Below, piece by piece: positions 1 to 64,000 of a stretch of DNA of 64,000 bases (positions are counted from its first letter, which is position 1; each line of letters starts with the position of its first letter). The stretch spans positions 1 through 64,000 of the forward strand of contig CACYHN010000001.1 in NCBI GenBank assembly GCA_902774275.1, read 5' to 3'. The position numbers and the translations under genes were made by a program. The stretch is from an uncultured Bacteroidales bacterium. Its GTDB lineage: Bacteria; Bacteroidota; Bacteroidia; Bacteroidales; Bacteroidaceae. The notes beneath the pieces are model-generated. The model had not been told where the DNA came from and searched no databases. It saw only the letters and a program-made list of their open reading frames with translations.

Positions 1-1259
1 CCTGCAATCGATGTCCAGAGAGAGAACTGTTTTCCTATTTCAATAGGCTCATTGCCGTTCATCTGACCTGAATAGGGAATGAATATGCTGTGTCCCTCAA
101 ATCCGGGAACATTGCTTGTAAAACGCATTCCGGCTACACCGTTCAGGGTAGCAGTATCATAAGTGCAGTTTTTCACCAACTCTACAATCTCATCGTTGGT
201 AGGAATACGCCAGCCGTCACCTAACATTACTGTAGCTGCGTCATCGGTCGGCTCAAGACGGTTAAGATTGTCGGCCTTAAGTCCCTGATGAGACATACCG
301 TCAATGGTATATTTATCCATACCCTGATCCTGCTGGAAGGTGCAGTAACGGTAATTGTTCCAGGAGAAGAACTCCTTGGGCTCAATCTCGGCCCATGCAT
401 AATAGTCACCGTAACTTTCCGGGGCCGATGCTCCCAAATTGGATGTAGCCCACAGCACGCTCAGTCCAAGATCAACGTATTCATACTCATGAGGTGTCAC
501 AGTTACGGAGCATTCCGCTGTCTTTCCGTATGCAGTTACCTGTACCTTGCAACTACCCGGACCTGCAGCCACCAAAAGGCCGTCCTCAACAACTTTTATC
601 ACCTTTTCATCGGAGGATTTCCAGGTGCAGGCGCTGTTAACATTACGCTTTCCCATCATCACTTCCAGCCTGGTGCTTGCGCCCTGATGTATTGACAGTT
701 TCTTCTTTTCCAGAGTGATTTTGGATAGCTCTTTGCCAGACAACGGCATTACCATGCGAACCGACTGTTCCGCCCAGCTGTTCTCGCTGTGCCATTCATC
801 GGCTCCAAGCTTAAAGTTGAAACCGTAAGCGGCTTCACCATCCGGTTGCACTCCTGGTGTGGAGCTCCAATATGCAGCATATGCGTTATACGCTTCAACA
901 CGACTATTATTGAGCCAGCCGGCAGCCGGAAGGAATATGCTCCGGTCCGTATATCCTTTTATCTTGCTTGTTACCTTATATCCCTCTATTCCATTCTGCT
1001 CGGTCCATTTCCATGAGCAGTATTTGCGCAGTTCCTCCCACTCAGCCTTGGTGCCCATACGGCTACCATCGGTAGTCTTGATGGCCACTGCATCATTCCA
1101 GCGGTAATAATCACCAGCCGGTCTGTCGGCAGTAACACCGGTATTGACGGTATTCCACTTTACACTCAATCCCAAATCCACATACGTGGCATCCTGTGCA
1201 GACACCATTCTGCACATAACGCTGAAAAATACAATTACTGAAAGACGGATAAATCTCAT
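1..1259 (-). CDS. Secreted FISUMP/Ig-like (Big_2) repeat protein, partial (3' end beyond window)
   Basis: The frame is open from an ATG at 1259 to the left edge (about 419 residues visible, no stop), so the C-terminus is missing. Residues 1-21 form a signal peptide ending in VSA before QDA. Two related modules follow, each opening with YVDLGLSVxW and a GDYYxW motif (about residues 25-155 and 250-419), typical of the FISUMP-type domain in secreted Bacteroidota proteins. Between them, about residues 165-245, lies a bacterial Ig-like (Big_2) stretch with KKxLxIxxGxS and a closing CSVTVTP. The protein is probably exported or surface exposed. No enzymatic motif is seen and the function is unknown. 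It has its own promoter and a terminator separates it from the radical SAM gene upstream. Confidence 0.85.
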   Translation of the reverse strand, partial: MRFIRLSVIVFFSVMCRMVSAQDATYVDLGLSVKWNTVNTGVTADRPAGDYYRWNDAVAIKTTDGSRMGTKAEWEELRKYCSWKWTEQNGIEGYKVTSKIKGYTDRSIFLPAAGWLNNSRVEAYNAYAAYWSSTPGVQPDGEAAYGFNFKLGADEWHSENSWAEQSVRMVMPLSGKELSKITLEKKKLSIHQGASTRLEVMMGKRNVNSACTWKSSDEKVIKVVEDGLLVAAGPGSCKVQVTAYGKTAECSVTVTPHEYEYVDLGLSVLWATSNLGASAPESYGDYYAWAEIEPKEFFSWNNYRYCTFQQDQGMDKYTIDGMSHQGLKADNLNRLEPTDDAATVMLGDGWRIPTNDEIVELVKNCTYDTATLNGVAGMRFTSNVPGFEGHSIFIPYSGQMNGNEPIEIGKQFSLWTSIA

Positions 1260-1283
1260 ACCATTTTTATCTTTAACCTGGGA

Positions 1284-1291
1284 CAAAAGTA
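1284..1291 (-). promoter_or_regulatory. -7 promoter box TACTTTTG for the FISUMP-protein gene
   Basis: The minus strand reads TACTTTTG, an exact match to the Bacteroidota primary sigma factor -7 consensus TAnnTTTG, 24 bases upstream of the ATG at 1259. The -33 region is T-rich without a clear TTTG at ideal spacing. Confidence 0.6.
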
Positions 1292-1320
1292 TCACCCCCT
1301 TAATCCAAAAACAACAAAAA

Positions 1321-1342
1321 AGCGCTGCAATTCTGTTGCAAT
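1321..1342 (-). promoter_or_regulatory. Candidate activator site: bipartite TTGCA element, copy 1
   Basis: The plus strand reads AGCGCTGCAA, four bases, then GTTGCAAT; on the minus strand this gives two TTGCA direct repeats 11 bases apart. Both flanks and the spacer length are identical to 48811-48832. Here the element ends 29 bases upstream of the -7 box, there 30, so it lies beyond the -33 region where an activator would bind. A binding function is inferred. Confidence 0.45.
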
Positions 1343-1371
1343 GGCACAGTAGGGACTGTCCCTTTTGTGCC
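1343..1371. repeat. GGGAC-family palindrome (single short copy)
   Basis: GGCACA (1343-1348) pairs with TGTGCC (1366-1371), and inside them GGGAC-T-GTCCC forms a second dyad. It resembles the longer GGGACGGTTC palindromes at 9347-9442 and 23996-24041. It lies between the radical SAM terminator and the FISUMP-gene promoter. Confidence 0.5.
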
Positions 1372-1420
1372 ATTTCTATATCATAAACTGTAAAACGGAC
1401 AAAATGCGTCCTTCTTTGAG

Positions 1421-1455
1421 AAAAAAAGTACCAAAGGGGTCTGACCCCTTTGGTA
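1421..1455 (-). terminator. Intrinsic terminator of the radical SAM/lipoprotein cassette
   Basis: A perfect 12-bp inverted repeat (1429-1440 with 1444-1455, arm TACCAAAGGGGT, 3-base loop) begins immediately after the TGA of the radical SAM gene. On the minus strand it is followed by a run of seven T (1427-1421). This is a textbook intrinsic terminator shape. Confidence 0.85.
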
Positions 1456-2535
1456 TCATTTTGCGTTCTTGATTTTCAGGAAGTTGCAGGAGAGCATGCG
1501 GCCGTTTTCACCGCGCAGGTGCATTGCTCCACCCTGGCAGTATCGCCAAGCCTTGCATTTGCCGCATTCATCGGTCTTCATCCATTTGCGGTCGCGGTAA
1601 GGTTTGAAACCGTTTTCCCAGACATCCCAGAAATTATCCTGATGTATATTACCCTGATGATAGTCACTGCGTATGCTCAGACAACCCGATATGGAACCGT
1701 CATTAAGTATTGAGGCAACTGTAAGTCCGGCCACACAACGAAACAGATGGTCGCGGACTATTCCCTCATAAGGACCTACAAATCCTTCACATGAGTAGTT
1801 CAGCTTGATCCTGCCTTCACGGCGTACCGCAGCGATATAATTCATAAGCTGCACATACTGCTCATCTGATATGGTCAGTTCATCGTCGCCGGCGGCACGG
1901 CCCATAGGAGCCACAGTGAAGATACGCCACTGTCTGACGCCACGGCTGATAAGGTACTCCTTGAATTTATCCAGATAATCAAAGTTACGTTTGTTTACGC
2001 AGGTGATAAGATCCCAGGTAAGCCCCCTATGTTCATTGAACCAGTCAATGGCTGCGTCGGCACGCTTAAAGCTCAGGTCACTGCCGCGCATCCAGTTATG
2101 CTCCGGCTCAAAACCGTCAAAACTCATGGCAATCGTGTCAAGGCCTGTATCCACCAGTTCATTTACCTTTTCACGGGTAAGCAGCATACCGTTGGTAACC
2201 ATTCCCCACAGATATCCGCGTTTCTTGATTTCAGCACCCACCTGGACTATATCTTTACGCACCAGAGGTTCACCGCCTGTTGTAATGACTACGCATCGGC
2301 CACGCTCAAAATCCTTTGGACTGCTGTCCAGTACGCCCAGAAGGTCACTCATGGGAGGATCATCCAGCCCGGCAGTCTTGCGGCAGTCACTTCCGCAGTG
2401 GCGGCAGCTAAGGTTACAACGCAGCGTACACTCCCAAAACAGCTGGGTGAGTTTATGCTCCAGAATCTCCGTACGCAGTGCCGCTCTACCGGCCTCAAGG
2501 ACTAATCTCTTGGCAAACGTAATCTTACAATCCAT
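1456..2535 (-). CDS. Radical SAM/SPASM protein, TIGR04133-like (rSAM/lipoprotein system)
   Basis: A 359-residue radical SAM enzyme. The cluster-binding motif C40-x3-C44-x2-C47 sits in a segment LFWECTLRCNLSCRHCGSD that is characteristic of the TIGR04133 family. Other radical SAM landmarks are TTGGEPL and a VTNG motif. A C-terminal SPASM-like region has Cys324, Cys327, Cys333 and Cys350 (CGKCKAWRYC and a final SC), suggesting an auxiliary Fe-S cluster, as in peptide-modifying radical SAM enzymes. It follows the lipoprotein gene by 21 bases and is closed by a strong terminator, so the two form a dedicated cassette. In the named family the enzyme pairs with a small lipoprotein, the presumed substrate; the chemistry is not established. 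Family assignment is firm, substrate inferred. Confidence 0.9.
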   Translation of the reverse strand: MDCKITFAKRLVLEAGRAALRTEILEHKLTQLFWECTLRCNLSCRHCGSDCRKTAGLDDPPMSDLLGVLDSSPKDFERGRCVVITTGGEPLVRKDIVQVGAEIKKRGYLWGMVTNGMLLTREKVNELVDTGLDTIAMSFDGFEPEHNWMRGSDLSFKRADAAIDWFNEHRGLTWDLITCVNKRNFDYLDKFKEYLISRGVRQWRIFTVAPMGRAAGDDELTISDEQYVQLMNYIAAVRREGRIKLNYSCEGFVGPYEGIVRDHLFRCVAGLTVASILNDGSISGCLSIRSDYHQGNIHQDNFWDVWENGFKPYRDRKWMKTDECGKCKAWRYCQGGAMHLRGENGRMLSCNFLKIKNAK

Positions 2536-2556
2536 ATCTTACAGCAAACAAATCAT

Positions 2557-2958
2557 TTATTTACCACGCTCTTTTCTGATCCTGGCATCAATGGAATCTA
2601 TTTTATGGCGCATCTCCGCATTCTCAGCCGCACGGCGCTCCATCACTTCAGGAGGCCCGTAAACTACTGAATTCATCCATCGGCCCAACGTCTCCTTAAG
2701 GGCATTTGACTCTTCAATCATATCCCTTACGGCCTTGGAATCACTTGGCAATGCAATCATAGGATTAAGGCCACTCGTCCGGCTGATGACAGTCCCTTCC
2801 ATAATCTCTTCCGATGGGTTATCATCGGGCACATCGGGAGCCTTGTCAACCTTCTTGCTGCGGCAAGAGCTCATAAGAGCCACCACAGCCACTGAGAATG
2901 AACAGATAATAAGAGTCCATCCCTTAGAAACAAACAGTTTAATTTTCCTGAACTTCAT
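2557..2958 (-). CDS. Small lipoprotein, probable partner/substrate of the radical SAM enzyme
   Basis: A 133-residue protein starting at the ATG at 2958; a longer frame to 3006 starts inside the promoter and was not used. An N-terminal hydrophobic stretch ends in a lipobox-like LMSSC (Cys about residue 32), predicting lipidation. The mature part is short, polar and lacks a known fold: an acidic linker (PDVPDDNPSEE), then a conserved-looking WMNSVVYGPPEVM and a charged helical tail with ERRAAENAEMR. The YGPP motif resembles those seen in lipoproteins encoded next to TIGR04133-type radical SAM enzymes; I link it to that system by position and motif only. There is an AGGAG about 12 bases before the ATG. 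Confidence 0.75.
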   Translation of the reverse strand: MKFRKIKLFVSKGWTLIICSFSVAVVALMSSCRSKKVDKAPDVPDDNPSEEIMEGTVISRTSGLNPMIALPSDSKAVRDMIEESNALKETLGRWMNSVVYGPPEVMERRAAENAEMRHKIDSIDARIRKERGK

Positions 2959-3003
2959 ACTATTGATATGACTCCTGATGGATATGGTTAAACAACTGTT
3001 TTG

Positions 3004-3011
3004 CAAACATA
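3004..3011 (-). promoter_or_regulatory. -7 promoter box TATGTTTG for the lipoprotein/radical SAM cassette
   Basis: The minus strand reads TATGTTTG (TAnnTTTG), 45 bases upstream of the ATG at 2958. It is divergent from the rsmI promoter at 3045-3052. It also rules out the longer lipoprotein reading frame starting at 3006. Confidence 0.55.
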
Positions 3012-3044
3012 ACTAAAAAACGCGGGAGATACGGGGATTTTGAC

Positions 3045-3052
3045 TACTTTTG
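3045..3052 (+). promoter_or_regulatory. -7 promoter box TACTTTTG for rsmI-hflX
   Basis: TACTTTTG matches TAnnTTTG exactly, 29 bases before the ATG at 3082. A TTG-initiated extension of the frame from 3040 would overlap this box, which supports the downstream start. Confidence 0.6.
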
Positions 3053-3081
3053 TGTTTTGCAACGCACGCGCGCACACGAGA

Positions 3082-3789
3082 ATGGCAGGAAAACTATATC
3101 TGGTACCCACACCGGTGGGAAATCTTGAGGACATCACCTTGAGGGCATTACGCATCCTTAAGGAGGTGGACCTTATTCTGGCTGAGGATACCCGGACCAG
3201 TTCCGTCCTGCTCAAGCACTATGACATCCATAAGCCGCTGCAGTCACACCACAAGTTCAACGAGCATGAGACATCGGCCCAGATGGCGGCCCGTATTCAG
3301 GCTGGTGAGTCTGTGGCACTTATAAGCGATGCCGGTACTCCAGGCATATCCGATCCCGGATTCATGCTGGTGCGTGAGTGTGTCCAGCAGGGTATCGATG
3401 TGGAGTGCCTGCCTGGTGCAACCGCATTCGTGCCTGCGCTGATTGACTCCGGTCTGCCTTGTGACAGATTCCTTTTTGAAGGATTCCTGCCGCAAAAGAA
3501 GGGACGCCAGAGCCGCATAGCAGCACTCAAGGATGAGCCGCGCACCATAGTGTTCTACGAGTCTCCGTTCCGCCTTGTCAAGGCTCTGGAGCAGTTCATA
3601 GAGGCCTATGGACCGGAGCGCCCCGTAGCCGTATGCCGCGAGATATCAAAGGTTCATGAGGAGTGCGTGCGCGGTACACTTGCAGAGGTCCATGCCCATT
3701 TCAAGGCTCATGAGCCTAAGGGGGAGATTGTGATTGTGCTTGGCGGAGCTTCCGACAAAAAACACAAAGAGGATAACGAAGAAGAATGA
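3082..3789 (+). CDS. rsmI: 16S rRNA (cytidine1402-2'-O)-methyltransferase
   Basis: A 235-residue member of the tetrapyrrole-methylase fold family, methylating the 2'-O of C1402 in 16S rRNA in the cytoplasm. The N-terminus MAGKLYLVPTPVGNLEDIT is diagnostic, followed by LAEDTR, a SHHKFNEH motif, the SAM-binding ISDAGTPGISDPG and LPGATAFVPALIDSG. The start at 3082 is chosen because upstream codons overlap the promoter and homologues begin here. The gene ends in an ATGA overlap with hflX, implying translational coupling; both products act on the ribosome. Confidence 0.95.
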   Translation: MAGKLYLVPTPVGNLEDITLRALRILKEVDLILAEDTRTSSVLLKHYDIHKPLQSHHKFNEHETSAQMAARIQAGESVALISDAGTPGISDPGFMLVRECVQQGIDVECLPGATAFVPALIDSGLPCDRFLFEGFLPQKKGRQSRIAALKDEPRTIVFYESPFRLVKALEQFIEAYGPERPVAVCREISKVHEECVRGTLAEVHAHFKAHEPKGEIVIVLGGASDKKHKEDNEEE

Positions 3790-5054
3790 AAGAAGAGTTC
3801 CAAGTCATAACAGAGAAGAAGGCCGAAACCGCGATACTGGTGGGTATCATCACGCAGGATCAGGACGAGCGCAAGACAAACGAGTATCTTGACGAACTTG
3901 AGTTCCTGGCCGATACCGCCGGAGTGCGCGTGATGCGCCGATTCACGCAGAAGATACCCCAGGCACTGGCCGCCACATACGTTGGTAAGGGCAAGCTGGA
4001 GGAGATGCGTGACTACATCAAGCGCATGGAGGATATGGAGAATGAGGTGGGTATGGCTATCTTTGACGATGAACTCACAGCCAAGCAGATGTCAGCCATA
4101 GAGAGCGTTCTGGGCGTGAAAGTCCTGGACCGCACATCACTTATTCTGGACATCTTTGCCATGCGTGCCCAGACAGCCCACGCCAAGACACAGGTGGAGC
4201 TGGCGCAGTACCGCTATCTGTTGCCCCGCCTGCAGCGAATGTGGACTCACCTGGAACGTCAGGGCGGTGGATCCGGCGCCGGTGGCGGTAAGGGTACGGT
4301 AGGTCTGCGCGGTCCCGGTGAGACCCAGCTTGAGATGGACCGCCGTATCATCACCAAGCGTATAAGTTGGCTCAAGGAACAGTTGGCCGATATAGACCGC
4401 CAGAAATCCACCATGCGCAAGAACCGCGGCCGCCTTATCCGCGTTGCTTTGGTAGGATATACCAACGTAGGCAAATCCACCCTTATGAACCTGCTCTCCA
4501 AGAGTGATGTGTTTGCCGAGAACAAACTCTTTGCAACACTTGACACAACCGTGCGCAAGGTAGTTGTGGACAACCTCCCGTTTTTGCTTTCAGATACAGT
4601 AGGATTCATCCGCAAACTACCCACAGACCTGGTGGAGTCATTCAAATCCACGCTTGATGAGGTTCGTGAGGCTGACCTGCTCATACACGTGGTAGATATA
4701 TCGCATCCCGACTTTGAAGACCAGATGAAGGTGGTTGACAAGACTCTGGCCGACCTTGGCGCCGGTGAGAAGCCAATCATCGTACTCTTCAACAAGACCG
4801 ATGCCTATACCTGGATTGAAAAAGAGGCCGATGACCTCACTCCCGCCACACGTGAGAACATCACGATGGAGGAGCTGCAGCGTACCTGGATGGGCCGCCT
4901 TAACGGCGAGTGCCTGTTTGTATCGGCCCTCAAGAAGACGGGAATTGAGAATATGAGGAAGACGCTTTACGACCGTGTAAAGCAGCTTCATGTACAGAAA
5001 TATCCGTATAATGATTTTCTGTACCCGGATCAAATTGAACTTTTGGAGCAGTGA
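3786..5054 (+). CDS. hflX: Ribosome-associated GTPase HflX
   Basis: A 422-residue GTPase of the Obg-HflX class, known for ribosome splitting and rescue under stress. An N-terminal HflX domain (about 1-200) includes YVGKGKLEE, a GGGxGxGGGKGTVGLRGPGE glycine-rich linker and ETQLEMDRR. The G domain follows: G1 GYTNVGKS near residue 225, a LFATLDTT switch, G3 DTVGFI, G4 NKTD, and a C-terminal SALKKTG (G5-like). Length and order are normal. The start codon overlaps the rsmI stop by four bases. Confidence 0.96.
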   Translation: MKEEFQVITEKKAETAILVGIITQDQDERKTNEYLDELEFLADTAGVRVMRRFTQKIPQALAATYVGKGKLEEMRDYIKRMEDMENEVGMAIFDDELTAKQMSAIESVLGVKVLDRTSLILDIFAMRAQTAHAKTQVELAQYRYLLPRLQRMWTHLERQGGGSGAGGGKGTVGLRGPGETQLEMDRRIITKRISWLKEQLADIDRQKSTMRKNRGRLIRVALVGYTNVGKSTLMNLLSKSDVFAENKLFATLDTTVRKVVVDNLPFLLSDTVGFIRKLPTDLVESFKSTLDEVREADLLIHVVDISHPDFEDQMKVVDKTLADLGAGEKPIIVLFNKTDAYTWIEKEADDLTPATRENITMEELQRTWMGRLNGECLFVSALKKTGIENMRKTLYDRVKQLHVQKYPYNDFLYPDQIELLEQ

Positions 5055-5111
5055 GAGGAGAGACAAAGCTTGCTTGGGTTCTCCCGAGTCGCGACAAAAG
5101 TCAACGAAGTT

Positions 5112-5174
5112 AAAATTGAAAATTGAAAATTGAAAATTGAAAATTGAAAATTGAAAATTGAAAATTAAAAATTA
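5112..5174. repeat. Heptamer tandem array (AAAATTG)7 plus two variant units
   Basis: Seven perfect consecutive AAAATTG units (5112-5160) are followed by two AAAATTA units (5161-5174). The array fills most of the hflX-fumarase spacer and ends 18 bases before the fumarase ATG. The same heptamer makes the flanks of the composite elements at 6834 and 49862. Copy number could change by slippage. Confidence 0.95.
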
Positions 5175-5192
5175 AAACAACAAAATAGATTT

Positions 5193-6833
5193 ATGGCAAA
5201 TTTCAAGTATGCGCCCATGTTCCAGCTGGGCAAGGATGAGACAGAGTACTATCTGCTCACCAAGGATTACGTAAGCGTAAGCGAGTTTGAGGGCAAACCT
5301 ATCCTTAAGGTTCAGAAAGAGGGCCTGACCAAGATGGCCAACGCCGCATTCCGCGATGTAAGTTTTCTGCTGCGCCGTTCACATAACGAGCAGGTGGCCA
5401 AGATACTGCGTGACCCCGAGGCATCGGACAATGACAAGTACGTGGCACTTACATTCCTGCGCAATGCCGAGGTATCGGCCAAGGGTAAGCTGCCTCTGTG
5501 CCAGGATACCGGTACCGCAATCATCCACGGCGAGAAGGGCCAGCAGGTATGGACCGGATTCTGCGATGAGGAGGCACTCTCAGAGGGCGTATTCAAGACC
5601 TATACTGAGGAGAACCTGCGCTACAGCCAGAACGCTCCCTTAGATATGTACAACGAGGTCAACACCAAGTGCAATCTGCCCGCCCAAATTGACATTGAGG
5701 CTACCGAGGGTATGGAGTACCGTTTCCTGATGGTTACCAAAGGTGGCGGATCGGCCAACAAGACATACCTGTATCAGGAGACCAAGGCCCGCATCCAGAA
5801 TCCCGGCACTCTGATTCCGTTCCTGGTGGAGAAGATGAAGAGCCTGGGTACCGCAGCCTGCCCTCCCTACCACATTGCATTCGTAATCGGTGGTACCAGT
5901 GCCGAGAAGAACCTGCTTACCGTTAAGCTGGCATCAACTCACTATTATGACTCTCTGCCCACCACAGGCGATGAGACCGGCCGCGCATTCCGCGATGTAG
6001 AGCTTGAGAAGCAGCTTCTGCAGGAGGCTTACAAGATTGGTCTGGGCGCACAGTTCGGCGGCAAGTATATGGCTCATGATGTCCGCGTTATACGTCTGCC
6101 TCGTCACGGTGCAAGCTGCCCCATCGGTCTGGGCGTAAGCTGCTCTGCTGACCGTAACATCAAGGCCAAGATCAACAAAGACGGTATCTGGATTGAGAAG
6201 ATGGATGACAAACCATACGAGCTGATTCCTGAGGAACTGCGTCAGGCAGGTGAAGGCGATGCCGTAAAGGTTGACCTGAACCGCCCCATGGCTGAGGTCT
6301 GCAAGCAGCTCTCACAGTATCCTGTAAGCACACGCCTTAGCCTTAACGGCACAATCATAGTAGGTCGTGACATAGCACACGCCAAGATCAAGGCACGTCT
6401 TGATGCAGGTGAGCCTATGCCTCAGTATCTCAAGGAGCACCCCATCTACTACGCAGGTCCCGCCAAGACTCCGGCCGGAATGGCTTGCGGATCAATGGGT
6501 CCCACCACTGCCGGACGTATGGATCCCTACGTAGATGAGTTCCAGGATAACGGTGGTTCAATGATCATGCTGGCCAAGGGTAACCGTTCACAGGCTGTTA
6601 CCGATGCCTGCAAGAAGCACGGCGGATTCTACCTGGGTTCAATTGGCGGCCCCGCTGCCATCCTGGCTCAGAACAACATCAAGTCAATTGAGTGCGTTGA
6701 GTATCCGGAGCTTGGCATGGAGGCCATTTGGAAGATTGAAGTTGAGGACTTCCCGGCCTTTATCCTGGTTGACGATAAGGGCAACGATTTCTTCAAGCAG
6801 TTGAAGCCCTGCACAGGTTGCAAAATACTTTAA
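5193..6833 (+). CDS. Fumarate hydratase, class I (iron-sulfur, FumA/FumB type)
   Basis: A 546-residue single-chain class I fumarase, interconverting fumarate and malate in the TCA and reductive succinate pathways. It carries the alpha-type N-terminal domain and beta-type C-terminal domain in one chain. The three 4Fe-4S ligands are visible as Cys103 (LCQDTGT), Cys223 (AACPPYH) and Cys317 (SCSADRN). Further signatures are GGGSANK and [15 protein letters not shown]. It ends with CTGCKIL, as in FumA/FumB-type chains. Class I enzymes are oxygen-labile, fitting an anaerobe. The gene is bracketed by heptamer-based repeats on both sides and has no obvious own promoter in the upstream spacer. Confidence 0.95.
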
Positions 6834-6925
6834 TTGAAAATTGAGAATTGAGAATTAATACCTTGAACCTGCGTATTACGCACCGGATGGCTAATTTTCA
6901 ATTTTCAATTCTCAATTCTCAATTT
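6834..6925. repeat. Composite palindromic element, copy 1 (heptamer flanks around a CCTGCGTA core)
   Basis: The left flank alternates AATTGAAAATTGAG/AATTGAG units, and the right flank is their reverse complement (TTTTCAATT, TCTCAATT). Between them is a core of about 35 bases containing CCTGCGTA, ACGCACC and ATGGC. The layout and core are shared with 49862-49964. It abuts the fumarase stop codon and ends 10 bases before holB. Confidence 0.85.
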
Positions 6926-6935
6926 AAAAACAGTC

Positions 6936-8072
6936 ATGTATTTTAAGGACATAATCGGACAGCAGGAGGTAATAGAGCGGCTCGTAAAGGACGCTCAGGC
7001 CGGAACTGTGCCCCACGCAATGCTGTTCTGTGGTCCTGAAGGTGTAGGTAAGCTGCAGACGGCTATTGCGTTTGCACGCTATCTGCTCTGCCGCGACAAA
7101 GGCCAGGCGCAGGAATCCTGCGGTACGTGCCCATCGTGCGTAAAGATGAACAAGCTGGTACATCCTGACCTGCATTTTGTGTTCCCTGTGATAAACAAGA
7201 GCAAGACTGCAGGGCGCTCCACCGTATCGGATGATGAAATCAGTACCTGGCGTGAAACTGTACTGGAACGGCAATATTTCGGGTTTGAGGAGTGGCTCAG
7301 CGACATCGATGCAGAGAACAAGCAGGCCAGCATATTCGTGACCGAGAGTGAGCAGATCATGTCCAAGCTGGCACTCAAATCTGTTGAGGGCGGCTACAAG
7401 ATCATGATCATCTGGCATGCTGAAAAGATGAACCAGCAGTGCGCCAACTCGCTGCTCAAACTGCTTGAGGAGCCGCCTGCCGGAACAGTCTTCATTCTTA
7501 CAACCGATGCTCCGGAGCAGATGCTGGAGACCATACTGAGCCGCACCCAACGCATAGACTTCAAGCGCATACCTGAGCAGATAATCCAAGAACGGCTTAC
7601 AGGCCCTGGATATCAGCTTGACCCGGATACAGCCGCCAAGATAGCCCATTTCAGCGGAGGCAGCTGGCTCAAGGCCTTGAGCACACTGCGAGTAAATGCA
7701 GAGAGTGAGGAGTTCTTTGATTATTTCACCAAGCTGATGCGCCTATCCTACGGACGCAGGCTCAAGGATCTGAAACGATGGTCAGATGACGTTGCAGGTG
7801 GCGGACGTGAATGGCAGAAACGTTTCCTGGCGTATTGTCAGCGCATGATCAGGGAGAACTTTATCTGCAATTTCCACCAGCCGGAACTCAACTATCTTAC
7901 AGAACAGGAGCAGCAGTTCTCCGTAAGGTTTGCCCCGTTCGTGAATGAGAACAATATCATCGGACTCATGGATGTACTGTCCGATGCACAAAGAGATATA
8001 GAACAGAACGTTAATTCCAAGATGGTTTTCTTTGACCTGTCACTCAAGACCATCATGCTAATGAAACAATAG
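6936..8072 (+). CDS. holB: DNA polymerase III delta' subunit
   Basis: A 378-residue clamp-loader subunit of the AAA+ family. It starts MYFKDIIGQQEVIERL, with P-loop GPEGVGKL near residue 32, a zinc-binding knuckle of cysteines around residues 50-66 (LCRDK...ESCGTCPSC), and the Box VII segment NSLLKLLEEPPAGTVFILTT. The P-loop ends in Leu instead of Thr/Ser; delta' subunits often have degenerate nucleotide sites, so this is not abnormal. The C-terminal part is helical. It is followed by ricT, the usual neighbour in the phylum, across a 164-bp palindrome. Confidence 0.92.
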   Translation: MYFKDIIGQQEVIERLVKDAQAGTVPHAMLFCGPEGVGKLQTAIAFARYLLCRDKGQAQESCGTCPSCVKMNKLVHPDLHFVFPVINKSKTAGRSTVSDDEISTWRETVLERQYFGFEEWLSDIDAENKQASIFVTESEQIMSKLALKSVEGGYKIMIIWHAEKMNQQCANSLLKLLEEPPAGTVFILTTDAPEQMLETILSRTQRIDFKRIPEQIIQERLTGPGYQLDPDTAAKIAHFSGGSWLKALSTLRVNAESEEFFDYFTKLMRLSYGRRLKDLKRWSDDVAGGGREWQKRFLAYCQRMIRENFICNFHQPELNYLTEQEQQFSVRFAPFVNENNIIGLMDVLSDAQRDIEQNVNSKMVFFDLSLKTIMLMKQ

Positions 8073-8234
8073 AATCTGTTTAAATTTGTTCCATGAAGAA
8101 GATTATACTCTATTTTTTCCTCCGGTTTTATTGTTTTGAGGGAATAATGGAGGTCCATTTTGACTGAGGAACAATGAAAACAGAGGAAAAAAGAGAGTGT
8201 AAGATATTTATGGAAACAAACTTAAATAGATTCT
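8071..8234. repeat. 164-bp imperfect palindrome filling the holB-ricT gap
   Basis: The sequence reads nearly the same on both strands around a centre at 8152/8153. The outer ends AGAATCT (8071-8077) and AGATTCT (8228-8234) pair, the next segments TTTAAATTTGTT and AACAAACTTAAA pair with little mismatch, and the central AATGG-AGGT-CCATT forms the tip. By eye about 70% of opposed positions match. It begins on the last two bases of the holB stop codon and ends three bases before the ricT ATG. A nine-codon mini-frame (ATG at 8210, stop overlapping the ricT start) lies in the right arm. Confidence 0.85.
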
Positions 8235-8237
8235 AAT

Positions 8238-9341
8238 ATGGATCAGGATTTCATACTCAATAACGGCAGCGGCGGTATCTGCTGCAAGGGTTGCGGCAAG
8301 GGCATGGGCCAACTGCACTCCTTTGATTACCTGGCAGGCGTACCCGGAGCCGATGACTGCGAATATGTTGAGGTTCAGTTCAAGAACACCCGCAAGGGAT
8401 TCTTCATTAACTCCAATAACATTCCGCTTGAGAAAGGCGATATCGTGGCCGTTGAGTCCAATCTCGGTCATGACATAGGTACCGTAACCATGACCGGACG
8501 TCTGGTCAAGCTCCAGATGAAGAAGGCCAACCTACGCCCCGACATAGAGATAAAGCGCATCTATCGCAAGGCACGTGAGGTGGATATGGAGAAGTATGCT
8601 GAGGCCAAGGCACGCGAGCATGACACTATGATACGCTCCCGCCAGATTGCCAAGGACCTGGGTCTGGAGATGAAGATTGGCGATGTGGAGTATCAGGGTG
8701 ACGGACTCAAGGCCATCTTCTACTATATTGCCGATGGCCGCGTTGACTTCCGTCAGCTCATCAAGGTTTTGGCCGATGCCTTCCACGTACGTATTGAGAT
8801 GAAGCAGATAGGCGCACGCCAGGAGGCAGGCCGCATAGGTGGCATCGGCCCTTGCGGACGCGAGCTCTGCTGCACCACCTGGATGACCAGCTTTGTATCA
8901 GTCTCCACCGGTGCCGCCCGATTCCAGGACCTCTCCATGAACCCGCAGAAACTGGCCGGCCAGTGCGCCAAGCTCAAGTGCTGCCTCAACTATGAGGTCG
9001 ATGCCTACGTGGAGGCTCAGAAGGGATTCCCCTCACGCGACATTCCGTTGGAGACCAAGGACAGCACCTACTATTTCTTCAAGGCCGATATCCTGAACGG
9101 ACAGCTCTCCTACTCTACTGACAAGGTCTTTGCCGCCAACGTGGAGACCATCACTCCCGCCCGCGCCCTTGAAATCATAGCAATGAACCGCAAGGGACAG
9201 AAACCCCTGAGCTTGGATGAGAACGCTGTCCACACCGATTCCCGCATAGAGAACGACATCCTCACCGATGGCGATCTCTCCCGCTTTGACAAGAAGAAAA
9301 AAAAGAAAAAGCACCACAATCGCCCCAAGCCTCAGCAATGA
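8238..9341 (+). CDS. ricT: RicT/YaaT-type PSP1 domain protein
   Basis: A 367-residue PSP1-domain protein. RicT (YaaT) in Bacillus is part of a Fe-S-binding complex influencing RNA processing and development; in Bacteroidota the role is undefined. Visible features are an N-terminal CCKGCGKGM cysteine cluster (residues 15-23), the PSP1 core with GTVTMTGRLV, the conserved RIGGIGPCGRELCC followed by TTW, and GQCAKLKCCLNYE. The C-terminus is a lysine-rich, probably disordered tail ending KHHNRPKPQQ. The gene follows holB as in relatives, but gldH, which often comes next, is absent; rodA converges instead. Confidence 0.9.
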   Translation: MDQDFILNNGSGGICCKGCGKGMGQLHSFDYLAGVPGADDCEYVEVQFKNTRKGFFINSNNIPLEKGDIVAVESNLGHDIGTVTMTGRLVKLQMKKANLRPDIEIKRIYRKAREVDMEKYAEAKAREHDTMIRSRQIAKDLGLEMKIGDVEYQGDGLKAIFYYIADGRVDFRQLIKVLADAFHVRIEMKQIGARQEAGRIGGIGPCGRELCCTTWMTSFVSVSTGAARFQDLSMNPQKLAGQCAKLKCCLNYEVDAYVEAQKGFPSRDIPLETKDSTYYFFKADILNGQLSYSTDKVFAANVETITPARALEIIAMNRKGQKPLSLDENAVHTDSRIENDILTDGDLSRFDKKKKKKKHHNRPKPQQ

Positions 9342-9346
9342 CCCAA

Positions 9347-9442
9347 AGGGGCACAAAAGGGACGGTTCTTTTTGTGCCCCTCTTACAAAACTTAGGTATA
9401 TTATCACAGGGGCACAAAAAGAACCGTCCCTTTTGTGCCCCT
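9347..9442. repeat. Double GGGACGGTTC palindrome; likely bidirectional terminator
   Basis: Two 35-base arms (9347-9381 and 9408-9442) are exact reverse complements, separated by 26 bases. Each arm is itself a near-palindrome: AGGGGCACAAAA, a GGGACGGTTC centre, TTTTTGTGCCCCT. It lies between the convergent ends of ricT and rodA, 5 and 15 bases from their stops, so termination in both directions is plausible. It belongs to a family with 1343-1371 and 23996-24041. Confidence 0.9.
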
Positions 9443-9457
9443 GCTCACTTAGGAAGT

Positions 9458-10915
9458 TTAGTAGGAGGTGGTTCTTTCGCAGTCAATACGAAGGAACACT
9501 GACAATAGGATGGTGAAGCCCCAGAGGGAGGAGCCTCCGTAGCTGAAGAAGGGGAGCGGGATGCCTATTACTGGGGTGATTCCCAGAACCATACCTATAT
9601 TTATAAATAGGTGGAAGAATAGGATGCAAGCCACGGAGTAGCCATAGACGCGGCCGAATACGGACGATTGCCGCTCGGCAAGCACAATCAGGCGCAACAA
9701 CAGGCTGAGATAAAGCAGCAGCACAAAGACAGAGCCCTTGAATCCCTGCTCCTCACCCACGGTACAGAAGATAAAGTCAGTATCCTGTTCCGGAACAAAC
9801 TTCAACTTGGTTTGAGTACCTTTCATGAACCCCTTTCCGGTAAGGCCGCCTGAGCCGATGGCTATCAAAGACTGGTTCACATTGTAGCCTGCTCCCTTGG
9901 GATCATCCTCCAGACCCAGAATCACATTGATACGGGTGCGCTGGTGAGGCTGCAAGATCTCATTGAAGGCATAATCAACAGAGAACAGATAGCATACAGA
10001 ACCTATTCCGAAAAGTGCCACCAGGATATAACGGCGGGCAATATCCTTGAAAGACCTGAATATAATGAACACGCTTGTTACAATGATCAGGGCGGTCTGA
10101 AGCCATGTAACCTTGAACGGTATAACTGAAAGAGAGAGGGCCAGACCTATAAGCATACCTCCGGTACCCAGCCCCAACACCGTAAGTGACAGACTGCGGT
10201 TACGGGACATGATCCATATCATCCAGCTCTCAATAAGCTGGATGATGGTAAGGACAAGCCATGTTCCCAACTGGAACGGCTGACTGCCAAAGTTTACAGG
10301 GCTGAACTTGATCTCAAGGATAAAGAAGAGGATGGCACAGAACCCTACCAGCAATACGCTTCCTGTCATTCCTTCACGATACATCACAAGCAGGAACGCC
10401 ACATAGACCAATGCAGAGCCTGTCTCATTCTGGCATATTATCAGTAACATGGGTACCAGGAATATGGCACATGCCTTGAGTACATCCTTAAATGATGCGG
10501 GATTGAAGTCAAACCTGTCAACGAACTTGGCAAGCGCCAGCGCAGTGGCAAACTTGGCAAACTCAGCCGGCTGAAGTTTTACAGGCCCCAGATTCAGCCA
10601 CGAATGGGAGCCCTTTGTATCACCCGCCACAAAGATTGTGACAAGCAGCAGCAACAGCAGCAGGCCGTAAATGATATAGGCGTATGAGTTAAGGAAGTTC
10701 TGGCTCATGAACATCACCATGGCACCTACGGCAAAGGAGCATAGTATCCATACCATCTGCTTACCCGGACGGGTGGCAAAAGAGAACAGGTCAGGATTCT
10801 CCAGGTCTGCACTGGCTCCGCAGATACTGAACCAACCGCATACCATTATGGTCACCACCAGCAAAACAGTGAGCCAGTCAATCCTGCCACGTATATTAGC
10901 GTTCCTCCTCTCCAT
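9458..10915 (-). CDS. rodA: Peptidoglycan glycosyltransferase RodA (SEDS family)
   Basis: A 485-residue polytopic inner membrane protein of the FtsW/RodA/SpoVE family, polymerising lipid II during elongation with its transpeptidase partner MrdA. Seen are many hydrophobic segments, the WLNLGPVKLQPAEFAK signature of the family, GxxNxxQSLIAIGSGGLTGKGF, and the C-terminal GITPVIGIPLPFFSYGGSS. The start is taken at the ATG at 10915 (MERRNANIRGRIDWL), giving a 20-base overlap with mrdA; a longer frame to 10945 lacks support. It is the last gene of the mre operon. Confidence 0.95.
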   Translation of the reverse strand: MERRNANIRGRIDWLTVLLVVTIMVCGWFSICGASADLENPDLFSFATRPGKQMVWILCSFAVGAMVMFMSQNFLNSYAYIIYGLLLLLLLVTIFVAGDTKGSHSWLNLGPVKLQPAEFAKFATALALAKFVDRFDFNPASFKDVLKACAIFLVPMLLIICQNETGSALVYVAFLLVMYREGMTGSVLLVGFCAILFFILEIKFSPVNFGSQPFQLGTWLVLTIIQLIESWMIWIMSRNRSLSLTVLGLGTGGMLIGLALSLSVIPFKVTWLQTALIIVTSVFIIFRSFKDIARRYILVALFGIGSVCYLFSVDYAFNEILQPHQRTRINVILGLEDDPKGAGYNVNQSLIAIGSGGLTGKGFMKGTQTKLKFVPEQDTDFIFCTVGEEQGFKGSVFVLLLYLSLLLRLIVLAERQSSVFGRVYGYSVACILFFHLFINIGMVLGITPVIGIPLPFFSYGGSSLWGFTILLSVFLRIDCERTTSY

Positions 10916-12743
10916 AATCAATGACTCTGTTTGAATAGAGTTCAACCTTCTCCTTGCTTTCTTCTGATAAGCCGCCGGTTATGTATTGTTCCATCATGAG
11001 AGCGCCGATAGGCACACCATATGTGGCACCGAACCCGCCGTTCTCAACATAGACCGCAATGGCTATCTGCGGATCATCCATAGGAGCAAATCCCATAAAT
11101 ACAGAATGGTCTTTGCCACGGTTCTGCGCCGTTCCTGTCTTACCGCACACCAAATAATTATCATTATCGGCCGAACGGCAGGTACCATCAATGACCGACT
11201 GACGCATACCCTTAACCACTATCTCATAATTTTTCTTGTCAACATTCACATAGTGACGGGTAACATAGGCTGAGTCCAGACTGTCAACACCCTCAACTGA
11301 GCGTACCACATGCGGAGTGATGTAATACCCGCGGTTGGCTATGGTAGCACCCAGATTGGCAATCTGCAACGGTGTAAGCGTAACCTCACCCTGACCTATG
11401 GCATTGCTTATGGTTGTAAGGCCGTTCCAGGACTTATTATAGTGACGGTCATAATAATCAGAATTGGGAATCATGCCACGGGCCTCACCAGGCAGGTCCA
11501 CGCCTAAGGCGTAACCGAATCCCATATCGACCATGTAATCCTTCCACACTGTAAGCGCTTTCTGGGGAGTTCCGTATTTATATGCACCTATCATATAGTA
11601 GTAACCCCAGCAGAAATAGCCGTTACATGACGTGGCAATGGCAAAATTGAGTGACAAAGGTGATGAATGGGCATGACATCCTACCCTAAGGCCACGGAAC
11701 ACAAATCCTCCCGTACACGGATACTGGGTTCGTGTATCAATGATCCCCTCCTGAAGGAATGTGAGCGCCTGTGATGTCTTGAATGTGGAGCCCGGAGGAT
11801 ATGTACCCTGTATGGTGCGGTTAAGCAGCGGCTTGTCATGGCGGGCAGCCAGTTCCTGATAGTGTTCACTGCGCTGACGGCCTGACAGCTCTGAAGGGTT
11901 GAATGAAGGCGCCGATACCATACAGAGTATCTCACCTGTCTTGGGTTCGATGGCCACAATGCTGCCTATCTTATGCTGCATGAGTTTCTCACCAAGCATC
12001 TGCAGCTCAATGTCAAGACCCAGGCTCAGGTTACGGCCCGGAACGGCAGCCTTGTCAAACTCGCCGTCATAATAGCTGCCTTGGATACGTCCGTATGCAT
12101 CCTTAAGCAGTATCTCAGTACCCTTCTCTCCGCGCAGCTGTGTCTCATAGTATTTCTCAACGCCCTGCTTGCCTATCACGTCACCCTGTGTGTACCAACC
12201 GTCATTCTCTATCTCAGTCTTGGATACCTCACCCAAATCACCCAGCAGATGGGCAGCAGCCTCATAGTTGTACTTGCGTTGCTGACGCTGGTTTATGCTG
12301 AAGCCATTGAAACGGTACAGGTTCTCCCTCAAGTCCGATACCTCATTGAAGGAGAGCTGCGCCATAAAAACCTGCTCGGTGTATGATGAATAACCGGGAT
12401 TCTTACGCAGGTTACGGATATCGGCCATACGGCTATCAAAAAAATCCCTTGTTATATCGAGAGTGCTGCAGAAAGCAAGGGTATCCAGATCCTTTATGTT
12501 TCGGGTAACCACCATCACATCAAATGATGGCTGGTTGCCCACAATCATACGGCCCTTACGGTCATATATGACACCGCGTGTAGGATAGACCGTGCGGTAA
12601 TAGAGGGCATTGTTATCGGCCGAATTACGGTAACGGGTATCAAGTATCTGTATCTGGAACAGGCGTATCAAATATATCAGCACAACGGTTATTACCATTA
12701 TGCCTATTACGAATTTCCTATTGTCAAACCTATGGTTCTTCAA
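10896..12743 (-). CDS. mrdA: Penicillin-binding protein 2 (elongasome transpeptidase)
   Basis: A 615-residue class B PBP. It has a short cytoplasmic N-terminus, one membrane anchor (about residues 11-31, VIGIMVITVVLIYLIRLF), a PBP dimerisation domain (TRGVIYDRKGRMIVGN) and a transpeptidase domain. Active-site motifs are SxxK as STFK near residue 319, SxN as SCN, and KTG in CGKTGTAQN. It cross-links peptidoglycan during side-wall growth with RodA under MreBCD control. It overlaps rodA downstream and follows mreD by four bases. Confidence 0.95.
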   Translation of the reverse strand: MKNHRFDNRKFVIGIMVITVVLIYLIRLFQIQILDTRYRNSADNNALYYRTVYPTRGVIYDRKGRMIVGNQPSFDVMVVTRNIKDLDTLAFCSTLDITRDFFDSRMADIRNLRKNPGYSSYTEQVFMAQLSFNEVSDLRENLYRFNGFSINQRQQRKYNYEAAAHLLGDLGEVSKTEIENDGWYTQGDVIGKQGVEKYYETQLRGEKGTEILLKDAYGRIQGSYYDGEFDKAAVPGRNLSLGLDIELQMLGEKLMQHKIGSIVAIEPKTGEILCMVSAPSFNPSELSGRQRSEHYQELAARHDKPLLNRTIQGTYPPGSTFKTSQALTFLQEGIIDTRTQYPCTGGFVFRGLRVGCHAHSSPLSLNFAIATSCNGYFCWGYYYMIGAYKYGTPQKALTVWKDYMVDMGFGYALGVDLPGEARGMIPNSDYYDRHYNKSWNGLTTISNAIGQGEVTLTPLQIANLGATIANRGYYITPHVVRSVEGVDSLDSAYVTRHYVNVDKKNYEIVVKGMRQSVIDGTCRSADNDNYLVCGKTGTAQNRGKDHSVFMGFAPMDDPQIAIAVYVENGGFGATYGVPIGALMMEQYITGGLSEESKEKVELYSNRVIDYGEEER

Positions 12744-12747
12744 CGTA

Positions 12748-13269
12748 TCATGAGTGTTTTTGACCGGAGGCTACTGACACACGTTCAGCCACAAGCATGA
12801 AGATGAATGTCAAGAGTGCACTGAATACCACCTTCAATGCCAGGACAGACCAGTCACCCAGCGGAATACTGCGCAATATGAAATATACCGTATGGTGCAA
12901 TAACGTAAGCAACAGCAGATAACCTGCAAACTGCCGGCCACCCATTGACATAAAGCCGGGCACGAACACATCATGACGGTCAAGCGTAACAAAAAGCTTC
13001 ACCAATCCCGGCTGGAACATAGCTAAAAGTGTGGCCGATGCCGCATTCAATCCGGGTGTTGCGGAGAACAAATCTATGAGAAGACCCAACACGAAAGCCC
13101 ACGTAAGAATGCCTGTACGTGACATGGAACTGTCAAAACGGGCTATCATCCAGATATAGAACAACGGCGTGACGTAACCGAACAGGCATATCCTGTTCAG
13201 GAACAGTACCTGCAACGCGGCAAGCAGAAGCAGCGTCAATAATCTTCGTGTGAACGGTACTGAACCCAT
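12748..13269 (-). CDS. mreD: Rod shape-determining protein MreD
   Basis: A 173-residue integral membrane protein with about five hydrophobic segments, located between mreC and mrdA. Sequence identity in MreD is low across bacteria; the call rests on size, hydrophobic pattern (LLIDLFSATPGLNAASATLLAMFQP resembles the conserved LxxDxxxxxPxGxxxL region) and operon position. It is a membrane component of the elongasome. It begins five bases after the mreC stop. Confidence 0.88.
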   Translation of the reverse strand: MGSVPFTRRLLTLLLLAALQVLFLNRICLFGYVTPLFYIWMIARFDSSMSRTGILTWAFVLGLLIDLFSATPGLNAASATLLAMFQPGLVKLFVTLDRHDVFVPGFMSMGGRQFAGYLLLLTLLHHTVYFILRSIPLGDWSVLALKVVFSALLTFIFMLVAERVSVASGQKHS

Positions 13270-13274
13270 CTATA

Positions 13275-14084
13275 CTATTTTATCTGTTTATACAAACCGT
13301 CTATCTCAGCATCACGGGTGCTTGAGTGTACGTAAACCCACCTCAGGTCTGATATGTCAATAGCCAGATTGACCTTGACCTTAAGTGTATAACCGTTGCT
13401 TGACCTCTCTACGCCGGCCACCTTTCCTACGGGGATATTCTCAGGAAAAACTGAAGAGAAACCTGTTGTGACTATGGTATCGCCTATCCCCACTATCGAG
13501 TGGTAAGGCATATCACTGATCTGGGCTACATACGGGTCGCCACCCTGCCACTCCAGGAATCCGAAACTTTCACTACCCTTGATCTTGCAGCTTATACTGG
13601 TACTTCCGTTAAGCACCGGCATGATGACAGAATACCTGTTACCTGTTAACATTACGGACCCTACCACGCCGTCAGGGGAGTAAACGCCCATACCGGGGGC
13701 TATGCCGTCACGCTTACCCTTGTCAATAGTGATATAGTTGTCATCCTTACGTACCGTATTGTCAATGACACGGGCTGCTATGACACCCTCTGATGACAAC
13801 GCCCTCTCAGTCTCTACACACTGGCTGTCAGTAAGCTCATACAAGAGGCTGCGGAGCCTGGCATTCTCCTCCAAAAGAGCAGTATTCTCCCTAAGCAGGC
13901 CAAAATATTGCTCCACGCCGGTACGCCACTCAAGCAGGGTACCCGACATGACATTGGCCGACGTCATGAACGCCTCATTCTGCCGGTCATTGAAGCCGAA
14001 CAGAAGTACCAGCGATAACGTCTCCAGCAGGATGAACAGGAAAACGTAGCTGTGCCTTACTATAAAATCAAGTAGAGAACGCAC
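13275..14084 (-). CDS. mreC: Rod shape-determining protein MreC
   Basis: A 269-residue protein with one N-terminal membrane anchor (about residues 13-31, YVFLFILLETLSLVLLFGF), a coiled coil with LLRENTALLEENARLRSLL (about 60-85) and a periplasmic beta-rich MreC domain containing DKGKRDGIAPGMGV and SPDGVVGSV. MreC links cytoplasmic MreB filaments with MrdA and RodA in the periplasm. It lies between mreB and mreD with gaps of 15 and 5 bases. Confidence 0.94.
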   Translation of the reverse strand: MRSLLDFIVRHSYVFLFILLETLSLVLLFGFNDRQNEAFMTSANVMSGTLLEWRTGVEQYFGLLRENTALLEENARLRSLLYELTDSQCVETERALSSEGVIAARVIDNTVRKDDNYITIDKGKRDGIAPGMGVYSPDGVVGSVMLTGNRYSVIMPVLNGSTSISCKIKGSESFGFLEWQGGDPYVAQISDMPYHSIVGIGDTIVTTGFSSVFPENIPVGKVAGVERSSNGYTLKVKVNLAIDISDLRWVYVHSSTRDAEIDGLYKQIK

Positions 14085-14099
14085 GGCTACCCTGCAGGA

Positions 14100-15122
14100 T
14101 TATCTCATCAGGAATGAGAAACGGTCAACGTTCTTGAGTGCTACACCGGTACCCTTGGCGACACTCAGAAGAGGCTCAGCTGCAACATGGAACTCAATTC
14201 CGATCTTGTCGGCCAGACGCTTGCTGATACCACGGAGCATGGAACCGCCGCCCGACAGATAGATACCGTTCTTGAGGATATCGGCATAAAGTTCAGGAGG
14301 AGTATTCTCAAGGGCGTTCAGCACAGCCGATTCAATCTTGGCGATGGAGCGGTCAAGACAATGGGCTATCTCCTGATAGCACACAGGTACTGACATGGGC
14401 AGTGCGGTTATCTTGTTGGGGCCGTTCACGATGTAGTCCTCCGGGGCATCTTCACCAAGTTCGGTAAGTGCGGCACCTACGTTTATCTTGATACGCTCTG
14501 CCATACGTTCGGATACCTTGACATTGTGCTGACGGCCCATATACTCCTGGATATCGGCAGTGAAATCATCACCGGCCACCTTCACGGAGTTGTTTGACAC
14601 CAGACCGCCAAGTGAGATGACTGCAATCTCAGTGGTACCGCCACCTATATCGACAATCATGTTGCCCTCAGGAGCAAGCACATCGATTCCGATACCTATA
14701 GCGGCGGCCATGGGCTCAAACAGCATATAGACCTCACGGCCACCGGCATGCTCAGCTGAGTCACGCACGGCACGGAGCTCCACCTCAGTACTGCCCGAGG
14801 GAACGCCTATCACCATCTTGAGCGAAGGTGAGAAGAGACGGCGACCGGTATCAACCATACTTATCAGTCCGCGCATCATCTGCTCGCAGGCATCGAAATC
14901 GGCTATCACACCGTTACGCAGCGGGCGTATTACACGTATGGCAGTGTTGGTCTTCTCATACATCAGCTTGGCCTTGTTGCCCACAGCCACCATCTTGTCT
15001 GTACGGTTGTCAAGGGCAACGATTGAAGGCTCGTTAACTACAATCTTGTCATTGTGCATTATGATGGTATTGGCGGTGCCAAGGTCCATCGATAACTCCT
15101 GTGTTAATGAAAACAGTCCCAC
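14100..15122 (-). CDS. mreB: Rod shape-determining actin-like protein MreB
   Basis: A 340-residue bacterial actin homologue. It shows the phosphate-1 motif MDLGTANT, the VVNEPSIVAL strand, PLRNGVIADF, the phosphate-2 motif DIGGGTTEIAVISLGG and the adenosine motif YLSGGGSMLRG. It forms membrane-associated filaments that position peptidoglycan synthesis. It lies 26 bases behind purH, in the arrangement purH-mreB-mreC-mreD-mrdA-rodA typical of Bacteroidales, with no promoter box seen in that gap. Confidence 0.97.
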   Translation of the reverse strand: MGLFSLTQELSMDLGTANTIIMHNDKIVVNEPSIVALDNRTDKMVAVGNKAKLMYEKTNTAIRVIRPLRNGVIADFDACEQMMRGLISMVDTGRRLFSPSLKMVIGVPSGSTEVELRAVRDSAEHAGGREVYMLFEPMAAAIGIGIDVLAPEGNMIVDIGGGTTEIAVISLGGLVSNNSVKVAGDDFTADIQEYMGRQHNVKVSERMAERIKINVGAALTELGEDAPEDYIVNGPNKITALPMSVPVCYQEIAHCLDRSIAKIESAVLNALENTPPELYADILKNGIYLSGGGSMLRGISKRLADKIGIEFHVAAEPLLSVAKGTGVALKNVDRFSFLMR

Positions 15123-15148
15123 TGTAGTATTGTGTTATGCGTTATGAA

Positions 15149-16675
15149 TCAATGTTTGAAATGACGGAATCCGGTCATGACCATAGTCATGTCATGCTGC
15201 TCGCAGTAGTCTATTGACTCCTGATCACGAACCGAGCCTCCCGGATGTATCACATTCTTTACGCCGGCCTTGTCAGCCAGCTCCACGCAATCCGGGAACG
15301 GGAAGAATGCATCACTTGCCATTGCGGCACCCTCAAGGGTGAATCCGAATCCGTGTGCCTTCTCAACGGCCTGCTTGAGGGCATCCACACGTGAGGTCTG
15401 GCCCACACCGCTTGCCAGCAGCTGCTTGCCGCGTGCAAATACAATTGAGTTACTCTTGCTGTTCTTTACGATCTTGTTAGCAAAGAGCATATCTTCTATC
15501 TCCTCAGCGGTAGGCTTGCGTGATGTAACAAGCTTAAGGTCATCGGGAGTCTCAATCTTGGTATCCTTATCCTGTACCAGTACACCGTTCAGGGCTGAAC
15601 GTACCAGCTTGACGGGCAGTTTCTGCTCCTTGCGGATAAGTATGATACGGTTCTTCTTCTGACCAAGTATCTCAAGTGCATCAAAGTCATAATCAGGAGC
15701 GATGATTACCTCAAAGAATATCTTGTTGATCTCCTCAGCAGTAGCCTTGTCAATGGGAGCGTTGGCAATGAGCACGCCACCGAATGCTGAAACGGGGTCA
15801 CCTGCCAATGCATCCTTCCAGGCCTCAAGCAGTGTGGGGCGTGAAGCTACACCGCAGGCATTGTTATGCTTAAGTATGGCGAATGTGGTCTCTGAGAACT
15901 CATCAATCAGGTCAATTGCCGCATTGATGTCAAGCAGGTTGTTGTAAGATATCTCCTTGCCGTGTACCTGATCAAACATAGCATCAAGGTCACCGTGGAA
16001 CACGCCCTTCTGGTGAGGATTCTCACCGTAGCGCATAGCCTTGTGGCCATCCAGTGCCAGACGGAAATGATCCTCATCATCACCTGATGCGAACCAGTTA
16101 TAGATGCAGCTGTCATAGTATGATGAAACGGCAAATGCCTCCTTGGCAAACCAGCGGCGCTCCTCAAGGGTGGTCTCAGCACCACGCTCGTTCAGGATAT
16201 CGAGCAGAGGCTTGTACTGATCCTTGCTGGCCACGATGACAGAGTCATTGAAATTCTTGGCTCCGGCGCGGATAAGTGAGATACCGCCTATATCAATCTT
16301 CTCAATGATATCAGCATCCTCAGCACCTGACTTTACGGTATCCTCAAAGGGATAGAGGTCAACGATAACCAGGTCAATCTCAGGGATGTCATAACTGCGC
16401 ATCTGAGCCATATCACCCTCCTCTTCACGACGACCCAGGATACCACCGAATATCTTGGGATGAAGTGTCTTGACGCGACCGCCCAGGATGGACGGATAAC
16501 CGGTCAGTTCCTCTACAGCCTGGCAAGGTACGCCGAGCGACTCAATGAAACGCTGGGTTCCGCCGGTAGATATAAGTTTAACACCTTCCTGATGGAGTTT
16601 GCTGATGATCTCGTCAAGGCCGTCCTTATGGAAGACCGATATCAGAGCTGATGAAATTCTCTTAGTCTCGGACAT
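15149..16675 (-). CDS. purH: Bifunctional AICAR formyltransferase/IMP cyclohydrolase
   Basis: A 508-residue enzyme performing the last two steps of de novo IMP synthesis. The N-terminal MGS-like IMP cyclohydrolase domain (about 1-150) includes ALISVFHKDG, LISTGGTQRF and GGRVKTLHPKIFGGIL. The C-terminal AICAR transformylase carries RYGENPHQKG, FAILKHNNACGVA (the catalytic Lys-His segment), DPVSAFGGV, and a terminal SDAFFPFPDCVELA followed by HPGGSVRDQESI. Length is normal. A -7 like box lies at 16713-16720. Confidence 0.97.
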   Translation of the reverse strand: MSETKRISSALISVFHKDGLDEIISKLHQEGVKLISTGGTQRFIESLGVPCQAVEELTGYPSILGGRVKTLHPKIFGGILGRREEEGDMAQMRSYDIPEIDLVIVDLYPFEDTVKSGAEDADIIEKIDIGGISLIRAGAKNFNDSVIVASKDQYKPLLDILNERGAETTLEERRWFAKEAFAVSSYYDSCIYNWFASGDDEDHFRLALDGHKAMRYGENPHQKGVFHGDLDAMFDQVHGKEISYNNLLDINAAIDLIDEFSETTFAILKHNNACGVASRPTLLEAWKDALAGDPVSAFGGVLIANAPIDKATAEEINKIFFEVIIAPDYDFDALEILGQKKNRIILIRKEQKLPVKLVRSALNGVLVQDKDTKIETPDDLKLVTSRKPTAEEIEDMLFANKIVKNSKSNSIVFARGKQLLASGVGQTSRVDALKQAVEKAHGFGFTLEGAAMASDAFFPFPDCVELADKAGVKNVIHPGGSVRDQESIDYCEQHDMTMVMTGFRHFKH

Positions 16676-16712
16676 TGTTTTATAGGTTTTTCAGTTGTTT
16701 CTGTTAATTGCG

Positions 16713-16720
16713 CGAAATTA
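16713..16720 (-). promoter_or_regulatory. -7-like promoter box TAATTTCG for purH-mreBCD-mrdA-rodA
   Basis: The minus strand reads TAATTTCG, a one-base variant (TTCG) of TAnnTTTG, 37 bases upstream of the purH ATG. No better box is visible in the 226-base divergent spacer. For the plus-strand DUF362 gene a weaker pair, TTTG at 16805 and TAATTTG at 16830, is the best candidate. Confidence 0.35.
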
Positions 16721-16901
16721 ACAAAAACCACCTACTGTACCAATAATACAGAAAGCAAATAATGAACAACTTTCATAATAAAACTAAAATAAAAACGGGA
16801 ACGGTTTGTTTTACAGGTTCAACCGTATGTAATTTGAAACAAAAACCATAATTTAGCCGATAATAACACTACTAACCATTGTTTTTTTACCACAGACGAT
16901 T

Positions 16902-17846
16902 ATGGATAGACGGGATTTCTTAAAGACTCTGGCTGCAGCCGGAGCACTCGTTACAGTCAAGACCAGCGGGATGATGGATGTCATGGCAAGTACCGCACCT
17001 GCCAATGCCGCTACAGGTGATGGCAATGCTGACCTTGCCGCAATCATGAACGGTGAGCCGGCAGCAATGCTTGAAGCCGCCATGAAAGAGCTGGGCGGCA
17101 TAGGCCGTTTCATCAAGAAGGGAGATAAGATAGTAATCAAACCCAATATTGGCTGGGACCGCACCCCGGAACTGGCAGGCAACACCAACCCGGACCTGCT
17201 CACAGCCCTCATCAAGATGTGTCAGGAGGCCGGAGCGGCAGAGATCAAGGTATTTGACCATACCTGTGACAACTGGAGCCGCTGCTATGACCATAGCGGA
17301 ATAGAGGCCGCCGTCAAGAAGGCCGGTGCCACCATGGTATATGCACATGAACAGTCATCATACCAGCAGGTTGATATTCCCAATGGCAAGACCCTCAAGA
17401 ACGCCCAGGTTCACAAAGCCATCATTGAGTGTGACAAATGGATCAACGTACCGGTTCTCAAGAACCACGGCGGAGCACTCATGACCTGCGCCATGAAGAA
17501 CCACATGGGCATAGTCTGGGACCGTCGCGCCTTCCATTCACGCGGTCTGCATCAGTGTATAGCCGATATCTGCACCTACAAGCCCGCAGTCCTGCACATT
17601 GTGGATGCATACCGTACAGTGGCCACCAACGGCCCTCAGGGACGCAGCGCAAGTGATGTGGTACTGACCAAGGCCCTCTTTGCATCACCTGATATCGTAG
17701 CTGTGGATACCGCAGCCGGCAAGTTCTTTACCCAAATAAACAAGAACATCAGGTTTGAGGACATAGAACATATCCCCGATGGCCAGTCTTTGGGTTTAGG
17801 CACAATGGATCTGGAGTCTATCAACGTAAAGAGAGTAAGACTCTGA
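16902..17846 (+). CDS. DUF362 domain protein with twin-arginine signal
   Basis: A 314-residue protein. The N-terminus MDRRDFLKTLAAAGALVTV matches the Tat motif (RRDFLK), predicting export of a folded, probably cofactor-bearing protein. The rest is a DUF362 domain, with VIKPNIGWDRTPELAGNTNP, EIKVFDHTCDNWSRCY, NVPVLKNHG, MKNHMGIVWDRRAFHS and VDAYRTVATNGPQG as recognisable blocks. DUF362 has no settled biochemical role, although it often occurs with ferredoxin-type domains. Here the next gene, three bases downstream, is a membrane polyferredoxin, so a shared periplasmic redox function is likely. No catalytic residue can be named. Confidence 0.88.
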   Translation: MDRRDFLKTLAAAGALVTVKTSGMMDVMASTAPANAATGDGNADLAAIMNGEPAAMLEAAMKELGGIGRFIKKGDKIVIKPNIGWDRTPELAGNTNPDLLTALIKMCQEAGAAEIKVFDHTCDNWSRCYDHSGIEAAVKKAGATMVYAHEQSSYQQVDIPNGKTLKNAQVHKAIIECDKWINVPVLKNHGGALMTCAMKNHMGIVWDRRAFHSRGLHQCIADICTYKPAVLHIVDAYRTVATNGPQGRSASDVVLTKALFASPDIVAVDTAAGKFFTQINKNIRFEDIEHIPDGQSLGLGTMDLESINVKRVRL

Positions 17847-17849
17847 GCT

Positions 17850-19346
17850 ATGCTGCGCAAAATAAGAACGGCGGTGGCCATTGCAGTCATCGCCATACTC
17901 ACCTTCGGGTTCATTGATTTTGCAGGCGTCCTTGACAACCCTCTGCTTCAGAAGATACAGTTCGGGCCCGCCTTGCTGTCACTCAGCATCGTAACGCTGG
18001 TATGTCTCATTGCAGGCACACTGATACTGGGCCGTATATACTGCTCAATAATATGTCCGCTCGGCATATTCCAGGATTTCTTCAACTGGTTGTCAAAGAA
18101 GTTTGACAAGAAAAAGAAATACGGATACAAGCCTGAACTGCCCTGGCTGCGCTGGGGCGTGCTTGCTGCCCTGGTCATTGCCTGGATATGCGGATTCACC
18201 TTCCTGGTAGGCCTTGTGGAGCCTTACAGTGCATTCGGACGTATGGCCGATGAGCTGTTCCGCCCCATCTATCTGTTTGGCAACAACCTGCTTGCAGCCA
18301 TCTCTGAGAAGATGGGCAACTACAGTTTCTTCAAGGTTGTCATTTCACTCAAATCCATAACGGCATTCGTGGTTGCCCTACTTACCCTATTTGTTGTAGG
18401 GCACATTTCATACCACTACGGACGCACTTGGTGCAACACCATCTGCCCGGTTGGCACTTTGTTGGGATTTTTCTCAAGATTCTCACTCTTGCGCATACGC
18501 ATTGACAAGGACAAGTGCAACCATTGCCTGGCCTGCCAGCGCAAGTGCAAGGCATATTGCATTGATTCCAAAAACCAGACCATAGACTATTCACGCTGCG
18601 TGGATTGTTTTGACTGCATAGATGCCTGCAAGCAGAAAGCGTTGAGTTTCGGCCCCGTAAAATGCGGAAAACCTGCTAAAGAAAGTACAACGACCGATGC
18701 AGTTGATGAGACAAAGCGCCAGTTCCTCAAATCAACGCTGGTAATTGCCGCTCTTGCCCCGGCCGCTCTTGAAGCCAAGGTAACAGGCAGGAAGGATGAG
18801 CGTGTACCTATGTCACCTCCGGGTTCCATAAGCCACCGGAATCTGCTTCAGCACTGCACCGCCTGCCACCTGTGTGTAAGCAAGTGCCCCAGCCATGTGC
18901 TCAAACCTGCCGGAATGGAATACGGCCTGGGTGGCATCATGCAGCCCGTGATGAAGTTTGACCAGGGTTACTGCAACTATGACTGCAACCTGTGCAGCCA
19001 GGTATGCCCCGCAGGAGCCATACGTCCGCTTACAGTTGAGGAGAAACACCATACACAGCCTGGACGAGTAGTATTCAACAAGGACATCTGCGTGGTCAAC
19101 GTGAACCGTACCAGCTGCGGAGCCTGCGCTGAGCACTGCCCCGTACAGGCCATCCACATGGTTCCGTTTGAAGGAGGCCTCACTATTCCCGAGACCACTC
19201 CTGATCTCTGCGTAGGATGCGGCGGATGCGAGTTCATATGCCCAGTCAAGGCTGTCCACATCGAGGGCAACCCCATCCACTTAGAGGCAAAAGAACCCGA
19301 GCAGGATTCCAACATCCAAACCCAGGACTTCGATTTCGGCTTCTAA
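17850..19346 (+). CDS. Membrane polyferredoxin, NapH-like with fused NapG/ferredoxin region
   Basis: A 498-residue protein. The N-terminal half has membrane helices (about 8-27, 40-62, 105-127, 165-190) and two NapH/NosR-type motifs, YCSIICPLG and WCNTICPVG. Two 4Fe-4S motif sets follow (CNHCLACQRKCKAYC and CVDCFDCIDACK). After a linker comes a second Tat-like segment, KRQFLKSTLVIAALAPAALEA (split here as KRQFLKS plus a hydrophobic run), then four further cysteine clusters (CTACHLCVSKCP, CNLCSQVCP, CGACAEHCP, CVGCGGCEFICP). The layout looks like a NapH-type quinol-side protein fused to a NapG-like exported ferredoxin. An electron-transfer role is inferred; the partner is presumably the DUF362 protein. 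Confidence 0.85.
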   Translation: MLRKIRTAVAIAVIAILTFGFIDFAGVLDNPLLQKIQFGPALLSLSIVTLVCLIAGTLILGRIYCSIICPLGIFQDFFNWLSKKFDKKKKYGYKPELPWLRWGVLAALVIAWICGFTFLVGLVEPYSAFGRMADELFRPIYLFGNNLLAAISEKMGNYSFFKVVISLKSITAFVVALLTLFVVGHISYHYGRTWCNTICPVGTLLGFFSRFSLLRIRIDKDKCNHCLACQRKCKAYCIDSKNQTIDYSRCVDCFDCIDACKQKALSFGPVKCGKPAKESTTTDAVDETKRQFLKSTLVIAALAPAALEAKVTGRKDERVPMSPPGSISHRNLLQHCTACHLCVSKCPSHVLKPAGMEYGLGGIMQPVMKFDQGYCNYDCNLCSQVCPAGAIRPLTVEEKHHTQPGRVVFNKDICVVNVNRTSCGACAEHCPVQAIHMVPFEGGLTIPETTPDLCVGCGGCEFICPVKAVHIEGNPIHLEAKEPEQDSNIQTQDFDFGF

Positions 19347-19360
19347 TAAAATTTGAAGGG

Positions 19361-19539
19361 AAATTGAGGGGTAATACCCTTCTCAAAGCGGCCTTCGGCC
19401 GGCCCTCCCACAACACATTATATCTATTCCGAAACTCATGAGCAAGCTCATGGTTCCAGAATAGATACAATCTGTCGCGGGCCCCTCCCACTGGTCTCGC
19501 GTGGGTGCGAGACTTTGGAAGGGTATTACCCCTCAATTT
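19361..19539. repeat. Nested palindromic element with 22-bp terminal inverted repeats
   Basis: Perfect 22-base inverted repeats (19361-19382 and 19518-19539, containing GGGGTAATACCC) enclose further hairpins: GGCC-TTC-GGCC at 19391, a long stem from TATCTATTC (19421-19429) to GAATAGATA (19459-19467) with inner CATGAGC-AA-GCTCATG (19437-19452), and GTCTCGC/GCGAGAC near 19494-19513. It occupies the gap between two convergent genes. It may act as a bidirectional terminator or be a small non-autonomous element; it carries no gene. Confidence 0.85.
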
Positions 19540-19581
19540 CGCTCACTCGGAAACCTATGCTCCAAATGGCCAACGTATTGT

Positions 19582-20733
19582 TTATTTATCGTTGTAGAGA
19601 ATGAGGGCAGGATTAGAGTCCTCAGTCATGCGCGGGAACATTTTCCGGAAGCGTTCCTCCTGGAACACCATACCGGCATCAAAGAATCCCACGAAAGTTC
19701 CATTATAGCAGCTTACCAGATAAGGGAACTGCTCAACCTCTGCGGCGTTGGTATTGAAATCCTCAGTATAGACATACATGCGGTATGTAGTCCAGTCTTT
19801 CTTGTCTGTGAACGCCATGACAAGGTTGGCACCGTAGTTGGTTGCCACAAAGTAGAGGAATCGGTCTGTCTCCATATAGCCGCACTTGGTATATTCTTTC
19901 AGCGGATTCACAAACACCTTGTCACTACGTTTCAGCTCATCAGGAATGACGATATCCGTAGTCATACGGCAGGTCACGGCAACAGAGTCACCGTTAAATG
20001 TATAGAACCTGTCATTATCCTCTATACCCATAAAACCTATAACACCAGGGCGGATATGACAGAAATAGGGATTGTTTATGCTTACATGCGCAAACTCCGG
20101 ATCATAATCCACAAGCTGCTTCACGAACCGTCCGTTGGCATCAGTCTGCCACATGCCACGGCGGCAATTACGGTCCGTATATTTTATAGGATTGGTAAAG
20201 AGAAAACCACCGTCAGGCAACACTACGAAATCCGTAACAAAGTCATCAACATTTACATGCCTGTGGAACCGGCCGTCCATACCATAAACGAATATCTTGT
20301 TGCTGTGCCCGTCCATGATAAACAGCTCGTTACGGTCCGGAAGTATATCAAAGCGCTCAATAACACGGTAATTTCCAAAACCATTACCCTGACGGTGAAA
20401 ACGTTTAATGAAACGGCCCTGCCTGTCAAAGAAGAACAATGTGCTCGATGAACGCACAATGATAGTGTCACCTATAAATTTCACCTCATCAACAGCCTGA
20501 ACGTAACTCTCAGGACCTGCATTCTCCAGATATACGGTATCAATTGAAGCAAAGAGCCGGGATGTCCGTGGAAACTCCGTGATATCATCATGAAGGAGCG
20601 GAACATCTATCTCATGGATGCAATCGTTACAGACCTTGCGTTTTCCCTTGCACCCCGCAAGGAAAGATACAAGAAGCAGTAATGAGCACAACCTCATTAC
20701 CTTTCTAATGTTTGACAGCAACCCTTTCTTCAT
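19582..20733 (-). CDS. 6-bladed beta-propeller lipoprotein
   Basis: A 383-residue exported protein. The signal peptide ends in a clear lipobox (LVSFLAGC, Cys about residue 28). The mature part shows repeating blade-like segments such as FFFDRQGRFIKRF, IFVYGMDGRFHRHV, FVVLPDGGFLF and WQTDANGRFVKQL, characteristic of the 6-bladed beta-propeller proteins common in Bacteroides relatives. Their ligands are unknown. It stands alone between the palindromic element downstream and the transporter terminator upstream. A TAACTTCG box (20743-20750) just before the ATG would give an almost leaderless transcript and is a weak promoter candidate. Confidence 0.85.
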   Translation of the reverse strand: MKKGLLSNIRKVMRLCSLLLLVSFLAGCKGKRKVCNDCIHEIDVPLLHDDITEFPRTSRLFASIDTVYLENAGPESYVQAVDEVKFIGDTIIVRSSSTLFFFDRQGRFIKRFHRQGNGFGNYRVIERFDILPDRNELFIMDGHSNKIFVYGMDGRFHRHVNVDDFVTDFVVLPDGGFLFTNPIKYTDRNCRRGMWQTDANGRFVKQLVDYDPEFAHVSINNPYFCHIRPGVIGFMGIEDNDRFYTFNGDSVAVTCRMTTDIVIPDELKRSDKVFVNPLKEYTKCGYMETDRFLYFVATNYGANLVMAFTDKKDWTTYRMYVYTEDFNTNAAEVEQFPYLVSCYNGTFVGFFDAGMVFQEERFRKMFPRMTEDSNPALILYNDK

Positions 20734-20784
20734 TTCAAGCCGCGAAGTTATGCTTTATGATATAATATTAACACTATTTGGCAG

Positions 20785-20820
20785 AAAAAGGGGGCCAATC
20801 CTGCTCAGAATCGGCCCCCT
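20785..20820 (-). terminator. Intrinsic terminator after the MFS transporter gene
   Basis: AGGGGGCC (20789-20796) pairs with GGCCCCCT (20813-20820); inner bases extend the stem to about 14 pairs, including wobbles, with a GAGC loop on the minus strand. The minus strand continues with five T. It lies 23 bases beyond the transporter stop. Confidence 0.85.
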
Positions 20821-20842
20821 TGTGCATTTTTGAAATGATTGA

Positions 20843-22243
20843 TTATTTCTTGGCAGCGTGCTTAGCCTCAATTTCACGGTTCATCTCATCAAGTCTTTCA
20901 TCAGTGAGAGGATACTTGAATACCAGATATCCTACAACAACAAGAAGGATAGCGGGAATGATGGTTGTGAATATAAGGATTGCATTCTGTACAGTCGGAT
21001 TATAATCACTCAGGTGAGTATAATAAGCATTTACCGGAGCGCTGATGAATGATGCCAGGAACACTACGATAAAGATGCTCAGAACCAACTGCAGGCACTT
21101 GTTTGCCTTGAACTCCTGCCACATCTCACCGAATGAAACCGGCTTCTCAGGTGTGGTGGTGATGTTCTCTTTACTGCCCATGAAGCAGAGTGTCAGCAGA
21201 ACGAAACCTACTATTGCAAAGATGCATGTAACAGTGAACCATGCCTTAGGATCAGTAGGCAGAGCTGACTCCTCACTGGCCAGGTTAAAGCCTATCAGAC
21301 CCATCACCCAAGGAGTGATGAAACCTGCCAGGGAGAAACCGGCCTTGAAAGCTACACCTGCAAGAGCGTTTACTGTAGCAGCAGGACGGTTGCCTGTGCG
21401 ATACTCTGCATCGGTGATAACCTCAGGAACCAGAGCCCACATAAGTGAACCAACCAGCAGACCTACACCGGTCAGAACCTTTGCACCCTGAACGATTACA
21501 TTGCATTTCTGAACATCAAAGAACTTACCGATGATGAACAGTGTGATGAATCCTACAAGACCTACACAAAGAAGCAGATAATAGAGTCCCTTCTTACCGA
21601 ACAGTTTCTTCAAAACGGGAAGTAAAGGCAGGATGATGAATGCAGGAATGGTACCGATAGCCATGAATACAGCCTGGTTCCAGTCAACGGCGATACCTAC
21701 GCACATTGCAAGTCCGATGGGGAAGCCGGCCTGAACAACAATCTGACCGATATTGGCGCATACCATACGGGTTGAGGTAAGGATAAGAACCTCATCGTTA
21801 TCACGGGTCATAGAAGCCATGATGGAGCCGTAAGGTATATTCACTACTGAGTAGATCATGCTGAGCAGAGTGTAGCTGACAGTTGCATAGACAATCTTCA
21901 TAGTCATGCCCCATGTTGCCACAGTGGGAAGCATCAGGAAGCAGGCTGCAACGGTAAGAGGAATACCGCCGTAGAGCAGATATGTACGATACTTTCCTAA
22001 CTTAGGATTGTGGTTATCAATATATTTACCTACTACAGGACTCCAGAAGCAGTCCAGGAGTCTTACTGCAAGGATAAGTCCACTTACAAATCCAGGGTTG
22101 ATTTTGAGTACCGTGCAGAGGTACAGCATCAGGAAACATGCAACCGTCTGGAAAATCAGATTCTGGGCAAGGTCACCGGAACCGAAACCGATTCTCTGGC
22201 CCCAACTCAGTTTGTAATAACCATTGTTAACTTCGTTAGCCAT
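20843..22243 (-). CDS. MFS transporter of the GPH (sugar:cation symporter, MelB-like) family
   Basis: A 466-residue polytopic membrane protein with about 12 hydrophobic segments. The N-terminus has LSWGQRIGFGSGDLAQNLIFQT, which with DCFWSPVVGKYIDNHNPKLGKYRTYLLYG (shown in parts: an aspartate-rich loop then GKYRTYLL) marks the glycoside-pentoside-hexuronide:cation symporter family. NIPYGSIMASMTRDNDE is the second family signature. The substrate is probably a sugar or glycoside but cannot be told. No sugar-utilisation genes are adjacent. It has its own promoter and terminator. Confidence 0.88.
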   Translation of the reverse strand: MANEVNNGYYKLSWGQRIGFGSGDLAQNLIFQTVACFLMLYLCTVLKINPGFVSGLILAVRLLDCFWSPVVGKYIDNHNPKLGKYRTYLLYGGIPLTVAACFLMLPTVATWGMTMKIVYATVSYTLLSMIYSVVNIPYGSIMASMTRDNDEVLILTSTRMVCANIGQIVVQAGFPIGLAMCVGIAVDWNQAVFMAIGTIPAFIILPLLPVLKKLFGKKGLYYLLLCVGLVGFITLFIIGKFFDVQKCNVIVQGAKVLTGVGLLVGSLMWALVPEVITDAEYRTGNRPAATVNALAGVAFKAGFSLAGFITPWVMGLIGFNLASEESALPTDPKAWFTVTCIFAIVGFVLLTLCFMGSKENITTTPEKPVSFGEMWQEFKANKCLQLVLSIFIVVFLASFISAPVNAYYTHLSDYNPTVQNAILIFTTIIPAILLVVVGYLVFKYPLTDERLDEMNREIEAKHAAKK

Positions 22244-22295
22244 AAAAATGTATTTATTGATTAATAATTTTGGTTGTACTTAAAAATTCAGCCCA

Positions 22296-22303
22296 CAAAC
22301 TTA
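22296..22303 (-). promoter_or_regulatory. -7 promoter box TAAGTTTG for the MFS transporter
   Basis: The minus strand reads TAAGTTTG (TAnnTTTG), 52 bases upstream of the transporter ATG in the 95-base gap after the S41 protease gene. Confidence 0.55.
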
Positions 22304-22338
22304 CACAAAAAATTGGTTTTTATGTAAGAGAACGGTAT

Positions 22339-23979
22339 TTATTGACCCGTCTCAATGTATTTTACAGCCCTTTGGATCGTTTCATCAAGTTCCTGGACAA
22401 TCTGATAATAGGCATTCATACCCCATATCAGACGGGCAATGGTAGCCTTAAGCTGTATCTTGAATATATACAGGCACTCATTGTATTGAGCCTCATCAAA
22501 ATCCACTTTGGCATCCTGAGCCTTATCCTGGAACATCTTGAGAATATCCTGCCCTATCTCAAAGCCCCTCTTGTAATCCTCAACGGTCCTATAGCGACGC
22601 TGTATCATACGACGGTTGCGCTCAGTATATTGCATGGCTGTATTCAGCACCACATTCTTGGCCGTTACCTTACGGTAATACTGATTGGTACGCGTAGTAT
22701 CCAGAGGCACGAATATATCAGGCATTATACCTCCGCCTCCATATACCGTGCGATGCTTAATCATGGTGCTGTACTTGAGCGAATCCGGGAAATGGATACT
22801 GTCCGGATTGGTCAGTTCGCCGTGATGCAGGCGTTCAAGTATATCCTCTCCGTAATCCACATCCTTGCCGTACGGTTTCTGGATGCATCGGCCCACGGGA
22901 GTGTAATACTTGGCTACGGTAAGACGTATGAGAGATCCGTCATGGAACTCGATGGGGCGCTGCACAAGACCCTTGCCGAATGAGCGGCGGCCTATTATCG
23001 TAGCACGGTCCCAGTCCTGTACGGCACCAGATACAATCTCACTTGCCGATGCCGAGTATTCATCAATGAGCACCACCAGATTGCCTTCGCGGAAACGACC
23101 GCGGCCATCGGCCATATAAGCGCTCTTGGGTGAACGGCGACCTTCGGTATATACCACCATCTGGTCACGTCCCAGGAACTCATTGGCTAGCCCTATGGCT
23201 GCCATAAGCAAGCCGCCTCCATTGCCCTGAAGGTCAAGGATGAGTGAACGGGCTCCCTGCGCACGCAACTGGCCAAGTTTGGCCTCAAACTCATCAACAG
23301 TAGTGGCACCAAAACTTGATATCTTGACGTAACCCACACCGGGTTTGATCATATATCCGGCATCAACCGTATTTACGGGAATCTTGTCACGCGTAACCAT
23401 GAAATGGAGCAGTTCATCCACGCCACGGCGGCAGATACCCAGATCCACCTTAGTGCCTTTGGGGCCGCGCAGACGTTTCATGATGGTCTCCTGTGACATC
23501 TTTACTCCGGCAATTGCCGTATCATTTACAGTCACAATGCGGTCACCTGCCATGATACCTACCCTCTCAGATGGGCCGTCAGGAATAGGTTGGACAATGA
23601 ACAGGGTATCATCTATCATATTGAACTGTACTCCTATGCCTTCAAATGAGCCCATCAGGGTCTCGTTTGATTTGTCATTCTCCTCAGGCGTGAGATAGGT
23701 GGAATGAGGATCCAGTTCCTCAAGCATGCCCTTAATGGCCTGCTCCACAATCTTCTTCTCATCAACCTCCTCCACATAAAGGGCCGATATGGCTCCCTCT
23801 GCTACCAAAAGTTTCTGGAGTTCCGCATCGATAGACGTAGCCTGAGGCTGGCGCTGCATCGGGATCTGGCTCTGAGGTTGTGGCTGTGCCTGACGGGGCA
23901 GTACACCACTGCGGCCCGGCTGCGCCATAACCATCATCGGCATCAAAACTGCCGCTAAAAGAATATCAAGTCTTTTCAT
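22339..23979 (-). CDS. S41 family C-terminal processing protease
   Basis: A 546-residue exported protease. The signal peptide (MKRLDILLAAVLMPMMVMA) is followed by a proline/glutamine-rich linker, a conserved LDPHSTYLTPEE motif, a PDZ domain (GIGVQFN through VGIMAGDRIVTVND) and the S41 core. The catalytic serine lies in EYSASASEIVSGA (near residue 312) and the lysine in RRSFGKGLVQ, the Ser/Lys dyad of CtpA/Prc. A long helical C-terminus is present. The start at 23979 is chosen for the signal peptide. It follows parE-coaD, as in relatives, but a 46-base palindrome sits 16 bases before its ATG. Confidence 0.94.
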   Translation of the reverse strand: MKRLDILLAAVLMPMMVMAQPGRSGVLPRQAQPQPQSQIPMQRQPQATSIDAELQKLLVAEGAISALYVEEVDEKKIVEQAIKGMLEELDPHSTYLTPEENDKSNETLMGSFEGIGVQFNMIDDTLFIVQPIPDGPSERVGIMAGDRIVTVNDTAIAGVKMSQETIMKRLRGPKGTKVDLGICRRGVDELLHFMVTRDKIPVNTVDAGYMIKPGVGYVKISSFGATTVDEFEAKLGQLRAQGARSLILDLQGNGGGLLMAAIGLANEFLGRDQMVVYTEGRRSPKSAYMADGRGRFREGNLVVLIDEYSASASEIVSGAVQDWDRATIIGRRSFGKGLVQRPIEFHDGSLIRLTVAKYYTPVGRCIQKPYGKDVDYGEDILERLHHGELTNPDSIHFPDSLKYSTMIKHRTVYGGGGIMPDIFVPLDTTRTNQYYRKVTAKNVVLNTAMQYTERNRRMIQRRYRTVEDYKRGFEIGQDILKMFQDKAQDAKVDFDEAQYNECLYIFKIQLKATIARLIWGMNAYYQIVQELDETIQRAVKYIETGQ

Positions 23980-23995
23980 CTTTTTTCTTCTCAGA

Positions 23996-24041
23996 CGCAA
24001 AGGGGACGGTTCTGTTCGCGAACAGAACCGTCCCCTTTGCG
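23996..24041. repeat. 46-bp perfect palindrome of the GGGACGGTTC family
   Basis: The 23-base halves 23996-24018 and 24019-24041 are exact reverse complements, around the centre GTTCGCGAAC, with GGGGACGGTTC on one side and GAACCGTCCCC on the other. It starts directly after the coaD stop codon and ends 16 bases before the S41 protease ATG on the same strand. No T-run follows on the minus strand, so it is not a standard terminator. Confidence 0.95.
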
Positions 24042-24491
24042 TTATTTTTTGAATGTTTTAATCATAAGTGTATCTGCGGAGCGGCCAAAAGAGATCAGCT
24101 CACGCACCAGGCTGCTGCTAACATGCTGCACTGCCGGGCTGGAAACCAGCAGAACTGTCTCAACACCCTCTATTGAACGGTTTATGTCTGCCAGATTACG
24201 CTCCTTGTCATAGTCTGTAACTGAACGGATGCCGCGCAGTATGGCGTCACAGCCGTTATCACGCACGGCATCCACCGTAAGCCCCTTGTACTCTATAACG
24301 CTTACGGCCGGATTGTCATTGTAATATGCCCTGATTGCCTCCAGGCGTTGTGATGTGCTGAACAACGGTTTCTTCTCTTCATTTATACCGATGGCTATCA
24401 CCACCTTGGCAGCCAGCTTCAGGGCGCGCTCCACAAGGTCAGCATGGCCTATCGTAAACGGATCAAAAGATCCGGGAAAAAGCAGTTTCAT
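24042..24491 (-). CDS. coaD: Phosphopantetheine adenylyltransferase
   Basis: A 149-residue nucleotidyltransferase for the penultimate step of coenzyme A synthesis. It has the N-terminal PGSFDPFTIGHADLVERA (TIGH, the HxGH-type nucleotide site), the ILRGIRSVTDYDKERNLADIN block and the C-terminal SSSLVRE motif (ISSTxVRE-like). Length is normal (about 150-165). It lies 17 bases behind parE. Confidence 0.95.
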   Translation of the reverse strand: MKLLFPGSFDPFTIGHADLVERALKLAAKVVIAIGINEEKKPLFSTSQRLEAIRAYYNDNPAVSVIEYKGLTVDAVRDNGCDAILRGIRSVTDYDKERNLADINRSIEGVETVLLVSSPAVQHVSSSLVRELISFGRSADTLMIKTFKK

Positions 24492-24508
24492 AGTCCTTTA
24501 CTGATTAA

Positions 24509-26467
24509 TCAAAACTTTTCTCCTTCATCCTCATCAACAATATCTTCCTCTACCACCAGATTATCGATGATAAAGTTCTGGCGCTCCATGGTGTTCTTGC
24601 CCATATAGAATGAGAGCAGGTCATCCACAGCGTCAGTCTTCTGCAAAGTTACCATTTCCAAGCGCATATCAGGGCCGATAAAGTTCTTGAATTCATCGGG
24701 CGATATCTCACCCAGACCTTTGAATCGGGTAATCTCAGGATTGGGAGAGAGTTTCTCGATGGCCTGGCGGCGCTCCTCCTCAGTGTAGCAATAGATGGTC
24801 TCAAACTCACCCTTCTCTGTCACCACACCGTCCACATGGGCATCGGCCCCTTTCTTTTTCTTGCGTTTGTTACGTACGCGGAACAGCGGGGTCTGCAGGA
24901 TATAGACGTGTCCTTTCCTTATCAGTTCCGGGAAGAACTGCAGGAAGAAGGTTATCATGAGCAGACGTATGTGCATACCGTCCACATCAGCATCAGTTGC
25001 CACGATTATCTTGTTGTAGCGCAGGTCATCAAGCCCCTCTTCTATGTTGAGGGCAGCCTGAAGCAGATTGAACTCCTCATTCTCATAGACCACCTTCTTG
25101 GTGAGGCCGTAGCTGTTAAGGGGCTTACCGCGCAAGCTGAACACGGCCTGGGTATTCACGTCACGGCTTTTGGTGATGGATCCGCTTGCGGAGTCACCCT
25201 CAGTAATGAAAATACAGCTCTCCTCCTGGCGGTCACCGCGGACATCATTCAGGTGGATGCGGCAATCAGCCAGCTTGCGGTTATGCAGATTGGCCTTCTT
25301 GGCGCGCTCACGGGCCTGTTTGGTTATGCCGGCTATCTCCTTGCGCTCCTTTTCTGATTCCAAGATCTTCTTTAGTATCACATCAGCCACCTCCGGTTCC
25401 TTGTGGAGCAGGTCATCAACCTCTTTCTTGATGAAATCACCCACAAACTTGTTAAGTGACACGCCACCATCAGGGCTCATGGTGGTGGAGCCAAGCTTGA
25501 TCTTGGTCTGGCTCTCAAACACAGGCTCCTCAACATTCACGGCTATGGCAGCCACCATGCCGTTACGCACATCGCCTGATTCAAAGTTCTTGCCGTAGAA
25601 CTCCTTGATGGTACGTGCTATATGCTCCTTGAATGCACTCTGATGGGTGCCTCCCTGTGATGTGTACTGGCCGTTCACGAATGAGTAGTACTCCTCACCA
25701 TACTGGTTGGTATGGGTAAACGCAATCTCAATATCAGTACCCTGCAGATGGATTATGGGATATAGGCTCTGGGCGCTCATACGCTCGCCAAGCAGATCCT
25801 CCAGACCGTTGCGTGATATGAACCTCTGGCCATTGTACATGATAACAAGGCCGGTGTTGAGATAGGTGTAGTTACGCAACATGGTCTCAATTATGGCAGG
25901 ACGGAACTGGTAGCCAGTAAAGAGCTGGTTATCAGGCTCAAATATGACCTGGGTTCCATGCTCATCGGCACTGGGAACGGTTTCATCAGACAACAGCTTG
26001 CCACGCTGGAAACGGAGCGTGCGCACCTGACCGTCACGCCAACTGCTCACCTCAAAGTTGAGACTCAACGCATTCACCGCCTTAAGACCCACACCGTTCA
26101 GACCTACGCTCTTCTTGAAAGCCTTGCTGTCAAACTTACCGCCGGTATTAAGCATGCTTACAGCCTCCACAAGTTTACCCTGGGGGATACCGCGGCCATA
26201 GTCACGCACTGACACACGGCCCACATCGGTAAGCTCTATATCTATACGCTTGCCGGTGTTCATGCGGAACTCATCCACACTGTTGTCGATGATCTCCTTG
26301 AGCAGCACGTAGATACCGTCATCAGCCTGAGAGCCGTCACCCAGTTTGCCTATGTACATACCAGGACGGTTACGGATATGCTCCATATCGTCCATATGAC
26401 GTATGTTATCCTCATTGTACTGCACCTCAGGCGGTCTCTGGTCAAATATTTCGTCTGTCTCTGCCAT
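24509..26467 (-). CDS. parE: DNA topoisomerase IV subunit B (GyrB/ParE family)
   Basis: A 652-residue type IIA topoisomerase ATPase subunit. GHKL motifs are [19 protein letters not shown] and the ATP lid [14 protein letters not shown]. The transducer follows ([20 protein letters not shown] split as SFVNGQ and GGTHQSAF). The Toprim domain has EGDSASGS and [10 protein letters not shown]. The length and the absence of a long insertion fit ParE/topo IV B better than the replicative GyrB, but the two are hard to separate without a search; the A subunit is not in this window. A promoter box lies at 26507-26514. Confidence 0.88.
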
Positions 26468-26506
26468 ATATTGTTATTGTTTCATTCATCCGCTAAAAGC
26501 CAATGC

Positions 26507-26514
26507 CAAAGTTA
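26507..26514 (-). promoter_or_regulatory. -7 promoter box TAACTTTG for parE-coaD
   Basis: The minus strand reads TAACTTTG (TAnnTTTG), 39 bases upstream of the parE ATG, overlapping the stop codon of the preceding acyltransferase-like gene. Confidence 0.5.
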
Positions 26515-27657
26515 TATATTTTTATAGAATACTGCTCTGCGCTTTATTATCTCGGAACCCTCATAATATACCCAATGATCCTGGATCTTTTTGTTATCCT
26601 CAAGATTAGGGTTGCTCTCCGCAAATCTGTATCCCGCACCAGAAGCGTTGATATTCAGTTCCTTAAGCATCACTGCTGTCAAACCCTGATTCCGATATTC
26701 TGGCTTAACCGCAATAAATAGTGACTCCATTACATCTGATCTCTTCCATTTAAGAGCCTTGAGCAGATGCCACCATCCTAACGGAAACAGGCGTCCCTTT
26801 GCTTTCTGCAGAGCCTTGGCTATTGATGTCATGGTTAAGGTTGCAGCTACTATCTCATTGTCTGCATCAAGCACAATGACTGCCAGCCTCTTGTCAAGCA
26901 TAAACAGATAACGGTCTACAAAGTTACGTATCTGCTTGTCAGAGAATGCTGAGTAACCGTACAAGGGTTTATAACACTCGTTTACAAGTTCAAACAGCTT
27001 GATCGCATAAATGCGCGCCTCCTTGTGCTTGCTATGATCAAATCTTGCCAGATGCAGGTTTTTGCGCTCCAGTACAATCTTGCTGATACGGTCTATCTTG
27101 GGCGGGATGATACTGTCAAAACGAATCATCCACTCTACCCATACGGCTGACGGTTTCAGCCCCAGCCTTTCCATATGCTGCGGATAATAGGGATAATTGT
27201 ATATGGTGGCCATAGTACCTATACGGTCAAACCCCTCAGTAAGCATTCCCTCCGGATCAAAATCCGTAAACCCGAAAGGCCCCTCCAGCCTGTCCATACC
27301 ACGTTCCTTTCCCCAAGCCGATACGGCATCAAGCAACGCTTCTGACACCCTTATGTCATCAATGAAATCTATCCACCCGAACCTTACGGTCCTTACTCCC
27401 CACGTCTCATTGGCCTTACGGTTCAGGATGGCAGCCACACGGCCCACCATCTTACCTTCCTGGAGAGCAATAAAAGTCTGTGCCTCACAGAAATCAAAAG
27501 CAGCATTTGCTGACGGGGTAAATGTTTTTACAGTATCGCCAATAAGTTCCGGTACAGCGTATGGATTATCCTTATACAGGCGGATGTTGAACCTGGCAAA
27601 CCTGCGCAGTTCCCTACGGGTCTTGACCGGTACAACTGATATCCCTCCTACAGACAT
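26512..27657 (-). CDS. GNAT-like acyltransferase family protein, function unknown
   Basis: A 381-residue cytoplasmic protein with no signal peptide. The C-terminal third has acetyltransferase-like features: VIVLDADNEIVAATLTMTS, a short hydrophobic loop, then VMESLFIAVKPEYRNQGLTAVMLKELN, resembling the beta4-alpha3 acetyl-CoA-binding motif (V..EYRNQGL). The N-terminal half also has a GNAT-like strand pattern (FIALQEGKMVGRVAAILN). It looks like the double-GNAT-fold proteins seen widely in Bacteroidota. Acceptor unknown. It follows the PAP2 gene by 16 bases; a TAACTTCG box (27683-27690) lies in the 3' end of that gene. Confidence 0.72.
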   Translation of the reverse strand: MSVGGISVVPVKTRRELRRFARFNIRLYKDNPYAVPELIGDTVKTFTPSANAAFDFCEAQTFIALQEGKMVGRVAAILNRKANETWGVRTVRFGWIDFIDDIRVSEALLDAVSAWGKERGMDRLEGPFGFTDFDPEGMLTEGFDRIGTMATIYNYPYYPQHMERLGLKPSAVWVEWMIRFDSIIPPKIDRISKIVLERKNLHLARFDHSKHKEARIYAIKLFELVNECYKPLYGYSAFSDKQIRNFVDRYLFMLDKRLAVIVLDADNEIVAATLTMTSIAKALQKAKGRLFPLGWWHLLKALKWKRSDVMESLFIAVKPEYRNQGLTAVMLKELNINASGAGYRFAESNPNLEDNKKIQDHWVYYEGSEIIKRRAVFYKNI

Positions 27658-27673
27658 TTTATCCTTCTGAATT

Positions 27674-29047
27674 TCAATTCAGCGAAGTTAATAAAAAATA
27701 CTCATCCTTAGCAGCATTCAGCAGCTTTTTAAACAAGATATCTGCGTTAAGTCTTGCAACCATGCAAGCCGCCAGAATCCGTGCTGCAGTGATATCGGTA
27801 GCCCAATGCTGTCCGCTTATCATACCGCTCTCACCTATGCGGAATCCCAACTGCAGGATTTCATTTGCATGGTCCGGAGCTATCTCGGTAAGGACAAGTG
27901 CTATACCCCAACCTATTTCCGATTCGGCCGATGGGAATGAGGATTTACCCTTGTCATCAGTACCACCGGCAAACGGAGCCTCACCCAACTGTACATACGG
28001 ACGTTTGCGGAACTGTACGGTAACCCCCAGCGCATCGGCATTGCTCAAAAGAGCCTCGCGAGCCACACGTATCAAGTTTGTCAATGCAGGAGTCTTCTTT
28101 AAATCCAGATTCTTACCCAGAGGGGCAGAGAATGCTGTAAGCAGGGCCTCAAGAGTGCAATCGGCATCAGCCTTGGCCTGCGCTCCGCGCTGAGTGACAC
28201 GTTCAGCTTTTGCAGCAAAATACTGCGCCACATCACCATAGTAACGGTTGCTTGCGGTATCTACAGGATCAGGCAGTATTCGGCGGCCGTCAGTTGGAGA
28301 AAATATTCCTGATGGCGTACGGCCTGATTTCTCATAATACTCCTTACGTGCAGCCTCCATATCCTCCATGAAATCAGTCACAGAGTGCATTGCGGCCACA
28401 CAGGCTGCACCGCACATATAACCCGCATTGACATCACTCTGGTAATGGGCCGACACAATGATACGGCTCTCACCATATTCATATCCGCGGCGCAGTATGG
28501 TATCCGCATACTCAGGTGCCATCTCGGCCAGCACCAGCGCTGTTGCCATACCACGGGTAGTATGGCCTGACGGATAGGAGCCGCTGGTACGCAAGCTCTC
28601 CAGACGATCGGAACTTCCGGTAGGTATCTCATTATACTGGATTACCGGACGTATGCGCATATATTTCTCCTTTGGATTCTTTGAAGCCTGCTCAGCCGTA
28701 TGATAGCTGCGTGAAATAAGATTGTATATGGCGGGAGTCTCACTGCGGCTTATCTTAAACCCCAGTGCCTCTGAGAATATCCGGGCCATCTCAGCGGTGC
28801 TTGAGGCTGATTCGCGACTTGCCCTCTCACCACGCTCCGTTTGACGTATGGTCTTGCCCCACTGCCACTGCACAAAATCATCAATGTAAGCCACACTTGC
28901 AGTATCCGGAGGTGCAGGCAGGAATATTGCGGCATCAGGCTGCTCCTCCCTCTCAATATAGAGTTTTACAGCGCTGTACCACTGTGAATATACACTCTGA
29001 ACCGGCAGCAACACCACCAGCAGCAATAAACGGATAATTCTCTTCAT
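27674..29047 (-). CDS. Tandem PAP2-type acid phosphatase protein, second domain degenerate
   Basis: A 457-residue exported protein; the start at 29047 gives a clean signal peptide (MKRIIRLLLLVVLLPVQSVYS). Domain 1 has the three class A acid phosphatase/PAP2 motifs: KYMRIRP, GSYPSGHTTRG (near residue 160) and SRIIVSAHYQSD. Domain 2 repeats the layout, but its motifs read RKRP, SSFPSAESE (near residue 372) and SGMISGQHWATD, so the catalytic His of PSGH and the Arg of the SR pair are lost while the final His remains. Domain 1 probably dephosphorylates periplasmic phosphoesters; domain 2 is likely structural or binding. A promoter box lies at 29068-29075. Confidence 0.85.
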   Translation of the reverse strand: MKRIIRLLLLVVLLPVQSVYSQWYSAVKLYIEREEQPDAAIFLPAPPDTASVAYIDDFVQWQWGKTIRQTERGERASRESASSTAEMARIFSEALGFKISRSETPAIYNLISRSYHTAEQASKNPKEKYMRIRPVIQYNEIPTGSSDRLESLRTSGSYPSGHTTRGMATALVLAEMAPEYADTILRRGYEYGESRIIVSAHYQSDVNAGYMCGAACVAAMHSVTDFMEDMEAARKEYYEKSGRTPSGIFSPTDGRRILPDPVDTASNRYYGDVAQYFAAKAERVTQRGAQAKADADCTLEALLTAFSAPLGKNLDLKKTPALTNLIRVAREALLSNADALGVTVQFRKRPYVQLGEAPFAGGTDDKGKSSFPSAESEIGWGIALVLTEIAPDHANEILQLGFRIGESGMISGQHWATDITAARILAACMVARLNADILFKKLLNAAKDEYFLLTSLN

Positions 29048-29067
29048 AACAGAAATAGTAATCACTG

Positions 29068-29075
29068 CAAAGATA
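29068..29075 (-). promoter_or_regulatory. -7 promoter box TATCTTTG for the PAP2 phosphatase gene
   Basis: The minus strand reads TATCTTTG (TAnnTTTG), 20 bases upstream of the ATG at 29047. It lies directly after the T-run of the terminator at 29076-29109. Confidence 0.55.
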
Positions 29076-29109
29076 TAAAAAAGAAAACCGTTTCCCTAAA
29101 GAAACGGTT
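29076..29109 (-). terminator. Intrinsic terminator behind the duplicated tRNA 3' end
   Basis: AACCGTTTC (29086-29094) pairs perfectly with GAAACGGTT (29101-29109) around a six-base loop. On the minus strand it is followed by TTCTTTTTT. It stands directly after the tRNA 3'-end fragment, just as the terminator at 29182-29211 stands after the intact tRNA. Confidence 0.8.
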
Positions 29110-29129
29110 GTGGGCCATCTAGGGCTTGA
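29108..29129 (-). pseudogene. Duplicated 3' end of the tRNA-Met gene
   Basis: Twenty-two bases are identical to 29209-29230, which cover the last 19 bases of the intact tRNA gene and its first downstream bases. The sequence further upstream on the minus strand does not fold as a tRNA, so only the T-arm/acceptor part is present. This is either the remnant of a second tandem tRNA or an attachment-site-like duplication left by an integrated element. No integrase is nearby. Confidence 0.8.
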
Positions 29130-29181
29130 CTGCTAAGCTGTTGAGGCTCCTCGTGAGCCGAAAAACGTGAAAGCCATTAAG

Positions 29182-29211
29182 CAAAACAATCCATTCGTTC
29201 AGAATGGATTG
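29182..29211 (-). terminator. Intrinsic terminator of the tRNA-Met gene
   Basis: CAATCCATTC (29187-29196) pairs perfectly with GAATGGATTG (29202-29211) around a five-base loop and is followed on the minus strand by TTTTGCTT. It begins at the base after the tRNA discriminator position. Confidence 0.8.
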
Positions 29212-29285
29212 TGGGCCATCTAGGGCTTGAACCTAGGACCTCCAGATTATGAGTCTGTTGCTCTAACCAACTGAGCTAAAAGCCC
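29212..29285 (-). tRNA. tRNA-Met (CAT anticodon, elongator type)
   Basis: A 74-base cloverleaf: acceptor GGGCTTT, D-stem GCTC/GAGC, anticodon loop CTCATAA, variable AGGTC, T-stem CTAGG/CCTAG with loop TTCAAGC, acceptor 3' half ATGGCCC, discriminator A. CCA is not encoded. The G1-C72 pair rules out initiator tRNA; a lysidine-modified tRNA-Ile cannot be fully excluded but the body resembles elongator tRNA-Met. Mismatches T6-T67 and A27-G43 are visible. The 3' acceptor half is the segment duplicated at 29108-29129. Confidence 0.92.
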
Positions 29286-29328
29286 GGAGAAGGAATCATC
29301 GGCCATAGCCGACATCATCTTTCGGCTG

Positions 29329-29336
29329 CAAAAGTA
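29329..29336 (-). promoter_or_regulatory. -7 promoter box TACTTTTG for tRNA-Met
   Basis: The minus strand reads TACTTTTG, 43 bases upstream of the tRNA 5' end. The short leader contains a GCCGAAAG/GTCGGC stem. It is divergent from the ribF promoter 65 bases away. Confidence 0.55.
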
Positions 29337-29400
29337 CGCCAATATGCCGAATCTGCAAACATTTTGAGCCAAAAAATTCCTCTACCCCGCTTATCTTGAT

Positions 29401-29408
29401 TACTTTTG
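29401..29408 (+). promoter_or_regulatory. -7 promoter box TACTTTTG for ribF
   Basis: TACTTTTG matches TAnnTTTG exactly, 21 bases before the ATG at 29430. A TTG-initiated extension from 29406 would begin inside the box, so the ATG is preferred. Confidence 0.6.
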
Positions 29409-29429
29409 CAGTCTGAAACAGAGATACAC

Positions 29430-30335
29430 ATGACCATACCCGAACCTCAGGATAACAGATATGCCGCCACGATAGGATTCTTTGACGGAGTCCATCTGGG
29501 GCATGTACACCTGCTCAGCCAGCTCAAGGACATTGCTGCAGAGCGAGGGCTTAAGAGTATGGCCATCACGTTCCCTGAGCATCCGCGTCAGATCCTGCAG
29601 TCAGACTACCGTCCGCGCCTGCTTTCCACCCCACAGGACAAGATGAGACAACTTGAGCAGACAGGCATTGACTACTGTTTCCCGCTACATTTCACATCGG
29701 CACTTGCCGCCATGGATGCACGCAGCTTCATGACTGACTTCCTCCAGAAACGGTTGGGCGTGAGCACTCTGCTTGTAGGACACGACCACCATTTTGGTCA
29801 TGATACCAATCTGAACAATGATGATTACAAACGCATAGGCCATGAGATAGGGATGGAAGTAATCCCTGCCAGTGCCTATCTGTATGAAGGCAGTCCCATA
29901 AGCAGTTCACGCATACGCCGCGAGCTTGTATCGGGTAATGTTAAGCAGGCCAATGAGATGCTCGGCTACCGATACACCATAAGCGGCACGGTAATACACG
30001 GCTTGCAGAACGGGCGCAAGATGGGATTCCCCACCGCCAACCTGGGCCCTTACTGCGAGTTCATGCAGATTCCGGCCGACGGTGTCTATGCGGCTCTTGC
30101 CACGGTTGACGGTGAGACATGGCCAGCCATGCTCAACATAGGTTTCCGGCCCACATTTGAGGGCAAGGCCCGCACCATTGAGGCGCACCTCCTGGATTTT
30201 GACCGTGACATATACTTCCATGAACTCTCCCTGGAGTTTGTGGAGTTCCTGCGCCCCGAGCGCCGTTTCAGTTCCCCCCAGGAACTTGCCTCACAACTTG
30301 AGGCTGACCGTAACAAAGTAAGGCAGACATTATAA
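29430..30335 (+). CDS. ribF: Bifunctional riboflavin kinase/FAD synthetase
   Basis: A 301-residue enzyme making FMN and FAD from riboflavin. The N-terminal nucleotidyltransferase domain has TIGFFDGVHLGHVHLL (HxGH-type), ITFPEHPRQ, LLVGHDHHFGH and the SSSRIRREL motif; the C-terminal flavokinase domain has GxxxGFPTANL, DGVYAALATVDG, MLNIGFRPTF and a final EFLRPERRFSSPQEL. Length is normal. It is followed after ten bases by the CPBP protease gene. Confidence 0.96.
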   Translation: MTIPEPQDNRYAATIGFFDGVHLGHVHLLSQLKDIAAERGLKSMAITFPEHPRQILQSDYRPRLLSTPQDKMRQLEQTGIDYCFPLHFTSALAAMDARSFMTDFLQKRLGVSTLLVGHDHHFGHDTNLNNDDYKRIGHEIGMEVIPASAYLYEGSPISSSRIRRELVSGNVKQANEMLGYRYTISGTVIHGLQNGRKMGFPTANLGPYCEFMQIPADGVYAALATVDGETWPAMLNIGFRPTFEGKARTIEAHLLDFDRDIYFHELSLEFVEFLRPERRFSSPQELASQLEADRNKVRQTL

Positions 30336-30345
30336 ACTCACAGAT

Positions 30346-31179
30346 ATGGGAAAAATCCAAAAGACTCTGATAACCCTGGGTCTCTGGTTAGGGATTCAGA
30401 TTATCGTGATGCTCATTTTCAAGGTCGTTTCTGTTTTCAACCATACGGATTTCAACTCAATGATGGCACAAATCCTGCTCATTTCCGATGGACTCATTGC
30501 CATTTCATTGCTCATACTCAGATACTGCAGGATCAGGGAAATGTTCACCCTGGTACCTAAACAAGCATTCGTCCTCTCCCTGGTCATGGCCATAAGCGCA
30601 CTGTTTGCCTTTGACATGTTATTCCAGGTACTCGATATCCCCGATATCTTTGAACAGCAATTCCAGGACATGACAAAATCATGGGCAGGATTCATAGGTA
30701 TCTGTATAGTAGGCCCCATTATGGAGGAGATAATGATGAGGCGTGTCATCATGACTGAGATTTCAAAGGCTACAGGCCACGTCTGGTGGGGCATCATAAT
30801 ATCGGCCGCCATCTTTGCCGTCATTCACGGCAACCCCATCCAGATGGTGTTTGCCTTGCCGGCCGGTATCATTTTCGGATGGCTTTACCACAAGACCGGC
30901 AGCCTGTTTGTTCCCATCTGCATACACATCATCAACAACACCATATCATTCTTTGCCATAAAGTTCAATCTTGACCTTCAGATAAGCCTTTTCAACACTC
31001 TGGGCACTATAATATTCCTGGTATTGACAGTAATTTCAATAGTATCCATAATCAGGATACACGCATTCTATTCCGATAAGGTCCAAGAGGAGGCTGTAAT
31101 ACAGGAAGAGCCTGCCGTTCCGGATGAAAAGGCAAGCTCCAACAAGGGTACTTTCAGTGGTGACAATTATGAAAAGTAA
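30346..31179 (+). CDS. CPBP family intramembrane metalloprotease (CAAX/Rce1-like)
   Basis: A 277-residue polytopic membrane protein with about seven hydrophobic segments. The CPBP motifs are present: GPIMEEIMMRR (the Glu-Glu catalytic pair with Arg), AAIFAVIHGNP (FxxxH) and CIHIINN (HxxxN). It probably cleaves a membrane-associated peptide; such proteins are also linked to bacteriocin immunity, but nothing here points to that. The C-terminal tail is acidic and Pro/Glu rich. Its stop codon is one base from that of the convergent argB gene. Confidence 0.9.
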   Translation: MGKIQKTLITLGLWLGIQIIVMLIFKVVSVFNHTDFNSMMAQILLISDGLIAISLLILRYCRIREMFTLVPKQAFVLSLVMAISALFAFDMLFQVLDIPDIFEQQFQDMTKSWAGFIGICIVGPIMEEIMMRRVIMTEISKATGHVWWGIIISAAIFAVIHGNPIQMVFALPAGIIFGWLYHKTGSLFVPICIHIINNTISFFAIKFNLDLQISLFNTLGTIIFLVLTVISIVSIIRIHAFYSDKVQEEAVIQEEPAVPDEKASSNKGTFSGDNYEK

Positions 31180-31180
31180 C

Positions 31181-31954
31181 TTACAGGGCTATTGTAGTGC
31201 CTGTAAGCTTGTCAAGTGACTCAGCCTTGGTAATCAGGACCGATGACACACCGGCCTGCAGTGCATTGAAGGCATTCTGTATCTTGGGAATCATTCCGCC
31301 GCTTATGGTGCCGTCCTGGACCAGACGCGGGAAATCATAATATGATATGTAAGGAATGACGCTGTTGTCATCATCCTCATGCATCAGCACACCCGGCTTT
31401 TCAAAGCAGAATATAAGGGTAACCTTGAACAGGCGGGCCAATGCCTTGGCAGCCTCACCGGCTATGGTATCGGCATTGGTATTGAGAAGCTGGCCCTTGC
31501 CGTCATGGGTAAGCGGAGCAAGTACCGGAACTATGCCCTTCTCTATCAGGCTGGCCAGGAACTCTGCGTTCACAGTCTTGACATCGCCCACAAAACCGTA
31601 GTCAACATCCTTGACAGGACGCTTATCGGATTGCATCACGTTGCAGTCTGTTCCTGTAAGACCGATGGCATTGATGCCCTCAGCCTGCAGCTTGGCCACG
31701 ATGTTCTTGTTAACCAGACCGCCATAGACCATTGTCACCACGTCAAGCATATCGGCATCAGTGATACGGCGGCCGTCAACCATCTTGCTCTCTATGCCCA
31801 GACGGGTAGCCATTGCGGTTGCCGAGCGGCCTCCGCCGTGAACAAGCAGTTTATTGCCGGGTATAGCCTTGAAGTCAGTGAGCAGACGCTCCAACGTATC
31901 GGGTTGCTCCACTATCTTACCTCCTACCTTTACTATGACAAGTGACTGTTTCAT
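31181..31954 (-). CDS. argB: Acetylglutamate kinase family protein (arginine biosynthesis)
   Basis: A 257-residue amino acid kinase. Motifs are IVKVGGKIVEQ (phosphate-binding), LLVHGGGRSATAMA, GIESKMVDGRRITDA, GLVNKNIVA, NADTIAGEAAKAL and TISGGMIPKIQNAFNAL. It phosphorylates the gamma-carboxylate of an N-acylated glutamate. Some Bacteroides use succinylated instead of acetylated intermediates in this pathway, and the acyl preference cannot be read from this gene. It is the last gene of topA-aroK-argB. Confidence 0.93.
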   Translation of the reverse strand: MKQSLVIVKVGGKIVEQPDTLERLLTDFKAIPGNKLLVHGGGRSATAMATRLGIESKMVDGRRITDADMLDVVTMVYGGLVNKNIVAKLQAEGINAIGLTGTDCNVMQSDKRPVKDVDYGFVGDVKTVNAEFLASLIEKGIVPVLAPLTHDGKGQLLNTNADTIAGEAAKALARLFKVTLIFCFEKPGVLMHEDDDNSVIPYISYYDFPRLVQDGTISGGMIPKIQNAFNALQAGVSSVLITKAESLDKLTGTTIAL

Positions 31955-31967
31955 ATTGCGTTTTATC

Positions 31968-32498
31968 TTATTTCAAATTCAAAAGCTGCTCCAGATACTT
32001 TACGGTCTCCGATATCTGGTCACGGGTCTCCAGGCGGTCTCCCGGGCAGATGAACTCAGCCCTCAGATATCCGGGTTCACGTCTTTTTGTCTCGGACTCG
32101 ATGAATACAGCCAATTCAGGATCTGTCTTGCCTGCTATGAGGGGACGGGTTGCGCTGGCAGCCTTTAGACGACGGAGCAGAGTATCATTATCACACCTTA
32201 GATAGACGGTCTTACCCTGCGCAAGCATATAGTCCATGTTATCGCCAATAAGGGGTGTTGAACCGCCGCATGACACTATCACGTCATCAAACTCACCGGC
32301 TTCACGCAGCAGACGGCTCTCTATCTCACGGAATCCCTGCTCTCCCTTAGTGGCAAATATCTGGCTCACGGTTTTCATATACCTGCGTTCAATATACTGG
32401 TCCAGGTCTATGAAAGAGATACCCAGGTCCTTTGCCAAGGCCTTGCCGAGGGTGGTCTTGCCAGCCCCCATAAAGCCCATCAGGAAAACCCTTATCAT
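31968..32498 (-). CDS. aroK: Shikimate kinase
   Basis: A 176-residue P-loop kinase phosphorylating shikimate in chorismate synthesis. Visible are the Walker A GFMGAGKTTLGKALA, the substrate-binding DLDQYIE, FREIESRLL, the VSCGGSTPL loop and the lid arginine region (RRLKAASATRPL). Length is typical. It overlaps the topA stop by four bases (ATGA) and precedes argB by 13 bases. Confidence 0.94.
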   Translation of the reverse strand: MIRVFLMGFMGAGKTTLGKALAKDLGISFIDLDQYIERRYMKTVSQIFATKGEQGFREIESRLLREAGEFDDVIVSCGGSTPLIGDNMDYMLAQGKTVYLRCDNDTLLRRLKAASATRPLIAGKTDPELAVFIESETKRREPGYLRAEFICPGDRLETRDQISETVKYLEQLLNLK

Positions 32499-34834
32499 TT
32501 CTTGGTCTTGAAAATCCTGCGCTTAGGCGCTGAACCGGTCTTTTCAATCTGGCGCTTGATGATATCCATGCACTCATCCTCTGTGAGAGTGGTGGGATCA
32601 GCACTCTTGGGAATCTTGTAGTTGCTTCCCTGATATGCTATGTATGCACCATAACGGCCGTTCATCACCTCAAGGTCCTGATTGCCGGGGAATGACTTGA
32701 GGACCTTCTTTGACTCTGCATCACGCTTATCCTGAATCATCCTGACGGCCTCATCAAGAGTGATGGTAAGAGGATCAGCCACGCCGCCAAGTGACACGTA
32801 GAACTTGTCATGACGTATATATGGTCCAAAACGGCCTGTACCTACACTTACCGGGTAGCCTTCAAACTCACCCAGAGTGCGCGGCAGGCGGAACAGTTCC
32901 AGAGCCTCATCAAGAGTGATGGTCTCAATGGTCTGACCCTTCTTCATCTGAGCAAAACGGGGCTTGTCCTCATCCTCGGCACTGCCTATCTGAACGATGG
33001 GGCCGTAACGTCCTATCTTGACTGACACAGGCTTGCCTGATATGGGATCTGTTCCAAGTATGCGTTCGCCCACCTTATGCTCGTTCTTGATGGTCATGGC
33101 ATTGTTTACAGAAGGGTTGAACTTGTCATAGAAGGTGCTGATAACGCTCTTCCACTGCTTATCGCCCTCTGCAATATCATCAAACTCCTTCTCCACCTGA
33201 GCAGTGAAGTTGTAGTTCATTATATCGGGGAAATACTCTATCAGGAAATCATTGACCACCATACCTATATCAGTAGGTACAAGCTTTGATTTCTCTGTTC
33301 CATATACTTCCGTAACTGTCTGCTCCTTGATGCTGCCGTTCTCCAGACGCAGCATATCACACTCACGCTTGCTGCCCTCAATATCCTCACGCAACACATA
33401 CTCGCGCTGCTGGATAGTACCTATTGTGGGAGCATATGTTGAAGGACGGCCTATGCCCAGTTCCTCCATCTTATGCACCAGAGCTGCCTCATTGAAACGC
33501 TGCGGATGCTGGGTGAAACGCTCATATGCTGATATCTGGCTGAATTCCAGACTCTGTCCCTTCTTGAACTCAGGCAGGCCCTGACTCTCCTGTGACTCTA
33601 CAGAATCATCATCACGGGTCTCACGATATACCTTGAGGAATCCGTCAAACTTGACCATCTCACCTGATACGCTGAACTCACCGTCAATCTTGGGGGCAAC
33701 GATTGATACCGTAGTCTTCTCTATCTCGGCATCAGCCATCTGTGATGCAATGGTACGTTTCCAGATAAGTTCATAGAGACGTTTCTCAGGAGCAGTACCG
33801 TCAATTGACTGGTTGTCCATATATGTAGGACGGATAGCCTCATGAGCCTCCTGGGCACCCTTGGCCTTCTGTGTATATTGACGTATCTTTACATACTCAT
33901 CACCCATTGACTCACTGATAGCCTTCTTGCATGAATCCAGGCAAAGGGTTGACAGGTTTACAGAGTCTGTACGCATGTATGTTATCTTACCAGATTCATA
34001 CAGACGCTGTGCCAGCATCATGGTCTGCATCACGGTAAAACCGAACTTACGGGTTGCCTCCTGCTGAAGAGTAGATGTGGTAAAAGGAGGTGCAGGTATC
34101 TTGCGGATAGGCTTGGTAGATATTTCACTCACCTTGAACTGGGCATTCTTGCACTTTTCAAGGAATGCCTTGGCCTCCTCCTTGGTCTTGAAACGGCCGT
34201 TGTAATCGGCACGTACATCATGAAGTGTGCCGCCTAAATCAAGTCTGAATATGGCCACCACTTTGTATGATGCCTCAGGCACGAACTCCTTGATCTCACG
34301 CTCACGCTCCACAATAAGGCGTACTGCCACTGACTGTACACGACCGGCAGAGAGTGACGGCTTGACCTTGCGCCAGAGGATGGGTGAAAGCTTGAAACCC
34401 ACGATACGGTCCAGCACACGGCGGGCCTGCTGTGCATATACCAGGTTGGTATCAATGTCACGCGGGGTCTCTATGGCGTGCAGAATGGCATTCTTGGTAA
34501 TCTCATGGAAAACTATACGCTTGGTCTTTTCAGGTTTCAAACCCAAAGTCTCAAACAGATGCCAGCTTATGGCCTCTCCCTCACGGTCCTCATCAGATGC
34601 CAGCCATACCATCTCAGCTTTCTTGGCTGCCTCCTTGAGTTCACTTACCACCTTCTTCTTGTCAGAAGGTATTTCATATATGGGTTCAAATGTATCTATG
34701 TTAATACTCAGGTCTTTCTTTTTCAGGTCACAGATATGTCCGTAACTTGACATAACCTTATAGTCAGGACCTAAAAACTTCTCAATTGTCTTGGCCTTGG
34801 CCGGAGACTCAACAATAACCAGATTCTTCTGCAT
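32495..34834 (-). CDS. topA: DNA topoisomerase I
   Basis: A 779-residue type IA topoisomerase that relaxes negative supercoils. The Toprim domain begins MQKNLVIVESPAKAKTIEKF and holds WLASDEDREGEAISWHL. The catalytic tyrosine is in SGKITYMRTDSVNLS. The C-terminal part has repeated topoisomerase C-terminal units (GRYGPIVQIG, GRFGPYIRHD, GRYGAYIAYQG) and a basic KKRIF-like tail, without the cysteine zinc fingers of E. coli TopA. The start is taken at 34834, where the Toprim domain begins; upstream codons run into the promoter region. Confidence 0.96.
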   Translation of the reverse strand: MQKNLVIVESPAKAKTIEKFLGPDYKVMSSYGHICDLKKKDLSINIDTFEPIYEIPSDKKKVVSELKEAAKKAEMVWLASDEDREGEAISWHLFETLGLKPEKTKRIVFHEITKNAILHAIETPRDIDTNLVYAQQARRVLDRIVGFKLSPILWRKVKPSLSAGRVQSVAVRLIVEREREIKEFVPEASYKVVAIFRLDLGGTLHDVRADYNGRFKTKEEAKAFLEKCKNAQFKVSEISTKPIRKIPAPPFTTSTLQQEATRKFGFTVMQTMMLAQRLYESGKITYMRTDSVNLSTLCLDSCKKAISESMGDEYVKIRQYTQKAKGAQEAHEAIRPTYMDNQSIDGTAPEKRLYELIWKRTIASQMADAEIEKTTVSIVAPKIDGEFSVSGEMVKFDGFLKVYRETRDDDSVESQESQGLPEFKKGQSLEFSQISAYERFTQHPQRFNEAALVHKMEELGIGRPSTYAPTIGTIQQREYVLREDIEGSKRECDMLRLENGSIKEQTVTEVYGTEKSKLVPTDIGMVVNDFLIEYFPDIMNYNFTAQVEKEFDDIAEGDKQWKSVISTFYDKFNPSVNNAMTIKNEHKVGERILGTDPISGKPVSVKIGRYGPIVQIGSAEDEDKPRFAQMKKGQTIETITLDEALELFRLPRTLGEFEGYPVSVGTGRFGPYIRHDKFYVSLGGVADPLTITLDEAVRMIQDKRDAESKKVLKSFPGNQDLEVMNGRYGAYIAYQGSNYKIPKSADPTTLTEDECMDIIKRQIEKTGSAPKRRIFKTKK

Positions 34835-34867
34835 GATATTTTCTATTATTCTTGCCTTAAGGCGCGG

Positions 34868-34875
34868 CAAAAGTA
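34868..34875 (-). promoter_or_regulatory. -7 promoter box TACTTTTG for topA-aroK-argB
   Basis: The minus strand reads TACTTTTG, 33 bases upstream of the topA ATG, with a GCCTTAAGGC palindrome in the short leader. Confidence 0.6.
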
Positions 34876-34892
34876 GAACAAAAAATAGATAT

Positions 34893-34929
34893 AGAAAAAG
34901 CGAACGGACAGAAAAAAATCTATCCGTTC
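34893..34929 (-). terminator. Intrinsic terminator of the spmAB-ybeY-TPR-barrel operon
   Basis: GAACGGA (34902-34908) pairs with TCCGTTC (34923-34929); on the minus strand it is followed by GCTTTTTC. It lies about 60 bases after the barrel-gene stop. A second AT-only dyad (34933-34953) precedes it. Confidence 0.6.
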
Positions 34930-34957
34930 ACCTTATTAATTATAAATTAATAAAAAA

Positions 34958-34990
34958 GGACACAAAGGGGACCGTATCCCTAACGTGTTA
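34958..34990. repeat. Degenerate member of the GGGAC palindrome family
   Basis: GACAC, AAA, GGGGA, then CCGTA, TCCCT, AAC, GTGTT: two nested imperfect stems with the same outline and the ACACAAAGGGGAC wording as 9347-9442 and 23996-24041. It touches the stop codon of the outer membrane barrel gene. Confidence 0.35.
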
Positions 34991-36631
34991 TCAGAAGCGA
35001 TAGGTAAGGCCTAACAATACCGATGGTTTTATGGCACGGTATCCGGCATAATAATAGAAGTCACCTCCTGCCAGATGTTTCAACGATGCATATACTGAAA
35101 GATTCCTGAACAGGTCATAATCAACGGTCAGTGCTAAATCATTGACAGTGGGCATAGATACCTTCCTTATACTGTTAAATGCCATCAGCCTATATGACAG
35201 CATCGCATCCAGTTTCCTTGCCAACCTGAATGACCCATATACATTTGCATCAATTGCAGGCTTTAACTGCATCATGCTTCCATAAGTATTGCCTAAATAG
35301 TTATTATAGGTAAAATCCATCTTAAGCACCGCTCTGTCAGAGAACTGCATATCGGCATCAAGCCTGAAATACAAAACATCCGACGAATGCTGCAGCAGGA
35401 GTGACGTTACGATAAGCTCATCTGACTCTGTCTGGAACACCTCATCAATAGTATGACGGTAACCGGCTTTTGCTGACATAGTGAGCCATGCACCCTGGTT
35501 GTATGACGTGCCCAGGAAGCCGTTCACCAAGGTGTATCCGTCCCTGATGCGCTCCAGTTCAGACCAATATGGTGATATCTCCGATAAGTTACGTACAGCG
35601 TTATCCTCCAGGCCGCCTATGAGACCTCCATGTAACCTGAATTTCTCACCGGCCTTATATGTAGCAGTTACCATAGGAGACAACAGCACCTTGTATCCGG
35701 CAGCGGTACGGATATCCAGATTCATTCCCAGACTGACATCCGCCTTATCCCATGACTGCTTCCAATATGGAGAGAACGTCAATGTGGTGAATCCTGAATA
35801 GTCAGATCCGTTAATACCCTGCCAGTCATACATGGCCGTCTTCTGTCTGTAATCCACGCCACCTGTACCGCCCAGTAAAGGCATCTCAGCGCCTCCTTCA
35901 ATACGCAGCAGACGTTCCTTATTGGTTCTCTCCGTCCCTGCCAGGTTCAACCCGTCACGTGACAGGAATTCCATTCCGGTACGAAAATGCCACAGCACCT
36001 CACTTGCCTCACCTGACAGTGACAGGCCAAACTCTCCGCGCAGGATTTCCTGCATCAGAGCACTCTGCTCCTCCTTGGCGGCAGTCATGCTTTTACCCGG
36101 TCTGTAATTGAAGTGTGAGTGACCGAACGCCCCGTCAACACCTAACGTAAAACGGCGGAACCTGTGTGAATAGACGGCGTTAAGGTCACCGTTGAACATC
36201 CTGGATTTCCAGTCACCGGAAGGTTTTGTAGCCCAGGCGTCAAGCAATCCGGAGATATGCAGGTCATCCCTATCCGATATACGCCAGTTGAAATCAGCCA
36301 ACCCGTCATGGACATTCCTGAGTCCGTATCCGAAACGGAGCAACCCGGAGTGTGAAACAGGAGTGACATCATCAGATGTCTCTGAGAACGCCATCATAGG
36401 ATTACGCGTCAAAGAGGTAAGCGGCTTGGCATCTGTCAGATAATTCACTTGGGCCGATTTACGCTCTATCACAGGTCTGTCCGGCACAGGCATCACCTTG
36501 TCTGTGCTGGTCATAGTGGGGTTGTATGTTCCCTCTATGGTCATTGACCTGGAAGGCAGTTCATTTTGTTGCGCACTTGCGGCATTCCAGCAAAAAACGG
36601 CTATGGCAGCCAATGTAATATAACGTTTCAT
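34991..36631 (-). CDS. Outer membrane beta-barrel protein (TonB-dependent-receptor-like), function unknown
   Basis: A 546-residue exported protein. The signal peptide is MKRYITLAAIAVFCWNAASA. The rest has the alternating aromatic/polar strands of an outer membrane barrel (for example LRFGYGLRNVHDGLADFNWRISD, RFTLGVDGAFGHSHF) and a C-terminal strand VLLGLTYRF ending in Phe, the usual barrel-assembly signal. There is no plug domain or Ton box, so it is not a complete TonB-dependent receptor. The preceding TPR gene ends nine bases before this ATG, suggesting an outer membrane pair. Confidence 0.8.
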   Translation of the reverse strand: MKRYITLAAIAVFCWNAASAQQNELPSRSMTIEGTYNPTMTSTDKVMPVPDRPVIERKSAQVNYLTDAKPLTSLTRNPMMAFSETSDDVTPVSHSGLLRFGYGLRNVHDGLADFNWRISDRDDLHISGLLDAWATKPSGDWKSRMFNGDLNAVYSHRFRRFTLGVDGAFGHSHFNYRPGKSMTAAKEEQSALMQEILRGEFGLSLSGEASEVLWHFRTGMEFLSRDGLNLAGTERTNKERLLRIEGGAEMPLLGGTGGVDYRQKTAMYDWQGINGSDYSGFTTLTFSPYWKQSWDKADVSLGMNLDIRTAAGYKVLLSPMVTATYKAGEKFRLHGGLIGGLEDNAVRNLSEISPYWSELERIRDGYTLVNGFLGTSYNQGAWLTMSAKAGYRHTIDEVFQTESDELIVTSLLLQHSSDVLYFRLDADMQFSDRAVLKMDFTYNNYLGNTYGSMMQLKPAIDANVYGSFRLARKLDAMLSYRLMAFNSIRKVSMPTVNDLALTVDYDLFRNLSVYASLKHLAGGDFYYYAGYRAIKPSVLLGLTYRF

Positions 36632-36639
36632 AATCAGCA

Positions 36640-39639
36640 TCAATCAAGTCTTGCGGCAATCATATCCGCTATGTCATCATTTTCTGAATAGTTATTCTTG
36701 AGTGAAAGCAGGTATTGACGTGCCTCCACATCCTTGCCCTGTGACTTGTAGATGTCACTGAGCAGTATAAAACTGCGAGCCAGCCAGTACATGTGCGGAG
36801 TTCCCTCCTTTATGAAGGCCATAATTACCTTCTCTGCACCCTCCTTATCACCGCTGTCATACAGGAACTGGCTGAGCAGGTAATCTGATTCAGCGCCATA
36901 CAGTGAACGGGTGTCCTTGGAGAGTTCCTCCAATACAGGACGGGCATCCTTGCCCTTATCCTGTGCAAGCAAAGCCTTGGCCTTATGGTACATAACCTCT
37001 GAACGCTGCTCCTGTGAAAGCTGCGTCTGCAGAGCCTTATCGGCATACATGATTACGGCATCATGCTCCTCAATCTTTCCTGCACTGCTCACAATGCAGT
37101 ACAGGCTGCGTTTCTGTCGCTCTGCATCAGAAGTCTTATCATACAAACGCATGTAGAGATCCATAGCGTTCTCATAATCAGACTGCTGCCAGGATATTGA
37201 TGCGGCATGGTCAAGTGCGCTCTCCGCAAAACGGCTGTTCTCAAAAGCGGCAGCCTGCAGCATACAGTCAACTGCGCGTTCGTAATCCTTAGCCTCCTCA
37301 TATATGGAGCCCTGATAATACCAGGCGTTTGCAGCAAAAGCTCCATCGGGGAACTGCTTTACATAATCACTGAAACGGGCCAGGGCACTTATCTTGTCAC
37401 CACGGCTGAACAGCCCCTCTGCCGCCGTATAGGTAAGTGAATCGCGCTCAGATGCAGCAATGGGGGCCACTCCCTTGACCGTTGAGGTGTACTCAACGTA
37501 AGAGTTTACATCTCCCTTCTCCACGTAGATGGATTTAAGGTCAACAAGAGCCGTACGGGCCTCATCACTTCCAGGGTAGTTGGCTATTACGTCCTTGTAA
37601 GCTTTTATAGCCTCATCATATCTGTCTGTCTGATAATAAATAAGCGCTGTCTCGGCCGCTGCCTTACGGGCCAGGTCCGTGTTGGGAAAATCTGTCATTA
37701 ACCTGGCAAACACCTTCACGGCCTGCTCAGGCTCATCAGTCTGCTGATATGCCCTGCCCTCCTCATACAGGGCCGATGCCAGATATGCCGATGCGGGATA
37801 TCCGCTTACCAGATGTTTCAGATCCTGGATCTTCTGATGATAGTTACGCTGAAGTCCGTTCACCAATGCCGTCTGATACAAGGCATAATCTCCAATCTTC
37901 TCATTCACGTTTATGGCCATATTGTAATATTCCTTGGCCTGGTTGTACTGACGGTCATAGAACATGCAGTCACCGGCGCGCAGGCAGGCATCGGCCACAA
38001 CCTCACGCCCTACCTTTGATTCAGAAGATGTCTCTATGACAGTCTTCATGGCTTGCCATGCCTTGCTATACTCCTTGCGGTCAAACAGGAGATAACCCAC
38101 ACCATAATTGGCAAGGCCGCTACCAAGGGTTACATTGGATACAGAGGCCAGATAACGGCGGTAGTCAGCCTCAGCACGGACCGTCTCCCCAAGACGGTAA
38201 TACGCCTCACCACGCCAGAATGTAGCCTCAAGAGCGGTATTATGATCATATCTGTCAAGTGCTATCACTGATGTCAGCAATTCAGGAACATCATCATACA
38301 ATCCTGCAGCCATATGGTCTATAGCCTTGTTATAGAGCAACTGCATCTTGGCAGCCATAATTGAAGCACCCGGGTTCTTTATCTTGGCAATAGAAGCCAG
38401 GGCAGCATCATAACTGGTAGTGCTCAGATAGGCATCAACCAGATAGCTGCTTACATTTTCAGTATATTTTGAGTTGGGGAACTCATTCAGGAAACGCTCA
38501 AATGTCTTTACAGATTCTGCAAACGGTGAGTATGATGTCTCATGGATGACCATTGCATAATTGTAAAGCGCCTGCTCCCTTACATCCTCCTTGCCGGGAA
38601 GGGAAGCAGCCCTCTCAAATGACATACGCGCCAGATCCTTGTTTCCCTTCTGGAGTGCAGCCAAACCTATATGCAGGCATGCGTTCTGGGTCATCTGGTC
38701 ATCAGGGCCGGTCACCTTTGACAGATTATCTATGGCTCCGTCAATATCACCATTGTTCAAGCAGGAAATGCCCAGCAGATACCTGTCATGACGCGGATCA
38801 GAAGCAAGTTCAGCTGAAAGATAACTCATAAGCAGTTCCTGAGCCTTGACATACTCGCCCTGACGGAACCAGTATTCGCCAAGTATGCGCTCGGCTTCAG
38901 CTTCAATATACGGGTCTTCCAGATTTTCTATCATATCCTCCGCAGTCCTGCGAGCCACACTGTGGTCGCCGTTTCCGCGCAGGTCAAGTTCCGCCAGATA
39001 CAACCGAGCCTCTTCCACGTGTGATGATTCAAGTGAGTTTTCAAATCCCTCCTTGGCCTGCTCCGTCCTACCGTTTACATAATCCACATAAGCCTTATAG
39101 AATATCAGGTCCTCATCCTCTTCAGGATCATCCACAAGCCGCTCCAGGATACTGAGCTGGAGAAATCCCTCATCATTGCGTCCAAGGCGAATCAATGAAA
39201 TGGCATTGTGGCGAACCATTCGCCGGCAATCCTCATCATTCAGCAAGAGAGGGTCACATTCATCAAAACGCTCAATGGCTTCATCGTATTCATGCTGTGC
39301 AAAGTGACATGAACCCATAAGCGCCTGCATCCTGTTATTGTATATCGAATTGGGGTATTCCGACATAAACTTCTCAATTGCCGGCATAGCCGTATTCAGG
39401 TCACGCTGGGCATCTATGACCACCTGCATATAGCTGACCTCCTCTGTCCTTACCAATCCATTGGCATCGGCCACCTTGTTCCACTCTGCCAGCAAAGATC
39501 CGGCAGCACTGTAATCGCCCTGCATGAACAGACTCCGGCACTCGTCAAGCAAACGTACATCAGTATCCGTTTGCCTGCCCTGTGCTGATACACCAACGCC
39601 TGTCAGAAACAGAACGGCACTAAAAAGTATCTTTCTCAT
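36640..39639 (-). CDS. Large exported tetratricopeptide repeat protein
   Basis: A 999-residue protein with a signal peptide (MRKILFSAVLFLTGVGVSA) and TPR-type helical pairs along nearly the whole length; recurring segments include YDEAIERFDECDP, YVKAQELLMSYLSAE, YNQAKEYYNMAINV, YDEAIKAYKDVIANYPGSDEA and YERAVDCMLQAA. The repeats resemble the YbgF/BamD-type TPRs (phrases such as FPNSKYTENV and YPGSDEA). It probably acts as a periplasmic scaffold. The two-base gap to ybeY and near overlap with the barrel gene indicate one transcript. Confidence 0.85.
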   Translation of the reverse strand: MRKILFSAVLFLTGVGVSAQGRQTDTDVRLLDECRSLFMQGDYSAAGSLLAEWNKVADANGLVRTEEVSYMQVVIDAQRDLNTAMPAIEKFMSEYPNSIYNNRMQALMGSCHFAQHEYDEAIERFDECDPLLLNDEDCRRMVRHNAISLIRLGRNDEGFLQLSILERLVDDPEEDEDLIFYKAYVDYVNGRTEQAKEGFENSLESSHVEEARLYLAELDLRGNGDHSVARRTAEDMIENLEDPYIEAEAERILGEYWFRQGEYVKAQELLMSYLSAELASDPRHDRYLLGISCLNNGDIDGAIDNLSKVTGPDDQMTQNACLHIGLAALQKGNKDLARMSFERAASLPGKEDVREQALYNYAMVIHETSYSPFAESVKTFERFLNEFPNSKYTENVSSYLVDAYLSTTSYDAALASIAKIKNPGASIMAAKMQLLYNKAIDHMAAGLYDDVPELLTSVIALDRYDHNTALEATFWRGEAYYRLGETVRAEADYRRYLASVSNVTLGSGLANYGVGYLLFDRKEYSKAWQAMKTVIETSSESKVGREVVADACLRAGDCMFYDRQYNQAKEYYNMAINVNEKIGDYALYQTALVNGLQRNYHQKIQDLKHLVSGYPASAYLASALYEEGRAYQQTDEPEQAVKVFARLMTDFPNTDLARKAAAETALIYYQTDRYDEAIKAYKDVIANYPGSDEARTALVDLKSIYVEKGDVNSYVEYTSTVKGVAPIAASERDSLTYTAAEGLFSRGDKISALARFSDYVKQFPDGAFAANAWYYQGSIYEEAKDYERAVDCMLQAAAFENSRFAESALDHAASISWQQSDYENAMDLYMRLYDKTSDAERQKRSLYCIVSSAGKIEEHDAVIMYADKALQTQLSQEQRSEVMYHKAKALLAQDKGKDARPVLEELSKDTRSLYGAESDYLLSQFLYDSGDKEGAEKVIMAFIKEGTPHMYWLARSFILLSDIYKSQGKDVEARQYLLSLKNNYSENDDIADMIAARLD

Positions 39640-39641
39640 TA

Positions 39642-40070
39642 TCAGAATTGTTTCTTATACCACATATCCAGAGCACGTTCCTCAGCAGCCTCCATAACGG
39701 CCCTCTCGCCACGCCCCTTATCATTGATGCCGCACAGGTGCAGCACCCCATGTATTATCACTCTGAGCAGCTCCTTATCATAAGACGTATGGAACTTCTC
39801 ACTGTTAGTCAAAACCGTTTCTAAACTTATGTACATATCACCGCTCACCACGCCCGGCTCACTGTAGTCAAAGGTGATGATATCGGTAAAGTAGTCATGC
39901 CCCAGGAACTCCTTGTTCACCGCCAATATCCGCTCGTCATTGCAGAATATGTAATTCAGGTTACCCACCTTGCGGCCGTCATAGGTAGCTGCCACTGCGG
40001 CAATCCAGGCCCTTACTGCCTTACGGTCAAGCTTAGGCATCTTTATATTCTCATTCAGAAATGATATCAT
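39642..40070 (-). CDS. ybeY: Endoribonuclease YbeY (rRNA maturation factor)
   Basis: A 142-residue zinc-dependent RNase involved in 16S rRNA 3' end maturation and ribosome quality control. The metal site is HGVLHLCGINDKG: the first two histidines of HGxLHLxGxDH are present, and the third position follows the NDK form common in Bacteroidales. Other features are the N-terminal LNYIFCNDE and FTDIITFDYSE. It lies between spmAB and the TPR gene. Confidence 0.93.
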   Translation of the reverse strand: MISFLNENIKMPKLDRKAVRAWIAAVAATYDGRKVGNLNYIFCNDERILAVNKEFLGHDYFTDIITFDYSEPGVVSGDMYISLETVLTNSEKFHTSYDKELLRVIIHGVLHLCGINDKGRGERAVMEAAEERALDMWYKKQF

Positions 40071-40079
40071 ATTCTATCT

Positions 40080-41306
40080 TTATGCAAAAAAGAGGTAACA
40101 CAGAAATATGGCTGCAAGTATTCCCGCCAGGTCTGCCAACAGTCCACAACCCACTGCATGACGTGTGTTCTTGATGTTCACACTGCCAAAATAGACCGCA
40201 AGGATGTAGAACGTTGTGTCAGTAGAGCCCTGGAACAGGCAGGCCAGGCGTCCGGTAAATGAATCTGCGCCGTATGTGGTCATGGCATCAATCATCAGAC
40301 CTCGCGCGCCACCACCGGAGAGAGGTTTCATAAGAGCGGTAGGCAGGGCACCCACAAACTGGCTGTCAAGACCGCATTTCTCAACACACCAGCCTATTCC
40401 GTTTACCACGGCATCCATAGCTCCCGATGCACGGAACACGCCTATGCCCACCAGTATGGCAATCAGATACGGTATAATCTTGATAGCAGTAGTGAAACCG
40501 TCCTTGGCACCCTCAACGAATGCCTCATACACATTGATCTTAGCCTTTATCCCCGATATGATAAACCCTATTATCACCACGAAAAGGATGATGTTTGCAG
40601 CCGATGTAGAGACCGGACCTATCTTGACAGCCGGCAACTGTGAGAATCCCCAGATAATCAGAGCCACAATAGCGCTCAGCCCGCCTACAAAAAGTATCAG
40701 GACCTTGTCAAACCTGATTTTCTGGATAAGACAGGTAACCAGCAGACCAACCAGAGTTGAAAAGAATGTAGCCAGCAGAATAGGAATGAAAACATCAGCC
40801 GGCTGTGCCGCACCCATCTGCGCACGATATACAAGTACGCTTACCGGAATCAGTGTCAGGCCGGATGTGTTCAGAACCAGGAACATGATCATCGGATTTG
40901 AAGCCACATTCTTGTCCTTGTTAAGTTCCTGCATGCGTTCCATAGCCTTAAGCCCCATAGGAGTAGCTGCATTGTCAAGCCCCAGCATATTGGCTGCCAC
41001 ATTCATGAATATATGACCGTATGCGGGATCATTCTTGGGTAGGTCAGGGAACAGTCGTGAGAACACGGGGCTCAGCCATCGGGCAAAGGTACTTACCAGG
41101 CCACCCTTCTCACCAATCTTCATTATACCAAGCCAGAGTGACAGGACACCTGTCAATCCCAGAGAAATCTCAAAACCCGTCTTGGCCGATGAAAACGTAG
41201 AATCCATGATTTCCTGGAATACGCTTGCATCACCCATACAGAGCCGTATCACGGCTACCGCAAAAGCTATAAGGAAGAATGAAATCCAGATCCAGTTAAG
41301 TACCAT
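40080..41306 (-). CDS. Fused SpmA/SpmB nucleoside-recognition (Gate) membrane protein
   Basis: A 408-residue polytopic protein with two Gate-type domains, homologous to Bacillus spore maturation proteins SpmA and SpmB joined in one chain, the usual form in Bacteroidota. N-terminal half signatures are FEISLGLTGVLSLWLGIMKIGEKGG and LGLDNAATPMGLKAMERMQ; the second half has YLIAILVGIGVFRASGAMD and LPTALMKPLSGGGARG. Spores are not made in this group; transport or envelope roles are possible but unproven. The start at 41306 (MVLNWIW) is chosen because upstream codons fall in the promoter region. Confidence 0.88.
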   Translation of the reverse strand: MVLNWIWISFFLIAFAVAVIRLCMGDASVFQEIMDSTFSSAKTGFEISLGLTGVLSLWLGIMKIGEKGGLVSTFARWLSPVFSRLFPDLPKNDPAYGHIFMNVAANMLGLDNAATPMGLKAMERMQELNKDKNVASNPMIMFLVLNTSGLTLIPVSVLVYRAQMGAAQPADVFIPILLATFFSTLVGLLVTCLIQKIRFDKVLILFVGGLSAIVALIIWGFSQLPAVKIGPVSTSAANIILFVVIIGFIISGIKAKINVYEAFVEGAKDGFTTAIKIIPYLIAILVGIGVFRASGAMDAVVNGIGWCVEKCGLDSQFVGALPTALMKPLSGGGARGLMIDAMTTYGADSFTGRLACLFQGSTDTTFYILAVYFGSVNIKNTRHAVGCGLLADLAGILAAIFLCYLFFA

Positions 41307-41330
41307 ACGCGCACGTACATTTATTACTCG

Positions 41331-41338
41331 CGAAGATA
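41331..41338 (-). promoter_or_regulatory. -7-like promoter box TATCTTCG for spmAB-ybeY-TPR-barrel
   Basis: The minus strand reads TATCTTCG, the TTCG variant of TAnnTTTG, 24 bases upstream of the ATG at 41306. Confidence 0.4.
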
Positions 41339-41360
41339 CACAAAAAACGTACAATATAAC

Positions 41361-41397
41361 ACATTAGGGGAGGTTCTCTTTGAACCTCCCCTAATGT
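41361..41397 (-). terminator. Hairpin terminator after the unknown exported protein gene
   Basis: A perfect 16-base inverted repeat (41361-41376 with 41382-41397, containing TTAGGGGAGGTTC) has a five-base loop and lies 21 bases beyond the stop at 41419. The minus strand continues GTTATATTG with only a weak T-run. Confidence 0.65.
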
Positions 41398-41418
41398 ATC
41401 CTTATTGTGTCAATTTTT

Positions 41419-42393
41419 TTAATCAGCCATAGCTATTGTGCGATCAACTGATGTAGCCTCGCTGGTTACGTTGTAAACCCTGCTGGCAACAGCCCTCACA
41501 CCATAAGAAACCTGTCTCACATCTGATTTGTCATTACTGTTCACGAAACGGATTTCATGGGCATTATTGTCATTGGTGCAGAAATTATAACATGCAAATT
41601 CCACCCTACCCTCAGAATCAGCCTTAACTGTACCCAATGAATATGAAGGACTCACATTTGCAGCTGAATTTGAAGAAGAGACATAGAATACATTATATGA
41701 TGCATTCGGCTTAAGTCCTCCGCTTATGGAATAGTTGAATATCGGGGCGCTGTTACCAAGATTGTCAGAATCAAGAGCAATGAACTTAGTAGAATCATCA
41801 TACCAGCCAAACGCCTCAAGACTCTTTCTCTGGAGAGCATTTACATCAGGGGCAATACATACTGAGTAGGAGCCGCTCCTGTCTTCATCACTGACCTTGA
41901 AGTTATCGGCATCCCTGTCAACAAACATGGCAAACACGTTCTCACACTCGCTTAAAGGATCATCCAGGTTGCTGAAATCGTGCTTGGTGTGAACATAAAC
42001 GTTCCTGCTCTCATCCCAGATATAAGGTGAAAGGGCACCGCTGAATTTTGCCTTTGAGGCACCTTTCTCCAGTTCATCATTCAAGGTTATAAATCCTGCC
42101 AGCAACTTCTCTGGAATGGTACCACTGATGACAGCGCGCACATAGAGCTTGTCACCCTGACGAAGTTTAATGTGGTTGGAACCCTCAACGAACTCAACAG
42201 ATGACTTATTCTCCGTGCTGTTCATGAAACCGGCATCCATGCTGACATAATATGTCTGCGGAGCCACAGCCTCATGAATATCCATCACCGACGTATTCTC
42301 ATCAAGGACACGTGCCAGATATGTACTACCTAAGGGAATAAGTGCTAATGTCAATAATACCAAAACATGAAGGATAAACTTGTTGTCTTTCAT
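41419..42393 (-). CDS. Exported protein of unknown function
   Basis: A 324-residue protein I do not recognise. Residues 7-26 (ILHVLVLLTLALIPLGSTYL) form a signal sequence or membrane anchor. The mature part is rich in Asn, Ser and Asp and appears beta-structured, with phrases such as IKLRQGDKLYVRAVISGTIP, GLKPNASYNVFYVSSSN and VSYGVRAVASRVYNV that recall immunoglobulin/fibronectin-like sandwiches; this is an impression, not a domain call. Base composition looks more AT-rich than its neighbours. It has its own promoter candidate, a leader of about 170 bases and a terminator, so it is independent of the macroglobulin gene upstream. Confidence 0.75.
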   Translation of the reverse strand: MKDNKFILHVLVLLTLALIPLGSTYLARVLDENTSVMDIHEAVAPQTYYVSMDAGFMNSTENKSSVEFVEGSNHIKLRQGDKLYVRAVISGTIPEKLLAGFITLNDELEKGASKAKFSGALSPYIWDESRNVYVHTKHDFSNLDDPLSECENVFAMFVDRDADNFKVSDEDRSGSYSVCIAPDVNALQRKSLEAFGWYDDSTKFIALDSDNLGNSAPIFNYSISGGLKPNASYNVFYVSSSNSAANVSPSYSLGTVKADSEGRVEFACYNFCTNDNNAHEIRFVNSNDKSDVRQVSYGVRAVASRVYNVTSEATSVDRTIAMAD

Positions 42394-42577
42394 ATTAAAA
42401 TCAAACTGTTGGAAAATTATTTAAGACTATTGATTACGCTATTGACTGACTTATGCGTCAAGCCATCATGGAACAAAGCAATAGAATTGAGAGAATGACT
42501 TATAATCCTTCTTTCCGATTGTTTTCTCATATCAAGCTAATTGACGTATAAGTATTTTTTATCCGCTCGCAAATTTA
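42394..42577 (-). promoter_or_regulatory. Promoter box TAAATTTG (42570-42577) and long AT-rich leader
   Basis: The minus strand reads TAAATTTG (TAnnTTTG) at 42577-42570, about 175 bases upstream of the ATG at 42393. The leader has no open frame and no strong hairpin; several short related words (GACTTAT, GCGTCAAG, AAGTCATTC) occur. The whole 275-base gap to the macroglobulin stop holds nothing else recognisable. Confidence 0.4.
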
Positions 42578-42668
42578 TTCTAATTTGCTAATATACATAA
42601 TCTTAAATTCATAAAAAATGTTAAATCCAGAAACGGATATACGCCACGGCAACGACTGCTTACGGAGC

Positions 42669-45600
42669 TTATTCCACCGTAATAGCGGCAGAAGTGGTTG
42701 TAGCACGGAAAGCGGGAGCATAGAGGCACTGCATCACAGCATTTCCTACAGTGAAACGACCCGGTTTCTGCACGTTCACCTCATACTCTATCACGTAACT
42801 TCCCTTACTCAGACGGTCTATGTAGAAGACGTTACGGGTATTGCCCGGTGCTGAATAATAGCCTATGTCATCACGCCAGTTGTAACTGTAACCGGCAGCG
42901 GTACTTACAGGCTCAACGGATGCGGCACGCATATCGGCAAGCTGCAGATACTCCAGGTTACGGTCTGTCGTAAGGTCAAAACGTATCCTCAGACGGTCAC
43001 CTACATGAAGCTTGGTACCCTCCTTGACCTCCTCCAGACGGTCACCGTCAGCACCGTGTATCACGCGCAAGATGGTTCGTTTGAGTGACATTCCGTTCTC
43101 CTGTTTCTCAACCTTGTCAAGTTCTTCAGTAAATGAACGGTAAACTGCACCCCAACTTATGCCCGCGGTCTTGGCATCAACGGTAATATCAGCTTTGTCA
43201 CGGCTTATCGGGCCCTGCCAGGTCTTGGTGGTATAACCGGCCGTAGCCTTGCTGTCCGATGCCTTGACGGCCTCCTTGCCCACATAGATCGTGATATCAG
43301 GATCTGACTCCAACTGCACATTGCTGCCGGTAGCCATAAGAGCCGTAACTGCAGCGGCAGTGGCGGGCGATGAACCCCAACCGGTGGTCTGCTTCTGCTT
43401 GAGCAGCCAGCGTGCAGCCTCAACAGCCTCCTTCTCACGTCCCACTGCAAGCAGAGTGCGGATTATGAGTGCCTGAGTCTCAATGGGAGCCTCATGCCAG
43501 AGCAGTCCGCCCTCGTTGTCACGCCAATATCGGCCCATTTCATCGCTGTATAGAGAACGCTCAACAAGTGTAGCCGCTATGTGCTCAGCAAGCTCTTTCT
43601 TGCCGTTACGTGACATAAGCAATGCCAGCTGTGAACGGAAATAGAGGCTAAGGTTATGCGTATCCTCTATCTCGGCCAGACGTGTAAAGAAGGTGTGGCT
43701 TGCAATCGATTTTCCATTGAAAGGATAAGAGGTGTAGTACGAGCGGGTAAGCAGGTAGCTCAATTCACTGTATCCCAGTAATTCTGGTTTCTTCTCTGCA
43801 TCATACCTCTTGAAAAACAGGCTATCCATATAGTCAAGGCCCTTTTGCAATGTAACCTTTAGCTCTGGAGTAACTTCAATGATACCGTTCTCTATGAGGA
43901 GGCCAAGACACTGCATGATCTCATCAGTGATATGCAGGCTTGCAGGAGAACCATCCAACCATGACCAACTGCCGTCACTGTTCTGAGCATCAATGATCTT
44001 TCTTAGAGCCTTCTCAAAGGCCTGGGCCGTCTCTTCTGATCCAAGATCCTTGGCAAGTGAACGCAAGCGGTCACGCTCACTCCTGCTGCTCCTGAGCCAC
44101 GGAGTCTCCTCAAGCAGGGTTCCGGTAAGCCTTTCATTGCGTTCCAACTGTGTCTGCCACTCTGATGCGGGCAGCTCAGCCCACTCATCAAGCATCTGTC
44201 GGATAGCGGGATATCGGCTTGACAGATCCTGTGAGATGGCAGCACCCATCAGACTATGGAACAGGCGCAGGTTACTGGGATCATCAACCCTTATCATTAT
44301 AGGCAGGCTTTGGATAGCATACCAGATAGGTGTTGCACTGTACTCAAGGGTAAGCTGCTCATCGGCCATAGTGGAGGAACGCGGCTTGTCAAGCACCTCA
44401 AAGCGGAAGGTGCGTTTCTCACTGCCGTTGTTAAAGAGTGAGAGAGCCTGGGTTACCTGCGTACGGTTGGAGAGTACAGGGATGGTCTCCTGAATACCGT
44501 CACTGTGGCCTGTGGTCTCTGCCGTAAGGCGGTAGGTCACAGCCGTAAGCCCAGCCGGAACCTTTATGGTAAATGATGTACTTGCACTTCCCTCTGCGGG
44601 AACGGTAACATTCTTCTTATATCCGCCCTCTATAATGCCCAGAGCCTTGCCCGTAACAGCATCAGTAAGGGTCATCGTGACTACAGCCTTCTGATTCTGT
44701 TCAGTCATATTGCTCACCTTGACCGTAAACTCCATGCGGTCACCCTGACGCAGGAATCTGGGCGATGCAGGCTCCACCATAATCTTCTTGCGGGTAACAA
44801 GGGTGGTGTCAACACGGCCTGTCTGTAGAGAATCCGTGAATGCTATACCCTGTATCTTCCACTCAGTGAGCAACTGCGGAACACGGAAACGGTATATGGC
44901 CCTGCCCGTGGAATCTGTAATAAGATACCCGAACAGACCGGTAGGATTCAGGTCTGAGCGTATGGCAACCGCACCACTCTGCTCATCAATCATGCCCTGC
45001 AAGTCCTCTTCCGGCAGAGAACGGGTATCAAACACAATATCCATATTGGAAAGGCCGCCCTGAAGTACCTCATCAACGGTGGTAATACCCAGACCCTCAA
45101 AATCAGCTTGATTAATGGTGGCTGCTGATGCCAGAGGTACGGACTGTGCGGATGCATTAAATGCAACGTCAGCAACAAGATCCACAGCCATCTCATTACT
45201 CTTGTACATCCTCATGCCACGGGCTCTGCGGCTGTAATTCATGAACGGGTCAATAAGAGTACCCGTAATGGCGCGCTTGCCCTTATATTCATAACTGTTA
45301 CCGAATACATGCAGCCAAGGTGCATACTGGCCTGATGTATTGTAACCATTCTGCAGGAGGCTGCGACCGCCTACCCATTTTGAACCGAACGGAGAAAAGA
45401 CAATCCTGTTCACTCCGTACTTGTCAAGTGCGCGGTCATACATGTCAAGCATGATAGCGGCAGTTACGGGATTGCCCTGCCAGTCTGATATACGGATATT
45501 CCACTCCTCTGCCTCATCAGGCTCCAGGATGTTACGGAATGTTTCAAGTTCAAACCTGAGCTGTTTGGGACGGTCAGGAACCTCAAACTGGAAAGACCTG

Positions 45601-48600
45601 TTTTCTGATACGCCTTCATATATCACGCAGCAATGCACGGCAAACATACCCACAAGCTCATCGGTTACAGGAATACTCAGAATCTGCTGCTTGCCGTTGC
45701 TCTCCAGCATACCACGGTCATAGACACCGTACTTGTTTTCTATAATGTAATGTATCAGCGTGCCCTTACGGCTGTTTCCCAGTCTGATACGGGCGGTATC
45801 ACCAACCTCTGCGCTATATATACCACGTGAAGTCTTCTCTTTATCAAAACTGCATAACAACGGTTTCTGGGGCATGAAACTATAGTCATCCTCGTTGAAG
45901 AACGTGAACTCTGTAACTGATTTCCTACACATTGCAGCATTGGCAGTCACGCGATAGATGCCGGGCTGCAAGCCGTCAAGCATAAGCATCATAGACTCCC
46001 TGTCATCCTTATCAAACGGAACCACACCTTCAAATACAGGAATCTCCATGATGTCTTCACCGTTCAAGTCAAAATCATAACGCGGGAAACGCTCCTTAAG
46101 ATGCTGGTTGGAGATACATTTTGACAGATCCTTCTTTTCTCTGCCTTCAACGATGCTGAAAGGTAGAGGCAGACCCGGAGTTTCAAGCCAGCTGAGACGT
46201 GACACCTTGACATTGATATCGCCTGATACCAGGTTGTTGTTGGCAGTACTTGTCAATCGGAATAAGAGGGTCTGAAGACCGTTTTTACCCAGCACGGAAC
46301 CCTGTGATGCTACATAGATCTCTCTCTCCGCCTTATTTCTGGCACCATATGAAATATTGTATTCATGCGTCTCACCGTTCAAGTCAGTGACAACGGCATT
46401 TACATGCACCCAGCAATACTCTTCAACCATTATATCACCAGGAACGGTCACATCAAAACTGAATGAACCGTCAGAACCGGTTTTAGCCTGACCGGCCCCA
46501 ATCCTTACATCACCCCTATCATCAAGGATACAGAACCTGTGACAGGCAAATGAGCCCACTCCGGCATACCACGTCACAGAGGCCCCATCTACCGGAATAC
46601 CGGTAAATGAAATAGCCTTACCTTTTATCGTAACCGGTTTGTCATACCTTACCTCATCCTTTACATCATCTATCTTAACCTCAAACTTAGGCTGACGGAA
46701 TGACTCCACCTTTATAGCTCTGGAACCAGCAAAATCATATTTATCATCTTCATCTGATTCCGCAAATATTTCAATCGATCCGGGCATACAGTTTTCAGGT
46801 ATCTTATAACTGCCCTTGAATACGCCCATGCTGTCTGTCACAAGAGCATATGAGGCCTCATCGTCACCGTCACCATTCATATCAAAGAACTCTATGGCAA
46901 CATTGACCGTAACCCCTGCCAACACATGCCCATTCTCCCCGTCATTAGTATATACTACACCTGAATACTGCACGGAATCACCGGGCAGATAAGTGAAACG
47001 GTCTGTGAAAACCCTCACATACTGCCGCTCAGGCATATCACTCTTCCATGGGATATTGAATGTGGCGTTACCACGACTGCCGCCACCCTCCAGTTCAATC
47101 CTGTAACGGCTGTTGGCCAGGCCTTCCACCAGGATATATCCGTCAGAACCGGTTATGCCACTTGTAGCCACCTTGACCAGTTCATCATTATAGTTGGTCT
47201 TCCACACTGTATATTTGCAGTCCGGGATAGGCTTGCCGCTGCGTGTGTCAACAGCTCTTCCGTACAGAGTTCCATTGTTCTGCACCATATTGAGGAATCT
47301 GATACCGTTACACTCCAGATACTCGTAAGCAATGCAATCACCGCTGTTGAAATAGGGGCCTGTCGATGCCAACAGGTAATAGCAGCCCTGCATCACAGGT
47401 GTTATATCGGCAAATGCAGAGTGTTCCATGAAATCACCCGGATCATCCACCCTCATACTCCACTCCACTACCGTCGATGACTGGTTCAGCTCTGACATAA
47501 GGGTTATCTCATCCTTTCCCCTCTCCATACGGCCGGTAGCCTCCACCAACTTAAGATAAATGGTGTTGACATTCCTGAAATTCAGCTTGGCTATATTGCG
47601 CTCTCCGGGCACAAGGTCAGAATCAAGTGTTATCCTTACACTCTTACGCTCTATCTCTTCCTTGATGGCAAGGCACTCAAGCGCGCCTTCACTCTTGGGC
47701 CATTTCTTCTGGGCGGCAATACATATATCACGTGCCTGACGCATCAGGTTTTCTGCCTTTTCATCGGACATTTCCTGACCCATGCTGTCAGTTATCTTGC
47801 GCGCTGCCTTGCTATAGAGCATGGTGCTGAACTTGACCTTCTTGGTATATGACTCAGCCAGGGCTACGGCACCTTTGAGCCACTCCTCATCATTCCTGTC
47901 CCACTTACCGTCATTTGACAGGTATTCATCAAGAACCTGCATCCTCCTTATATCAATGGTACAGCGGATATCAGGCTTGGCTCCGTAATTATGCTGGGTA
48001 AGACGTCTCAGCACATAGATCATCCATAGGTCAGGGTCATCAGGTGTAACATCAATTGTAGCCGCCAGAAAATCCTGCATGGTACCGTACAGACGGCTGT
48101 CATTAAAGAACGTACGTTTGCCTAAAGTGAGCCTATAATCTGTAATCAGCACTATTGCGTTGTCCATGAGCATGTCCACCAGGTTGGGGCGTAGTTTCTG
48201 TCCCGCCTTGTTTCCGCCAGGGAAAAACTCCAGATAGTAGCCCGATGACACATAGCCCGCCAGTTTGATGGACTGGTCCAGATGGTAGCAGATGGTGTCA
48301 CATATCATCCTGGCCGTCCAACGCTCCAACGGCAGGTTTTCTTCATCTGACGGGTCATTTGTCCTGAATCTGTATTTGTTCAGTTCCCAGAACCTTATAT
48401 AACCCTTGGCAATGAATGCATGGCACAACGCCTTATGCTCCTGCACCCTCAGCTTGGGCAGAAGCGTATTGAACAGTTCCAATCCGGAAGAAATGCTGTT
48501 CTCGCTGTAGGATTGCTGTACTTGGGTAATATAGACGGCACTCTTAAGCATCTGGCGGCCGTCATTATCCTCTGCGGCCATATCCCAGATATGGTTTATC

Positions 48601-48743
48601 TCCTTAGCCGCACTCTCAGGGAGGTCATCCTTAATAAGTTTTTCCACCTTCTTCCAGGCGCGTGAATACTTATCCGCGCTGGCAGTCACAGTAGTCAGTG
48701 TCATAATGATAATCAGAAGTGTAATTTTACAAAGGCATCTCAT
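42669..48743 (-). CDS. Alpha-2-macroglobulin-like protein lacking a thioester motif, with a plug-like insertion
   Basis: A 2024-residue exported protein with signal peptide (MRCLCKITLLIIIMTLTTVTASA). The N-terminal 350 residues are helical. Macroglobulin-type beta domains follow, with an MG2-type YLPGDSVQYSGVVYTND near 584 and FRQPKFEVKIDD. Around 1209-1274 is GITTVDEVLQGGLSNMDIVF, reminiscent of TonB plug sequences. The A2M domain (TEWKIQGIAFTDSLQTG near 1294) follows. At 1486-1505, where thioester-bearing relatives have a CxEQ motif, the sequence is DDPSNLRLFHSLMGAAISQD, with no Cys-Glu-Gln. The helical toroid (AQNSDGSWSWLDGSPAS near 1590) and a C-terminal beta domain complete it. It may trap or inhibit proteases or bind other ligands without covalent capture. 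Confidence 0.88.
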   Translation of the reverse strand: MRCLCKITLLIIIMTLTTVTASADKYSRAWKKVEKLIKDDLPESAAKEINHIWDMAAEDNDGRQMLKSAVYITQVQQSYSENSISSGLELFNTLLPKLRVQEHKALCHAFIAKGYIRFWELNKYRFRTNDPSDEENLPLERWTARMICDTICYHLDQSIKLAGYVSSGYYLEFFPGGNKAGQKLRPNLVDMLMDNAIVLITDYRLTLGKRTFFNDSRLYGTMQDFLAATIDVTPDDPDLWMIYVLRRLTQHNYGAKPDIRCTIDIRRMQVLDEYLSNDGKWDRNDEEWLKGAVALAESYTKKVKFSTMLYSKAARKITDSMGQEMSDEKAENLMRQARDICIAAQKKWPKSEGALECLAIKEEIERKSVRITLDSDLVPGERNIAKLNFRNVNTIYLKLVEATGRMERGKDEITLMSELNQSSTVVEWSMRVDDPGDFMEHSAFADITPVMQGCYYLLASTGPYFNSGDCIAYEYLECNGIRFLNMVQNNGTLYGRAVDTRSGKPIPDCKYTVWKTNYNDELVKVATSGITGSDGYILVEGLANSRYRIELEGGGSRGNATFNIPWKSDMPERQYVRVFTDRFTYLPGDSVQYSGVVYTNDGENGHVLAGVTVNVAIEFFDMNGDGDDEASYALVTDSMGVFKGSYKIPENCMPGSIEIFAESDEDDKYDFAGSRAIKVESFRQPKFEVKIDDVKDEVRYDKPVTIKGKAISFTGIPVDGASVTWYAGVGSFACHRFCILDDRGDVRIGAGQAKTGSDGSFSFDVTVPGDIMVEEYCWVHVNAVVTDLNGETHEYNISYGARNKAEREIYVASQGSVLGKNGLQTLLFRLTSTANNNLVSGDINVKVSRLSWLETPGLPLPFSIVEGREKKDLSKCISNQHLKERFPRYDFDLNGEDIMEIPVFEGVVPFDKDDRESMMLMLDGLQPGIYRVTANAAMCRKSVTEFTFFNEDDYSFMPQKPLLCSFDKEKTSRGIYSAEVGDTARIRLGNSRKGTLIHYIIENKYGVYDRGMLESNGKQQILSIPVTDELVGMFAVHCCVIYEGVSENRSFQFEVPDRPKQLRFELETFRNILEPDEAEEWNIRISDWQGNPVTAAIMLDMYDRALDKYGVNRIVFSPFGSKWVGGRSLLQNGYNTSGQYAPWLHVFGNSYEYKGKRAITGTLIDPFMNYSRRARGMRMYKSNEMAVDLVADVAFNASAQSVPLASAATINQADFEGLGITTVDEVLQGGLSNMDIVFDTRSLPEEDLQGMIDEQSGAVAIRSDLNPTGLFGYLITDSTGRAIYRFRVPQLLTEWKIQGIAFTDSLQTGRVDTTLVTRKKIMVEPASPRFLRQGDRMEFTVKVSNMTEQNQKAVVTMTLTDAVTGKALGIIEGGYKKNVTVPAEGSASTSFTIKVPAGLTAVTYRLTAETTGHSDGIQETIPVLSNRTQVTQALSLFNNGSEKRTFRFEVLDKPRSSTMADEQLTLEYSATPIWYAIQSLPIMIRVDDPSNLRLFHSLMGAAISQDLSSRYPAIRQMLDEWAELPASEWQTQLERNERLTGTLLEETPWLRSSRSERDRLRSLAKDLGSEETAQAFEKALRKIIDAQNSDGSWSWLDGSPASLHITDEIMQCLGLLIENGIIEVTPELKVTLQKGLDYMDSLFFKRYDAEKKPELLGYSELSYLLTRSYYTSYPFNGKSIASHTFFTRLAEIEDTHNLSLYFRSQLALLMSRNGKKELAEHIAATLVERSLYSDEMGRYWRDNEGGLLWHEAPIETQALIIRTLLAVGREKEAVEAARWLLKQKQTTGWGSSPATAAAVTALMATGSNVQLESDPDITIYVGKEAVKASDSKATAGYTTKTWQGPISRDKADITVDAKTAGISWGAVYRSFTEELDKVEKQENGMSLKRTILRVIHGADGDRLEEVKEGTKLHVGDRLRIRFDLTTDRNLEYLQLADMRAASVEPVSTAAGYSYNWRDDIGYYSAPGNTRNVFYIDRLSKGSYVIEYEVNVQKPGRFTVGNAVMQCLYAPAFRATTTSAAITVE

Positions 48744-48772
48744 AAGTACACAAATTTATATTGATTCTTCTG

Positions 48773-48780
48773 CAAATATA
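48773..48780 (-). promoter_or_regulatory. -7 promoter box TATATTTG for the alpha-2-macroglobulin-like gene
   Basis: The minus strand reads TATATTTG (TAnnTTTG), 29 bases upstream of the ATG at 48743. Confidence 0.6.
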
Positions 48781-48810
48781 TAAACTGAAAAAATGCAGAA
48801 TACGTCAAGA

Positions 48811-48832
48811 AGCGCTGCAAAAACGTTGCAAT
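48811..48832 (-). promoter_or_regulatory. Candidate activator site: bipartite TTGCA element, copy 2
   Basis: The plus strand reads AGCGCTGCAA, four bases (AAAC), then GTTGCAAT. The flanks and spacer length match 1321-1342 exactly; the spacer bases differ. It ends 30 bases upstream of the -7 box and one base after the ruvB stop codon. Confidence 0.45.
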
Positions 48833-48833
48833 T

Positions 48834-49859
48834 TTACTCAAAAAGGTCACCTGACATTGAGGCGTAGCGGGAACGGCCCAGATGTGTATAGGCCAGATCC
48901 GTCACCTCACGTCCGCGCGGTGTACGCTTGAGGAATCCCTCCTGGATAAGGAACGGCTCATACACATCCTCTATGGTTCCGGCATCCTCACTGAGTGCCG
49001 TGGCAATTGTACCTATACCCACCGGACCACCCTTGAACTTGTCAATGATGGTGGTCAGTATGCGGTTGTCAATCTCGTCAAGACCGTACTTGTCTATGTT
49101 GAGAGCCTCAAGAGCGATATTGGCTATGGATACGGTGATACGCCCTGATCCCTTTACCTGCGCAAAGTCACGCACGCGGCGCAACAGGGCATTGGCTATA
49201 CGGGGCGTTCCTCGGCTACGTCCCGCAATCTCAGCAGCAGCATCCACATCGCAAGGTATGCCCAGGATACCGGCTGAACGCAGAATGATCTTCTGCAAAG
49301 TCTTGGCATCATAATACTCCAGATGCATGTTGATGCCGAACCTTGCGCGGAGCGGTGCGGTAAGCAGGCCGCTGCGGGTGGTGGCACCTATCAGGGTAAA
49401 CGGGTTGAGGTCTATCTGTATGCTGCGGGCCGACGGACCCTTGTCTATCATGATGTCTATACGGTAATCCTCCATGGCTGAGTAGAGATACTCCTCTACC
49501 ACAGGCGACAGGCGGTGGATCTCATCAATAAAAAGCACATCCTTGGGCTCAAGTGAAGTAAGGATTCCGGCCAGGTCACCCGGCTTGTCCAGCACGGGGC
49601 CCGATGTAATCTTGAAGCCCACGCCCAGCTCATTGGCTATGATGTTGCTCAACGTAGTCTTACCCAGTCCGGGAGGGCCATGCAGCAGGGTATGGTCAAG
49701 CGATTCGCCACGCTGACGGGCTGCCTGCACAAACACACGCAGGTTATCCACAATCTTGCCCTGTCCGGCAAAATCATCGAACTTAAGCGGACGCAGAGCG
49801 TTATCCAGCTCCTTGTCACTCGTCAACTGCTGTGCTCTTATATCGAATTCCTCATTCAT
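48834..49859 (-). CDS. ruvB: Holliday junction branch migration ATPase RuvB
   Basis: A 341-residue AAA+ motor of the RuvAB complex. Motifs are [12 protein letters not shown], Walker [12 protein letters not shown], Walker [14 protein letters not shown], sensor [18 protein letters not shown] and the C-terminal winged helix with [27 protein letters not shown] (written in part). Length is normal. ruvA and ruvC are not in the window. It follows hisS across the composite repeat at 49862-49964. Confidence 0.97.
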
Positions 49860-49861
49860 AT

Positions 49862-49964
49862 AAATTGAGAGTTGAGAATTGAGAATTGAGAATTAATACG
49901 CAGAACCTGCGTAAAGATACGCACCGCATGGCCAATTTTCAATTCTCAATTTTCAATTTTCAAT
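49862..49964. repeat. Composite palindromic element, copy 2 (heptamer flanks around a CCTGCGTA core)
   Basis: The left flank has TTGAGAA/TTGAGAG heptamers, the right flank their complements (TTTTCAA, TCTCAA). The core contains GCAGAACCTGCG (a small hairpin), ACGCACC and ATGGCC, matching the core of 6834-6925. Its right end extends into hisS and supplies the final codons and stop of that gene. Confidence 0.85.
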
Positions 49965-51314
49965 TAAACTATCTTCCAACTTGTCAGCACTAACCAAAGC
50001 CTGCTCGCCGGTTTCCATATTTTTGAGAGTAACCTTACCCTGAGCCAGTTCGTCACTGCCCACAATAGCCACATAAGGAACGGCATGTGCATTGGCATAA
50101 GACATCTGCTTCTTCATCTTGGCAGCATCAGGATAAATCTCAGCGGGAATGCCTGCCTTGCGGAGCTGCGTAAGCAGTCCCATGCAGAACTGAGCCTCCT
50201 GCTCACCCAGATTCAGGAACAGCACCTTTACGCCACCCTGGGCCTCCTTGGGATAGAGATCAAGCTGATTCAGCACATCATAGATACGGTCAGCACCAAA
50301 AGATATGCCCACGCCACTCACACCGGGAAGTCCGAATATGCCGGTCAGGTTATCATAACGTCCGCCACCGCTTATGGAACCTATCTCAACATCAAGCGCC
50401 TTTACTTCAAAAATAGCGCCAGTGTAATAGTTGAGGCCACGAGCCAGAGTGAGGTCAAGCTCCAGTTGGTTCTTGAGTCCGAGCTTGGTGGCACCATCCA
50501 GAATGAAACGGCACTCCTCCACACCTTTCAGGCCAGCTTCACTACCTGCAAGCACTGTTGCTATAGTATCCAACTTCTCGCTGTTGGAGCCGGTAAGCTT
50601 GATTATGGGCTGCAGTTTGTCAATGGCATCCTGCGGCAGGCCTTTATCGGCCAGTTCAGCATTCACGCCGTCCAGACCTATCTTGTCCAGCTTATCAATG
50701 GCTACGGTAATATCAACTATCTTATCTGACTGGCCGATGCTCTCGGCAATGCCGGCCAGGATCTTGCGGTTGTTCAGCTTGATTGCCACGCGCACGCCAA
50801 AGCGGCTGAACACGGTGTCTATCATCTGTATGAGCTCAATCTCATAGAGCAGAGAATCACTGCCCACCACATCGGCATCACACTGGTAGAACTCACGGTA
50901 ACGGCCCTTCTGTGGACGGTCGGCACGCCATACAGGCTGAATCTGAAAACGCTTGAAAGGGAACTGAAGTTCCTCACGGTGCATCACCACAAAACGTGCA
51001 AACGGAACCGTAAGGTCATAACGGAGGCCCTTCTCACAAAACTTGGATGCAAGTTTCAAACTGTTGCGCGAGAGCAGTTCCTCATCAGTCAGACCACTCA
51101 TGTAATCGCCTGAGTTCTGTATCTTGAACAGGAGCTTATCGCCCTCCTCACCGTACTTACCCATAAGGGTGGAGAGGTTCTCCATTGAGGGAGTCTCTAT
51201 CTGACTGTAGCCGAACAGACGGAACACTCCGCGTATGGTATCAAATATGTAGTTACGGCGTGCCATCTCCACCGGAGTGAAGTCACGCGTACCTTTGGGA
51301 ATTGATGGTTTCAT
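49953..51314 (-). CDS. hisS: Histidyl-tRNA synthetase
   Basis: A 453-residue class IIa synthetase. It has motif 1 near the N-terminus ([28 protein letters not shown]), motif 2 ([23 protein letters not shown] written in part as [12 protein letters not shown] and REFYQCD), the histidine motif [14 protein letters not shown], motif 3 [13 protein letters not shown] and [11 protein letters not shown], and a C-terminal anticodon domain. The last residues, LIEN and the TGA, are encoded by AATTGAAAATTGA of the composite repeat, so the native C-terminus may have been replaced. It lies seven bases behind yugP. Confidence 0.95.
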
Positions 51315-51321
51315 CTATTAA

Positions 51322-52053
51322 TCAACGTCTTCTCGACCCGTAAATCATTATGTAATAAATCAGTGTGCCCAATGAACTTATGGCAGCCACAACATAGGTG
51401 TAAGCGGCAGCCTTAAGGGCATCGGTAGCAGCCTCCATAGTCTCACCCCGGGCGATATCGGTCTGCTTGAGCCAAGCCAAAGCCCGGCGGCTGGCATCAA
51501 CCTCAACCGGCAGGGTTATGAAACTGAACAGGGTGGTCATGGCAAACAGAACGATGCCCGCAAGCATGATACCCGGAAAGACTTCAATCATAAGGATACC
51601 TGCCAACAGCACCCAGGTAACAATCTGTGAAGAGAACTGCACCACCGGCACCAAGGCAGAACGCATCTTGACAGGTGCATACTGCTTGGCATGCTGCACG
51701 GCATGTCCGCATTCGTGGGCAGCCACAGCCGCAGCCATTATGCTGTTGCCGTAATAGACATCCTTGCTCAGGTTTACAGTGTTATCCTCAGGATTGTAAT
51801 GATCCGTGAGTTTACCCTCCACACAGGTAATCTTGACATTGCCAATACCGTACTCGGTAAGCATCCTGGATGCCACCTCAAAACCTGTACTGCCGTTTCG
51901 GGTAGGTACCTTGGAGTACTTCTTGAACTTACGGTTCAGATTATTCTGTACAGAAAAGCTCAGGATTGCTATAGCAATAAACAGAATCCAATACATTGCG
52001 GCTGGTGACGAATAACCCGGATATCCCGGAAGTGTTGTCAATAATACAAGCAT
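51322..52053 (-). CDS. Membrane zinc metallopeptidase, YugP family
   Basis: A 243-residue protein of the YugP/Zn_peptidase_2 family. The zinc motif is AAHECGHAVQHA (HExxH form HECGH), preceded by a family-typical DHYNPEDNTVNLSKDVYYGNSI (split as DHYNPEDNTVNLS and VYYGNS). It has an N-terminal membrane segment (YWILFIAIAILSF), two central hydrophobic segments and one near the C-terminus. The ATG at 52053 overlaps the purA stop (TAATG); an internal ATG at 51996 just before the first membrane segment is an alternative start. The substrate is unknown. Confidence 0.88.
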   Translation of the reverse strand: MLVLLTTLPGYPGYSSPAAMYWILFIAIAILSFSVQNNLNRKFKKYSKVPTRNGSTGFEVASRMLTEYGIGNVKITCVEGKLTDHYNPEDNTVNLSKDVYYGNSIMAAAVAAHECGHAVQHAKQYAPVKMRSALVPVVQFSSQIVTWVLLAGILMIEVFPGIMLAGIVLFAMTTLFSFITLPVEVDASRRALAWLKQTDIARGETMEAATDALKAAAYTYVVAAISSLGTLIYYIMIYGSRRR

Positions 52054-53327
52054 TACTCGCGAACGATTGTCTGGTTACGGTCCGGACCTACTGAAACTAT
52101 TGAAACAGGGGTCTCAAGATACTCTTCAATGAATGATATGTAATTGTTGAACTCCTCTGGGAACTCATCCTCGTCATGGAGAGCGGTAAGGTCTGTCAGC
52201 CAACCGGGAAGCTCCTCATAGATAGGCTCTACACCCTCGCAGTCAAACGGGAACTCATCAGTCTGGGTGCCATCGGGCAGTTTGTATGCCACGCAAGCCT
52301 TGATGGTCTTGAACACATCAAGCACATCACTCTTCATCAGGATCAGGTCTGTGACACCGTTCAGGCGTACGGCATAACGCAGAGCCACCAGGTCAACCCA
52401 ACCGCAACGGCGGCGACGACCTGTTACAGCACCGAACTCATTACCGCGGTCAGAGAGAGCCTCACCATCCTTGTCAAACAGCTCTGTGGGGAACGGACCG
52501 CTGCCTACACGTGTACAGTAGGCTTTCATGATACCGTAAACCTTACCGATGTTACGCGGAGCAACACCCAGACCGGTGCATGCACCTGCACAGATGGTGT
52601 TTGATGAGGTTACAAAAGGATATGAACCAAAGTCTATGTCAAGCATTGTGCCCTGAGCGCCCTCGCAAAGTATGGTCTTGCCCTCACGCAGAAGGTTAGC
52701 CACAAAATGCTCGCTGTCCACGAACTTGAACTGTTTCATATACTCGATGCCCTCACGCCATGCCTTCTCCAGCGGAGCCAGGTCATACTCAAAGTTGAGG
52801 CTCTTAAGGGTACGCTCATGAGCGGCACGTGCGGCAGCGTAACGCTCCTCAAAATCAGGACGCAGCAGGTCACCTACGCGGACACCTGTACGGGCCACCT
52901 TGTCAGTATATGTGGGGCCTATTCCACGACCAGTGGTACCAACTTTGTTTGAACCCTTTGACGCCTCCAGCGCACTGTCCATAAGACGGTGTGTAGGCAG
53001 GATAAGATGTGCCTTCTTGGAGATGAGCAGACGGCTCTTAAGATCTATGCCGGCAGCCTCAAGTGCCTCAGCCTCTGCCTTGAACAGGGCGGCGTCAAGC
53101 ACCATTCCGTTACCTATGATATTCTGTTTGTTACCTTGAAACACTCCTGAAGGAATTGACTTGAGCACAAATTTCTTGTTGTCAAAAATCAAGGTATGTC
53201 CGGCATTAGGACCACCCTGGAAACGTGCCACAACATCATAACGGGGAGTAAGAACATCCACTACCTTACCTTTACCCTCATCACCCCACTGAAGTCCCAG
53301 CAGTACGTCAATCTTTTCTGTTTTCAT
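52053..53327 (-). CDS. purA: Adenylosuccinate synthetase
   Basis: A 424-residue GTP-dependent enzyme converting IMP to adenylosuccinate. Motifs are GLQWGDEGKGKVVD, RFQGGPNAGHT, GTTGRGIGPTYTDKVAR, CEGAQGTMLDIDFGSYPFVTSSN (shown as CEGAQGTMLDID and SYPFVTSSN) and GRRRRCGWVDLVALRYA. Length is typical. Its start overlaps the end of the fur-like gene by 20 bases and its stop overlaps the yugP start. Confidence 0.97.
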   Translation of the reverse strand: MKTEKIDVLLGLQWGDEGKGKVVDVLTPRYDVVARFQGGPNAGHTLIFDNKKFVLKSIPSGVFQGNKQNIIGNGMVLDAALFKAEAEALEAAGIDLKSRLLISKKAHLILPTHRLMDSALEASKGSNKVGTTGRGIGPTYTDKVARTGVRVGDLLRPDFEERYAAARAAHERTLKSLNFEYDLAPLEKAWREGIEYMKQFKFVDSEHFVANLLREGKTILCEGAQGTMLDIDFGSYPFVTSSNTICAGACTGLGVAPRNIGKVYGIMKAYCTRVGSGPFPTELFDKDGEALSDRGNEFGAVTGRRRRCGWVDLVALRYAVRLNGVTDLILMKSDVLDVFKTIKACVAYKLPDGTQTDEFPFDCEGVEPIYEELPGWLTDLTALHDEDEFPEEFNNYISFIEEYLETPVSIVSVGPDRNQTIVRE

Positions 53328-53817
53328 TTTTCTCTTTATCTTTATTCATTAACTTTTTCTGTTTACGCTTGAGCGTAGCCATGCATGAGCTGCACAGGCC
53401 ATAAACGCTCAATGACCATCCGGTCATGGTAAAACGACGCGTCCTCATCTCACTTATCTGATGTCGGACCCTGTCATCGTTCATCTCTGTCACCTTGTTG
53501 CAATTACTGCACTGCAGGCGTATCACGCCAACATTCCGGTCTGTCCTCTCAAACAGCACCTGCTCATTTATGTAAACCTTCCTCACCAGACCCGCACGCT
53601 CAAACAGCCCCAGGTTGTTATATACGGTGGCACGGCTTACTCTCATGCGCCTCTTCTCGGACATCTGTTTTGACATGGCTTCGGCCGAGAACGGAGTCTC
53701 TGTCAGATATATGGCATCAAGTAACGTCTCTCTCTCCTGCGTATATCTCAAGGAGTTGATACGCACGTAATCCGACAGTTTCTGCCGGGCCTGACGTAAA
53801 CTCTCCGTCTTATCCAT
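53308..53817 (-). CDS. Fur-family regulator lacking the sensory histidines
   Basis: A 169-residue Fur-superfamily protein. The winged helix is clear (RRMRVSRATVYNNLGLFERAGLVRKV), and two structural zinc knuckles CSNCNKV and CSSCMAT are kept. The usual histidine cluster before the first CxxC (HHxH-type) is replaced by DRNVGVIRLQC, and the histidine of the NHSLxLYG motif is replaced (MTGWSLSVYG). The regulatory metal site therefore seems lost while DNA binding and fold are retained. The C-terminus is a lysine-rich tail overlapping purA. The start at 53817 overlaps the alkylation-repair gene by eight bases. Targets are unknown. Confidence 0.85.
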   Translation of the reverse strand: MDKTESLRQARQKLSDYVRINSLRYTQERETLLDAIYLTETPFSAEAMSKQMSEKRRMRVSRATVYNNLGLFERAGLVRKVYINEQVLFERTDRNVGVIRLQCSNCNKVTEMNDDRVRHQISEMRTRRFTMTGWSLSVYGLCSSCMATLKRKQKKLMNKDKEKNENRKD

Positions 53818-54370
53818 TGTCTCTCTCCAGGCAATCCAAAGCAGTCCTGGCCGCCTGCGCACACATCAGGTCAGATCCTTTTATGGCTGCCTCTGCCTGG
53901 TCTTTCAACTCCTGCACATAACGTTCACTCATCTCACGCTCCCGGCGCAAAAGATGGGCCAACGTAAGGAATCCGCAATATCGGGCCATTCCGTTATCGG
54001 AAGCAATCCATCGGAAAGCGGCCTCTGATGCACCCTGCATCCTGCAGAAAAGGTACATGCAGCATACCTCTGCAAGATCAGGATATTCTATCTGTTCAAT
54101 CCATACATCCGCCAGGTCCGGCAGAAACCGGTCCTCCGGATATATCATAGCTGCTATCATCCTGCATTCACGGATATCCTCCTTCCAGAGACCACCCGCA
54201 AGCTCTGCATCCTTTTCTATCTCTGAAGCTATCCTCTTGAGTTCAGGAATCCCTACACCAAAATTGAGCTTGTATTCTATGCCGGCCTGCCTCATGCTTC
54301 CGGAGACAACGCCGTTCATACTGAGCCGCAACTTCTGCTTTATGTCAAGGATTCTCTCCTGAACTGTCAT
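53810..54370 (-). CDS. DNA alkylation repair (AlkD-like HEAT-repeat) protein
   Basis: A 186-residue all-helical protein resembling the AlkC/AlkD DNA alkylation repair family of HEAT-like glycosylases. Family-like features are YKLNFGVGIPELKRIASEI near the start, LWKEDIRECRMIAAMI, and W-containing helices (VWIEQIEYPDLAEVCC). It is shorter than typical AlkD (about 230), so glycosylase activity is not certain. The start at 54370 lies one base beyond the araC-like stop; a longer frame overlapping that gene was not used. It is followed by the fur-like gene with an eight-base overlap. Confidence 0.75.
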   Translation of the reverse strand: MTVQERILDIKQKLRLSMNGVVSGSMRQAGIEYKLNFGVGIPELKRIASEIEKDAELAGGLWKEDIRECRMIAAMIYPEDRFLPDLADVWIEQIEYPDLAEVCCMYLFCRMQGASEAAFRWIASDNGMARYCGFLTLAHLLRREREMSERYVQELKDQAEAAIKGSDLMCAQAARTALDCLERDNG

Positions 54371-54371
54371 T

Positions 54372-54794
54372 TCACTTGGCAAGATGGCGTTTCTTATACT
54401 GATGGGGAGCTTCACCCTTCTCTTTGAAGAAGGCCGCATAGAAAGACTGCCTGTTGGCAAAACCAGCCTTAGCGCCTATCTCCTCCATAGTCATGTCCGC
54501 ATAACGTTTGTCAGTCAGCATGTGCGCTGCGTCACGCACCCTGAATTCATTCACCAGACTGGAATAGTTCATTCCGAATCTTGAATTGATAACTGCCGAA
54601 AGATACCTGGGGTTAGTATTCAGGTCATTCGCAAGCTGACGGGCAGAATAATCCTTGTCACGGTATTTCTTCTGCGCCACAATGATTGTAAGAACACCGT
54701 CATAAAGTTCATCTGCAAGTTCTGCACGAATAAGGCCTCTGTAACCGGCTTCCTTTTCAATCCTTTCTCTGATTTTGTAAGGTTTGGTGTCCAT
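54372..54794 (-). CDS. AraC-type DNA-binding domain protein (stand-alone)
   Basis: A 140-residue protein consisting mainly of an AraC/XylS double helix-turn-helix. The first helix-turn-helix is SARQLANDLNTNPRYLSAVIN; the second is MTMEEIGAKAGFANRQSFYAAFFKE, followed by the GEAPHQYKKR equivalent of the GxSPxxYR motif. The N-terminal 45 residues are helical with no ligand-binding barrel, so any signal must come from elsewhere. It heads the string araC-alkD-fur-purA. A direct repeat just upstream (54799-54823) could be its own operator. Confidence 0.88.
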   Translation of the reverse strand: MDTKPYKIRERIEKEAGYRGLIRAELADELYDGVLTIIVAQKKYRDKDYSARQLANDLNTNPRYLSAVINSRFGMNYSSLVNEFRVRDAAHMLTDKRYADMTMEEIGAKAGFANRQSFYAAFFKEKGEAPHQYKKRHLAK

Positions 54795-54798
54795 TTTA

Positions 54799-54823
54799 CG
54801 TTACAATAAAATTTTCGTTACAA
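54799..54823 (-). promoter_or_regulatory. Direct repeat CGTTACAA x2 upstream of the araC-like gene
   Basis: CGTTACAA occurs at 54799-54806 and 54816-54823, 17 bases apart, starting five bases before the araC-like ATG. AraC-type proteins often bind paired direct half-sites, so autoregulation is possible. The minus-strand ATTTTG just upstream is a weak -7 candidate. Confidence 0.35.
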
Positions 54824-54953
54824 AATAAGTGTTTTTCGGTCAAAAACAAGAATCAAAATAGCCAATAAAAATTAAGATTTTTATTTTTCGGAATTTTTAG
54901 GAAAATAATAGCAGTTGAACGTCAGCATCGACCTTGAATTGAGCTCTTTTTTG

Positions 54954-54961
54954 TATTTTTG
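54954..54961 (+). promoter_or_regulatory. -7 promoter box TATTTTTG for dnaG
   Basis: TATTTTTG matches TAnnTTTG, 26 bases before the dnaG ATG; a TTG at 54934-54936 sits near the expected -33 position. Confidence 0.55.
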
Positions 54962-54987
54962 AAGTCCCATCCCGATATGAGGTTTTC

Positions 54988-57042
54988 ATGATAGACCAGC
55001 TTACCATAGAGAAGATACTCGATGCCGCCAACATTGTTGATGTGGTATCGGAATTTGTCACCCTGCGCAAACGCGGTGTAAACTATGTGGGGCTGTGTCC
55101 GTTCCATAACGAGAAGACCCCGTCATTCTACGTCTCCCCCTCCAAGGGAATCTGCAAGTGCTTCAGCTGCGGCAAGGGCGGCAACGCCATCCATTTCCTT
55201 ATGGAGCACGAGCAGATGTCGTTCCAGGATGCGGCCGAATGGCTGGCCAACAAATACGGCATACCGTTCCGCAAACGTGAGCTGACTGACTCAGAGAAAG
55301 CCCTGCAGAACGAACGTGAGTCAATGTTCATTACCAACCAGTTTGCGCTGGATTTCTTCAAGGACACCCTGCTCAATACCGATAAGGGACGTGCCATAGG
55401 CCTGGCCTATTTCCGCAAGCGCGGATTCCGTGATGACATACTTGAAAAGTTTCATTTGGGATACTGTCCCGATGAGCCCGATGCCCTGGCCCGCGCCGCT
55501 TTGGCCAAAGGTTATACAAAGGAGAACCTCATCAAGACCGGACTCTGTTACGAGCGTGAGAATGACGGCCAGCTGCGTGACCGTTTCCACGGCCGCGTTA
55601 TATTCCCCGTGCACTCCATAGCAGGCAAGGTGGTGGCATTCGGCGGCCGCATAATGAATGCCGATGCCAAGGTAGCCAAATACGTAAACTCTCCGGAGTC
55701 AATAATCTACTCCAAGAGCCGTGAACTCTACGGACTTTGGCAGGCCAAACAGGCCATAGTACGCAAGGACCGCTGTTTCCTGGTAGAGGGTTATGCCGAT
55801 GTCATATCTATGTTCCAGAGTGGCGTGGAGAATGTAGTTGCATCAAGCGGCACATCTCTTACCCCTGGCCAGATACGCTTGATACACCGTTTTACCAACA
55901 ACATCACCGTACTCTATGACGGCGATAAGGCCGGCATAAAAGCCTCCCTGCGCGGTATAGACATGCTACTGGCAGAGGGCATGAACGTAAAGGTCCTGCT
56001 GCTGCCCGACGGTGAGGACCCCGACAGCTTTGCCCAGGGCCGCGGAGCCACCGAGTTCCAGAAATACATTGACACTCACCAGGTGGATTTCATCCGCTTC
56101 AAGGTGAACCTCCTTATGGAGGATGCGGCCGATGATCCCTACAGCCGCAGCGAGCTTATCAAGAGTATCACGCAGAGCATATCGGTAATACAGGATCCCA
56201 TTGTGAGATCAGTCTATATCACCGAGTGCAGCCAGATAATGAAGATTGATGAGCGTCTGCTCATTAATGACGTGAACCGCCGCCAACGCGAGCAGGCTCA
56301 GGCAGCTGCGCAAGCCCCTCGTCCGGCCCAATCAGCCGATGAAAACGGGCAAAATCCAGAACCAGCCACCACTGAATCAGATAATCCTGACACGCCCGAT
56401 ACACCTTCCGAACCCGCCCCGCAACCTGAGATTTCAGCAGAAGATAAACTACGTCAACAAGTCCGCGCACTGAAACGTGAAGGCCTGGGCCCCATGATGG
56501 ATAAAGAACGCCTCCTGTCCCAACTCATAGTAAGATATGGTGGCAAAGTGATGTGTACCTTCCGTAATGAAGAGGATCAGGAGCAGGATATGACTGTAGG
56601 ACAATTCATAGTAGGCTCACTACAGAATGATGGGCTCGAGTTCCGCCATCCTGTCTATAAGCGTTTTGTGGAGCTCATGGCTGAGCATATAGAAGAGAAG
56701 GATTTCAACAGTGAGAAGTTCTTCATGTCCCACCCCGAGACATTCGTTAGCCTCACAGCCGCCAGCCTCATGGAGGAGCGTTACCAGCTGAGCACCATCT
56801 TCAAGGACAACAAACCCGTTGAAGACGGGCAGCGCTTGCTCCAGCTTACACGTCACATCATGGCCGACTACCAGATGGAGGTGCTCCGCCTTGAGATCAA
56901 AGAGATAGAAAAGCAGATGCAGGATCCCTCCACCCTGGAATCAACTGATAAGCTTATGGAACTCCAGCGCCGCTACAAGCAGCTTTTATCTGCCCGGGCT
57001 GAGCTCTCTAAGGTATTGGGAGAGAGGGTTGTTAATCTTTAA
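54988..57042 (+). CDS. dnaG: DNA primase
   Basis: A 684-residue replication primase. The N-terminal CHC2 zinc finger is visible (LCPFHNEKTPSF, CKCFSCGKGG). The catalytic core has the EKFHLGYCPD and FxGRVIFPVHS segments and the Toprim motifs LVEGYADVISMFQ, SSGTSLT and YDGDKAGIKAS. A low-complexity Ala/Pro/Glu linker (about 430-490) separates the core from a helical helicase-interaction domain, which ends in coiled-coil-like sequence (EIKEIEKQMQD). The length is somewhat above E. coli DnaG because of the linker. Confidence 0.96.
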   Translation: MIDQLTIEKILDAANIVDVVSEFVTLRKRGVNYVGLCPFHNEKTPSFYVSPSKGICKCFSCGKGGNAIHFLMEHEQMSFQDAAEWLANKYGIPFRKRELTDSEKALQNERESMFITNQFALDFFKDTLLNTDKGRAIGLAYFRKRGFRDDILEKFHLGYCPDEPDALARAALAKGYTKENLIKTGLCYERENDGQLRDRFHGRVIFPVHSIAGKVVAFGGRIMNADAKVAKYVNSPESIIYSKSRELYGLWQAKQAIVRKDRCFLVEGYADVISMFQSGVENVVASSGTSLTPGQIRLIHRFTNNITVLYDGDKAGIKASLRGIDMLLAEGMNVKVLLLPDGEDPDSFAQGRGATEFQKYIDTHQVDFIRFKVNLLMEDAADDPYSRSELIKSITQSISVIQDPIVRSVYITECSQIMKIDERLLINDVNRRQREQAQAAAQAPRPAQSADENGQNPEPATTESDNPDTPDTPSEPAPQPEISAEDKLRQQVRALKREGLGPMMDKERLLSQLIVRYGGKVMCTFRNEEDQEQDMTVGQFIVGSLQNDGLEFRHPVYKRFVELMAEHIEEKDFNSEKFFMSHPETFVSLTAASLMEERYQLSTIFKDNKPVEDGQRLLQLTRHIMADYQMEVLRLEIKEIEKQMQDPSTLESTDKLMELQRRYKQLLSARAELSKVLGERVVNL

Positions 57043-57430
57043 TGCGGCGGATTTCTCGCTGCTTCACAGCTCGATTTTTTTTGACTTTTATGGCCCCTTC
57101 AGGGCCTAAAAAGTCCCTATCTGGAAACTTATCTGCGTATTAGGTACACGACATTTTTTTAGTTTGGGGTGGCGACACCCCAAACCCGTTCCATTTCATT
57201 TGGCTATATCCGATTTTCACACGTCACGATAAAGTGAACAAATTCCCTTTATTCGTTTGACTTAACGTGAAAATTCATTCCATTCCACTCTGCCGGCCTT
57301 CCAGGCCGGGTAAAACGTAATCCCGACAACGCTTTGCTGTCGGGATTACGTTTTACTGACTGCAATTGGAAACCTTCTGCGAATTATGATCACGCACAGG
57401 GAAACGCAGGTGCGGTGGTGACCCAATAGG
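57043..57430. other. 388-base spacer between dnaG and folE with several palindromes
   Basis: No gene is seen. It contains four dyads: GACTTTT/AAAAGTC with inner GGCCC/GGGCC (57083-57115), GTTTGGGGTG-GCGA-CACCCCAAAC (57162-57185), CCGGCCT-TCC-AGGCCGG (57293-57309), and an 18-base perfect repeat (57311-57355). The words CTGCGTATTA (57132) and CTGCGAATTA with CACGCAC (57377-57396) resemble the core of the composite elements at 6834 and 49862 and may be decayed copies. Confidence 0.7.
57311..57355. terminator. Strong hairpin, probable bidirectional terminator of dnaG and folE
   Basis: An 18-base perfect inverted repeat (57311-57328 with 57338-57355, arm TAAAACGTAATCCCGACA) with a nine-base loop lies 76 bases beyond the folE stop and 269 beyond dnaG. 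Each arm ends in TTTTA in the outward direction, so it could terminate both convergent transcripts. Confidence 0.65.
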
Positions 57431-58027
57431 TCACTTTCTTGGTGCAATGAGGTTCATGAACTCCTCACGAGTCTTAGCGCGGTTGAATGCGCCGGTAAAA
57501 TCGGATGTAGTGGTGACTGAGTTCTGTTTCTCCACGCCGCGCATCTGCATGCACATATGACTGGCCTCAATGACCACCATCACGCCAAGGGGCTGTAGGG
57601 TTTCCTGAATGCAGTCCTTGATCTGTGATGTCATGCGTTCCTGGACCTGAAGGCGGCGGGCAAAAGCATCTACCACACGGGCAATCTTGCTCAGTCCGGT
57701 AATATAACCGTTGGGGATGTATGCCACATGAGCCTTGCCGTAGAAAGGTAGCATATGATGCTCGCACAGAGAATAAAAGTCAATATCCTTTACTATCACC
57801 ATCTGGCTGTAATCCTCCTTGAACATGGCGGATTTAAGGATGGCGGCAGGATCAATCTCATATCCGCTGGTAAAGTCCAGAAGCGTCTTGGCTACACGCA
57901 GAGGAGTACGCACCAGACCTTCACGGCCTGCATCGGGCTCAATAAGTTTAAGAATCTCCTCATAGTGATGCTTCAATGCCAGAAACTTCTCTGACTCTTC
58001 ATCGGAATATGGTATCAGTGAACTCAT
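57431..58027 (-). CDS. folE: GTP cyclohydrolase I
   Basis: A 198-residue enzyme opening GTP to dihydroneopterin triphosphate in folate synthesis. Zinc ligands are visible in [21 protein letters not shown] (written in part: CEHHMLPF) and [11 protein letters not shown]. Other motifs are [21 protein letters not shown] (in part TPLRVAK) and [12 protein letters not shown]. It overlaps the SPOR gene stop by four bases and is the last gene of the six-gene operon. Confidence 0.96.
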
Positions 58028-58476
58028 AGCGGGATTGTAATATCCTGATTACGTAAAATTATTATACCCTTGTACGGGGTCTCTTTCTTAAGTTTGCGCA
58101 GCGTCTCGTATGCCTCCTCATAATAGAGGAAATCACCTACGGTGCAGAGCCAGCGCGGGTTTTTGAATTCTGTGTGTACCGGCAGATCAGGATAGAGAGC
58201 GCGGATATAACGGTCCACCTCATTAGCCCTCTCTTTCGATGCACGTGTATTGTTTCCGGCATAGACCTGGATACGGTATCCCTTGGCCTTAATCTTAGTG
58301 CCAGACTCAGCCTCAGATACCTTTCCTATAAGGCTGTCCAGACGCACATCTCTTTCAACGTGTATCTGCCCCCTACCCGGAACTCTCCTCTCCAGCTCCT
58401 GGACCAGCGTCCTTTGCTGGGCGCTGGCCAGAGCCGTAAAGAGAACCATAAAAAACAATAATACGGTTTTTCGCAT
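58024..58476 (-). CDS. SPOR domain-containing exported protein
   Basis: A 150-residue protein starting at the ATG at 58476 with signal peptide [19 protein letters not shown]. The C-terminal half is a SPOR domain ([22 protein letters not shown], then [25 protein letters not shown]), which binds denuded septal peptidoglycan glycan in known examples. The frame is open further upstream into tpiA, but the signal peptide fixes the start. The position between tpiA and folE is conserved in Bacteroides relatives. Confidence 0.88.
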
Positions 58477-58552
58477 AAATGATTGTTTTATGGATTTTAT
58501 CCTATTTTCGGATGATGGTTTTACAAACCAGCGCCGAAAAAAGGATGAAATA

Positions 58553-59314
58553 TTACTTTTTCCAGGCGTCGATGATGCCCTTGAAATCAGCAACTTTCAA
58601 AGAAGCACCGCCAATCAGACCACCGTCGATGTCAACCTTTGAGAACAGCTCAGGAGCATTTGAAGCCTTGCATGAGCCACCGTAAAGGATAGAAGTATCC
58701 TCAGCAACCTGCTTGCCATACTTATCGGCAATCACTGAACGGATGTAAGCATGAATCTCCTCTGCCTGATCAGCAGTAGCGGTCTTACCGGTACCGATAG
58801 CCCAGATAGGCTCATAGGCGATAGTGATGTTCTTGAACTCATCAGCAGAGAGGTTGAATACTGAACCCTCCAACTCAGCCTTTACAATCTGGTTCTGAAT
58901 ACCCTTCTCACGCTCATCGAGTGACTCACCGATGCAGAAGATAACCTTAAGACCGTTGGCAAGAGCCAGCAGAACCTTCTCCTTAAGGATCTCATAGGTC
59001 TCATGATAGTACTCTCTGCGCTCTGAGTGACCCAGGATTACATACTCAGCACCTGTTGACTTAACCATAGCAGCTGATACCTCACCGGTATAAGCACCTG
59101 ATTCCTTGTCAGCGCAGTTCTCAGCTGAAAGGCCGATAACCTTGTGGTCAATGATATCAGAAATCTTGGCAAGATGAATAAACGGAGTACCGATTATTAC
59201 ATCGCAATTTGGCTTGTCAGCAGCCAACACCTGATTCAGCTCTTCAGCGAGAGCAATACCTTCCTGGAGAGTCTTGTTCATCTTCCAGTTTCCGGCAACA
59301 ATTTTCTTTCTCAT
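58553..59314 (-). CDS. tpiA: Triosephosphate isomerase
   Basis: A 253-residue TIM-barrel enzyme interconverting dihydroxyacetone phosphate and glyceraldehyde 3-phosphate. Active-site elements: Asn/Lys in VAGNWKMNK, His in [10 protein letters not shown], Glu in [17 protein letters not shown] with its flexible loop, and the phosphate-binding [12 protein letters not shown]. The GG near the end ([10 protein letters not shown]) is also typical. Length is normal. It lies between the BT_3928-type and SPOR genes. Confidence 0.97.
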
Positions 59315-59337
59315 TTCAAATAGTATTATTAAAAGTG

Positions 59338-60474
59338 TTATTGAATCAATCCTTTAAACTTGTCTATCAGCACAATCAGGAGCAGAGGCAGCACAAACAG
59401 CAATGCCACGGCCCACGGAGTCCGCGTAGGGTCAGGATCCGGAATCCGGCCTGCACTTATCTCATCGAGCGGCGCTGAAAGTTCCTCATCAGGAGGTATG
59501 TTGAAATAGCTCCATTTGTTTACTATTATACCATCCTTTATCAGCACCAGACCCGGATTGGAACGTACCATCGTCTGCAGCGGAATCTCATCACAGAACA
59601 GGAACTTAATCTCAGCACCGGCATTCTCTGTCCATTGCCTGATGGCTTCAGTTCCGGATGAGGTTACTCCTATCATATTATATCCCCAATTGGCACAATA
59701 GTCAAAAACATCATCTATAAGATCCAGGCCGCTGTCACTTGCATCTTCCAGATGCGGTGATACCAACAGGAACGTGTAACCGGGATCCATCAGGATCTCC
59801 TCCGTTACATCATTCATATCATCATCCATCAGGGAGAAATCCGTCATCTCCGGATTCTTTACGCTCCCCAGCACCTCACTGCGAAGATCAACGCCTACCT
59901 TGTAAGGTCTGAAATCCAGTACCGGCAATCCCTTGATGTTACCCACCATAAACCTGACGGCAATCAGCGTAACCACCAGTGTCACAACCCAATGCCTACG
60001 TTCATCCACAAACGGGACAATCTTTTTCTTCTTGATGAATACAATCAGTGCCAGCAGCAGAAGGAATACGTTTTTCCCGAATGTCTGCCAATTGGTAAGT
60101 ACCAGAGCATCACCAAAGCAACCGCAATCCTCAACCGGATTCTCCATTGCCAGATACAGAGTAAACGGCGTCAGGATGACCATCATTATCAGTGCTATAA
60201 GCGATGAACCCCGATAGAAAGCACCGACAGCCAGATATGAACCTATAAGGATCTCAAATCCCGCCAGCAGGCAGGCCAGAATGAGCAGAGTGGACTCAAG
60301 CACCATGCCACCCATACCAAATGCCATCAGATAATCAGAAAGCTTTATCTGCGTACCCACGGGGTCAATAGCCTTAACTACCCCTGAGAACAAAAAAGTC
60401 AGTCCCAGAAGCACACGGCAGAAGTTTACCAGAACCTTTATCGGCAAATCTTTTTTCTTGACCTCACTACCCAT
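59338..60474 (-). CDS. BT_3928-type membrane protein: DoxX/MauE domain plus thioredoxin-like domain
   Basis: A 378-residue membrane protein. The N-terminal half has four DoxX/MauE-like helices ([22 protein letters not shown] is diagnostic in part) and a conserved [14 protein letters not shown] motif between helices 3 and 4, as in MauE-type proteins handling disulfides. A fifth membrane helix leads to a periplasmic thioredoxin-like region ([38 protein letters not shown] in part) without a visible CxxC, and a last helix closes the protein. A redox or quinone-linked role is inferred. The ATG at 60474 is used; the DUF1599 stop is six bases upstream. Confidence 0.85.
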
Positions 60475-60479
60475 GCCTG

Positions 60480-61037
60480 TCAATCCTGTTTTGATTGCTC
60501 CATTATCTTGATCAAACCGAATACGGCATAATTGATCATATCCATATAGTTGGCATCAATGCCTTCCGATACTACCGTCTTGCCCTCATGACTCTCAATC
60601 TCCTTGGTGCGGTTTATCTTGGTCAGGATAAGGTCTGTGTAAGATGTGGTACGCATCCCGCGCCAGGCCTCATCATAGTCATGATTTTTCTTTTTCATCA
60701 GCTCCAAGGCGGCGTTAGCATACTTGTCATACTCTTTTACTGCCCAATCTGCATCCTTGTCAACAGTATCAGAGAAGCCGTATTCAAGCTGAATCAAGGC
60801 AATTATTCCGTAATTGACAATGCCGATAAGCTCTGAGCGTATGCCCTCATCAATAAGTGACACACCCTTGGTCTCTATGCTGCGAATACGTTTGGCCTTG
60901 ATGAAAATCTGGTCAGTCAGCGACTCCGGACGCATTATACGCCAAGAGGCACCGTAGTCCTGCAGTTTCTTTACATACAGGGCACGACACGTCTTTATCA
61001 CCTCCTCAAACTGCCTGTTGGTGTCAGGCTTATTCAT
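60480..61037 (-). CDS. DUF1599 (nucleotide modification associated domain 1) protein, two tandem repeats
   Basis: A 185-residue protein with two copies of the same module: LQDYGASWRIMRPESLTDQIFIKAKRI (in part DYGASWRIMR, TDQIFIKA) and NHDYDEAWRGMRTTSYTDLILTKINRT (in part DYDEAWRGMR, TDLILTKI). The DYxxxWRxMR and TDxIxxKxxR pattern defines DUF1599, thought to relate to nucleotide metabolism, with no proven reaction. The ATG at 61037 follows a GAAGGT and matches the conserved N-terminus; an in-frame ATG at 61052 is an alternative. Confidence 0.88.
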   Translation of the reverse strand: MNKPDTNRQFEEVIKTCRALYVKKLQDYGASWRIMRPESLTDQIFIKAKRIRSIETKGVSLIDEGIRSELIGIVNYGIIALIQLEYGFSDTVDKDADWAVKEYDKYANAALELMKKKNHDYDEAWRGMRTTSYTDLILTKINRTKEIESHEGKTVVSEGIDANYMDMINYAVFGLIKIMEQSKQD

Positions 61038-61064
61038 ATTACCTTCACACATAACCTTGTCTTA

Positions 61065-61898
61065 TCAGTTCACTCTCAGCGTCTGTCCAATCCTTAATAC
61101 AGTATTCTTTGAAATGCCGTTAAGCTTGCATAAATTGGCCACTGAGGTCTCATTCTTAATTGCAATCTTGCTCAAAGTATCCCCGCTCTTGACCTTGTAA
61201 TATACCTCACGGGTATTCTTCTGATACACATAATAATCAGTAGCTGCCTTCTGGTTGGGGAAATCAAACATCAAGGCAGGATTTATGGCATTGCCCAATA
61301 TCCTGGTCTCAAAATGCAGGTGCGATCCTGTGGAACGTCCGGTGTTTCCGCCCAGTGCTATAGGATCACCGGCATGGACAATATCATTCTCATTCACCAG
61401 TTTCTTGGACAGATGTCCATATACAGTCTCCAGTCCGTTAGGGTGACGAATCACAAGATAGTGTCCGTAACCACGGCGCTCATAGCGTGATATACGTACC
61501 TTGCCGTCAAACGCAGCACGGATGGTGTCTCCAATCTTCACCTTGACGTCTAAGCCCAGATGTGCACGTCCGCGACGTGGACGATATCCGTACTTATCGG
61601 TAATGCGTGTGCTGTCAGTAGGCATGCAATATCCTTTCATGGATATGACTACTGTATCAGGCAGCACCGCATTGTCAAACTTGTGTACGTACTCATTGCT
61701 CCACTCAGGGTAGAGATATGATGCCGGATTGTCCAGGTCAATAGCAAGGCCGGGATTCAGATGTGCAGGTATCAGGACCTGGTCCATGGGCTGCACATTC
61801 ATTACATGTACAGGCATGACATCCTGTGCCATGACAGCCCCCCATGAAAGGAGTGCCACAGCAAACATCAAAATCCTTTGCACCGCTCTTGAGTACAT
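61065..61898 (-). CDS. M23 family peptidoglycan endopeptidase with LysM domain
   Basis: A 277-residue exported protein with a signal peptide (RILMFAVALLSWGAVMAQD). The M23 LytM-type zinc site is RAHLGLDVKVKIGD and GSHLHFETRI (HxxxD and HxH), with YGHYLVIRHPNGLETVYGHLS between (in part). A C-terminal LysM (YKVKSGDTLSKIAIKNETSV, then LCKLNGI) binds glycan. The order catalytic-then-LysM is common in Bacteroidota. It heads the six-gene operon ending in folE. Confidence 0.93.
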   Translation of the reverse strand: MYSRAVQRILMFAVALLSWGAVMAQDVMPVHVMNVQPMDQVLIPAHLNPGLAIDLDNPASYLYPEWSNEYVHKFDNAVLPDTVVISMKGYCMPTDSTRITDKYGYRPRRGRAHLGLDVKVKIGDTIRAAFDGKVRISRYERRGYGHYLVIRHPNGLETVYGHLSKKLVNENDIVHAGDPIALGGNTGRSTGSHLHFETRILGNAINPALMFDFPNQKAATDYYVYQKNTREVYYKVKSGDTLSKIAIKNETSVANLCKLNGISKNTVLRIGQTLRVN

Positions 61899-61917
61899 TT
61901 TTTTATTTTACAGGGTG

Positions 61918-61925
61918 CGAAGTTA
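61918..61925 (-). promoter_or_regulatory. -7-like promoter box TAACTTCG for the M23-to-folE operon
   Basis: The minus strand reads TAACTTCG, a TTCG variant of TAnnTTTG, 19 bases upstream of the M23 ATG. The same octamer occurs at 20743-20750 and 27683-27690 in front of other minus-strand genes. Confidence 0.45.
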
Positions 61926-61933
61926 ATCAAATA

Positions 61934-64000
61934 TCACGAGATTGATGACCAGTCAAACTGACTTTTCTTAAGTCGGCGCAGCATCCTGCCCATAAGTATG
62001 TTCTCCGGACGTGAAAGTTCAGGGTCATCGGCCACAATCTGCTTGGCTATCTCACGCACATGCTCTATGAGCGCTCCGTCACGTGCCAGGTTGGCAATCT
62101 TGAGGTCAAAAGCCATACCGCTCTGCTGCGTACCCTCCAGATCACCCGGTCCACGCAACTTCAAATCTGCCTCAGCAATCTCAAAGCCATCGCAGGTGGC
62201 GGTCATTATCTCAATACGTTTACGGGTATCTTCCGATAGCTGATATGGAGTGATGAGCATGCAGAAGGACTGGTCAGCGCCACGGCCCACACGCCCACGC
62301 AGCTGGTGCAGCTGTGACAGCCCGAAACGGTTGGCGTTCTCAATCAGCATGACACTGGCATTGGGTACATCCACACCCACCTCGATGACCGTGGTAGCCA
62401 CCATAATCTGCGTCTCGTTATTCTTGAAACGCTGCATCTCAGCATCCTTCTCAGCCGGTTTCATACGTCCATGTACCTTGCTCACATTATAGCCGGCAAA
62501 CCTCTCGCATACAATCTCATAACCCTCCTCCAGATTCTTGAGGTCAATCTTCTCACTCTCCTCAATGAGCGGATAGACTATATATGCCTGACGTCCCTTC
62601 TTGAGTTCACGGTCCAGGAATGCATAGACCGCGGTATGGTTGCCGTCATAGAAATGCTCAGTATGTATGGGCTTGCGGCCCGGTGGCAGCTCATCAATAA
62701 TTGAAACATCCAGATCACCGTACAGCGTCATGGCCAGCGTACGTGGTATGGGTGTAGCTGTCATAACCAGCACGTGCGGCGGCATATTGCTCTTGGTCCA
62801 GAGCCTTGCCCTCTGAGCCACACCAAAACGGTGCTGCTCATCAATCACCACAAATCCCAAACGGTTAAACTCCACGGGATCCTCCAATACGGCATGGGTA
62901 CTCACCAGAATATTTACGCTGCCATCCTTGAGACCTTTGAGTATAGCCTCTCTGCGTTTGCCCTTGATACTACCTGTAAGAAGCTCAACTTTCAGCCCCA
63001 ATCCATCGATGAAACGGCCGATATTTGCATAATGCTGCTCTGACAGGATCTCGGTGGGAGCCATGATACAAGCCTGATATCCATTGTCTATGGCTATCAG
63101 CATGGTCATCAGCGCCACCATGGTCTTGCCGCTGCCCACATCGCCCTGCAGCAGACGGTTCATCTGGCGGCCGCTGCCCATATCGTTGCGTATCTCACGT
63201 ATTACACACTTCTGGGCACCGGTAAGGCTGAACGGCAGTTTTGTATTGTAGAATGCATTGAACTTGTCACCAACCTTGGCAAACACATACCCCTTGAACT
63301 TGCGCTGACGGTCACTTGCATAACGAGCCAGGTTAAGCTGCACATAAAACAGTTCCTCAAACTTGAGGCGTAACTGTGACAACCTCAGCTCCAGCGGGGT
63401 TCGCGGGTTATGTATAACCTTGAGAGCATCTGTAAGGGGCATAAGGTGCTCCTTCTCACGTAGCCAGTCAGGCAGAGTCTCAGGCAGCGGCTCCACAATA
63501 AGAGCCATCAGGTTGTTTATCAGCTTTCGGATGGCGGCGGAGTTAAGACCCGCCTTCTTCATCTTCTCAGTGGTGTTGTAGTAGGGCTGCATGCCCATCT
63601 CCTGCAGATTGATATTGGCCTCAACATCAATCTCGGGGTGCGCCACATTCACACGTCCACCGAATATGGTGGGTTTGCCGAACACCACATACTCTATACC
63701 TGGGCGATAACGGTCCAAAGTATATTTTATCCCACTGAACCATACCAGGTCAGCCACGCCGGTGCCGTCACTGAAATGGGCCACCAGACGTTGCTTACGG
63801 CCTTCACCTATCTGCTCAAAACTCAATATCTTACCCTTGAGCTGGATATAGGGCATAGTGCCGTCCACCTCCCTTATCTGGAAGATGCGGCTGCGGTCAA
63901 TATATTTGTAAGGAAAAAAATAAAGCAGGTCCTGCAGCGTGCTTATCTGGAGCTCGCCTTTAAGGAGGGCGGCTCTTGCCGGGCCTACACCGGGCAGATA
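61934..64000 (-). CDS. recG: ATP-dependent DNA helicase RecG, partial (5' end beyond window)
   Basis: The frame is open to the right edge; about 688 residues are visible and only around ten N-terminal residues are missing (the first visible are YLPGVGPARAALL, the RecG wedge-domain start). An OB-fold wedge follows, then the helicase core: Walker A GDVGSGKT, DEQH box VIDEQHRFGVAQRARL, ATPIPRTLAMTLYGDLDVS in part, and motif VI QLRGRVGRG. The C-terminal FDLKIANLARDGALIEHVRE is typical. RecG remodels stalled forks and Holliday junctions. Confidence 0.96.
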   Translation of the reverse strand, partial: YLPGVGPARAALLKGELQISTLQDLLYFFPYKYIDRSRIFQIREVDGTMPYIQLKGKILSFEQIGEGRKQRLVAHFSDGTGVADLVWFSGIKYTLDRYRPGIEYVVFGKPTIFGGRVNVAHPEIDVEANINLQEMGMQPYYNTTEKMKKAGLNSAAIRKLINNLMALIVEPLPETLPDWLREKEHLMPLTDALKVIHNPRTPLELRLSQLRLKFEELFYVQLNLARYASDRQRKFKGYVFAKVGDKFNAFYNTKLPFSLTGAQKCVIREIRNDMGSGRQMNRLLQGDVGSGKTMVALMTMLIAIDNGYQACIMAPTEILSEQHYANIGRFIDGLGLKVELLTGSIKGKRREAILKGLKDGSVNILVSTHAVLEDPVEFNRLGFVVIDEQHRFGVAQRARLWTKSNMPPHVLVMTATPIPRTLAMTLYGDLDVSIIDELPPGRKPIHTEHFYDGNHTAVYAFLDRELKKGRQAYIVYPLIEESEKIDLKNLEEGYEIVCERFAGYNVSKVHGRMKPAEKDAEMQRFKNNETQIMVATTVIEVGVDVPNASVMLIENANRFGLSQLHQLRGRVGRGADQSFCMLITPYQLSEDTRKRIEIMTATCDGFEIAEADLKLRGPGDLEGTQQSGMAFDLKIANLARDGALIEHVREIAKQIVADDPELSRPENILMGRMLRRLKKSQFDWSSIS

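Follow-up and report, generated by a model that had tools for sequence, protein, structure and literature searches.

A tandem 7-bp direct repeat, found twice in the 64,000-nucleotide stretch of uncultured Bacteroidales DNA analyzed here (the window), belongs to a family of sites with a fixed placement upstream of predicted Bacteroides-type promoters, most of which precede genes for exported-looking proteins; the family is kept across one clade of the genus. As a pattern, its role as the operator of a promoter family is near certain, and as regulation it is very probable; binding and activation at the site are predicted from sequence. We judge it slightly better than an even bet that the site serves as operator for a PhoB-type DNA-binding domain predicted to sit on a fusion of a Na/Pi cotransporter with PhoU, through which surface protein genes would be switched by phosphate.

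Two copies of the site in the window

The initial annotation had singled out the pattern AGCGCTGCAA-N4-GTTGCAAT at positions 1321 to 1342 and 48811 to 48832. Both copies are indeed found at these coordinates without a mismatch, and the pattern occurs exactly twice in the window, with no third match at up to three mismatches. A chance origin of the pair is unlikely, as had been argued, with 0.10 matches expected in the window and two or more obtained in 1 of 100 shuffles. The description of the copies as intergenic, identically oriented, and upstream of genes for exported proteins is likewise correct, as are the 11-bp distance between their TTGCA repeats and the distance of 29 nt (copy 1) or 30 nt (copy 2) from the site to a TAnnTTTG box. 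As an interpretation, the proposal of a dimeric activator that contacts one face of the helix just upstream of -33 at surface protein promoters is supported by the results below; a -33 TTG is present at copy 1 and not at copy 2, in which nt 7 to 9 after the site read ACG.

Copy 1 (1321 to 1342, minus strand) reads ATTGCAAC-AGAA-TTGCAGCGCT on the coding strand and is followed by a predicted -33 TTG (1312 to 1314, minus strand; nt 7 to 9 after the site) and a predicted -7 box, TACTTTTG (1284 to 1291, minus strand; 29 nt after the site). The gene downstream (3 to 1259, minus strand), which is cut by the window edge, encodes an exported Ig-like/FISUMP-type protein with a signal-peptide-like N terminus, a Big_2 domain (PF02368), and a match to Lcl_C (PF07603) below that family's Pfam cutoff. 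Its predicted start, the signal-peptide-like one, is at 1259; the longest open reading frame (ORF) call, 3 to 1373, has its start at 1373, on the far side of the predicted promoter from the gene. The upstream neighbor of this copy is a gene for a radical SAM/SPASM protein (1456 to 2535, minus strand; Pfam). Copy 2 (48811 to 48832, minus strand) reads ATTGCAAC-GTTT-TTGCAGCGCT and starts 1 nt past the stop codon of its upstream neighbor (48834 to 49859, minus strand), which by homology we take to be ruvB and which served to mark the orthologous place in relatives. Its predicted -7 box, TATATTTG (48773 to 48780, minus strand), follows 30 nt after the site, with no TTG at nt 7 to 9, and precedes the gene for a 2,024-aa exported protein resembling bacterial-type alpha-2-macroglobulins (42669 to 48743, minus strand; PF17973 and PF00207, with PF01835 just under its Pfam cutoff).

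A family of sites with a composite promoter

The window copies are not merely a pair but part of a larger family in their own genome (2.10 Mb in 107 contigs, 78% complete), which has 16 matches at up to three mismatches, versus none for the reversed pattern. Twelve of these (L001 to L012) are intergenic and share a layout in which, on the coding strand, ATTGCAAC-N4-TTGCARCGCY is followed after about 6 nt by a TTG in most cases and, about 20 nt further on, by the -7 box and then the start codon. The proteins encoded downstream are mostly exported-looking, the exception being the transporter-like product at L011. The remaining four matches lie inside ORFs and are probably due to chance.

A search of 37 genomes of the genus with RGCGYTGCAANNNNGTTGCAAT at up to one mismatch recovered 205 sites in 28 genomes, with 1 to 20 per genome, and none with the reversed pattern; outside the family, a single site was found in 1 of 24 genomes from other families of the order. 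We gathered 128 distinct sites, chosen at up to one mismatch, a set that includes one site from another family and a few entries in which a site is counted again through an overlapping or reverse reading. Their fuller coding-strand consensus, ATTGCAAC-RKTT-TTGCARCGCY, resolves into 7-bp direct repeats with a 4-nt spacer and an 11-bp period, and the half-site positions are conserved in 124 to 128 of the 128 sites, with two exceptions, the leading T (109) and the A/G position of the second half. An inverted-repeat reading, TGCAA-N5-TTGCA, was also considered: the core TTGCAA is self-complementary, so both readings fit it, and the direct repeat is favored because a C is conserved after both half-sites and because one promoter in G025 has three units at 11-bp steps. 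That promoter (L036; G025:C2:96490-96522) is built of three tandem TTGCAACGC units.

The placement of the site relative to transcription signals is equally constrained. TAnnTTTG starts 28 to 31 nt past the site in 113 of 127 cases and occurs in none of eight control windows (122 to 125 sequences each), and 101 of 128 sites have a TTG at nt 7 to 9 past their end; these are the -7 and -33 elements of a predicted Bacteroides-type promoter. An ORF of at least 80 aa begins within 400 nt of the site in 124 of 128 cases (median, 60 nt), and 99 of these 124 ORFs have a hydrophobic N-terminal core. The distances to TAnnTTTG and to the downstream ORF refute a random placement of the copies relative to genes. 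Where two promoters diverge, in L122 and L123, each promoter has its own site, with the -7 box at 29 to 30 nt. Pfam analysis of 91 downstream proteins, left after removal of redundant ones from 116, recovered CarboxypepD_reg (25), CarbopepD_reg_2 (17), DUF4419 (14), LRR_5 (6), Big_2 (6), Lcl_C (4), TonB_C (3), MFS (2), and ten further families with one member each; no phosphate-related family was among the matches of these 91 proteins.

The site is also conserved upstream of an orthologous gene. RuvB was found in 35 genomes, and the gap after ruvB was read in 30 of them; the clade of the window was defined by a RuvB at least 95% identical to its own. Within this clade, the ruvB/alpha-2-macroglobulin gap contains the site at up to two mismatches in 18 of 21 genomes (it is missing in G011, G025, and G008). 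Outside it, the site follows ruvB in one of nine genomes (G023), and in five of the other eight, merely 35 to 53 nt separate ruvB from the next gene. On the basis of these short gaps and site-less loci, the site-bearing promoter seems to have been gained after ruvB.

Mobile elements end at the upstream edge of the site

The site does not lie within a longer mobile repeat, a possibility that would have spoken against an operator; mobile repeats do, however, terminate at its upstream edge. Among the 7,503 pairs of sites with flanks long enough for scoring, 80 share the upstream flank only and 47 the downstream flank only, with homology breaking at the site. In L005 and L077, the neighbors on both sides are about 98% identical and the spacers are unrelated. 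One of the upstream repeats proved to be the right end of a roughly 1.5-kb element, which its terminal inverted repeats and rve transposase (orfB) assign to the IS3 type. Of the 17 right ends of this element that could be read, 16 have TGCAAC-N4-TTGCA starting exactly 11 nt past the repeat core, and 15 of these 16 have the full site; two more right ends run off their contigs. None of nine left ends adjoins a site. We read this pattern as target preference, the insertion sequence apparently aiming at a regulator's operator; its insertion swaps the upstream neighbor and leaves the site and the promoter intact. Copies of the element include L159 (G007:C111), L128 to L147, and one in the own genome (L003/L130) upstream of G000:C5:37766; L159 has an orfA-like ORF before orfB with only a weak helix-turn-helix match, below its cutoff.

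IS1397 and ISKpn1 are described in PMC1525189 as IS3-family elements that target REP sequences. The present element resembles them in combining an rve transposase with a preferred short target, but its target is a promoter-linked tandem repeat, which it has entered in a single orientation among the copies read.

A second repeat (repeat B, up to about 260 bp) occurs in five copies in three of six genomes searched, and all five are followed by the site. It ends in a short ORF, EELDVLCRLAAKYKAVK, and makes up the upstream flanks of L007, L008, L026, L063, and L064, with own-genome copies at G000:C7:84087-84144 and 90864-90921. In the upstream flanks of L001, L009, L077, L062, and L103, palindromic hairpins of the GGGACAGTCCC type likewise terminate no more than a few bases from the site. 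Site-specific inversion or a shufflon was considered on account of contig ends at the site and the sharp homology breaks. Recombination at the site is not needed, because one flank class is the right end of the IS3-type element and because L005 and L077 are syntenic with an exchanged spacer; for repeat B, it could still have taken place.

A predicted phosphate transporter fused to a predicted PhoB-type DNA-binding domain

A passage of PMC4415409 defines the Pho box as two 7-nt direct repeats with a 4-nt spacer and an 11-bp period, located upstream of a promoter. Because the 7+4+7 layout of the site corresponds to this definition, we profiled the PhoB-type DNA-binding domain (Trans_reg_C, PF00486) in 23 genomes of the genus and then extended the analysis to all 37 by protein search. 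The own genome encodes two PF00486 proteins, namely, a 238-aa response regulator and a protein of more than 645 aa that combines Na_Pi_cotrans (PF02690), PhoU (PF01895), and a C-terminal Trans_reg_C domain. This fusion thus has the C-terminal winged helix of a PhoB response regulator; the N-terminal receiver domain is absent, with PF02690 and PF01895 in its place. The recognition helix, RTVDVNITRIRKKI, is identical in eight of nine aligned fusions, with an R-to-H change in G007. In an AlphaFold2 model of the fusion (30 sequences; mean pLDDT, 74.9; pTM, 0.45), the C-terminal winged helix reaches a pLDDT of about 75 to 86, and the best Foldseek match in the PDB, which covers that domain only, is 1gxp, the PhoB effector domain on pho-box DNA; the likeness to PhoB was also found by sequence. 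A protein database search with the C-terminal part returned 333 matches, and 115 of the 120 listed have all three domains. A literature search, with most subscription journals outside its reach, found neither such a fusion nor such a box.

A ToxR/CadC-like regulator was considered and ruled out, the protein being a Na/Pi-PhoU fusion with a C-terminal DNA-binding domain. ToxR, CadC, and TcpP are membrane-held one-component activators with an N-terminal DNA-binding domain and a periplasmic domain behind the membrane helix. The fusion resembles them in placing an OmpR/PhoB-type winged helix on a membrane protein but differs in that the winged helix is C terminal, behind the transporter and PhoU.

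The fusion is present in 21 of the 37 genomes, its frame being interrupted in G010, and all 21 have at least three sites. Among the 16 genomes without it, G022 has 15 sites, G014 has 9, and G004 has 3; G019, G023, G031, and G032 have 1 each, and nine genomes have none. RuvB places G022 (83% complete) and G004 (62% complete), both of them incomplete, inside the fusion clade; no RuvB was obtained for G010 and G012. Since the site and the fusion are markers of a single clade (RuvB at least 95% identical), their co-occurrence does not amount to independent evidence and is suggestive only. In 42 fusion-bearing genomes of other clades, there are 0 or 1 sites each at up to two mismatches.

Other PhoB-type regulators have a different distribution. 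G014, which lies outside the clade, encodes a PhoB-type regulator with a receiver domain, and its neighbors are a histidine kinase (Pfam-tested) and an unfused Na/Pi gene. In G035, such a regulator adjoins a kinase and pst genes, and G035 and G003 both have a PhoB-type regulator and no site. No close PhoB-type domain was found in G031 and G032, which have one site each. The site of G032 carries repeat B at 93% identity to that of the own genome, and this identity suggests transfer or bin contamination. Likely counterparts of the 238-aa regulator, called by length and score, occur in 32 of the 37 genomes, including eight of the nine site-less ones; in this protein search of the 37 genomes, none was found in G003, G010, G021, G023, and G036, of which G021 has 16 sites, G036 has 8, and G010 has 3.

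Related boxes at phosphate and fusion gene promoters

The upstream regions of 16 phoB, pst, and Na/Pi genes from unfused relatives and outgroups contain 89 windows that repeat at 11 bp, and 5 to 18 windows at each of the other periods from 8 to 15; six of the 16 regions, that of G014 phoB included, have no 11-bp repeat windows. The half-sites are of the TTGTAAC, TTGAAAC, and CTGTAAC kinds, and in G019, TGTAAC and TTGCAAC units are mixed in one array.

We searched for the composite promoter with the key C left open, CAAANNTA-N(30-35)-GNTNCAA-N4-GTTNCAA, in 61 genomes, comprising 11 selected from the genus, 42 fusion-bearing ones of other clades, and 8 of other clades without the fusion's DNA-binding domain. 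Outside the genus, it matched twice, once each in 2 of the 42 fusion genomes, with one match for the reversed control. The match in G102 (L300 and L363) is the promoter of the fusion gene, and that in G100 is the promoter of a Na/Pi gene truncated where its contig stops; this is probably the fusion gene, with its C-terminal part beginning another contig (L294). Of 57 other-clade fusion gene upstream regions listed, 51 were scored for a TTGnAAC pair at up to one mismatch; 9 have it in the forward orientation, 14 have it in reverse, and 28 have neither. In the group L288 to L309, the box (0 to 3 mismatches) stands 32 to 33 nt from T[AT]nnTTTG in all 14 scored loci, which is the spacing of the sites in the genus.

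Within the genus, a TTGTAAC-N4-TYTTAAY-like box in reverse orientation precedes the -7 element by 36 nt in all nine fusion promoters read, with 0 mismatches in seven, 1 in one, and 3 in one relative to a pattern derived from the same nine promoters. No TTGCAAC site was found upstream of any of the fusion genes read; the boxes there are TTGTAAC, in reversed orientation in the genus. The promoters of the 238-aa regulator have a box at up to two mismatches in zero of eight cases, and no box at up to one mismatch was found at the pst operons of six genomes from the fusion clade. An ordinary phosphate regulon, with the pst operons lacking the site, was thus ruled out. The pst operons of G007, G009, G022, G026, G029, and G033 (L338 to L343) are headed by a PstC of 646 to 687 aa with a PstS-like N-terminal half (Pfam-checked in G022). 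In the fusion genome G005, an array of three TTGnAAC units of the TTGTAAC type at 11-bp steps, with a -7 box (L386; G005:C20:88145-88202), precedes a predicted glycosidase (DUF5597/GH42, Pfam) and not a phosphate gene.

Relation to the Pho box

The site shares with the Pho boxes of PhoB/PhoP (CTGTCAT repeats in E. coli), as far as the consulted source describes them, the 7+4+7 layout, the 11-bp period, and the position upstream of a promoter. It departs from them in its half-site, TTGCAAC, and in the surface proteins encoded downstream, and its candidate reader, unlike PhoB/PhoP, lacks a receiver domain and is joined to a transporter. PhoB boxes take the place of the -35 region, whereas the present site stands upstream of the -33 TTG without replacing it. 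We therefore do not class it as a Pho box, though it is built like one, because two defining features that were tested, replacement of the -35 element and control of phosphate genes (pst and phoB), are absent. In the same order as the present lineage, the PhoB protein of Bacteroides fragilis binds the pstC promoter in gel shift assays, and its deletion also alters stress and capsule genes, according to excerpts of PMC3547664; the PhoRB system described there is a two-component system with a separate kinase.

Which protein reads the site

The fusion is inferred as the reader because of the Pho-box layout of the site, the distribution of the fusion, and the same-period TTGTAAC boxes at many fusion promoters; that its PhoB-type domain reads the site we hold to have about an even chance. 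A possible though less probable reading is that the site is a true activator operator with another reader, either the 238-aa response regulator or a member of an AraC- or LytTR-like family, with the fusion as a bystander of the clade. Both site and fusion are clade traits, the fusion genes have TTGTAAC in place of TTGCAAC, the fusions of other clades occur without the regulon, and PF00486 was the only regulator family profiled, all of which leaves room for another protein. Nevertheless, the 11-bp direct repeat with its 7+4+7 arrangement is the layout of a PhoB-type domain, and the 238-aa regulator is a poor match for the sites, being present in nearly all site-less genomes, not found in three site-bearing ones, and without such boxes at its own promoters. 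The nine sites of G014, outside the clade, also occur together with a PhoB-type regulator.

Two further readings appear improbable. Under one of them, the site is chiefly an insertion target for mobile DNA, namely, the IS3-type element and other repeats, and recombination rather than regulation has spread it upstream of genes. This would accord with the arrival of right ends, and of none of nine left ends, of the IS3-type element at one exact base, with the homology breaks, and with the unrelated spacers of L005 and L077. Yet a target alone leaves the fixed distance to the -33 and -7 elements unexplained, the sites of the ruvB/alpha-2-macroglobulin gap are kept directly after ruvB without such a repeat, and the divergent promoters in L122 and L123 each have a correctly spaced site of their own. 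Slightly less credible still is a core promoter element, an extended -33 or UP-like sequence read by the sigma factor or polymerase, to which the fixed position directly upstream of the -33 TTG and -7 box would be suited. Against it, TAnnTTTG and TTG are ordinary Bacteroides-type signals, the site itself is nearly absent from the genomes of other families of the order (one hit in 24 genomes), and the three tandem units of the G025 promoter suit stacked protein domains.

Were the fusion the reader, two DNA-binding domains of this membrane-held protein would occupy the pair of TTGCAAC half-sites in head-to-tail order along a single helix face, and RNA polymerase would thereby be recruited to the promoter immediately downstream. 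The transporter/PhoU part might relay the state of phosphate transport, such that phosphate supply would switch the surface protein genes; relatives that lack the fusion probably rely on a PhoR-PhoB-like pair instead. The upstream edge of the site also serves as a landing place for the IS3-type element, at which the upstream neighbor changes and the promoter is kept. Taken as a whole, we offer only tentatively the scenario in which, in one Bacteroidales lineage, a phosphate transporter has itself become a transcription factor, a Na/Pi cotransporter-PhoU protein having acquired the half of PhoB that binds DNA, the old Pho box has changed from TTGTAAC to TTGCAAC, the regulon has been rewired from phosphate uptake to fast-changing surface proteins, and an IS3-type element lands at the same box.

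The analysis provides an explicit sequence for the putative operator, a candidate for its regulator, and a dozen promoters as predicted targets. If the fusion does act in this manner, it would couple nutrient transport directly to transcription, with no kinase in between, and would help to account for the way in which an uncultured lineage of the gut and rumen determines its surface coat. The site would also provide a bacterial case of a mobile element that apparently targets the binding site of a regulator, a safe place at which the promoter is kept.
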